Source: FCB group bacterium
GTDB taxonomy: Bacteria; Fidelibacterota; Marinisomatia; SCGC-AAA003-L08; JACNLC01
Reading direction: 5' to 3'
Assembly (NCBI GenBank): GCA_013152375.1
Contig: JAADGM010000038.1
Location: 1 to 40,897 of the forward strand
DNA: 40,897 bases
Part shown: positions 1 through 40,897 of the stretch, piece after piece
Layout: each line of letters opens with the position of its first letter
Numbering within the stretch: the first letter of the stretch is position 1
The notes under the pieces: generated by a model
Databases searched by the model: none
The model's input: the letters and a program-made list of their open reading frames with translations, nothing else
What the model was told of the DNA's origin: nothing
Program-made: the position numbers and the translations under genes

Positions 1-51
1 TTTGCGCCTGGGCGGCATTCACATCCGTCCAAAATGTTTATGGGGTAGTCT

Positions 52-318
52 GTGCCGCTCCGCCGGAGCTCAGGGGGCCTGAGTAGCTGCCGTTACAAAG
101 CTGCCGTCCCTCCGGGACTCCCCCTTCGTCCAACTTGCATCAGCCCCATTGGGGCGCAACCTCTGTAGAAATGCAATACACATCATCAAGCAGCTCTGTA
201 GGAGCGATACCTTCATCCAGCCCGTGCAGAGCCGTGCCGCTCCTACGGAGCTCTGGGGTTAGCCCAGCTCTCGTTACAAAGCTAGCGTCCCTCCGGGACT
301 TTATCCCTTTGTCTAATC
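52..318. repeat. Two imperfect direct copies (about 52-130 and 234-313) of a GC-rich intergenic repeat with embedded hairpins
   Basis: Shared blocks: GTGCCGCTCC-nn-CGGAGCTC-n-GGGG (52.. and 234..), CGTTACAAAGCT (91-102 and 272-283), CGTCCCTCCGGGACT (105-119 and 286-300; hairpin GTCCC-TCC-GGGAC). Between the copies lies the hairpin GCCCC-ATT-GGGGC (143-155), flanked by TTGC/GCAA. Confidence 0.8.
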
Positions 319-837
319 TCTCGTTATGGAAGGATGATAGGGCCTCAACGCCCGGGGACTGCCTAAAATTTCTTTGAACAGAATCGCTTTTTGCAGGCTT
401 CCGGCGCTTTGCAGGTCATAGATCAATCCCGAGGCCACTGTTTCAGACGGCTCCTCGTAATAATGTGCGTCCCGGGTGAGATTGATATCTGTATGGTGAG
501 AGGGGCTTTTACCAGGGGTTTTTCGATCTGAAGCCATCGATTTTGGCTGGACCGGGACGGTCTGGACCGGAGACGGCTTTGAGAGTGGCATATCCTCCAC
601 ATCTTCCATGGAAAAGGCGGGCATCTCCATGGGGGTCGGTTTTTCTCCCCTGGCCGATTCTTCAAATTGTTTTCCCAGATCCCGTAGCAGCTGCGAAATC
701 CCGGAGGGTTTGCGAAGGGGGGGAGTCCCCCCCTTTTTGCGCCCCCTTTTTTGTTTTTTTGAACTGCCGAGAAAGCTGAGCACGACCCAGATGATCATCA
801 CCAGCAGGCCGATGTTCATGTCAGCGTATTGAATCAT
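313..837 (-). CDS. Hypothetical protein with N-terminal TM segment, downstream of floA
   Basis: 174 aa ORF; start overlaps the floA stop by 4 bp (ATGA-type coupling); N-terminal hydrophobic helix ([17 protein letters not shown]) followed by a basic, low-complexity linker. Confidence 0.65.
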
Positions 838-1850
838 TGTATTTTAGGTTTATCTGACGAGCTGCCCTGATCTTTTTTACCACTGCCCGAGATGGATTCC
901 CTCATATTGGTATCGGACTGGATGTTTTTCATCGTGTAGTAATCCATGACCCCTAAATTGCCTTCGCGGAAGGCCTGCGCCATGGCAATCGGGACCTCTG
1001 CCTCGGCCTCTACGACCTTTGCGCGCATCTCTTCAACGCGGGCCCTCATTTCCTGCTCTGCGGCTACAGCCATGGCTCTGCGGCTCTCAGCCTTTGCCTG
1101 GGCAACTTTTTTATCGGCTTCAGCCTGGTCCGTCTCGAGCATGGCACCCACATTGCTGCCCACATCCACATCCGCTATGTCGATAGACAGGATGGCATAG
1201 GCCGTACCGGCGTCAAGCCCCTTGTTCAGGACGGTCTTGGAAATTTCGTCCGGATTCTCCAAAACATCTTTATACGAAGGGGCAGATCCGATGGCGGAGA
1301 CTATGCCCTCTCCCACTCTGGCAATTACGGTTTCATCCGTTGCGCCGCCAACTAACTGCGCAATATTGGTTCTCACCGTCACCCTGGCTTTTGCCATCAG
1401 TTGAATGCCATCTTTGGCGATAGCGGACACTTTACCCTCTGTGGGGCAATCAATTACTTTGGGATAAACGCTGGTTTGCACCGCCTCCTTAACATCACGC
1501 CCTGCAAGATCAATGGCTGTGGCGGTTTTGAAATCCAGCTCAATGTTGGCTTTATCAGCGGCGATGAGGGCATCCACGACTCTGGGGATACTTCCCGAAG
1601 CCAGATAATGCGTTTCCAGGTCCTCGGAAGAGACAAAATCGAGGCCTGCCCGATGGAGGTTGATGATCCCGTCCACAATAAGCTTGGGAGAGATTTTACG
1701 AAATCTCATGATGATCAGCTTGAGCATCCCGATTTTGCCCCAGCCTATTGAAACACCCGTTTGAAACCAGAGACCTACGGGTACGAAGTGGAGAAAAACG
1801 CCAATGGCGATGATAATTAAAATGGGTATTACGAACATAAATGCATCCAT
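834..1850 (-). CDS. floA: Flotillin-like protein FloA
   Basis: 338 aa; N-terminal membrane hairpin, then [33 protein letters not shown] and an Ala/Glu-rich flotillin coiled-coil ([38 protein letters not shown]); adjacent to NfeD. Confidence 0.95.
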
Positions 1851-1893
1851 GATGACTCCCTTGTTTTATTCTGTTAATAATTTCGTCTGAAAC

Positions 1894-3267
1894 TCAATCC
1901 GGCTTCTTCGCTTCACCACCGCGAACGGCTGTAACGATGAGCTGATTTTCATCAATTCCTTTAACTTCGATCTGAACACCCCTGACCAGGTACTCTCCCA
2001 TAGTCATAACCTGAAAGCGCTCACCGTTGATCTCCGCCGTGCCGGCCGGGCGCAGGTCGGATGTTGCAACGCCTGACTGCCCGATAAGTTTTTCATAACC
2101 TTGAGAAATACTGTAACCCTGGGATTTTTTCTGAGGTGTGTAGGGAACAGCCCGTTGGTAAAACCGGCTCCGGACCAGGAATTTGAAAAAGAAAACCCCG
2201 GCAATCACACCTCCGACGATGCCGATATTCAGTCCGTAAAGCGCTCCCCGGGTTTCTTCCGGTCCGGGATGTGCCCCCAGTAACATCTGATACATGCTCC
2301 ACAGGATCAGAAGTCCGCCGGCAATGCCGGTAATTCCGAAACCGGGGATGACGAAAATTTCCAGCAGCACCAGCAGCACACCGAAGGCCAGCAGGATAAT
2401 CTCAGAAATATCTGCCAGACCGACCAACAGGTGAGACCCAAAAAAGAGGGCCAGCAGCAACAGACCCGCCGCTCCGGGGAATCCAAAACCGGGTGATTTT
2501 ATTTCAAAAAGCAATCCCAGAAAACCCAGCGTCATGAGCAGGGGGGCTACAGTCGGACTGGTGAGAAAACGCACCAGTTTTTCAGACCAGGAAGAGCGCA
2601 TTTTAACCATGCGGGCTTCCGACTCACCGAGAAACAGCAGTAATTGATCGAGTGTTTCTATCTCCCGGTCTGCGATACCGAGCTCTAAGGCAGTTTTGGT
2701 GGAGAGTGTGATCAGTTTTCCACTTTTAAATCCCTCGATGTCGTCGGCCCTCAGGGTATCCCCATGTACACTGATCTGATAATCTATGGACAATTCTTCA
2801 TCTACCATGGCGGCTGCGATTTCTCGCGACCGGCCGTTAGCCTCCGCCGTCGAGGCCATCTCTTCCCGCATGTAAGAGATCACTTTTTCAGAGGTTTTCT
2901 TTCCGCTTTGATCCACTGCAGTGGCAGCTCCGATAGTGGCGCCGCTGGTCATATAAATGGAGTCGCAGGAGAGAGATATGAGCGAACCGGCTGATATGGC
3001 CCTGCGATTGATGAAGGCGATAGTCGGGACCTTACTGCTCAGGATAGCATCCTTAATGCGGGTAGCGGCATCCACCCGGCCGCCGAATGTATCCACGTCA
3101 AAAATGATGACCTTTGCATCATTCTCTTCAGCTTCAGATATCCCGCGCTCAATGAAATAGGGGAGTCCCATGTCAATATCGCCTTGCAGCGGAATGTAAT
3201 ATACGGGTTGCGTTCCTGAAACGAGGAGGGATATAAATAGAATTAAAGGGATAAACTTCTTTTTCAT
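1894..3267 (-). CDS. nfeD: Long-form NfeD: ClpP-class membrane serine protease with C-terminal NfeD OB domain
   Basis: 457 aa; signal-like N-terminus, ClpP/SDH-type region with AISAGSLISLSCDSIYM, four or so TM segments, C-terminal OB-like region (GQSGVATSDLRPAGTAEINGERFQVMTMGEYLVRGVQIEV). Confidence 0.93.
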   Translation of the reverse strand: MKKKFIPLILFISLLVSGTQPVYYIPLQGDIDMGLPYFIERGISEAEENDAKVIIFDVDTFGGRVDAATRIKDAILSSKVPTIAFINRRAISAGSLISLSCDSIYMTSGATIGAATAVDQSGKKTSEKVISYMREEMASTAEANGRSREIAAAMVDEELSIDYQISVHGDTLRADDIEGFKSGKLITLSTKTALELGIADREIETLDQLLLFLGESEARMVKMRSSWSEKLVRFLTSPTVAPLLMTLGFLGLLFEIKSPGFGFPGAAGLLLLALFFGSHLLVGLADISEIILLAFGVLLVLLEIFVIPGFGITGIAGGLLILWSMYQMLLGAHPGPEETRGALYGLNIGIVGGVIAGVFFFKFLVRSRFYQRAVPYTPQKKSQGYSISQGYEKLIGQSGVATSDLRPAGTAEINGERFQVMTMGEYLVRGVQIEVKGIDENQLIVTAVRGGEAKKPD

Positions 3268-3318
3268 GATAGCAAAATTACTGCTATATACCCCTGGGAG
3301 ACAAATTAGTTCCGGTGT

Positions 3319-4410
3319 TCACTGGCCTGTGCCGGCGGCGTCATCGCTAAGCTCCCGACCGAAATATTTTTTTCGAAACCACAGTGAAACATTCACCAGG
3401 CCGATTAGCACAGGGACCTCCACCAGAGGGCCGATCACAGCGGCAAAGGCCTCGCCGGAGTTGATCCCGAAGACGGATACTGCAACCGCGATGGCCAGCT
3501 CAAAATTATTGCTGGCCGCAGTAAAGGAAAGCGTGGCGGACTTGGAATAGTCCGCACCGATTTTGCGGCTTAAAAAGAATGAGACTACGAACATAATTAC
3601 AAAGTAGAGGAACAGGGGTAATGCGATCCGAAGGACATCCAGCGGAATTTTTACGATAAATTCACCTTTCAGGGAAAACATCACGATAATCGTGAACAAG
3701 AGAGCGATCAGCGTAATGGGGCTTATCTTCGGAATGAACACTTTGTGATACCAATCCCTGTTTTTAATTTTAATGAGGGCAAAGCGAGTGATAATACCGG
3801 CTAAGAACGGAATTCCGAGATATATGGCGACACTTTCGGCAATTTGGCCGATACTCACATCCACAGTCGAGCCCTTAAGGCCAAACCAGGTTGGCAATAT
3901 AGTGATGAAGACATAGGCATAAACTGAGAAGAACAAAACCTGAAAAATCGAATTGAAGGCCACCAGGCCTGCGGCATATTCCGTATCCCCTTTGGCCAGT
4001 TCGTTCCAGACAATGACCATGGCAATGCAGCGTGCCAGGCCGATCATGATCAAACCAAACATATAATCAGGATATCCCCTGAGAAAGATTATGGCCAGTA
4101 CAAACATCAATATGGGACCGATGATCCAGTTTTGAACCAGAGAAAGCAGCAGAATTTTCCAATTGCGGAAAACCTGCCCCAGATCTTCATAGTGTACCTT
4201 TGCCAGGGGCGGGTACATCATCAGGATCAAGCCGATGGCAATGGGAATATTTGTCGTTCCAACTTGAAAGACATTCCAGAAATCAGCGATGCCGGGGAAA
4301 AAATATCCTGAGAATACGCCGATGAACATAGCCAGGAAAATCCAAAGGGTCAGAAAACGATCCAGGAAGGATAGGTTTTTACCGGGAGATGACATATTTG
4401 TCCTTATCAT
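3319..4410 (-). CDS. arsB: ACR3-family arsenite efflux transporter
   Basis: 363 aa, about 10 TM; ACR3 signatures [14 protein letters not shown] and [31 protein letters not shown]. Confidence 0.93.
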
Positions 4411-4541
4411 TAATTTATTGATTTAATATTTTTCCACATAACCGATAGATCAAAAACGAGATTTCACCAAACAGGCCCGGGATTCAGGGGTCTGCCAAAA
4501 TATTTAAACGATGGTACATCGAATTTATCCCCATGGGGTTG

Positions 4542-5132
4542 TCAGGTCAGCGATAAAATCGTAAAATACCTGTTCACCCTTCTCCTGTAATCTGAAAAAG
4601 TGTCCCCATGAACCGACTGGAGGTATTTTTCCTCTTCTTTTATCATGGCATGAAAAGTAAAGACAAGGGCCAGATACAGCACTATCAGGAGAATAGAGGG
4701 GAATATCAGACAATAACCGAAAATCAGAATGTCATAAGATAAAAAGTACGGGTTGCGGCTGAATCGGTAAATGCCGTCGGTTATTAAATCCGTTTTTTGG
4801 TCGTATTTGATCCCCACTCTCCATGAACTTTTCATTGCGGACAGCGCCAGCAGGCCTAAAATAAACCCGATGGTAACAAATAAGAATCCAGCCGCCTTGA
4901 CGGCTTTAAATGCGGATATATCAAGTTCAAGAATCCATTTTGGGTCGAGAACTGTTAAGCGCAAAAAAATGAGACTGTAAATTGACGTTGATAACAGCAC
5001 CGATATCGTCAACCTGACGGATTTCCCTTTAATCGATTTATTGGTTGATAGATATGTCTTAATATTTCGGGCAAAAAATGCCAGAATAAAAAATATCAGG
5101 ATGAGCCCTAAATATATATTTTTTGCATCCAT
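4542..5132 (-). CDS. Isoprenylcysteine carboxyl methyltransferase / phospholipid methyltransferase-like membrane protein
   Basis: 196 aa; ICMT/PEMT-like signature LITDGIYRFSRNPYFLSYDILIFGYCLIFPS...MIKEEEKYLQSVHGDTFSDYRRRVNRYF. Confidence 0.85.
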   Translation of the reverse strand: MDAKNIYLGLILIFFILAFFARNIKTYLSTNKSIKGKSVRLTISVLLSTSIYSLIFLRLTVLDPKWILELDISAFKAVKAAGFLFVTIGFILGLLALSAMKSSWRVGIKYDQKTDLITDGIYRFSRNPYFLSYDILIFGYCLIFPSILLIVLYLALVFTFHAMIKEEEKYLQSVHGDTFSDYRRRVNRYFTILSLT

Positions 5133-5206
5133 CTAATAAAACTTATTCCCTGTTAGTTATTTTATGCGCTTTTAATAAATTTTTACAGCCGACAAGATCG
5201 TCCGGC

Positions 5207-5836
5207 CTAATTCACAGGAACATGTCCCGGGACTAATACCGATTTAATTGTGAATCCTTTCGATTTTATAACGCCTTCTATATCAGTTATATTTATTCTG
5301 GAATTATCAAACTTGATCACCGTAGTTCCCTTTTTAAAAGAAGTTTTAACGGCAATAATCCCATTTAACTGATTGACTGAATAGTTTATATTTTCTTCGC
5401 AGCCAGCACAGGATAACCCCTCAATGTAAAGTTCGATTGATTCAATATTTGCTTTTTCAACAATCATTATCGCTTTTTCCGTGACCTGATCGAATTGTTT
5501 CGGGAGATAAGAAATTGAGGTCATTACAACAACGAAAATCGCTACCAGCCAAACATAAAGTTTCGATTTTATGAATGATTTTTTCTCTGTATCACACCCT
5601 CCGGGGCACCGGCCTTCTTTTTGGGGTTTGTAAACCTGATAAAAAGCCAGACCTAAAGATAAAAACGATACGGTCAATAAATATGGCCTTAAAGTGCTCA
5701 ACCAGGAGAAATAAACAGAACTCCCACTCACTCCGGCCAAACCTGTCAAAAGTATTGGTCCCCAACAGCAGAGTTTTAAAGAAACCGCTGAGATGATGGC
5801 TGTTCCAACGGGGGTTGTCCTGCGAAAGTTTATCAT
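5207..5836 (-). CDS. merT: Mercuric transporter MerT fused to a C-terminal MerP-like HMA domain
   Basis: 209 aa; MerT-like N-terminal TM region with vicinal Cys (SLKLCCWGPILL), second Cys pair (CPGGC), then HMA domain with GLSCAGCEENINYSVNQLNGI. Confidence 0.85.
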   Translation of the reverse strand: MINFRRTTPVGTAIISAVSLKLCCWGPILLTGLAGVSGSSVYFSWLSTLRPYLLTVSFLSLGLAFYQVYKPQKEGRCPGGCDTEKKSFIKSKLYVWLVAIFVVVMTSISYLPKQFDQVTEKAIMIVEKANIESIELYIEGLSCAGCEENINYSVNQLNGIIAVKTSFKKGTTVIKFDNSRINITDIEGVIKSKGFTIKSVLVPGHVPVN

Positions 5837-6022
5837 TATTCAACCTCACTTATAAATCCTGAACCGGGATGATGACCGGAATATTCCCATCCCTGGTTTT
5901 CGAAAAGCTGTGCATCTTATATTCCATCGAACCCGAAGGGTACACAGACTCTTGGATCCAATAATAACGGCCATTTACCTCAGTATGCCACAACCTGCAG
6001 ATTGCAGGGGGAATAGTTTTTC

Positions 6023-6817
6023 TCATTTGCCAAGTTTTAAGATTTTTAACGCACCCTGGATTACGAACAAAAATACGATTGTACCCACAATCAGATCAGG
6101 GCGGTTGGAGTCAAGCCAGTGCACAAGCAGTCCGGCTGTGATCACACCCAAATTGATAATCACATCATTTGAGGTGAAAACCAAACTGGCTTTAATGTGA
6201 GCTTCTGCTTTGCTTTTAGATTTTTGCATCAGATACAGGCAAATTCCGTTCGCTATCAGGGCTAAAACAGAAACGATTATCATGGTTGAAAAATCCGGAA
6301 TTCTTTCCACTCCGAAAAACCGCCTAATGACTTCTGCAAATCCGATTACTGCCAATATTATTTGAAAATATCCGGCCAGTCTGGCAACCCTTTTCTTTAG
6401 CAGCAGAGTTCCGCCGACTGCAAAAAGACTGATCCCGTAAACGAAAGAGTCTGCCAGCATATCCAGGCTGTCGGCAATCAGCCCCATCGATTTTGCAACC
6501 AACCCGGTTGTTATTTCTATCAGAAAAAAAGCGAAATTAATTATAAGAACGGTCCAAAGCAGTTTTTGCTGATTTTTGTTTTCTGTCGTTTCAGCTGCTT
6601 CAACCTCTTCGGTGATCAATTTTTTTCCGCCAAGATTCAGCTCAAGAATGGAATGTTCAATTTGTTCAATTTGTCCGCTGTGCAAGATTATCAGTTTCCG
6701 GTCAGGAATATCAAATTCTAGGCCATGAATACTTGCAATACCCTCCAACTTGAGGCGGATTAAATGCTCTTCAGCCGGGCAGTCCATTTTTGTAATTTCA
6801 AAGGTTGTCTTGTGCAT
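6023..6817 (-). CDS. Cation diffusion facilitator-like transporter with N-terminal degenerate HMA-like domain
   Basis: 264 aa; N-terminal MHKTTFEITKMDCPAEEHLIRLKLEGI (ferredoxin-like HMA fold, only one Cys), then CDF-like TM core (SMGLIADSLDMLADSFVYGISLFAVG...VFTSNDVIINLGVITAG). Confidence 0.82.
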   Translation of the reverse strand: MHKTTFEITKMDCPAEEHLIRLKLEGIASIHGLEFDIPDRKLIILHSGQIEQIEHSILELNLGGKKLITEEVEAAETTENKNQQKLLWTVLIINFAFFLIEITTGLVAKSMGLIADSLDMLADSFVYGISLFAVGGTLLLKKRVARLAGYFQIILAVIGFAEVIRRFFGVERIPDFSTMIIVSVLALIANGICLYLMQKSKSKAEAHIKASLVFTSNDVIINLGVITAGLLVHWLDSNRPDLIVGTIVFLFVIQGALKILKLGK

Positions 6818-6859
6818 GCTTTTTTGCGATTTCAGTGCGTTAAGGGAAACCTCCTGAAA

Positions 6860-7054
6860 TCAGAAATTCATCTGTATCGTATAATCTATCATTTTACGGT
6901 TACTAAAATAAGTACCGGAATCCTCCAAGAAATTACCTCTGTCAGCGAACGTGAACAAATGATACATTTGCTTTGTTGACTCATCAAGAGGAACAAAATT
7001 AATCAGCTGCCATGATTTTCGCAGGGGCAAAATCGCCACGATCCGGAAAACCAC
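6860..7054 (-). pseudogene. Possible C-terminal remnant of an outer-membrane beta-barrel protein
   Basis: Short ORF ending ...GTYFSNRKMIDYTIQMNF with alternating hydrophobic residues and terminal Phe, resembling the last strand of an OMP; no upstream barrel coding in frame (in-frame TAA just upstream). Confidence 0.3.
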
Positions 7055-7135
7055 CCCCGTGCTTCCAATAAAAAATTAACTCAAAACGTGTTGCGGGATA
7101 ACGGTAAATTTAACCTTTAGAAAAAATCTTATAGA

Positions 7136-8008
7136 ATGAAACTTAATTTCAGAGAAGAACTCACCTTTGTCCTTCTGCACCTCATAAGCAGGTTCATCGG
7201 GTTATTACCACGGCGGGCAGGGCTGGCTCTGGGAAGTGCCCTGGGGAGACTGGTTTGGCATATTATCCCCTTGCGGCAGGAGACCAGCCTAAAAAATCTT
7301 GCCATTGCTTTCCCCGGGAACAGCTTGGAGGAGAACCGGAAACTTCTGAAAAAAACCTATAAACATTTTGGCAAAGCACTTATCGATATGATGCGCATTC
7401 CCCGGATCACCTTAAAATCACTTCCTGAAATTATAAGATTTAAGGACGGAGGGTTAGAACTGCTCAGAAAAGAGGGGAAAGGGATCATCCTGTCCGGACA
7501 TCTGGGAAACTGGGAGATGATTCTGCCTGCCATGGGGCTGAATAAGTTACCCTTTACAGGAGTTGCCCTGGTCCAGAAAAACCGCGGTTCCAGTGAATTC
7601 TTCAGATGGCTTCGAGAATGCACAGGTACAAAAATCCTATTCAAACGCAAAGATTCAACCCGGCAGATGGTTGAAGTTTTAAGGGATGGCTTTCTGGGAT
7701 TGGCCAGTGACCAGTACGCCGGTAAAAACGGTATTAAAATCGATTTCTTCGGCCGGGAAACCTCTGCACCGGCAGGTGCGGCAGCCTTCCATCTGAAAAC
7801 CGGAGCGACGGTTTTCTTTATGGTTTGTATTCTTCAGTCTGATGCGACCTATGAGATTGACGTAAAAAAAATGGTTTTTAAGGATCTTCCGGAGGACCAA
7901 TCCCAGGCGATCATGGAGATCAACAGCGCTTATCATCGGGAGCTTGAAGCGGCAATCCTCAGGCACCCCGAACAGTATTTCTGGTTTCATCGCAAGTGGA
8001 GGAACTGA
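7136..8008 (+). CDS. lpxL: Lysophospholipid / lipid A acyltransferase, LpxL-HtrB family
   Basis: 290 aa; HLGNWEM (HX4E) motif, SDQYAGKNGIKIDFFGRETSAPAGAAAFHLKTGATVF, C-terminal HPEQYFWFHRKWRN. Confidence 0.9.
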   Translation: MKLNFREELTFVLLHLISRFIGLLPRRAGLALGSALGRLVWHIIPLRQETSLKNLAIAFPGNSLEENRKLLKKTYKHFGKALIDMMRIPRITLKSLPEIIRFKDGGLELLRKEGKGIILSGHLGNWEMILPAMGLNKLPFTGVALVQKNRGSSEFFRWLRECTGTKILFKRKDSTRQMVEVLRDGFLGLASDQYAGKNGIKIDFFGRETSAPAGAAAFHLKTGATVFFMVCILQSDATYEIDVKKMVFKDLPEDQSQAIMEINSAYHRELEAAILRHPEQYFWFHRKWRN

Positions 8009-8589
8009 TGCTCTACCCTGCCGCAGATATCAACCTTGAATTTGCCGCCACAATTCTGGGAGAAGGGGACATTATCATCTATCCCACGGACACACTCTAC
8101 GGTTTTGGGGTTGATGCAACCAATGCCCGGGCAGTGGAACGTCTTGATGCCTTGAAACAGAGGGCCAGGCCCCTTAGTATTGTACTGTCTGCCGTCGGAG
8201 AAATCGACAAATATGCGGAAATTCCGCCCGAACACAAAACGCTCCTTAAAAAGCTGTTACCAGGACCCTATACCGTCCTGCTGCCGAAAAAAGACAGTGC
8301 TGTCGTTTCTGCCGTAACCCGGGAATCCCCCCTCATAGGTATCCGCATCCCGGCACATCCTTTTCCCACAAGTCTGGTTGCAATGTTCGGCAGGCCTATC
8401 ACGACAACCAGCATCAATCGGCACGGAGAAAACCCGAGTCTGACCCTGGAGGAGATCATCACCGCCTATCCTCAGATCCTGACCTTTAAGGATGGTGAGG
8501 CGATTGCGCAGAAGGGTTCAACCATTGTGGATCTTTCCGGCGAGATCCCCCTTTTGATACGCCGCGGAGCAGGAGCATTCCCCTTATGA
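8008..8589 (+). CDS. L-threonylcarbamoyladenylate synthase, Sua5/YciO/YrdC family
   Basis: ORF track begins at GTG 7996, but ATG 8008 overlaps the preceding stop (TGATG). Motifs IIYPTDTLYGFGVDATNARAVERLDALKQRARPLSIVL, RIPAHPF, TTTSINRHGENP. Confidence 0.92.
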   Translation: MLYPAADINLEFAATILGEGDIIIYPTDTLYGFGVDATNARAVERLDALKQRARPLSIVLSAVGEIDKYAEIPPEHKTLLKKLLPGPYTVLLPKKDSAVVSAVTRESPLIGIRIPAHPFPTSLVAMFGRPITTTSINRHGENPSLTLEEIITAYPQILTFKDGEAIAQKGSTIVDLSGEIPLLIRRGAGAFPL

Positions 8590-10430
8590 GCACCTATGCC
8601 CGGATTTTACGTTATGTAAAGCCTTACAAAGGTTTCGTCGTCGTGGCCCTGCTATCTTCTTTATTTTTTGTCACCATGAATTCATCTTCAGTCTGGATGG
8701 TGGGGTCACTCATCAGCAAGATCATGACACCCGCAGCCGAGATCGTCACGGATGTGGCTCCCCCAACCCCACCGGCCTTGTCGTTAAACGATAAACTGAA
8801 GGGTTTTACCGATTTCCTGATCGGTCACGGTGACCAGGCCAGTCAACTGGCGCGGCTTTGCCTGGTGTTATTGATCGTATTTCTGTTGAAGAATATTTTT
8901 TATTACATCAATAAGGTCACATTGGATTGGGTTCAAAATCGCTGGATAACGGATCTTCGGCAGGATCTTTTCACACATATTCACGCCCTGCCCCTGTCCT
9001 TTTTTGACCGGAATAAGTCCGCGGAACTTCAGTCCATCATGATTCGGGATGTGGATGTGATGCGCAGTGCCTTTACGCAGACAATTCAGAAACTCATCAT
9101 TGAGCCCGTGAATCTGCTGGCATTTATAACCCTGCTGTTCATCATCAGCGTAAAGATGACGCTCATCACATTGCTGATTATACCGGTCTCGGCCGTGGTC
9201 ATCGTGAAACTTGGTCAGAGCATACGGCGAAAGGCCCGGCGTTCCAGTATACAGATCGCCGGTGTAATGAATGTATTGCAGGAAACTCTGGCGGGGATGC
9301 GTATCGTCAAGGCCTTTTCCATGGAAAAGACCGAAATCAGGAAATTCAGCATTGAAAACAATAAATTTTTTAAACTCATCTTCAGACAGACGCGGATGAG
9401 GTCGATGAGTACGCCGATCAATGAGATCATCGGAGTTTCTATCGGAGTTGTCCTGCTGTGGGTTGGCGGTATGGATGTTCTCTCGGGCAAGGGTCTGGGG
9501 GGGGATGATTTCATGCGCTATATCATACTGCTCTTTGCCATGCTGCAGCCGGCCAAATCACTTGGGAATGTAAATTCCCAGATCCAGGCGGCTCTGGCCT
9601 CAGCAGACAGGGTCTTCAACATTCTCGATACGGATGCAACCCTCAAGGAAATTGCAAACCCCGTTCCCATCTCCCGGTTCACCGGAGTCATCGAATTTAA
9701 GGACGTTTCCTTTAAATATGAGTCCAGTGCGGTCCATTCGCTCAGCCATGTAGATGCCGCCATCCATAAGGGTGAGATTGTTGCTCTGGTGGGATTGAGC
9801 GGGGCCGGCAAGACGACCTTCGTGGATCTCATTCCGCGATTTTATGATGTGACCTCAGGCTCTATCACTATCGATGGGATTGATATCCGAAAACTTTCTC
9901 TTTCTTCGCTGAGGGGACTCATGGGGATTGTAACCCAGGAAACCATTCTGTTCAACGATACTATCGGCAATAACATCGCCTACGGCTCTCCTGATAAAAC
10001 ACCGGATCAGATTCGCAGAGCTGCCCGGATGGCCAATGCACTTGAGTTCATTGAGCAATTACCCGAGAAATTTGATACTCCTGCGGGAGAAAAGGGAGCT
10101 CGTCTGTCAGGCGGCGAAAAACAGCGGATCGCCATCGCCCGGGCTATATTGAAAGATCCTGAAATCCTGATCCTCGATGAAGCCACATCCGCCCTGGATA
10201 GTGAGGCGGAGCGAAAAGTACAGGAAGCAATCGATCTGCTGGTGAAAGATCGTACTGTCATTGTCATAGCGCATCGACTGTCCACCATTATCAAATCCGA
10301 TAAGATCATAGTTCTTGATAAAGGCATCATTGTGGAACAGGGTACACACAGCGAACTGTTGTCATTGAAGGGTAAATACCGCCAGCTTTATGATCTCCAA
10401 TTTAAAGATGAAATCGATGACAAAGGTTGA
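8586..10430 (+). CDS. msbA: MsbA-like ABC exporter (fused permease/ATPase)
   Basis: 614 aa; six-TM exporter domain; Walker A GLSGAGKTT, signature LSGGEKQRIAIARA, Walker B ILILDEATSALD, H-loop AHRLSTI. Confidence 0.92.
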   Translation: MSTYARILRYVKPYKGFVVVALLSSLFFVTMNSSSVWMVGSLISKIMTPAAEIVTDVAPPTPPALSLNDKLKGFTDFLIGHGDQASQLARLCLVLLIVFLLKNIFYYINKVTLDWVQNRWITDLRQDLFTHIHALPLSFFDRNKSAELQSIMIRDVDVMRSAFTQTIQKLIIEPVNLLAFITLLFIISVKMTLITLLIIPVSAVVIVKLGQSIRRKARRSSIQIAGVMNVLQETLAGMRIVKAFSMEKTEIRKFSIENNKFFKLIFRQTRMRSMSTPINEIIGVSIGVVLLWVGGMDVLSGKGLGGDDFMRYIILLFAMLQPAKSLGNVNSQIQAALASADRVFNILDTDATLKEIANPVPISRFTGVIEFKDVSFKYESSAVHSLSHVDAAIHKGEIVALVGLSGAGKTTFVDLIPRFYDVTSGSITIDGIDIRKLSLSSLRGLMGIVTQETILFNDTIGNNIAYGSPDKTPDQIRRAARMANALEFIEQLPEKFDTPAGEKGARLSGGEKQRIAIARAILKDPEILILDEATSALDSEAERKVQEAIDLLVKDRTVIVIAHRLSTIIKSDKIIVLDKGIIVEQGTHSELLSLKGKYRQLYDLQFKDEIDDKG

Positions 10431-11481
10431 TTTTGTATGGTCATCGGTAAAAGATTATGCTAATCTGTTGCCGCTTTATCAACATGTCAAAACTCTGAAC
10501 TGGGAAAGTGAGTTCTATAAAATCCACCGGCATTCGTTTAGAAACCGAAACGTACTGAAGAAGATCGGATCCACCATCATCATAGCATTTGATCAGCCTT
10601 TGAACCGGTTACGGAAGTCAGGCTGGGAAGGCAGCTTCATCTATGTGGAACATGGTTTGGGTCCTGTCAAGTATTACACCTATAAATATGATTTCTTTTA
10701 TGAGGCCTCGCTGCTGTTTTTTCCGGGTCCGGTTTTTCAGCGTAAGATGGCAGCGATCGACCCGAATTTTGACAGGGGACTCCTGGGTGGACTGCCCCGT
10801 ATTGATAATCTCGTCAATTCAGAGATTGACCGCGAAGAGTTATGTAATCGATACGGCTTGGAGCCGGAGTTACCGGTTATCCTTTTTGCACCAACCTGGG
10901 GTGGGAAATACGGTGCGGACTTCGGGATTCGAAATGCCCGCTATCTGCAGGGGCTCCCGAATGTGATCATCGCCCCGCACCCGTCAGATTATCGGATTGC
11001 CCGTAAATACGGGGGCGTTATTCCCGAAAAAAAGGGTGACATAAACCCGCTGATCAGATTGGCGGATGTGGTAGTCAGCGATGTTTCCTCTATCCTTGCG
11101 GAAGCGGCAATCCTTGATACACCCGTGGTACAGATCGAATTACCGGCTTATCCGGGGTGTTTTCCGGAAAGGGAAAAAAGAAAGACAGGAATTAGGATAT
11201 CAGAGGCTCTCCTCCGTACTGAAGAGCAGACAGACAGGATAAGGCGTCCTTTCAAAATTGCCTATCTCGATGAAGACTGGGTGATGGGACACACGTGTAA
11301 ACCCGAGGATCTGCAGGCCACGGTTGAACAGGCGCTGCAGAATCCCGGGGAGTTTTCAGCTGCCCGGAAATACTGGGCACAGCAAAGCTGCTGGAAAGCT
11401 GATGGCCGGACCTGTATCCGTATGGCAAAAATGATTTCACACCATCTTAATACGGGTGAAATAAAACAGGTGGAGAATTGA
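10417..11481 (+). CDS. CDP-glycerol glycerophosphotransferase-like (TagB/TarF family) protein
   Basis: Starts inside the msbA 3' end (ATG at 10390/10408/10417). Signatures YVEHGLGPVKYYTYK, PVILFAPTWGGKYGA, NVIIAPHPSDYRIARKYG, NPLIRLADVVVSDVSSILAEAAILDTPVVQIELP. Confidence 0.82.
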   Translation: MTKVDFVWSSVKDYANLLPLYQHVKTLNWESEFYKIHRHSFRNRNVLKKIGSTIIIAFDQPLNRLRKSGWEGSFIYVEHGLGPVKYYTYKYDFFYEASLLFFPGPVFQRKMAAIDPNFDRGLLGGLPRIDNLVNSEIDREELCNRYGLEPELPVILFAPTWGGKYGADFGIRNARYLQGLPNVIIAPHPSDYRIARKYGGVIPEKKGDINPLIRLADVVVSDVSSILAEAAILDTPVVQIELPAYPGCFPEREKRKTGIRISEALLRTEEQTDRIRRPFKIAYLDEDWVMGHTCKPEDLQATVEQALQNPGEFSAARKYWAQQSCWKADGRTCIRMAKMISHHLNTGEIKQVEN

Positions 11482-12173
11482 TGGCGGTGACAGGGATCAT
11501 TCTTGCCGGCGGCAACTCACGGCGTTTTGGCGGCGATACGCCCAAGCAGTTTCAAATGCTCGGAGGAAAACGTGTACTTGAGTATTCGGTTCTGAGCTTC
11601 ACACGCAATCCTCAGATTAATGATATCATCATCGTCGTCCCTGAGAACTGGCTGCCAATAATTCAAAAGGAGTTTACAGAGGCCCTGGTTGTACCCGGTG
11701 GGCAATCGCGAAAAGCCTCTTCGCTGAGAGGTCTTCAGGCCTGTTCGGATAAGACGACAAAAGTGCTGATCCATGATGCCGCCAGGATGTTTGTCGATGC
11801 AGATATCATCCAACGCTGCCTGGATGCACTGGAAAATTCGGCAGCTGTGGCTACAATTTGGCCTGTTAAAGACACGATTGCCGAGGTCGAAAGCGATCAA
11901 TTGCTGCAGATACCGGAACGGTCAAGGCTTTTTGCTCAACAAACACCACAGGGTTTTGATTATCAGACAATATTAAAAGCCCACCGTACGAGTTCAGGAC
12001 CCGCGACCGATGATATTCAGCTCGTGTTAAAACTGGGATACCCCTGTACAACGGTGCCCGGTTCCGAGCTCAACTATAAAATAACCACCAGACTGGATCT
12101 CAAGATCGCCGCAGGGCTGCTGAATGACCCGGAAGTTGTCAGGATCTTCGACTGGTATCAGGATAAGGACTAA
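11481..12173 (+). CDS. IspD/TarI-family cytidylyltransferase
   Basis: IILAGGNSRRFGGDTPKQFQMLGGKRVLEYSV, VLIHDAARMFVDADII, PVKDTI, FAQQTPQGFDYQTILKAH, TDDIQLVLKLGYPCTTVPGSELNYKITTRLDLKIA. Start overlaps the previous stop (TGATG). IspD versus ribitol-P cytidylyltransferase cannot be resolved by eye. Confidence 0.88.
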   Translation: MAVTGIILAGGNSRRFGGDTPKQFQMLGGKRVLEYSVLSFTRNPQINDIIIVVPENWLPIIQKEFTEALVVPGGQSRKASSLRGLQACSDKTTKVLIHDAARMFVDADIIQRCLDALENSAAVATIWPVKDTIAEVESDQLLQIPERSRLFAQQTPQGFDYQTILKAHRTSSGPATDDIQLVLKLGYPCTTVPGSELNYKITTRLDLKIAAGLLNDPEVVRIFDWYQDKD

Positions 12174-12174
12174 C

Positions 12175-12846
12175 ATGCGCGCTATTATTTTAGCAGCGGG
12201 GATCGGTTCAAGACTGGGAAAACCCCATCCCAAACCCCTCACCAGACTTGCCAGCGGTGAAACCATACTCGAAAGACAGATTGACCGTCTGACGCGGTTT
12301 CTGACCCTGGATGATATCATCCTTGTTGTTGGATACAAAAAGGACCTAATCATGGAGAGATTTCCCAGACTTACCTATGTCTATAATAATTTTTATGACA
12401 CCACGAATACCGCCTCCAGTCTGCTGGCAGGCTTGCGCAAAGTACGGAACGAAGATGTTCTCTGGCTGAATGGTGATGTCGTATTCGAGCAGGAAGCGCT
12501 TGAGCGTATCCTGGCGGCGAAAGTATCCGCTGTGGCGGTGAATACCGATTCGGTGGGCGATGAGGAAATTAAATATACACTGAATGAAGAAGGTGCGATA
12601 CTGGACCTTTCAAAAACTGTGAAGAACGGTCTCGGTGAAGCTGTTGGGATAAACCTTGTCAGGGCGGCTGATCTGTCGCGGCTGGTAGCCGGCCTCGAAC
12701 GATGCGAAGCTAACGATTACTTCGAGCGGGGGATAGAAATCGCAGCCCGGGAAGGTTTAAAGATGTTCCCGGTATATATTAATAATTTACTTTGTATGGA
12801 AATTGACTTCGAAGAAGACTTGAAGAATGTTAACGATAGATTATAG
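12175..12846 (+). CDS. LicC-like nucleotidyltransferase (choline-phosphate or other alcohol/sugar-phosphate cytidylyltransferase)
   Basis: MRAIILAAGIGSRLGKPHPKPLTRL...NNFYDTTNTASSLLAGL...VLWLNGDVVFEQEAL; C-terminal LLCMEIDFEEDLKNVND. ATG at 12175 is preferred to the ORF-track start at 12124. Confidence 0.82.
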   Translation: MRAIILAAGIGSRLGKPHPKPLTRLASGETILERQIDRLTRFLTLDDIILVVGYKKDLIMERFPRLTYVYNNFYDTTNTASSLLAGLRKVRNEDVLWLNGDVVFEQEALERILAAKVSAVAVNTDSVGDEEIKYTLNEEGAILDLSKTVKNGLGEAVGINLVRAADLSRLVAGLERCEANDYFERGIEIAAREGLKMFPVYINNLLCMEIDFEEDLKNVNDRL

Positions 12847-12861
12847 GACGGGAAATTAGTA

Positions 12862-14019
12862 GTGGTACAGCCTGACGCGCGGCATTACCAGATTCATATC
12901 CGCCAGGTAGGAAAAATGGAAGACTTCAGCAATATCATAGAGATCATCACCGAAATCTGTCGATGTTTACGGGTTACAAAAATCCCCCATGTCATTGGCG
13001 GGGAAACACTGGCGGGCCTGACTGAAAACAACCTGACAAAATATGCCAATAACATCACTTTTTATATCATCGATGTTACACCGGCAAAGCTCTTCTTGTT
13101 ATCCATTCTGCTGCTTCGTCACAGGATTTTATTCAAGGTCAAAATAATTGACGGCAGCATTGTTTATAAGCTCCGCAAGAAACCATCCGTGACGAAAAAG
13201 AATCCCGAGTATTATTTGCTGCATCCCCTGAAGACCCGGGGGGATCTGCTGCAGGGGAAAATCGGTAATCGGGAAATCCGTTTCGACAGATCAGATATAA
13301 ACGCCCAAAGCGTCAGTGAGGTTTACCTTGACGGATGTACTTTCCCAGTGCCGGAGAACCCAAAAGCCTTCGTTCGGAAATATAATCAGAACCTCTTTGC
13401 ATCTTTCTATAAACGTTATGATATATATCTCGACGGGGACTCTGAAATAAAGGCCGTCACGCTGCTTGAAAAAATTGCAGATGTTATTGAAACAGAAAAA
13501 TGTGAGTACTGGCTTGACGGGGGAACCTTGTTAGGTGCCGTTCGGGATGGCAAACTCATTCCCTGGGATCACGATTTAGACCTGGGACTGAAGTACAAAA
13601 GTGATGAACAGATCCGTAGTCTCATCACGGCCCTGAAAAAGAAATTTTATGTTCGCGTGCTGCCGTTTTCCCGAAAAACCCATATCTGGCAATTAGGGAA
13701 GTACAGGGTGCTGAAAGTGTATCCCAGAAAATTCAGATTCGGCCGGGATAAACTCTGTGCCGATATTTTTATATTTTACAGAGGGACTTTGGATCAAACC
13801 CGGGAGATCGTCTATAAATATGGTGTATGGGATCAGAATGCAGTTCACAACCACCAGGTTCTGGATACACTTTCGACCCTCACCTTTTATGGCAGAGAAT
13901 ATTCTGTTCCCGGACAGCCGGAGAAATTTCTCCAGGCTAAATACGGTAAGGACTGGCGGACACCCAGGAAAGATTGGCACGTCAGCCTCGATGATAAAAC
14001 TTTGACCAGAGCATCCTGA
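12862..14019 (+). CDS. LicD/fukutin-family phosphotransferase with two tandem NTase-like domains, the first degenerate
   Basis: C-terminal half: YWLDGGTLLGAVRDGKLIPWDHDLDLGL (LicD/FKRP-type catalytic signature). N-terminal half carries a matching HVIGGETLAGLTENNLTKYANNITFYI. GTG at 12862, or ATG at 12916 with upstream AGGTAGGAAAA. Confidence 0.82.
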   Translation: MVQPDARHYQIHIRQVGKMEDFSNIIEIITEICRCLRVTKIPHVIGGETLAGLTENNLTKYANNITFYIIDVTPAKLFLLSILLLRHRILFKVKIIDGSIVYKLRKKPSVTKKNPEYYLLHPLKTRGDLLQGKIGNREIRFDRSDINAQSVSEVYLDGCTFPVPENPKAFVRKYNQNLFASFYKRYDIYLDGDSEIKAVTLLEKIADVIETEKCEYWLDGGTLLGAVRDGKLIPWDHDLDLGLKYKSDEQIRSLITALKKKFYVRVLPFSRKTHIWQLGKYRVLKVYPRKFRFGRDKLCADIFIFYRGTLDQTREIVYKYGVWDQNAVHNHQVLDTLSTLTFYGREYSVPGQPEKFLQAKYGKDWRTPRKDWHVSLDDKTLTRAS

Positions 14020-14026
14020 GGAGGTG

Positions 14027-14620
14027 ATGAAGAAATCAATTCTCATCCTGGGGAATGGAGAGTCCGTTTTAAAATATGAGTTTGGAAGTGCTATAGATGA
14101 CTTCCCTACGGTAGGACGGATTAATAACTATACAACCATCGGTTTTGAAAAATACATTGGCTCAAAGACGGATATCTGGTTCAACGGCGCCAATCAAACA
14201 CTCAAAAAACGTCCCCATAAACCGGGGAGAATTGTCGTTCTGATCCCTCCTGCAGTTTTGGTCCATAAGGGCGATGCCATTCACCCCCGGATCATGAAAA
14301 GGCTGGAGGTCGAGTCAACACAGTATGAGCTCGTTCCACTTGCTGACATGGAGCGATTTGCCAGGAAAAGCGGTGTGGCCCGTCCGACGACCGGTTTGGC
14401 GGCTATTCTCTGGGCACTGGAACATTATGACGAGGTGACCATCCACGGGTTTGACTTTTTCATTTCATCTAAAGGACATTACAATGATTCGCCTCTCACA
14501 AGGTGGCTCATTCGCAGAGGTATCCTGAAAAAAGCTAAAAAACATGATCTGTCCGGCGAAAAGATTTTTGTAGAAGCTCTCCTGAAGTCCGGGGAGCTGT
14601 ACTTGCTGGGTTCACCGTAA
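14027..14620 (+). CDS. Glycosyltransferase family 29 (sialyltransferase)-like protein, cytoplasmic
   Basis: Strong RBS (GAGGAGGTG-ATG). Motif L-like ILILGNGESVL...IDDFPTVGRINNYTTIGFEKYIGSKTDIW; motif S-like RPTTGLAAILWALEHYDEVTIHGFDFF; motif III-like GHYND; motif VS-like HDLSGE. No Cys and no TM helix. Confidence 0.78.
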   Translation: MKKSILILGNGESVLKYEFGSAIDDFPTVGRINNYTTIGFEKYIGSKTDIWFNGANQTLKKRPHKPGRIVVLIPPAVLVHKGDAIHPRIMKRLEVESTQYELVPLADMERFARKSGVARPTTGLAAILWALEHYDEVTIHGFDFFISSKGHYNDSPLTRWLIRRGILKKAKKHDLSGEKIFVEALLKSGELYLLGSP

Positions 14621-14759
14621 GGCATTTCAACCGTCTAAGCGTCAGCAGACTATTGGACTGAAACGAGAAATCCGGTCAGAAACTCCTCGACTGATACATG
14701 TAAAAGGAGTTAAAATCAGCAAATCAGCTGACAACTTACACACAAACACAGAGTAAATT

Positions 14760-15443
14760 ATGAAAATATTAGCATTTATCCCCGCCAGGGGTGGCAGTAA
14801 AGGGGTGCCGGGTAAGAATATCAGGGAGTTTGCAGGCAAGCCCCTCATCGTTCACAGTATCGAACAGGCGTTGGAAACGCCGATGATAGATGAAGTTGTT
14901 CTGTCCACGGACGACCGCAAGATCGCCGTTATTGCCCAAAATGCCGGAGCCCGTGTAATTGAACGCCCGGCCGAGATTTCAGGGGACACGGCCAGTACCG
15001 AAAGTGCCATTGCACACGCTATTTCCGTATTCAAATCGGAAGATGCATCGCCGGATATTCTCGTACTCATGCAGGCCACGAGTCCCCTCAGGCCTCCTAA
15101 CGCTCTGACGGCTGCCCTGGAAAAATTTATCCTGCATCGCTTTGATTCCCTGGTTACCCTGACACCCACCCACCGCTTTTTATGGGGTATATCCGGAGAA
15201 AAAGCAGTACCACGGTATGATTTTATGAATCGTCCCCGGCGCCAGGATATTAAAACAGAAGATGCAACTTATGTAGAGACAGGCTCTTTTTATATCTTTA
15301 CGCGTCGCCATTTTGAAACCACAGGGAACCGTCTGGGAGGTGAGATCGGGTATTATATCCTCCCGGAAGAATACGGCTATGAGATTGATACTATAACAGA
15401 TTTTCTGATGTTGGAGGCTATTCATAAAAATATCTCCGCCTGA
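14760..15443 (+). CDS. neuA: CMP-nonulosonate synthetase-like cytidylyltransferase (NeuA family)
   Basis: FIPARGGSKGVPGKNIREFAGKPLIVHSIEQAL, DEVVLSTDD, RPAEISGDTASTESAIAHA, LMQATSPLRPPNAL. Confidence 0.88.
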   Translation: MKILAFIPARGGSKGVPGKNIREFAGKPLIVHSIEQALETPMIDEVVLSTDDRKIAVIAQNAGARVIERPAEISGDTASTESAIAHAISVFKSEDASPDILVLMQATSPLRPPNALTAALEKFILHRFDSLVTLTPTHRFLWGISGEKAVPRYDFMNRPRRQDIKTEDATYVETGSFYIFTRRHFETTGNRLGGEIGYYILPEEYGYEIDTITDFLMLEAIHKNISA

Positions 15444-15450
15444 TTTCCCG

Positions 15451-17406
15451 ATGCGGGTAACGAGAATTCCATTGCCTGTGCAATTTTACGTTACCCTGGC
15501 GGGTTTTGCTGTCATTATTCTGCTGATAAATTGTTGGCGGATGGTATTTCTGTTAAGCCAGCTCTCCGAACTGAAAATAGAATATCTGACGACTTATGCA
15601 GCGGCCTTTTGGGTTGGTTTTCCCCTTGACGCCGTCATTGCCGGGTATTTCATTCTCCCGGTTTTCCTCACGATTTACTGGCCGTGGATCGGATGGCATT
15701 CAAAACGATATCCCCGGTTTTTCAGATCGTACATGGCCCTTGTGTTTGCGATCATTTCATTTCTTCAGCTGGCGGATATTTCCTTTTTTTCAGAATTCGG
15801 CACTCATTTGAATCTGCTTGCCGTCCAGCACAATGCCACACAGCAGGATACACTTCGCTATATTTGGCACAATTATCCCGTGGTTTGGTATGTTGTGGTT
15901 ATTGTGCTGGTATCGTTGGGTCTCTCTTTACTGCTGGGGAAAATTATCCGAAAACTGCCTGATACAGTTGCGAAATGGGGGTGGAACACAGCCTCAATCC
16001 TGGCCGGTCTGATCCTGCTTTTCACTGCAGTGAGGGGTGGCTGGCAGGAACGGCCTGTGGATTGGGGAATTGCCATGTTCAGTGATCATGCTCCCGCAAA
16101 TCAAATTGCCCTTAACCCCATTTTTTTCCTGGGCCGTTCAGTCCTTGAGCTGTCTTCTGAAAAAAATCTGGATCAACAGCTGACTTACTACGACCTTTCC
16201 GAGGCTATTGCCGAAACCCGGGAATTACTGAACGACGGCAGTATAAAATTTACCGATGATCATACGCTCAGCAGGGTCTTCGTCAACCCAGCGAAGCCCA
16301 TATCACCCAATATTGTACTGGTGATCATGGAGTCTCAGGTAGGGGAATTTTGCGGCTTCATCAATCCGGAAATGAAAGCTGTCACGCCAAACCTTGACAC
16401 CCTGGCGGAAAAAGGGCTCATGTTCAGAAACTGTTTTGCCAACGGCAAACGGTCTGCTTACGGCATTAGTTCACTGCTTTGCTCCTGGCCTGTAATACCG
16501 GGATTTCCCCTCATTTCTCAGATTGAATCTGCACGAAGGATCACCACGGCCGGCACGATTTTTAAAACGCTGGGATACGAAACCTGTTTTCTGTATGGAG
16601 GAGATGCGGACTTTGATAATATGAAAGGGTTCGTCACCGCAAATGGATTTGATCGTGTTATCGAGAGGGATGCATTCCCGGCCTTTACACCGGGTACTAC
16701 CTGGGGGGTCTTCGATCATTTCGTATTTGCAAAAGCCCTTTCATTGCTGGACGAAGCTTCGGCGCCGTTATTTTTGACCCTGTTCACAACGACGAATCAC
16801 CAGCCTTTTATCGTACCGGAGGAATATGAACCTTTCATCCCGGAATTGCCAAAATCAACTTACCGTGAAGGTAAACCCTTGCGGACCATGTCCTATGTGG
16901 ATAGGGTGATCGGTGAATTCATGGCGAAAGGAAAGGATCATCCCTGGTTTGAAAATACGCTGTTCATCTTCATTTCGGACCATGGACTCTCGGTCCACAG
17001 GGAAATTTTTGAAGATCCCCGTAATGCCAATATTCCCTTTCTGATGTATGGCCCGTCGATCATCAAAACACCCCGGGTGGTGGATTCGGTCGTCAGCCAG
17101 GTGGATGTTCTTCCACAGATTCTTTCGCTGATCGGCTACCCGAGTGAATTTTCAGTATTCGGCAGGAATGCACTTGCTGATGAAAAGGGCTTTGCCTGTC
17201 GCGTGACAAATGATCACGTACTTTGGGTAGAAAAGGAATTGCTTTATGAAGAAAATCTGGGACAGAACAGCAGACTTTTTCAGTACAAATCACTTTATCA
17301 GGCGCCCTACCAGGAAATCCCCGCCACAGATCCACGATTTCAGGATGTCCAAAAACGCTGCAGATCCTATCTGCAATCTGCCTTTTTTCTGTTCAAGGAA
17401 AGATAA
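15451..17406 (+). CDS. LTA synthase-like membrane phosphoglycerol/phospho-alcohol transferase (alkaline-phosphatase/sulfatase fold)
   Basis: 651 aa; about five N-terminal TM segments, then NIVLVIMESQVGEF, FANGKRSAYGISSLLCSWP (likely nucleophile Ser), LFTTTNHQPF, FIFISDHGLSVHREIFEDPRNANIPFLMYGP. Confidence 0.85.
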   Translation: MRVTRIPLPVQFYVTLAGFAVIILLINCWRMVFLLSQLSELKIEYLTTYAAAFWVGFPLDAVIAGYFILPVFLTIYWPWIGWHSKRYPRFFRSYMALVFAIISFLQLADISFFSEFGTHLNLLAVQHNATQQDTLRYIWHNYPVVWYVVVIVLVSLGLSLLLGKIIRKLPDTVAKWGWNTASILAGLILLFTAVRGGWQERPVDWGIAMFSDHAPANQIALNPIFFLGRSVLELSSEKNLDQQLTYYDLSEAIAETRELLNDGSIKFTDDHTLSRVFVNPAKPISPNIVLVIMESQVGEFCGFINPEMKAVTPNLDTLAEKGLMFRNCFANGKRSAYGISSLLCSWPVIPGFPLISQIESARRITTAGTIFKTLGYETCFLYGGDADFDNMKGFVTANGFDRVIERDAFPAFTPGTTWGVFDHFVFAKALSLLDEASAPLFLTLFTTTNHQPFIVPEEYEPFIPELPKSTYREGKPLRTMSYVDRVIGEFMAKGKDHPWFENTLFIFISDHGLSVHREIFEDPRNANIPFLMYGPSIIKTPRVVDSVVSQVDVLPQILSLIGYPSEFSVFGRNALADEKGFACRVTNDHVLWVEKELLYEENLGQNSRLFQYKSLYQAPYQEIPATDPRFQDVQKRCRSYLQSAFFLFKER

Positions 17407-17534
17407 AGGTTTCCAGGTGTTTCACGTCAGGTATTTTCCGATTTCATGGAATTCATGGTTTACTATTGCCCCAACAGAATTAATTTTCAGCCAACTATTA
17501 AAAGGAATTTCATGACATTGAGGAGCGCAGAGCA

Positions 17535-18590
17535 ATGAGGACTATAAAAATTGGTGACAGAATTATTGGCGACGATCATCCGGCACTGGTAATTGCTGAA
17601 ATTGGCATCAATCACCAGGGCGATATTGAAATTGCAAAACAGTTGATCCAGCAGGCCCAGATCTGCGGGGCTGATGCAGTCAAATTTCAGAAAAGAACCA
17701 TCTCCCGAATTCTCACCCGGGCAGGTCTCGATGCGCTCTACGATAACCCGAATAGTTTTGGCAGGACCTATGAAGAACACAAAATCGCTCTGGAACTCTC
17801 AGAACGGGATTATGCTGAACTTCAGCAGCTGGCAAATGATTTGGGGCTGATGTTCATAGCCTCAGGCTGGGATGAGCAAAGCATAGACTTCCTGGATGAA
17901 TTAGGGGTCCCTTTTTTCAAGATGGCTTCGGCGGACCTGACGAATCATCCTCTGCTTGAATACACTGCAAAGAAGGGAAAAGCCATGGTCCTGTCAACCG
18001 GCATGGCGGACCTGACGATGGTGAGAGAGGCCTATGCCTTAGTGAGTGAATACAGTGATCAAATTGCCATTTTGCAATGTACTTCAACCTATCCTTCTTC
18101 TTTTGAGGAAATAAACCTGAACGTTATTAAGACCTATCTTGAAGAATTCCCCAATGCAGTCATCGGGTACTCCGGCCATGAGCTGGGGATTGCCATTCCG
18201 CCGGTGGCCGTTGCACTGGGAGCCCGCATCATCGAGCGGCATTTTACGCTGGACAGAACCATGAAAGGAGGGGACCACGCGGCCTCTCTGGAACCGCCCG
18301 GATTTTCAAAAATGGTCCGGGACATCCACCATGTTGAGCTGGCAATGGGAGTGGGTGACAAGCAGGTTCAGGAATCTGAAAAACCTATTTTCGTAAAACT
18401 GGCAAAGAGCCTTGTGTCACTGGTGGAAATAAAAAAAGGGGAAATAATTACACGGGAAATGTTGACGACCAAAGGACCGGGTACGGGCATCTCTCCCGTG
18501 AAGATGGATCTTGTTGTGGGCAAAAAAGCCCTAAAAAATGTCCCGGCAGATACTGTTCTGAAAAATGATGACATCGACTGGGCATCTTAA
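17535..18590 (+). CDS. neuB: Sialic acid/nonulosonic acid synthase (NeuB/NANS family) with C-terminal SAF domain
   Basis: 351 aa; IAEIGINHQGDIEIAKQLI, VKFQKRTI, FIASGWDEQSIDFLDELGVPFFKMASADLTN, LQCTSTYPSS, AVIGYSGHELGIAIPPVAVALGARIIERHFTLDRTMKGGDHAASLEP, C-terminal SAF region. Confidence 0.92.
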   Translation: MRTIKIGDRIIGDDHPALVIAEIGINHQGDIEIAKQLIQQAQICGADAVKFQKRTISRILTRAGLDALYDNPNSFGRTYEEHKIALELSERDYAELQQLANDLGLMFIASGWDEQSIDFLDELGVPFFKMASADLTNHPLLEYTAKKGKAMVLSTGMADLTMVREAYALVSEYSDQIAILQCTSTYPSSFEEINLNVIKTYLEEFPNAVIGYSGHELGIAIPPVAVALGARIIERHFTLDRTMKGGDHAASLEPPGFSKMVRDIHHVELAMGVGDKQVQESEKPIFVKLAKSLVSLVEIKKGEIITREMLTTKGPGTGISPVKMDLVVGKKALKNVPADTVLKNDDIDWAS

Positions 18591-18606
18591 CCCGGAGGCC
18601 AATTAA

Positions 18607-19122
18607 ATGTCAAAATCAACCCAGGAGAAACCCTCTTCCAGATTAGCCTCAACCATTAAACTGGTCGGTACGGATATCGATGGCGTCTGGACGGATGCAA
18701 AAATGTACTATACCGCCGACGGAGATTTTATGAAGGCCTTCTCAACCTATGACGGAGCGGGAGTTCAACTTCTCAGGGACAACGGAATTGAGGTTGTCAT
18801 CCTCACAGGAGAAAACTCTCCCATTGTCAGCAGAAGGGCGGAAAAGCTCGGGATCACCAGAGTTTGGCTGGGCGAAAAACAAAAGCTGAAGCGGATGCGT
18901 TATATCTGCCAGCAAATGAATATCGGGATGGATGAAGTCGCTTACATAGGTGATGATATCAATGACCTTGCCCTGCTGAAAGAGGTGGGGTTTTCTGCGC
19001 TGCCCCCCAACAGTCCTATTCAACATCGGTTTACACCGGATTATGTGACCCTGAGACGAGGGGGTGAGGGAGCCTTCAGAGATTTTGTTGAAGAAATTCT
19101 TAGTTCCACTTTTAAAAGCTGA
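18607..19122 (+). CDS. KdsC-like HAD phosphatase (Kdo-8-P or nonulosonate-9-P phosphatase type)
   Basis: 171 aa; LVGTDIDGVWTDAKMYY (DxDGV nucleophile motif), VILTGENSPIVSRRAEKLGI, YIGDDINDLALLKEVGFSALPPNS. Confidence 0.88.
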   Translation: MSKSTQEKPSSRLASTIKLVGTDIDGVWTDAKMYYTADGDFMKAFSTYDGAGVQLLRDNGIEVVILTGENSPIVSRRAEKLGITRVWLGEKQKLKRMRYICQQMNIGMDEVAYIGDDINDLALLKEVGFSALPPNSPIQHRFTPDYVTLRRGGEGAFRDFVEEILSSTFKS

Positions 19123-19148
19123 CTCTGTCAGGGTGACCGGTATCATCA

Positions 19149-20426
19149 ATGCTTTTCTATATTTTTTATACATTTCTGTCCCCGGTTTTTGCCATCCTGC
19201 TGGTAGTATCAGCACTGTTTAATCGGAAAATTCGTCTTCACCTGTGGCACCAGTCCGCAACTTTAGCAAGGGCTGCAGCCGTAGTCAGAAAAAACCGGAA
19301 TAAAAAACAGGTCGTGATTTTTCATGCGGCCTCAGCCGGGGAATTTGAGCAGCTCAAACCCATTCTTGAAGCGTTGGATCGGGGGAAATATCTGCTCGTA
19401 CAGACCTTTTTTTCACCGACAATCTATCAAAAAGCGTCCGGATCAAAATTATTCGACGTCTGTCTTTATCATCCCTTCGATCTGCCCTGGTCTGCTGCAA
19501 GGTTTTTTCGACTGTTAAAACCGGACTATTATATTCTCACCCGTCATGATATCTGGCCTCATCATGTGCATCAGGCGAAGAAAAGGGGCATCAAGACTGT
19601 ACTGATCAATGCGAATCTGCATCTTAAATCCGCCCGTCTGCACCCCCTCCTGCTGTCCCTTAACCGTTGGCTTTTTCATCATTTTGACCTCATCACAACC
19701 GGCTCACAAAGACTTCGGGAGAATCTTTCCGGGCTATGTTCGACAGAAAAGGTTTTCGTGACGGGCGATACGCGATTTGACCAGGTGATCCGCCGCGCAG
19801 AAGCACAGCAGGATAAATTGCTGTCCGAAAATTTTATTTCAAAGAATAATATGATCTTTGGGAGTATAATTACATCTGACCATCCTTTGATTTTTGGAGC
19901 GCTTAGCGTCTTTTATCCCGACGGGTCAAAAACACTCATTGAACGGGAGCAACGTCTTATTCTGGTTCCTCACGAGGTCGATGAATCTACGCTGCTCGTC
20001 ATAGAAGCAAAACTAAAGGAACTGAAGTTCACCCCTCGGCGTTACAGCAAACTCATGAAAACAACAGATACACATGTACTTCTCGTTGACGAAACCGGTA
20101 TCCTGCCCGACCTTTACCGCTATGCATCGCTGGCCTATATCGGTGCCGGATTCGGTGCCGGCGTCCATTCGGTACTGGAGCCGGCAGTTTATGGAACCGT
20201 TGTCTCCTTCGGTCCCAATATCCACATACTGGATGAAGCAATTTCGATGTTCGAGTTGGGAATCGGCAGGATGGTGTACACGGCCGAAGATCTTGCAGAC
20301 TTTATGCATCTTTTGACAGATAAAGAAAAACAAAAGGAATTATCTGAGCAAACTCGTAAGTTTGTACTGGACAACAGTGGTGTCACTTCCCATCTGATCA
20401 ATCTTATTTTTGGAGCATCAGTCTGA
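19149..20426 (+). CDS. waaA: 3-deoxy-D-manno-octulosonic acid (Kdo) transferase family protein
   Basis: 425 aa; N-terminal TM anchor, HAASAGEFEQLKPILEAL, LLVQTFFSPTIYQKA, LTRHDIWPHHVHQAKKRGIKTVLINANL, FGSIITSDHPLIF, YIGAGFGAGVHSVLEPAVYGTVVSFGPN. Confidence 0.9.
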   Translation: MLFYIFYTFLSPVFAILLVVSALFNRKIRLHLWHQSATLARAAAVVRKNRNKKQVVIFHAASAGEFEQLKPILEALDRGKYLLVQTFFSPTIYQKASGSKLFDVCLYHPFDLPWSAARFFRLLKPDYYILTRHDIWPHHVHQAKKRGIKTVLINANLHLKSARLHPLLLSLNRWLFHHFDLITTGSQRLRENLSGLCSTEKVFVTGDTRFDQVIRRAEAQQDKLLSENFISKNNMIFGSIITSDHPLIFGALSVFYPDGSKTLIEREQRLILVPHEVDESTLLVIEAKLKELKFTPRRYSKLMKTTDTHVLLVDETGILPDLYRYASLAYIGAGFGAGVHSVLEPAVYGTVVSFGPNIHILDEAISMFELGIGRMVYTAEDLADFMHLLTDKEKQKELSEQTRKFVLDNSGVTSHLINLIFGASV

Positions 20427-21208
20427 TGCGTTTCAGCGGGATTTTACTATTCAGCCTGCTTACCAACCTGACAGCGATCTTTGGTCAACAGGATTCCACC
20501 TATACGAGTGAAAAACTGCTGTTTTCAGCAGGATTTCGCTGGTTCTCTGCCGGTGAAGCATCTATGATAATGAAGAAAGATACACTCGGTGGGGAAGTTG
20601 TTTTACAGATGATATCTGAAACGCGTTCAAATTCACTGCTTGACCGCTTTTACCGTGTCAGAGATAAGATCAGCGTCTGGATCGATCCGCGTGATTACAG
20701 TCTGCTGAAAATGGTGAAGAATATTCATGAGGGAAAATACAGACGTAAACATACGGCGGTCATTGACACGCTGAATAACCTGGCAGTTTCTGAAAAAGGA
20801 AGCGTAGCTTTTAAAGGCCGGTTATACGATCCCTTCACCATCATTTATGCCCTGCGGAATGAAAACCTGCTGGTAGGGAAGACGTTTCACTATTCTTCTT
20901 ATGATAATGGTAAGGTGAAAGAGATCTATGTAGTGGTGTCGGAAAAACAACGCATGGCCGTCCCCGCCGGGATTTACAATTGTTTTGTTATTTACCCTGC
21001 CTCGGAAAACGGGAAACCACTGTTAAAAAACAAGGGACAGATGAAAGTCTGGATTTCAGACGATCAAAGCAAACTGCCCATCAGGATTGAACAGAAAACG
21101 AGCGTCGGCTCCATGTTGCTGGAATTAAAAGAAGTGGTTTATACGACCTTAAAAGAGCCGGGATATATCATTGAACATGACCAGGAAGAACAGGGCGAGG
21201 AGGAATAA
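20426..21208 (+). CDS. DUF3108-like periplasmic protein
   Basis: 260 aa; signal peptide, EKLLFSAGFRWFSAGEASMIMKKD, YRVRDKISVWIDPRDYSLLKMVKNIHEGKYRR; TGATG overlap with waaA; C-terminal acidic tail. Confidence 0.72.
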   Translation: MRFSGILLFSLLTNLTAIFGQQDSTYTSEKLLFSAGFRWFSAGEASMIMKKDTLGGEVVLQMISETRSNSLLDRFYRVRDKISVWIDPRDYSLLKMVKNIHEGKYRRKHTAVIDTLNNLAVSEKGSVAFKGRLYDPFTIIYALRNENLLVGKTFHYSSYDNGKVKEIYVVVSEKQRMAVPAGIYNCFVIYPASENGKPLLKNKGQMKVWISDDQSKLPIRIEQKTSVGSMLLELKEVVYTTLKEPGYIIEHDQEEQGEEE

Positions 21209-22213
21209 CATCCCCGCCTGAAGGATGCCCAATTTGACCTTTGTCGATAATTTTCTCCTGATCACCGCCTCAATCACCGAAACGATAATATGACCGCCAT
21301 CCAGCCCCGGGATGGGCAGTATATTCAACAAAGCCAGATTAACACTGATAATCGCCATAAAGTTAAATAATGCTATGAGCCCCGCGCGTGCCGATTCTCC
21401 GGCCATTTTGGCGATCATGACGGGTCCGCCGATTTCACTCAGCTCCGCCTTTCCGGTAAAGATCATTTTAACGGAACTGAAGGTGATCCGCAACCAGTAA
21501 CCGGTCCGCGAAAACCCCTCAATGATGGATTCTCCAAAAGTAGCGGAATGAACGATGATATTCGGGCCGATACCAATCATTCCAAGTTCCTGAATTTCAC
21601 CGTCCACCGGCATTTTGTTGGCGACCGTCAAAACAGAATCACTGTGGTCAAGGTCATTCCGACGCCAGGTTAGTTTGATGAGGACGCGGGGCAATTGATG
21701 AACAATTCTTGTCATATCCTCCCAGGTATTGACTGCTTCATCGTTGATGGCAAGGATTTGGTCACCCTCTTTTAATCCCAGACTGTCGGCTGGATAATCG
21801 GGAATAACTGAGCCGACGATCGGCCGGTCATCGGCAACGCCAATTCCCATCTTGAAGGTGATGATCGTGAAAATCACAACCGCCAGGATGAGATTCATCA
21901 GCACACCTGCAGAAGCGAAAAAGATCTGCTGGAAAAAGTTCTTTGATTGATATTCATAGTCCGCATTTTCCGTAGATGCATCCATGCTTTCGTCGATAAT
22001 GCCAGACACTTTCACATAGCCTCCAAGGGGAAATAGACCAATTCCGTATTCGGTTTCGCCGATCTGTTTTTTAATCCCCAGGCCAAACAGATTAAAGCCC
22101 ATATAGAATTTTTCAACCTTCATACCGACGGATTTAGCGGCAATAAAATGTCCGAATTCATGTACGAAAACCAGTACCCCCAGCAGGAAAATAAATGAAA
22201 AAAGTGTGACCAA
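21149..22213 (-). CDS. rseP: Site-2 protease RseP family with PDZ domain
   Basis: 354 aa; HEFGHFIAAKSVGMKVEKFYMGF zinc motif, FPLGGYVKVSG, PDZ region, NLALLNILPIPGLDGGHI. Confidence 0.95.
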   Translation of the reverse strand: MVTLFSFIFLLGVLVFVHEFGHFIAAKSVGMKVEKFYMGFNLFGLGIKKQIGETEYGIGLFPLGGYVKVSGIIDESMDASTENADYEYQSKNFFQQIFFASAGVLMNLILAVVIFTIITFKMGIGVADDRPIVGSVIPDYPADSLGLKEGDQILAINDEAVNTWEDMTRIVHQLPRVLIKLTWRRNDLDHSDSVLTVANKMPVDGEIQELGMIGIGPNIIVHSATFGESIIEGFSRTGYWLRITFSSVKMIFTGKAELSEIGGPVMIAKMAGESARAGLIALFNFMAIISVNLALLNILPIPGLDGGHIIVSVIEAVIRRKLSTKVKLGILQAGMLFLLALFFLVMFNDISRLF

Positions 22214-22216
22214 AAT

Positions 22217-23368
22217 TTATCCTTTTATTAGTTTTTGAACTTTCTTATATGCCCACTCTGCAGCCAGATCAATATCTTCAAGGGAGGGGTTCATGACGGT
22301 TTCATGCCGGTCGATGACACTTTCAATGATTTCAGGAATACCTGTAAATCCGATTTTATCCTCCAGAAATGCCGTGACGGCAAGATCGTTGGCAACATTC
22401 AGCACTGCCGGAAGGGTCCCTCCGGTCTGCAGGGCATCATAGGCCAGGCGAATGCAGGGGAATTTCTTCAGATCCGGCTCTTCAAACTGCAGGGAACCGA
22501 TCTTCACAAAATCGATACGTTCCCAATCTGCCGGAAGATGATCCGGGTATGCAAGGGCGTACTGAATGGGGATTTTCATGTCAGGAACCCCCAGCTGAGC
22601 CTTCACCGAGCCGTCTGCAAACTCCACCATGGAATGAATAACAGATTGGGGATGAACGACGATATCGATCCGGTCAGCAGGCAATCCGAAGAGCCAATGA
22701 GCTTCAATTACTTCGAGTCCCTTGTTCATCATCGTGGCGGAATCAATAGTGATCTTGGCGCCCATATTCCAGTTGGGATGTTGGAGGGCCCGGGCTTTAG
22801 TAATGCTGCTGAAAGCGGATAATGGCAGCGTTCTGAAAGGACCCCCGGATCCGGTAAGGATCAGTCGTCGAATTTGTGAACTCTTTTCACCCCGCAGACA
22901 CTGCCAGATTGCACTGTGCTCGCTGTCAATGGGGAAAAGTTCAACATCATGCTGCGCCATCAGATCCTGAATTACCGCACCGGCCATAACGAGGCTCTCT
23001 TTATTGGACAGCGCAACATTCACACCCGCTGTTACGGCGTTAATCGTGGGCTGCATTCCGGCTGCTCCCACCAACCCGTTGACGAGCAGGTCGATATCAT
23101 CTCTGCCCGCCAGGTCCAGCAGGCCCTGACGGCCGGTGAGAATTTCGATTTTCTTATTTGAAAGCAGAGCGTATAGATCGTCCTTCAGTTCAGATTCCAG
23201 AATGCAGATGGTTTTGGCATTAAAGGCTGCAGCCTGCCTGGCAAGCAGTTCAATATTTCTCCGGGCACTGAGACCTACGACAGAGAATTCATCCTGAAAC
23301 CGTTTTACGACTTCGAGAGACTGGGTCCCAATGGACCCGGTTGAACCCAGAATTGTCAGCTTTTTCAT
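22217..23368 (-). CDS. dxr: 1-deoxy-D-xylulose 5-phosphate reductoisomerase
   Basis: 383 aa; LTILGSTGSIGTQSLEVV, ALSNKESLVMAG, PIDSEHSAIWQCLRG, LTGSGGPFR, NWNMGAKITIDSATMMNKGLEVIEAHWLF. Confidence 0.97.
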   Translation of the reverse strand: MKKLTILGSTGSIGTQSLEVVKRFQDEFSVVGLSARRNIELLARQAAAFNAKTICILESELKDDLYALLSNKKIEILTGRQGLLDLAGRDDIDLLVNGLVGAAGMQPTINAVTAGVNVALSNKESLVMAGAVIQDLMAQHDVELFPIDSEHSAIWQCLRGEKSSQIRRLILTGSGGPFRTLPLSAFSSITKARALQHPNWNMGAKITIDSATMMNKGLEVIEAHWLFGLPADRIDIVVHPQSVIHSMVEFADGSVKAQLGVPDMKIPIQYALAYPDHLPADWERIDFVKIGSLQFEEPDLKKFPCIRLAYDALQTGGTLPAVLNVANDLAVTAFLEDKIGFTGIPEIIESVIDRHETVMNPSLEDIDLAAEWAYKKVQKLIKG

Positions 23369-23985
23369 AAGGCGGCTGACAGTATCATGAGCGGGTGCAG
23401 GCGAGTATTAAGATTCGTTGGAATATCCGTACCCACTTGAAGGAAAACCCCCCGGGCCAGTTTTTTCATCAGATAAATATGAAATTGATTGACCTGCCAA
23501 TTTGTATCGAAAAGTCTCTGCCAGTCAAATTTGATATCATAATGTTTTGCCGGGATACTGCCGGAAATCTGCAGATTAAAATAGCGGTAATCCCCTGAAT
23601 CTCCAAACCTCATACGGTGCATCCCGAACCCGAGGGTAGTTGAATATTGTTTGAGGAGTATATTTTCAGGAAGATAGGACAATCCCGTATTGAGATAAAG
23701 AACCAAATCACCGGTGCTGCTGAAAGGCTGCAAAGCTCCAAAGATCCCGAGATTGGGGGACACCCAGTACGTGCCTGCCAGCCCGGGTTGAGCAGCCCTG
23801 GAATGTGAAAAAACAGAAAAGCTCAATTCAGAAAATTCTTGGGGAGTATCAACGAGAATACTGTAGGACTCGGCAATTCTGGCCTCGTGGCCGCTACCGG
23901 CGGGCAGGAATGAAATCAGACAGATGAATACACTCCAGGCTGCGGTTCCCCTAAGATCAGATAATTCCACGATCACTTTTTTCAA
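23365..23985 (-). CDS. Uncharacterised exported, probably beta-sheet-rich protein
   Basis: 206 aa; N-terminal signal-like segment (AAWSVFICLISFLPAGSG), alternating-pattern strands; overlaps lpxA by 29 bp and dxr by 4 bp, consistent with a coupled operon. Confidence 0.6.
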   Translation of the reverse strand: MKKVIVELSDLRGTAAWSVFICLISFLPAGSGHEARIAESYSILVDTPQEFSELSFSVFSHSRAAQPGLAGTYWVSPNLGIFGALQPFSSTGDLVLYLNTGLSYLPENILLKQYSTTLGFGMHRMRFGDSGDYRYFNLQISGSIPAKHYDIKFDWQRLFDTNWQVNQFHIYLMKKLARGVFLQVGTDIPTNLNTRLHPLMILSAAL

Positions 23986-24724
23986 TGAAAGTGATAATCT
24001 TGATGAGTTCGGGAGTCATTTCCATTTCAGCCCGGATCTCCTTCAGTGCCTGGGTAACATTGAGATCTGATCTGTAGATACGGGCATAGGCCCTCTTGAT
24101 CTGAGTACGCGTATCCTTGTCAAAACCCCTTCGCCGGAGACCAATGGCATTGATCCCTGCATATTCCATGGGTTCTCCTGATGCCAGAATGTAAGGGGGT
24201 ATATCCTGTACGACTCTGTAGGCTCCCCCCACGAAGGCATGCTCTCCGATCCTGCAAAATTGATGTACGGGCGTGTGGCCGCCGATAGAAACATGATAGC
24301 CGATTTCAACATGTCCTCCCAGGGAAATGCCGTTTGCCAGAATAACTTTATCATCAATGTCACAGTCATGTCCCACATGGACATACGCCATGATGAGGCA
24401 ATCCTTACCGATAGTTGTTTTGCCCCGGGCGTTCGTACCGCGGTTTAATGTGCAGTATTCCCGCAATGTTGTGTTGTCTCCAATTTCCAGGGTAGTCATC
24501 TCTCCGCCAAACTTCAGATCCTGGGGGATCTCACCCAGAATGGCCCCCTGAAAAACACGGCAATTATCGCCGAGGATCGTCCCTTCCTTGATCACAACGT
24601 GGGAGGCAATTTGGCAATTATCGCCGATTTTTGTATTTTTTTCAATGATTGTAAATGGTCCCACTGAGGTGCCGTGACCTAGTTTTGCGGAGGGATCAAT
24701 AATAGCCGTTGCGTGTATCAACAA
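23957..24724 (-). CDS. lpxA: UDP-N-acetylglucosamine O-acyltransferase
   Basis: 255 aa; left-handed beta-helix hexapeptides, IHATAIIDPSAKLGHGTSVGPF, GEIPQDLKFGGE, REYCTLNRGT, HVGHDCDI, GLRRRGF. Confidence 0.96.
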   Translation of the reverse strand: MLIHATAIIDPSAKLGHGTSVGPFTIIEKNTKIGDNCQIASHVVIKEGTILGDNCRVFQGAILGEIPQDLKFGGEMTTLEIGDNTTLREYCTLNRGTNARGKTTIGKDCLIMAYVHVGHDCDIDDKVILANGISLGGHVEIGYHVSIGGHTPVHQFCRIGEHAFVGGAYRVVQDIPPYILASGEPMEYAGINAIGLRRRGFDKDTRTQIKRAYARIYRSDLNVTQALKEIRAEMEMTPELIKIITFIEKSDRGII

Positions 24725-26143
24725 TTACTCTCTTTTATCAACAACCGAAGCCATCATCTCCGCCTCAGCCACGACCTGATCGTCAACGTAGGCTTTACCG
24801 GCAATGCGGCAGGTATTCATTCTGAACTTAAGGAGCTCGACTTCGAAATAAACCTGGTCACCGGGAATGATGGTCTTGCGAAAACGGGCATTCTTAATGG
24901 CAGTAAAATACATTAATTTCGTCTCCGGATTGGATATCGAATTCAGGATCAGAAAACCACCAGCCTGAGCCATTGCCTCGACAATCAGCACGCCGGGCAT
25001 TACCGGCTGGCCGGGGAAATGCCCCTGGAAAAAGGGCTCGTTAATGGTGACATTTTTCAAGGCATGAACAAGTTTTCCCGGTTCAACGTCCAGTACACGA
25101 TCGATCAGCAGAAAAGGATATCGGTGCGGCAGGATCTGCAGGATGGCATGGATGTCAAACTTGGCTTTTGTGTCCGCCTGGCGGCGTTTTTTGTCCAAAA
25201 TCTTTTTCTGATAAACTTTTTTTATATTCCTGACAAGTTCCACATTTGCCGCATGTCCGCTGCGGGCAGCGATCACATGTCCCCGGATGGGCATCCCCAG
25301 CAGGGCCAGATCACCGATGAGATCGAGCACTTTGTGTCGTACCGGTTCATTCGAAAATCGAAGTTTTACACCGTTGAGCATACCATTTTCGCCGGTGAAG
25401 ATATCCGATTTGATCTTGAACATTTTTCGGATGGTCTCAAGTTCATCTTCACGAACTTCCCGATCGAGAAAAACCAGGGCATTATCGATACCACCACCCT
25501 GTATGAGCCCCAGTTCCTTAAGCTCTTTTATTTCTGAAAAGAAGCAAAAAGTTCTTGCCGGAGCGATCATGTGGACGAAATCCTCTTCCAGAGAATATAT
25601 GGCCGTATATTGCGTTCCCAGTGATTTAAAGTGATAATCCGTCATAAACGTAATTCGGAAACGATCCGACGGAAGTACATGAATATCCACACCTCTTTCA
25701 GGTTCGCTGTAGGTGATGGTTCTGTCAATGATGAGTTCTTCACGGTGTGCGTTTTGTTCTTCAATTCCAGCTGCAATCAACAAATCCACAAAGGGTTTGG
25801 CGCTGCCGTCCATAACCGGCGGTTCTTTGTTGGTCATTTCGATGAGAACATTATCTATTTGCAATCCGCTAACGGCTGCAAGGACATGCTCAACGGTATG
25901 GATCCGATTGCCGTTTTGACCAATCGTTGTTCCTCTGGAAATGTCGATCACATGATCGATATCAGCCAGGATCTCCGGACAATCCGGAAGATCCTTACGT
26001 TCGAAGCGGATTCCCGTATTGGGTGCTGCGGGCTTAAAAATGATTGTGGATTCGACACCGGTGTGAAGTCCGACCCCGCTGATGCTCATCTCTTTACGGA
26101 TGGTCCTCTGATATTTGGAGTGTTGATAGGTCTTGTCCGACAC
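24725..26143 (-). CDS. lpxC/fabZ: Bifunctional LpxC deacetylase / FabZ hydroxyacyl-ACP dehydratase fusion
   Basis: 472 aa; LpxC part (residues about 1-310; [41 protein letters not shown]) and FabZ part (about 328-472; [41 protein letters not shown]). Confidence 0.97.
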
Positions 26144-26145
26144 CC

Positions 26146-27171
26146 TTACTCCTTTCCCGTACCTTTAATGATCTGTGCTTCCAGCGTGCGAATGCGTTTC
26201 ATGAGTTCCGGCAGGCGATTAATGATCACATCCTGCCTCAGCCGGGACTTGTGATCCCTTGCAGGAATACCGGAAACGAACGATCCCGGTTTCAGTGAAT
26301 TGAACACTGCAGTCTTCGAGGCAATAACACAGCGGTCGCCGATGGTAATATGATCCACAATCCCCACCTGTCCCGCTATGGTAACATAGTCACCGATCGT
26401 CGTACTTCCTGCAACTCCCAATTGAGCTGCGAAGAGGCAATGTTTACCAATACTCGCATTGTGCCCGATCTGTATCAGATTGTCCAGCTTTGTACCGTCT
26501 CCGATAATGGTATCTTTAAAAGTGCCTCTGTCGATTGTACAATTGGCTCCAATCCAGACATCGTTGCCGATTCTCACCGTGCCGATCTGTGGGATTTTCC
26601 GATGTTTACCCTCCACGGTTACCCAGCCAAATCCGTCCGCCCCGATGACCGTACCGGCATCAATCGTGACATTATTCCCCACGATCACTCCGTCGTACAG
26701 TGTGACATTGGCATGTATAGTAACGTTTTTCCCCAATATACATTTTGATCCCACATAGGAACCGGAACCGATATAACACCCATCACCTGCGATGACACCA
26801 TCAGCAACAACCGCCAAAGGAGCGATAGTCACATGGTCGCCCAGGGATGCTTTGCCGATGCTGGCTTTTTTATCCACGCCTGACGGATATTCAGGTCTTT
26901 CACTGAACATTTCCAGAACTCGGGCAAAACCGTAAACGGGATTTCCGACTTTTATAAGGGTCTTCCCGTTAGCAGGTAAATCAAAATCAGAATTGACGAT
27001 GACGACCGAAACCCTGGAGGTGTTGAAGTACCTGAAATAAGACGGGCCGGAAAGAAATGAAATTTTTCCATCTACGCCATTTTCGAGTTCACAGACGCCG
27101 TTGACCACAAGGTCCGGATCACCAACAATCTCTCCTTTGAGAGATTCCGCGATTTGTGAAACAGTTATCAA
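26146..27171 (-). CDS. lpxD: UDP-3-O-acylglucosamine N-acyltransferase
   Basis: 341 aa; hexapeptide repeats, [62 protein letters not shown]. Confidence 0.96.
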
Positions 27172-27174
27172 TCT

Positions 27175-27702
27175 TTATTCATTTGTGCCTGGGACAGAGG
27201 CCTTTCTAAGTTCTTCCAGCACAGCTTCTGTCATGTCATGAGAATCCAAAGCGTAAACAATTGCACCGGAATTTGCATCCAAAATGTAATCATATCCGCG
27301 TTCAGCACCAACTACTTTTATGGCGGCGTCAATTTTTGCAAGAATGGGTTTCAGCAGCTCGTTTTGTTTCTTATAGATTTCGCCGTTAGGGCCGAATTTT
27401 TCCATCTGATAATTCTGTACGCGCGTTTCGAGGTCGTTGATTTCATTCTGTTTTTCAACCCTTTTGGATTCGCTGTACAACAAGCGCTGTTTTTCAAAAT
27501 TTGCTTTCAGGCTGTCTAGTTTTTGAGTCAGTTGGTTAAATTGTACTTCAAGGGCACGCTGTTCTTTTTCAAGTTCAGCCTGAACCGGAGGTACTTCCGA
27601 ATACTGGCTCATGATTGCATTGGAGTCAATGTATCCAATCTTCATTTCTGCCAGCAAGACAACCGGCAAAGCAATACACAGTATGATTAAGATCCGTTTC
27701 AT
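27175..27702 (-). CDS. OmpH/Skp family periplasmic chaperone
   Basis: 175 aa; signal peptide, MKIGYIDSNAIMSQYSEV, coiled-coil, GYDYILDANSGAIVYALDSHDMTEAVLEEL. Confidence 0.92.
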   Translation of the reverse strand: MKRILIILCIALPVVLLAEMKIGYIDSNAIMSQYSEVPPVQAELEKEQRALEVQFNQLTQKLDSLKANFEKQRLLYSESKRVEKQNEINDLETRVQNYQMEKFGPNGEIYKKQNELLKPILAKIDAAIKVVGAERGYDYILDANSGAIVYALDSHDMTEAVLEELRKASVPGTNE

Positions 27703-27728
27703 AGTATTTACTTTTTCTCCTTATTTAG

Positions 27729-30152
27729 TTAAAAAGGCATTCCAAATAACAGATGATAGTTCCAACCCTGTGGTTTTTTATCCACATCGTAAATGGTATC
27801 ATCAAATCCATATCCCATATCAAATCCCAGCATACCAAGCATCGGCATATACATCCGAATTCCCATGCCGGCCGAGCGGTAGAGTTTGAAAGGATCTACC
27901 GAATTAAAATTCTCCCAGACGTTGCCCGCTTCCCCGAAAACCAGTCCGTAAACAGTGGGGCTTTCAGAAAAAGGAAATCTAAGTTCCAGCGAATATTTCA
28001 GCAGGACGTTACCGCCACGGGGACTGAAAGTACCGATGGGTCCAATCGTATTATCATCATAACCGCGCAGCATTTCACCATAGGGTATCCCGCTGCCGCC
28101 AAGTAAAAAACGTGCGCTGGGCGGTATAACGGACCGCTGACTTCCGGAAACGTGAATCTCCTTAATTACCCCTGCTTTCAGTTTCTGATGGAGTACGAAT
28201 TTACCAACAGTGGGATTAAACCAGTCAAAGGTAAATTCATGCTTATGATAATCTTCGTCGCCCCCGAGGATAGAACCGGAAAAAGTGGTTGTCCAGCTAA
28301 ACAGGGACCCATCAGTTGGAAATTCGGGGTGGTTTCTGCTGTCCCGGGTGACATTTTGTGTAATCGATCGCCCGGAGGTGATGAAATAAGGTCTTCCGTC
28401 AGAACCGACCTTAATCAGGCTTTCGATACCGGTTCCGAAATATTCTGTAAGGTCGGACTGGCTCGAGGCATAATAACTTGTGTTAGAGGCCCTCAGAACC
28501 CAGGAGCCCCGGAAATAGCGGTCCGGCCATTTAAATCGCCGCCCCACACGCAGGGATCCACCTGAGTTATTGATATCAAAGGGATAATAATTCCCCTGTC
28601 CCTGTCCGCGTTCAGAGTAATACAGAGAGACACCGAAAAGATTCGGCGTATCAAAAACCCAGGGGTTTGTAAATCCCAGGGATAAAGACTGGTAGCTGGC
28701 GACATTTGACGAGTTCGTATAGTAATAGTTCGATGAATTCTGGCTGCCGGACCCAATTCCTCTTTGATAATTAAACGAAAGGTTTTCTCCTCTGCCCCTG
28801 AAGTTCCGCAGCTCAATTCCACCGCCACCGGTAAAACCGTAAGTTTTATTATAGCTCAGAGAGAAATTTGCCCGGTCAGCACTTTTCTCTTTGACATCAA
28901 TCGTGATGTCAATCTGGTCCTCACTTACCGGCAGAACATTTGGCACAACCGTTTCAAAATAGTCCAGCATGATGATATCTCTGTAGCTGTCCAGCAGCTT
29001 CTTGCGGTTGAATATTTCTCCCGGCACAACCCTCAACTCGCGACGGATCACATTTTCGTGAGTTCGGTCATTGCCGGAGATGAGAATTTTTCTGATTTTG
29101 ACAATCTGGTTTTCGGTAATAAGGAAGTGAACATCAAGAGAATCTTCGCCAATGGGCGTGATCTCTGGGGTTAACTGGAAATAGAAATATCCCTCATCCA
29201 TATAGAGCGGATTAACCCGTTCAGATAAAGCCGTTTGAAATTGTTCTTCGTTGTACACGTCTCCTTTATAGATATCCAGGCGGGCAGACAATTCTTCGTC
29301 GGAGTGAATGATGTTGCCTTCCCAGGTGATATTGCGGAAATAATATTTGGGGCCTTCGTACAGGTCCAGATTAATGGCGAGACCCTTATGATCCTCGCGG
29401 GGAGCGACCTCATCCTTTAGAATTCTGAAGTCCCGGAACCCTTTCCGGCGGTAAAAACTTTTTAATTTACCTTTATCTTCATCGTATTTTGTTTCATCAA
29501 ACTTACCCCGCCAAGGCAGGTAGATATGCCAGGGTTTTGTACTTTTGAACTGACGTAAAAGTCTATAATCGGAAAATTCTTCATTGCCAGAAAAGTTAAT
29601 CTCCTTTATTTTCATTTTTTTGTGTTCTTTAATTGTGAAAACAAGAATACGGGAGAATTTTAAATCACCTTTAACAAGTTCGGTACTAATTTCAACATCA
29701 TGATAGTGACGGTCATGATATTCTTCCCGGATTTTTTTCTCCGCCAGAAAAACGTCATAATCCGAGATGATCTGGCCCGGAATGAGGCCAATGGCATCTT
29801 TAAGAGTGGTGTTTGACAGTTTTTTATTGCCGTTAAATTTAACTTCGGCAAGAATCGGCAATTCCTCTACGACGATCCGGAGACTGACACCTTCGTCGGT
29901 TTCTTCGTCAACGTAAACTTCCAGATTTCCAAAGCGGTTCAGTTTCCAAAGTGTTTTAAGACTCTTCTGAATATCTTCCATATCAATCTCTCGGCCGACG
30001 TAAAGTCTGGAGCTGCGGATGATATCTTCAGCAGATAGTCTCTCATTCCCCTCAACTTTTACAGCTGTGATCTTAACTTTTTGCACCTGCCCAAGACCGG
30101 TTGTGACCAGAATGAGAAAGAGCCAGGCTATATTGAGATACTTAGTCAACAA
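27729..30152 (-). CDS. bamA: Outer membrane protein assembly factor BamA (POTRA repeats + Omp85 barrel)
   Basis: 807 aa; multiple POTRA domains, barrel with FLLGGSGIPYGEMLRGYDD, terminal ...LLFGMPF ending in Phe. Confidence 0.96.
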   Translation of the reverse strand: MLTKYLNIAWLFLILVTTGLGQVQKVKITAVKVEGNERLSAEDIIRSSRLYVGREIDMEDIQKSLKTLWKLNRFGNLEVYVDEETDEGVSLRIVVEELPILAEVKFNGNKKLSNTTLKDAIGLIPGQIISDYDVFLAEKKIREEYHDRHYHDVEISTELVKGDLKFSRILVFTIKEHKKMKIKEINFSGNEEFSDYRLLRQFKSTKPWHIYLPWRGKFDETKYDEDKGKLKSFYRRKGFRDFRILKDEVAPREDHKGLAINLDLYEGPKYYFRNITWEGNIIHSDEELSARLDIYKGDVYNEEQFQTALSERVNPLYMDEGYFYFQLTPEITPIGEDSLDVHFLITENQIVKIRKILISGNDRTHENVIRRELRVVPGEIFNRKKLLDSYRDIIMLDYFETVVPNVLPVSEDQIDITIDVKEKSADRANFSLSYNKTYGFTGGGGIELRNFRGRGENLSFNYQRGIGSGSQNSSNYYYTNSSNVASYQSLSLGFTNPWVFDTPNLFGVSLYYSERGQGQGNYYPFDINNSGGSLRVGRRFKWPDRYFRGSWVLRASNTSYYASSQSDLTEYFGTGIESLIKVGSDGRPYFITSGRSITQNVTRDSRNHPEFPTDGSLFSWTTTFSGSILGGDEDYHKHEFTFDWFNPTVGKFVLHQKLKAGVIKEIHVSGSQRSVIPPSARFLLGGSGIPYGEMLRGYDDNTIGPIGTFSPRGGNVLLKYSLELRFPFSESPTVYGLVFGEAGNVWENFNSVDPFKLYRSAGMGIRMYMPMLGMLGFDMGYGFDDTIYDVDKKPQGWNYHLLFGMPF

Positions 30153-30828
30153 CCTGTTCGCTTATTTTACCGAATCTTCTCTCGCGGCATTGGAAATCTT
30201 CAATAGCTTTAACGAGATCCCTTTTTGAAAAGGAAGGCCAGTATGTTTCTGTGAAATATAGCTCTGTGTAGGCCAACTGCCATAATAGAAAGTTGCTGAC
30301 GCGGAACTCTCCTCCTGTTCTGATCAACAAGTCAGGATCCGGTAGGTCGCTTGTATAGAGATGTGATGCGATTAGATTCTTATCGATTTGGTTCAGCCGC
30401 AGACTGCCGGATTTATATGCTTCGGCAATTTGCTTAACCGCTTTAGAAATTTCCTGACGGCTTCCATAATTAAATGCAAGATTCAGAACGAGTCCGGTAT
30501 TGTTTGCGGTATATTCCATTCCCCCTTTAAGTTCAGTCAGTACCGAATCCGGTAATTGTTCAAAATCTCCAATGGCCATGAACCGGACATTATTTTTATT
30601 CAGGTTTTCGATTTCTTCGTGCAGAGAGCGGATGAAAAGATTCATCAGGGCGTTGACTTCCCGCTTTGGGCGTTTCCAGTTTTCTGCTGAAAAGGTGTAC
30701 ATCGTGAGAAATTTTACTCCAAGTTCTCCGCTGGCCCGGGTAACTCTCCTGACAGCCCGCACACCTTCCTGATGTCCCGCGATACGAGGCAGCCCCCGGG
30801 ATTTTGCCCACCGCCCATTACCATCCAT
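30142..30828 (-). CDS. uppS: Isoprenyl (undecaprenyl) diphosphate synthase; N-terminus likely extends upstream of the annotated ATG
   Basis: MDGNGRWAKSRGLPRIAGHQEGVRAVRRV, FNYGSRQEI, PDPDLLIRTGGEFRVSNFLLWQLAYTELYFTETYWPSF. In-frame upstream codons give IPKHIAII immediately before MDGNGRW. Confidence 0.95.
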   Translation of the reverse strand: MDGNGRWAKSRGLPRIAGHQEGVRAVRRVTRASGELGVKFLTMYTFSAENWKRPKREVNALMNLFIRSLHEEIENLNKNNVRFMAIGDFEQLPDSVLTELKGGMEYTANNTGLVLNLAFNYGSRQEISKAVKQIAEAYKSGSLRLNQIDKNLIASHLYTSDLPDPDLLIRTGGEFRVSNFLLWQLAYTELYFTETYWPSFSKRDLVKAIEDFQCRERRFGKISEQVVD

Positions 30829-31104
30829 GATAATTGCAATGTGTTTTGGAATACTGTTAGTATCTAATTTAATATTTTGAATAGCTCTAAATGACGAATA
30901 TGTTAATTATTTAGCCCGGTAAATTACCCATAAATAACCTAAATTATTCATTCTAATGTTGCCGGGAACTTTCACCTCAGAAAGGGTGCCTTCTGCGCTG
31001 GAATGCCATTTGGTCTTTTCAATGGATAGGTTCGATAAGGTTATACGTAACTGCGTTGTGAAACATCCCACAGCATACGTTCCCTAACGGCCTGTGTTCC
31101 CGAA

Positions 31105-32163
31105 TTATCCTTCCACCAGCTGCAGGATCTGATCTTTTATTTTGGAGTAAATAGCCGAAATAGGTGACTCCGGGTACTGCAAAACATAAGGGTGACCAGT
31201 ATCCGTTGAGAGGGCAATTTCGGGGGTCAGATAAATCTTCCCCAAAAGCGGAACATCCAGACGCTGACTTTCATCCTGGCCGCCTCTGCCGGGAAAAATT
31301 TCCGTTATTTCATTGCATTTCGGGCACAAAAAATGGGTCATATTCTCGACGATTCCCAAGACGGGAACATTAACCTTTCTGAACATATCGGCGCCCTTTT
31401 TCACATCCAAAACAGCCAGTTTCTGCGGTGTCGTGACGATGACGGCTCCGGAGAGGGAAAATTTCTGTACCAGCGTCAGCTGCACATCTCCGGTTCCCGG
31501 AGGAAGATCCAGAATGAGGTAATCCAGATCCTCCCAGAGGACATCCTCAAAGAATTGTTCCGTCATCCGTGCTACCAGGGGACCTCTCCAGATAGTCGGA
31601 GCAGAATTCCCACTGATGAAACCGAAAGACATCAATTGCATACCGTATTTTTTTAGGGGAATGATCTTTTTCTCACTGGTGACTTTTGGGGTTTCCCCTA
31701 TTCCCACAACCATTGGCAAACTGGGGCCGTAAATGTCCAGGTCCAGGATTCCGACTTTTCGACCGAGGCTCAAGCTGGCGGCAAGATTAACGGCAACAGT
31801 CGATTTTCCCACACCTCCTTTACCACTTGCGACGGCGATGACATGTTTCACTCCCGGTAATTTCCTGGGTGTCGCTGAGGAAGGATCATTTTGGTTTGGA
31901 GCGGGCGTGTTCCCGGCGGACCGGGGTGCATCGAAAGACAGTCTGACGGACTTAAAATCACCTTTAGATTTGAGGGTTTCCTGAATCTTCCTGACCAATT
32001 CCTTTATGACATGTTCTTTTTCGCTGCCGATGGCCAGTGTGATCTCTACTTCGTCTTCCTGCACGGACAGGGCTTTGATCATCCCGAAGGACACAATATC
32101 CCGGGAAAAGCCCGGATATTTTATCGTTTTGAGGATTTCCAGTATGGATTCTTCTCGCGTCAT
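31105..32163 (-). CDS. mrp: Mrp/NBP35-family iron-sulfur cluster carrier ATPase with N-terminal DUF59-like domain
   Basis: VASGKGGVGKSTVAVNLA, LDLDIYGPSLPMVVG, LDLPPGTGDVQLTL, CPKCNEITEIFPGRGG. ATG at 32163 (MTREES...) has upstream AGGAT; ORF-track start is 32178. Confidence 0.95.
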   Translation of the reverse strand: MTREESILEILKTIKYPGFSRDIVSFGMIKALSVQEDEVEITLAIGSEKEHVIKELVRKIQETLKSKGDFKSVRLSFDAPRSAGNTPAPNQNDPSSATPRKLPGVKHVIAVASGKGGVGKSTVAVNLAASLSLGRKVGILDLDIYGPSLPMVVGIGETPKVTSEKKIIPLKKYGMQLMSFGFISGNSAPTIWRGPLVARMTEQFFEDVLWEDLDYLILDLPPGTGDVQLTLVQKFSLSGAVIVTTPQKLAVLDVKKGADMFRKVNVPVLGIVENMTHFLCPKCNEITEIFPGRGGQDESQRLDVPLLGKIYLTPEIALSTDTGHPYVLQYPESPISAIYSKIKDQILQLVEG

Positions 32164-32194
32164 AACATCCTTAATCAATTGCTTAATTACAATG

Positions 32195-32230
32195 CAAACG
32201 GCTACCCGACAGAGGCCGGACAGCCGTTTG
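32195..32230 (-). terminator. Intercistronic hairpin between ferredoxin and mrp
   Basis: Perfect 9-bp inverted repeat CAAACGGCT (32195-32203) / AGCCGTTTG (32222-32230); no strong T-tract, so terminator versus processing hairpin is unresolved. Confidence 0.4.
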
Positions 32231-32265
32231 TAGATTGAATTTGATCTTACGTATCGACGGGGTTA

Positions 32266-32547
32266 TCAGCCGTCGTAGTCAACTCCGAAATGCTCGTAGT
32301 TTTTCTTAATCCAGTGTTTCCATTCATCTGGAACGGCATCTTCTTCAAAAATGGCCTCTACAGGACATTCAGGCTCGCAGGCTCCGCAGTCAATGCATTC
32401 TTCCGGATTAATATAAAGCGTATGACCCGTGGGATCATCACCTTTTTCCCAGCTGTCATCATCAGGGTGAATACAATCAACAGGGCATACTTCAACACAG
32501 GCCGTATCGCAAGTACCAAAACAAGGTTCACAAATAATGTAAGCCAT
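32266..32547 (-). CDS. 7Fe/8Fe-type ferredoxin
   Basis: 93 aa; CEPCFGTCDTACVEVCPVDCIH and CIDCGACEPECPVEAIF iron-sulfur motifs. Confidence 0.93.
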   Translation of the reverse strand: MAYIICEPCFGTCDTACVEVCPVDCIHPDDDSWEKGDDPTGHTLYINPEECIDCGACEPECPVEAIFEEDAVPDEWKHWIKKNYEHFGVDYDG

Positions 32548-32806
32548 TTACATCTCCTTATGATCGAAAATTAAATTTTCATTTTAGTATTAAAAATCGG
32601 TCTAAAAACCGACCGGAAAAGTTACGGTAACTCATAAGGACCCCCAAATAAAAAACCGGCTGATATAATAATTTAATCCTACTTATCATTCGCTTTGCCG
32701 GACGGGATGGTTTGGTTTAATCCCCGGGCTTTATGCTTATCTTATAATAGATTAGTTAACCTGTTTTGGAAATATAGTGCTAAAGTCAGAGTTCTTTGAT
32801 GCAAGT

Positions 32807-33604
32807 TCAGTATTCCAAACTTATTATATATCCCTGGTGTTTACGCAGATTCAGAACCCGGTTGTCATCGAAATAAAGATACTGACCTCGAATACCGGAT
32901 AGTAACCCAGCTATTTCTGAGCATTTATCAAATCCCGTACTTTTAATTTTGGTTGGATACTCACTCACCGGATATAGGATTTCCGTGACATCCGAGTCCC
33001 TGGTGATGAAGTTTCGGAATTTTGGCGGAAGTTTAGCAGCAAGTTCCCGCTTTTTAAAAGTCAGGTCGATGTCTGAAGCGCAAACATTTTTCAACATACG
33101 CTGCCAGAATGTTTTATCCGGGGTGTGTTTCTTCAGCGCGACTTCGATCTGACCGGCTGTAGTGCGGTTGTGGGTCTTTGCTATCGTTATGGTTTTCCAG
33201 GCGCCCTGGTCAATCCAGCGGGTGGGGATTTGAGAACTGCGTGTGACACCCACTTTCACATGACTTGTCAAGGCCAGGTAAACAATGTGCTCCTGCAGAC
33301 AGTGAAGTTCAGACCAGGCCATATCCCTTGATTCACCGAGGTGTGCCCTGCACAGTTCGGGCCGGAGAATACACTCAGAAGCTTCAGGGGCATTTAAAAA
33401 ACAGGGGTAACACAGTCCCTGAAAGAAGGAGCGGTTGGTTTTTCTCCCGCAGACGATGCAGCGAATTTCACCGGCCCATTCCAGCACAATATAATGACCG
33501 ATGAGATTATTCATATTGATGAGAGAATCATCCAGGGACAGGTGATATTCTACAGGACGCTTGAGTTGCGACTCCATTTTGAGCAATAGACCGGAGTGTT
33601 TCAT
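32807..33604 (-). CDS. DUF2797-like protein
   Basis: 265 aa; CIVCGRKTNRSFFQGLCYPCF zinc-binding-like motif, EHIVYLALTSHVKVGVTRSSQIPTRWIDQGA. Confidence 0.8.
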   Translation of the reverse strand: MKHSGLLLKMESQLKRPVEYHLSLDDSLINMNNLIGHYIVLEWAGEIRCIVCGRKTNRSFFQGLCYPCFLNAPEASECILRPELCRAHLGESRDMAWSELHCLQEHIVYLALTSHVKVGVTRSSQIPTRWIDQGAWKTITIAKTHNRTTAGQIEVALKKHTPDKTFWQRMLKNVCASDIDLTFKKRELAAKLPPKFRNFITRDSDVTEILYPVSEYPTKIKSTGFDKCSEIAGLLSGIRGQYLYFDDNRVLNLRKHQGYIISLEY

Positions 33605-33931
33605 AGTTTAAATTACAGGGATATGACCCCGTCTCACAAGAGCCTCTGAACTTTTCAGGTCACAGGCCAGACAGTTCGTCTGAATATGTCTAATCCCACT
33701 ATTTCCGGCAACTGCCGGACTACGTCTGACCAGAGGATTTGGTTAATTCCCCGGAGCTCGCCCTGAATCCTGGGTCCAGAGCTTTCCCCGGGGCTAAAGA
33801 CAATTTATCGGCAAAATGAATCTGAAATAAATATGGCGGGAGGTTCTCATTAGCAATAACATTTTCCCGCAATCTGTTAAGAATTTACTTTTGTTCTTAG
33901 TGAACGCCGGGGCATAAATTCGCCTCTTGTA

Positions 33932-36427
33932 ATGAGCAATAATATGAAAAATTTAATCATCGTAGAGTCTCCATCGAAAACCAAAACGTTGAAAAAATTC
34001 CTTGGGGATGCTTTCGACATCAAAGCCTCAGTGGGCCATATACGGGATCTTCCTCAGAAGGACCTGGGAATCGATACGGAGCACGGTTTTAAACCGACTT
34101 ATGTCGTCTCACCGGATAAAAAAAAGGTCATTAGGGATATCAGGGCCAGTCTGAAAGAGGTGGATATGCTGTATCTGGCAACCGACCCGGACAGGGAAGG
34201 AGAAGCCATATCCTGGCATTTACTTGAAGTCCTGAAGCCTCAGATCCCCGTCAAACGACTTGTGTTTAATGAAATTACCAAAGCGGCAATTCTTGAAGCT
34301 TTCGAACATACGAGAGATATCGACACCAATCTCGTGGCGGCTCAGGAAACCCGCAGGATCATGGACCGTCTTTTCGGGTTTCCGGTTTCCAAGGTGCTCT
34401 GGTATAATGTTAAAGGAGGATTGTCCGCCGGCCGCGTACAAAGTCCGGCCATTAAACTCATTGTTGATCGGGAGAAACTGCGCTCCCAATTTAAAGCCAG
34501 CGAGTATTGGGGAATCGAAGGAGAATTTCTTGCCGGGGATGAGCCTTTTAAGGCAGAGCTTGTTGAACTTGAGCAGAAACGTGTCGCCTCCGGTAAGGAT
34601 TTTAACAAAAATACGGGAGCTCTTTCGGCGTCCGATACAATTGTTATCGATGAGCAACTTGCGAAACGAACCGCAGAAAAATTTTTAGAGCGAAAATGGG
34701 CCGTTTCCAATATTGAAGAAAAGCCCATCACTTCAAATCCTTACCCTCCGTTCATCACTTCGACTCTCCAGCAGGAAGGTGTGCGGAAACTCCATATTAG
34801 TTCCCGGCAGGTAATGCGGTCGGCGCAGCATCTTTATGAAAACGGATATATTACTTACATCCGTACAGATTCGGTGCATCTGTCAAATGAGGCAGTTCAG
34901 GCGGCGCGGAAGGCCATTGCTGATCTGTATGGCGAGCAATATCTGTCGGACAAACCCAGAATTTATAAGAGCAAAGTAAAAAACGCCCAGGAAGCACATG
35001 AGGCCATCAGGCCCGCCGGGAGTAAATTCCGTTCACCGGAGGAGCTGAAGACAGAACTTACGGGCAAGGACTGGCAGCTGTATGATCTCATCTGGAAACG
35101 CTCAATCGCCTGTCAGATGGCCTCGGCAAAATTACTGCAGACCACAGTGAAAATCTCAGGCGGGGATGCGGTTTTCAGGGTGAGGGGAAGAGTTATTCAA
35201 TTTCAGGGCTACTTTAAGGCCTATGTCAAGAGCAGGGAAAAAGAGGCAAAACTCGAGGATCGTGAAAAATTACTTCCTACATTGAAGGAAGGGCAGGAAC
35301 TTGACTGTGGGCAGATGACACCGGTGCAACATTTCACAAAACCGACAGCTCGTTACACAGAGGCTTCATTGATCAAAGAGATGGAGTCTCTGGGAATCGG
35401 CCGTCCATCAACCTATGCCTCAATCATGGATACTATTCAGACCAGGGGCTATGTTAAAAAAGTAAACGGAGCGCTGGTCCCGACCTTTACTGCCTATGCA
35501 GTTGTACAGTTTTTGGAGCGTCATTTCAGAGATCTTGTGGATCTTCAGTTTACAGCAAATCTGGAGGAATCTCTGGATGGGATCTCCCGGGCGGAGCTGG
35601 ATGCCGGATCTTTTCTGGACCATTTTTATTTTGGTGAAGGGGAACATCCCGGTCTGAAAAATTTGACCGATCAGGAATTTGATAAACAGCAATCCCGGTT
35701 GATCATGACCGTAGAAGATGCCCAGGGTAATCCGGTCCAGCTGCGCATCGGGCGCTACGGAATTTATTTGCAAAACGGTGAGACCAATGCCACACTTCCT
35801 GAGGATTTTATACCGAGTGAACTTAAACCGGAGAAAATCACCGAACTGTTACAGAAAAAAAATATGGAACCGAAACAGTTTCCTCCCTTGCCGGGCAGTG
35901 ATGAGCCCATCCTGTTAAAAACGGGTCGATTCGGTCCGTACCTTCAGTGTGGTAAGAAAATGAAATCTCTGCTGCCAGGGATGACCGTAGAAGAGGTGAC
36001 GGGAACTATTGCTCAGAAAATCATTGCCCTGCCACGAAATCTGGGAGACTATAAGGGCGACCCTGTCATGGCGGATATTGGCAGGTATGGACCTTATATC
36101 AAATGTGGAAAAGTGAATCGCAAGGTGGAGCCTCCTCTAAATCTGCTGGAACTGACTCTGCAGGAGGCTGTTGGCCTGCTGGAAAGTTCTCCCGCAAAAA
36201 GGTCCTCCACAGTAATTCGGGAACTGGGTGAAGATAAAACAAACGGCAAGCCCATAGTTTTAAAAAAGGGTCGCTATGGGCCGTATGTCACAGACGGGGA
36301 GGTTAATGCCACGCTGCCGAGGAATTTAACCCCCGAAGAATTAACCCTTGGGGAAGCTCAACAACTTATCATCGACAAACGGGCCAAAGGCCCCGTCAAA
36401 CGAAAGACCTATAAAAGGAAAAAATAA
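33932..36427 (+). CDS. topA: DNA topoisomerase I with C-terminal Toprim-Crpt-type repeats
   Basis: 831 aa; IVESPSKTKTLKKFLG, YLATDPDREGEAISWHL, SAGRVQSPA, GYITYIRTDSVHLS, C-terminal repeated GRYGPY/GRFGPYLQCGKKMKSLLPG units. Confidence 0.97.
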   Translation: MSNNMKNLIIVESPSKTKTLKKFLGDAFDIKASVGHIRDLPQKDLGIDTEHGFKPTYVVSPDKKKVIRDIRASLKEVDMLYLATDPDREGEAISWHLLEVLKPQIPVKRLVFNEITKAAILEAFEHTRDIDTNLVAAQETRRIMDRLFGFPVSKVLWYNVKGGLSAGRVQSPAIKLIVDREKLRSQFKASEYWGIEGEFLAGDEPFKAELVELEQKRVASGKDFNKNTGALSASDTIVIDEQLAKRTAEKFLERKWAVSNIEEKPITSNPYPPFITSTLQQEGVRKLHISSRQVMRSAQHLYENGYITYIRTDSVHLSNEAVQAARKAIADLYGEQYLSDKPRIYKSKVKNAQEAHEAIRPAGSKFRSPEELKTELTGKDWQLYDLIWKRSIACQMASAKLLQTTVKISGGDAVFRVRGRVIQFQGYFKAYVKSREKEAKLEDREKLLPTLKEGQELDCGQMTPVQHFTKPTARYTEASLIKEMESLGIGRPSTYASIMDTIQTRGYVKKVNGALVPTFTAYAVVQFLERHFRDLVDLQFTANLEESLDGISRAELDAGSFLDHFYFGEGEHPGLKNLTDQEFDKQQSRLIMTVEDAQGNPVQLRIGRYGIYLQNGETNATLPEDFIPSELKPEKITELLQKKNMEPKQFPPLPGSDEPILLKTGRFGPYLQCGKKMKSLLPGMTVEEVTGTIAQKIIALPRNLGDYKGDPVMADIGRYGPYIKCGKVNRKVEPPLNLLELTLQEAVGLLESSPAKRSSTVIRELGEDKTNGKPIVLKKGRYGPYVTDGEVNATLPRNLTPEELTLGEAQQLIIDKRAKGPVKRKTYKRKK

Positions 36428-37893
36428 TGGCCAATCTGAAAAGTACAGGCACAATTCTGGAAACGCTCACATCCCTGTCTAAACAACGGGGATTTATTTT
36501 TCAAAGCAGCGAGATTTACGGCGGATTGGGCTCAACGTGGGATTATGGCCCTCTTGGCGTTGAGCTAAAGAGAAATATCAAAAACCATTGGTGGCAGGAA
36601 ATGGTCACCAGCCGTGAAAATGTTGTGGGGATGGACGCTGCTATCCTGATGCATCCCAGAGTCTGGGAAGCCAGCGGGCATGTGGAGAACTTCCATGATC
36701 CACTCGTAGACAATAAAGACTCCAAAAAACGTTACCGCCTTGATCATCTCCTGGGTGAACAAGCTCCTGAGGTGCTTGAGGAGCTGGGTGCGGCGCTTCT
36801 CAAAAAGGGACAATCCTTTGCCAATGCAGAAGAGCAGATCCAAAGCCTGGTGACAAAGCTCATTGACCTCGGGGAACGCAGTGGAGAGCTCATGAAAACC
36901 GCTGGAGTACGGGATCCCTTCAACAATGAGGTTGGGGACTGGACAGACCTCAGACAATTTAATCTCATGTTTAAAACACACATGGGTCCCGTTGCGGACT
37001 CCGGCTCGGCAGTATATCTGCGTCCGGAGACGGCGCAGGGGATATTTGTTAACTTCGCCAATGTGCAATCCACGTCTCGTCAGAAACTGCCTTTCGGAAT
37101 TGCCCAGCTCGGTAAAGCGTTCAGGAATGAGATTACCACGGGTAATTTTATCTTCAGAACGCGGGAATTTGAACAGATGGAAATGGAGTTCTTCTGTCGA
37201 CCCGATGAAACAGGTAAATGGCTGGAATACTGGTCTCAGGAACGTTTGAACTGGTTTAAATCCCTTGGGATCACGTCGGAAAAACTTCGGTTGAGACCAC
37301 ATGGCCAGGATGAGCTGGCGCATTATTCCAGTGCATGTTACGATGTGGAGTATGAATTTGATTTTGGCTGGTCGGAACTGGAAGGCATTGCAGACCGGGG
37401 TACTTTCGATCTGGATCGTCATGCAGAATTTAGCGGTAAACGACTTTCGTATTTTGATCAGGCAAATAACCAGCACATCATTCCAGCTGTTGTAGAAGCT
37501 TCAGCTGGAGTTGACAGGGCCGTCCTGACAGTTCTGGCAGATGCCTACACAGAAGAAGAGGTCAAGGGTGAAAAAAGGAATATTCTGAAATTATCGCCTA
37601 AGATCGCCCCGATAACGGTAGCTGTATTTCCCCTTTTCAACAAACTCGGCATGCCTGAGAAAGCCCGTCAAATCGTAGCAGATCTGCGAGGAGAATTCAG
37701 TGCTTTCTTCGATGCAGGAGGCTCAATCGGGCGTCGATATCGTCGGCAGGATGAAGCCGGGACGCCATTCGGAATCACCGTCGATCATCAAACTCTGGAA
37801 GATAACACCGTAACGTTACGGGACAGAGATACCATGGAGCAGGTCAGAATATCAGCCGATCAGGCGAGAAATGCCATCCGTGATAAACTATAG
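36427..37893 (+). CDS. glyS: Glycyl-tRNA synthetase, homodimeric class II type
   Basis: 488 aa; LSKQRGFIFQSSEIYGGLGSTWDYGPLGVELKRNIKNHWW, RPETAQGIFVNF, GIAQLGKAFRNEITTGNFIFRTREFEQMEMEFFC; TAATG overlap with topA. Confidence 0.97.
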   Translation: MANLKSTGTILETLTSLSKQRGFIFQSSEIYGGLGSTWDYGPLGVELKRNIKNHWWQEMVTSRENVVGMDAAILMHPRVWEASGHVENFHDPLVDNKDSKKRYRLDHLLGEQAPEVLEELGAALLKKGQSFANAEEQIQSLVTKLIDLGERSGELMKTAGVRDPFNNEVGDWTDLRQFNLMFKTHMGPVADSGSAVYLRPETAQGIFVNFANVQSTSRQKLPFGIAQLGKAFRNEITTGNFIFRTREFEQMEMEFFCRPDETGKWLEYWSQERLNWFKSLGITSEKLRLRPHGQDELAHYSSACYDVEYEFDFGWSELEGIADRGTFDLDRHAEFSGKRLSYFDQANNQHIIPAVVEASAGVDRAVLTVLADAYTEEEVKGEKRNILKLSPKIAPITVAVFPLFNKLGMPEKARQIVADLRGEFSAFFDAGGSIGRRYRRQDEAGTPFGITVDHQTLEDNTVTLRDRDTMEQVRISADQARNAIRDKL

Positions 37894-38081
37894 ACCGGCA
37901 GGTTGCCCCAATTTCATACCCTACCCTAATTGCTTTTGAAAATTCATTCCTAAGCACCGAATTTATTTGAATAAATTGTTGTTTTGGGGATATTCATCGC
38001 TGTAGTGTAAATTTCCCATACCTGGAAATCATATTTGCGGGTTTTTAATGTTTTCCGATTTTAAATCAATGGAAGGAGTAA

Positions 38082-38273
38082 ATGATGATAAAAAATGTCG
38101 GTAGTTCAGATAAACTGATTCGTTACCTGTTAGGTCTCGTTATTCTGGGCTTTGGATATTATTATAAAAGTTGGTGGGGTCTTGTTGGAATCATCCCCAT
38201 CGGAACGGCATTGATGGGCTGGTGCCCGGCTTATCTGCCTTTCAAACTCAGTACAAACAAAAAAGAGGATTAA
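38082..38273 (+). CDS. DUF2892-like small membrane protein
   Basis: 63 aa; KNVGSSDKLIRYLLGLVILGFGYYYKSWWGLVGIIPIGTALMGWCPAYLPF; RBS GGAAGGAG upstream. Confidence 0.82.
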   Translation: MMIKNVGSSDKLIRYLLGLVILGFGYYYKSWWGLVGIIPIGTALMGWCPAYLPFKLSTNKKED

Positions 38274-38280
38274 TTTTATA

Positions 38281-38333
38281 GTATCGAACAGGAAAATCAA
38301 CCCTTCCGTCAGTATGTGATTTTCCTGTGATAC
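38281..38333 (+). repeat. Long inverted repeat / hairpin directly downstream of the DUF2892 gene
   Basis: GTATC-ga-ACAGGAAAATCA (38281-38299) pairs with TGATTTTCCTGT-GATAC (38317-38333): 17 complementary bp with a 2-nt bulge and a 17-nt loop. Confidence 0.8.
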
Positions 38334-38362
38334 CTGTAAACAACTAAATCAAATCAACCAAT

Positions 38363-38394
38363 AAAAAAGGCTGCCCAAACAGGCAGCCTTTTTT
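38363..38394. terminator. Bidirectional Rho-independent terminator between convergent genes
   Basis: AAAAAA-GGCTGCC-CAAACA-GGCAGCC-TTTTTT; perfect 7-bp GC-rich stem with A-tract and T-tract on opposite sides. Confidence 0.92.
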
Positions 38395-38413
38395 ATTGAT
38401 AAAGAATATATTA

Positions 38414-40897
38414 CTACTTTACCAGCATTACTTTCTGTTTCAATGAAACATTGTCAGAAGTCATGCTGATCAGGTAAACACCACTGGAGTAATTTTCGGC
38501 ATCCCAGACGATCTGGTGATTTCCTGCGCTTAGGTCTTCATTCATTAAGACCGCAACTTCGTGTCCGAGCATATCGTGAACCCGAATCTGAACATGAGAT
38601 TCTTTCGGCAGACCAAAAGATATGGTCGTGACCGGATTGAATGGATTCGGATATGCAGGATTCAGGACATAAGTGTCAGGAATTACGGAGGTATTCACCG
38701 CAACGCCATTACCATGCCAGTCAGCCACAATGCCCGATTCTATCGTCATTGAACCCTCGAAACTGAATAATGCGGTACTCAGTAAGGGGGAGCCATCTGT
38801 CGAATAGAGCAGGATTGTATTATCAGAGGACTGAATTTCCCAGCCGTCACTCACATTGGAAGTAACAATGGAGAAATTACCGGTAACGTTCAGTTGAACA
38901 CCTGCCACTTTACCGTCAACCGTAAGCTCGACCTGGTTTGATTCAATCATGATCTGGGCTGATTTTACCGGTTCACCTTTATCGATACGACCGCCCAGGA
39001 TCAGGTCGATAATGGTAACGATATCAAGAATGTCAACGGAACCGTTTCCGTCCACATCAGCAGCTGCGATCTGTTCATCCGTGAAGGTCTGAGTCCCAAG
39101 GATATAACCGACGATTTGGACAACATCGAGAATATCCAGTGAGCAGCTGTTATCCACATCACCGGGAACTGCTTCACCCTGGTTCCACCATTCACCGCAG
39201 GGACCATAATATTCCATCAGAGCTTCTGCCAGAGCGACATCTTCAGGTTCTGCCCAATCGGTGAGTGACAGATCTGCGCCCGTACCAAAGATTGGGTCAG
39301 CGCCATTTTCAAATTCTCTGTGACAACTTACAGCACAGGAATTTGGCATCGCATAATCCAGGGTCTTCGAAGGAGGAATAGGCTCGAAAGTATGTGAATG
39401 GATATCATATGCAACTGCAGATTTGGCCACTTTCGGCATGTGACATTTAGTACATCTGCTGGGTCCGTTCACAGGATCATAGGGATGATGCGTGTGTTCT
39501 GAAACGATTGCACCGATGGCCTCAATATTGTTATCATACTCGGCCACCATCTCTTTTGAGATATCCGCAAAATCTCCGTGTGTGGAGTGACAGGCCAGGC
39601 AGAGGGTATTGTTGTCAGGTTCGGTTGCAATGATGAGACCGTCTTCATCGATTTCTTCAACGACCTGGTGTTCTCCGCCGCCATGTGGATCGTGACATTC
39701 GTAACATCTGACTTCATGATAAGCAAAGGTAGGCTTACTTGATTCATAAAAATCATAGTACTGCTGATGATGTTTCTTTGAGGTTTGCTTTTCACCTTCA
39801 ATTTGTCCATCACCCCAGAAGCCACCATGGTTGATGTAGTAGTCACCCCAGACATCGCCAACTTCCCAGTCGTGCATATCACCTTCAACATCGTTAAAGG
39901 GATAGGAAAGTGTCTCGTTGGGGAAGCTTTTACCCCGTGAGTGACAGAAGCCGCAGAGGTCGTTAGACTGCTGAGCGGTAAGGTCACTCGGGTTCACGAT
40001 ACCAGCGGGATCGCCAAAGTGATCACCACCGGGGCCGTGACAACGTTCACAACTGGTGTTGATCAGATCGGGAGCGCCATCACCATCGATATCATAAGTG
40101 GTAATTCCCATATCAGCCGCAGATGCATCAGGTGCATCAGCTACCCATTCTCCATCTGCCGTTTGGCTCACGTCGGTATAGGTGAAGTGACAGCCAACAC
40201 AGCCCTTTTCGAAGGAACGACTGTTACCGGCAATGTCTGCCGCGGTTGTCGCTGATCCGTAAATGGGCATATCAGCGTCATCATACCAGGCATCTGCATG
40301 GTAGGTCACATATTCATTTGTGGTCTCGTTGAACTGTACCGGAGAGACATAGTGACCGAAAGATTCAGATCCATCAGCCAGCGGGACTTTCAGCACATAG
40401 CGCTGTTTATACAAACCGCTTCCGCCATACGTCAGGGCTACCGGGTAAGTCAGTTCACCCATGGTGATGGTGTATGTATCTGTACCGGCATCGTAACCCA
40501 ATACCGGAGCATTAGCACCATATTGAGCAAATGCATCGACGGTTGACAGATCCAGGCCGTCCATGAAGTCATCGACACCATTTCCATCGACATCAGCAAT
40601 GATACCGTAGAGGTCCTGCATCGAATTCTCTCCTTTTGGTACGGTGAATCCGTTAGCATGTAAGGTTGTCCTCCAACCTGATTTATCAGGATGACAGGAA
40701 AGACAGGTTTCAGGTCCGACGTATGTATTGGCATCAGCAGGTGCATGGATCATTGCAGCAAAGCCCACGAGTTCTTCCACAGTTTTATCTGGAATATCGT
40801 CATCAGGATCATCGTTATGACAGGCCAGACAGGTATGCTGTAAGTCCAGAGAAGCTTCTCTGCCGTCCTCGTCTCTCACGTATGAACCATCTTCCGT
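38414..40897 (-). CDS. Partial (5' end outside window) extracellular multiheme c-type cytochrome with dockerin-like pair and T9SS-type C-terminal sorting domain
   Basis: Eight CXXCH motifs (CLACH, CLSCH, CVGCH, CERCH, CGFCH, CYECH, CLACH, CTKCH) plus one CX3CH (CAVSCH); dockerin-like duplicate GDVDNSCSLDILDVVQIVGYIL / ADVDGNGSVDILDIVTIIDLIL; C-terminal YPNPFNPVTTISFGLP...LKQKVMLVK. Confidence 0.88.
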   Translation of the reverse strand, partial: TEDGSYVRDEDGREASLDLQHTCLACHNDDPDDDIPDKTVEELVGFAAMIHAPADANTYVGPETCLSCHPDKSGWRTTLHANGFTVPKGENSMQDLYGIIADVDGNGVDDFMDGLDLSTVDAFAQYGANAPVLGYDAGTDTYTITMGELTYPVALTYGGSGLYKQRYVLKVPLADGSESFGHYVSPVQFNETTNEYVTYHADAWYDDADMPIYGSATTAADIAGNSRSFEKGCVGCHFTYTDVSQTADGEWVADAPDASAADMGITTYDIDGDGAPDLINTSCERCHGPGGDHFGDPAGIVNPSDLTAQQSNDLCGFCHSRGKSFPNETLSYPFNDVEGDMHDWEVGDVWGDYYINHGGFWGDGQIEGEKQTSKKHHQQYYDFYESSKPTFAYHEVRCYECHDPHGGGEHQVVEEIDEDGLIIATEPDNNTLCLACHSTHGDFADISKEMVAEYDNNIEAIGAIVSEHTHHPYDPVNGPSRCTKCHMPKVAKSAVAYDIHSHTFEPIPPSKTLDYAMPNSCAVSCHREFENGADPIFGTGADLSLTDWAEPEDVALAEALMEYYGPCGEWWNQGEAVPGDVDNSCSLDILDVVQIVGYILGTQTFTDEQIAAADVDGNGSVDILDIVTIIDLILGGRIDKGEPVKSAQIMIESNQVELTVDGKVAGVQLNVTGNFSIVTSNVSDGWEIQSSDNTILLYSTDGSPLLSTALFSFEGSMTIESGIVADWHGNGVAVNTSVIPDTYVLNPAYPNPFNPVTTISFGLPKESHVQIRVHDMLGHEVAVLMNEDLSAGNHQIVWDAENYSSGVYLISMTSDNVSLKQKVMLVK

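Follow-up and report, generated by a model that had tools for sequence, protein, structure and literature searches.

Why would a bacterial transferase of the LicD/fukutin family carry two LicD-type domains in tandem, when one of them lacks the aspartates expected to hold metal ions? This question is raised by a gene of the window, i.e. the whole stretch of 40,897 nucleotides analysed here (contig JAADGM010000038.1 of an FCB group bacterium). From its sequence, an earlier note had proposed that a whole domain was duplicated and that copy 1 then lost its metal-binding residues. After following up this proposal with profile comparisons, domain phylogenies and genome context, we are fairly confident that the protein is a phospho-group transferase of this family built from two homologous LicD domains.

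A degenerate and a catalytic-type LicD domain in one protein

The open reading frame occupies positions 12862-14019 on the forward strand, as do its domains and motifs, and translates without stop, giving 385 residues if GTG 12862 is taken as the start. The true start is probably ATG 12916 (residue 19 of the 385-residue form), as it is preceded by AGGTAGG and as an orthologue of 79% identity in a Candidatus Neomarinimicrobiota MAG (locus L026) starts at the same point. The tandem LicD protein would thus extend over 12916-14019 and count 367 residues; unless stated otherwise, residue numbers follow the 385-residue form. The peptides quoted in the earlier note all lie where it placed them, except that LTKYANNITFYI ends at 13068 and not one codon further, at 13071.

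Copy 2 (13432-14019) is a catalytic-type LicD domain, matching Pfam LicD (PF04991) with 59.5 bits for a cut-off of 22.6. It carries the hG[GS] motif as LDGGT, the WDHDLD motif (13564-13581) with D236, D238 and D240, a further aspartate, D301 (13762-13764), within CADIF, and the C-terminal LicD motif starting with LTFYGREYSVPGQPEKFLQAKYGKDW (13879-13965 in the hhalign register). The sole PDB relative of this half found by sequence is human FKRP, in which D360, D362, D364 and D416 correspond by alignment to D236, D238, D240 and D301. These four FKRP residues have been mutated, and D362, D364 and D416 have been named as the conserved acidic set (PMC6965139).

The nature of copy 1 (12916-13431, residues 19-190) was less easily established. 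The earlier note had suggested a self-alignment, and here the resemblance of the two halves was no better than that of shuffled sequences: the direct Smith-Waterman score of 32 was reached by 308 of 1000 shuffles and is not significant. Under BLAST, one of the two peptide pairs on which the duplication had been based (VPENPKAFVRKY / VPGQPEKFLQAKY, the second) was detected, and the first was not. Scanning the N halves of the window's protein and its homologues (hereafter type A) alone against Pfam gave no match. As a single sequence would not by itself uphold the claimed duplication, profiles were built from relatives: 4 further full-length homologues were present among 60 relatives, and 23 in all, the window's included, were gathered from 245 genomes of the phylum.

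With these profiles, the 23 N halves aligned to 41 catalytic LicD domains with an hhalign probability of 97.3, an E-value of 1.8e-11 and a score of 75. The match runs in order over 149 of about 175 columns and includes the C-terminal VP...F...KY motif of LicD. Control scores stayed far lower, at most 18.1 for 60 column permutations, 15.6 for the reversed profile and at most 20.1 for eight unrelated neighbour families. The alignment pairs HVIGGETLAGL with YWLDGGTLLGA, LTKYANNITFYI with LIPWDHDLDLGL, and the VPENPKAF region with VPGQPEKF; the C-terminal motif of copy 1, starting with VYLDGCTFPVPENPKAFVRKY (13321-13407), thereby pairs with 13879-13965. Both peptide correspondences of the earlier note are recovered in the same register, and the whole-domain duplication that it had deduced from them is borne out by this match and its controls, by residue counts in 36 tandem proteins and by a second tandem family described below.

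Structural searches were less informative. Profile searches of PDB with the N halves matched no NTase structure, and AlphaFold models made from a two-sequence input (window and L026) had a pLDDT of 35 for the full length and of 43 for the N half modelled by itself; Foldseek on this N-half model gave no match at E 0.001. Unlike the GT-like stem of FKRP, the N half matched no GT and matched LicD profiles instead. From the sequence profiles, we infer that it has an NTase fold.

The stretch LTKYANNITFYI (13033-13068) marks, in the domain alignment, the site of the lost WDxDxD metal-binding motif. This loss, claimed for the single protein, turns out to be real and family-wide: none of the 36 N domains of tandem proteins keeps the full aspartate set, against 41 of the 41 catalytic-type domains, C-terminal or single (one of them with an X at D240). 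The fourth aspartate (D301, FKRP D416), which the earlier note had not considered, has also disappeared from copy 1. The middle aspartate is replaced by asparagine in 17/23 type A N copies and in all 13 N copies of the second tandem family, and it is retained in six type A N domains; metal ligands in the N half may also have migrated. In addition, the hG[GS] motif is changed to GxE in type A N halves. We infer from these changes that the N copy is catalytically dead and, as not one of the 36 keeps the aspartate set, we class the N half by its sequence as a LicD-derived pseudo-domain and not as an active LicD.

Maintenance and origin of the degenerate copy

Comparison of the window's protein with its L026 orthologue gives a dN/dS of 0.14 for the N half and 0.10 for the C half, rough values since dS exceeds 1, and this indicates purifying selection on the N copy. 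Among 10 diverse type A N halves, L32, G34, Y43, L62, K74, K76, K85, K95, P146, F152 and L160 (numbered from ATG 12916) are invariant; Y43, K74, K76, K85 and K95 are Y61, K92, K94, K103 and K113 of the 385-residue form. Nevertheless, the N halves have diverged more than the C halves in 241 of the 253 type A pairs and in 78 of 78 pairs of the second family, and this faster evolution could mean that constraint was relaxed and not that a precise new role was gained.

We consider binding of an acceptor or of a partner to be the most likely role of the N copy, as it fits the purifying selection, the conserved lysines and the precedent of FKRP. Other explanations were weighed against it. The N half might be an accessory domain of another fold, such as the GT-like stem of FKRP, resembling LicD in two short motifs only: FKRP itself carries a non-LicD stem, the halves show no significant similarity when compared directly and Pfam does not recognize type A N halves, but the long, ordered profile match and the far lower controls render this very improbable. 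It is also rather unlikely that the N half is an inert tethered relic serving folding or stability, with neither acceptor nor partner to bind. Such a relic would account for the faster evolution of N halves, and single-domain LicD proteins of the same phylum do manage without an N half; yet its dN/dS of 0.14, its own invariant residues and its persistence in every type A protein, even in distant families of the phylum, are difficult to reconcile with inertness. The N half could finally retain a cryptic ligand site, binding the CDP donor or the product with no metal catalysis of its own and regulating or feeding the C half. In favour of this, a C-half lysine that varies hardly if at all, K285, aligns with a lysine in 23/23 type A N halves, although the alignment is uncertain in this lysine stretch, and where the enzyme that makes the donor differs, the subclade differs for the N and the C half alike. 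Since type A N halves have GxE instead of hG[GS] and lack the metal ligands, we give this reading little credit.

The second tandem family, type B, consists of different proteins of about 400 residues from other genomes of the phylum (Marinisomatota). Here the duplication is easily seen: N and C halves match each other with an hhalign E-value of 1e-38, and of three type B N halves scanned one at a time, two exceed the cut-off of Pfam LicD. Their N copies also lack the aspartates, for instance with RDGRLIPNKKNLTIGIP in place of RDGKLIPWDHDLDLGL of an active copy. The domain tree places type B N copies as the sister group of the type B C copies (99/95), and type A N copies form a single very long branch (100/100) of unsure placement. 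A tree joining both N groups is worse by 9.8 log units (AU p 0.034). This lends mild support, tempered by the long branches, to two separate duplications having probably given rise to types A and B. If instead one ancient duplication had produced both types, parallel loss of the aspartates would not have to be invoked, and the loss of the same residues in both, with asparagine so often at the middle position, would follow simply. The length of the type A N branch, which makes its placement unsure, leaves room for such a history; however, the grouping of type B N copies with type B C copies and the rejection, albeit weak and with long-branch caveats, of a joint N group make it doubtful in our eyes. 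Elsewhere, viral, phage and plasmid collections yielded relatives of the C half only and no tandem, and a pattern-limited scan of all genomes returned L026 alone.

Gene neighbourhood, donor and acceptor

The tandem LicD gene lies within a run of envelope genes, those given with coordinates in this paragraph being on the forward strand as well. Upstream are encoded an MsbA-like protein, a TagF/CpsA-type (PF04464) polyol-phosphate transferase-like protein (10390-11481), which is a conserved neighbour, an IspD (11478-12173; TIGR00453, 190 bits for a cut-off of 181) and a CTP-dependent cytidylyltransferase of the LicC/PntC/inositol-1-phosphate type (12175-12846, start probably 12175; Pfam NTP_transf_3), whose nearest PDB relatives are PntC, inositol-1-P cytidylyltransferase and LicC. 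Directly downstream comes a glycosyltransferase of the sialyltransferase family GT29 (14024-14620, Pfam 56.1 bits). The same run comprises a CMP-nonulosonate/Kdo-type cytidylyltransferase (PseF/KdsB type, 14760-15443), a NeuB-type nonulosonate synthase (17535-18590), a HAD protein of the KDN-9-phosphate phosphatase type (18607-19122; NF058599, 184 bits for a cut-off of 180) and a KdtA-like glycosyltransferase of the Kdo transferase family (19149-20426).

Wherever the contig continues, the 19 main type A loci share a gene order of TagF-like, cytidylyltransferase, tandem LicD and GT29, and the cytidylyltransferase is the conserved upstream partner in 18 of these 19. Between TagF and LicD, locus L038 lacks a cytidylyltransferase; in L083, about 3.6 kb of other DNA separates cytidylyltransferase and LicD. 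Four paralogues (L064-L067) have none of the operon's neighbours within the stretch read. Most type A loci contain the LicC/PntC-like enzyme, and six have a fusion of IspD with a short-chain dehydrogenase (SDR), of about 431 residues, TarI-TarJ/Bcs1-like and nearest in PDB to TarI-type enzymes. The LicD proteins of these six loci constitute a single subclade, with support in the N tree as well as in the C tree. The fusions, for example at L084:6826-8118, from L081:6667 onwards, from L086:6041 onwards and in L080, replace the LicC-like gene.

The donor of the tandem protein is probably made by the adjoining cytidylyltransferase (12175-12846). The window's IspD as a CDP-ribitol maker was a weaker candidate: no other full-length IspD was found in the genome, and it most resembles isoprenoid enzymes, of which it is probably one. 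A phosphonate donor was set aside, as no PEP mutase was found in the genome and the sole match reads as PanB beside PanC.

The GT29 protein, bacterial and of 198 residues only, is conserved beside the tandem LicD; bacterial GT29 sequences have been described as a basal group (PMC5811610). Locus L085 has an additional NeuB-like gene and a pair of GT29 genes around its tandem LicD operon (51-629 and 4806-9063). At 15451-17406, within the gene run of the tandem LicD, the window encodes a sulfatase-fold membrane protein resembling the phosphoglycerol transferases OpgB/LtaS, which is present in L026 and in none of the other type A loci compared.

As to the acceptor, we looked at KDO-8-phosphate synthase (KdsA). 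It was found in 0/19 genomes with a type A locus (G000, G001, G009, G015, G059 and 14 of family f30, G222-G238) against 162/226 others, an association with an uncorrected Fisher p of 2.6e-10 that has to be read with most type A genomes being related. G059 stands alone in its family, most members of which have KdsA, and 16 of 17 type B genomes possess it. Because KdsA is absent from type A genomes and present in most others, a nonulosonate made by NeuB, perhaps KDN, may replace Kdo in type A bacteria, as far as a correlation can tell. The type A locus itself, with its NeuB-type, KDN-9-phosphatase-type, CMP-transferase, GT29 and KdtA-like genes, possibly directs a Kdo-free LPS core based on nonulosonate.

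A probably dead LicD domain beside its catalytic-type twin

Our best reading of these sequences is that the protein is a CDP-dependent phospho-group transferase and that its pseudo-LicD domain would bind the acceptor or a partner. Copy 2 would be the catalyst, holding metal ions via D236, D238, D240 and D301, and would transfer to a surface glycan a phospho-alcohol unit, resembling phosphocholine, AEP or a polyol phosphate and taken from a CDP/CMP donor, as expected from knowledge of the family and from alignment with FKRP. The donor would come from the adjoining cytidylyltransferase, LicC/PntC-like here and the IspD-SDR fusion in one subclade. The acceptor would probably be a nonulosonate-containing lipid-linked core elaborated by the TagF-like, GT29, NeuB-type and KdtA-like proteins of the gene run. 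The dead N copy, kept by selection, would grip this anionic acceptor or an operon partner enzyme, or hold an oligomer together. We would propose, quite tentatively, a more specific scenario. In it, the dead twin would be dedicated to docking an LPS core that is based on nonulosonate and free of Kdo, the two-domain enzyme would have been adapted to different CDP donors through exchange of the adjoining cytidylyltransferase gene, and the fusion of pseudo-LicD and LicD would have arisen twice in one phylum, the same residues being lost in parallel.

These features recall those of the human ribitol-phosphate transferases FKRP and fukutin (PMC6965139, PMC4873967), which share the C-terminal LicD/NTase domain with its four aligned aspartates and, like the tandem protein, have a catalytically dead enzyme-like domain at the N-terminus. 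In FKRP, this stem is a dead GT fold in which H252/K256 bind the acceptor phosphate and which supports the dimer that activity requires (PMC6965139). The dead domain is thus GT-like in FKRP and a second copy of LicD in the tandem protein; the acceptor is dystroglycan for FKRP, whereas a bacterial lipid-linked glycan is expected here. FKRP transfers ribitol-phosphate from CDP-ribitol, and an IspD-SDR neighbour is found in one subclade of the tandem proteins but not in the window.

Single-domain LicD proteins (LicD, Mycoplasma Mf1, Actinobacillus pleuropneumoniae CpsC; PMC11666461) have the catalytic domain in common with the tandem protein, but their locus differs and we found no second, degenerate LicD copy described for them. 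In A. pleuropneumoniae, CpsA (PF04464) and CpsC (LicD) act in turn on a Kdo-anchored acceptor (PMC11666461); CpsC therefore works beside a PF04464 enzyme, and the tandem LicD operon also has such a neighbour. In the licCD phosphocholine system, LicC goes with LicD, a choline kinase and an importer; here a LicC-like gene adjoins the tandem LicD. Relatives of the LicC/PntC cytidylyltransferases (PMC6697681) and of TarI-TarJ/Bcs1-type CDP-ribitol synthases fill the slot upstream, as partners and not as relatives of the tandem protein. For the architecture, a precedent exists in the oligoadenylate synthetases OAS2/OAS3 (PMC7264852), where only one of the tandem NTase-type units is active, as is likely here; they belong to another NTase family, with other substrates and organisms, and are a precedent for architecture only.

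Literature searches, which were not exhaustive, found no description of LicD pseudoenzymes or of tandem LicD proteins. LicD domains are known, as are dead accessory domains and tandem NTases; what we did not find described is the fusion of an inactive LicD to an active one within a conserved operon.

A pseudoenzyme domain fused to its active twin offers a clean view of what a fold can do apart from catalysis. FKRP, the related human muscular-dystrophy enzyme in which a dead enzyme domain grips the substrate, shows that a LicD transferase can depend on such a domain for acceptor recognition, and evolution appears to have reached an FKRP-like arrangement here with a dead LicD copy, the genes for donor and acceptor lying alongside. 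If confirmed, the tandem protein would serve as a bacterial model for how members of the fukutin/FKRP family recognize their acceptors, and would give access to an unusual glycan in the outer membrane of uncultured marine bacteria.
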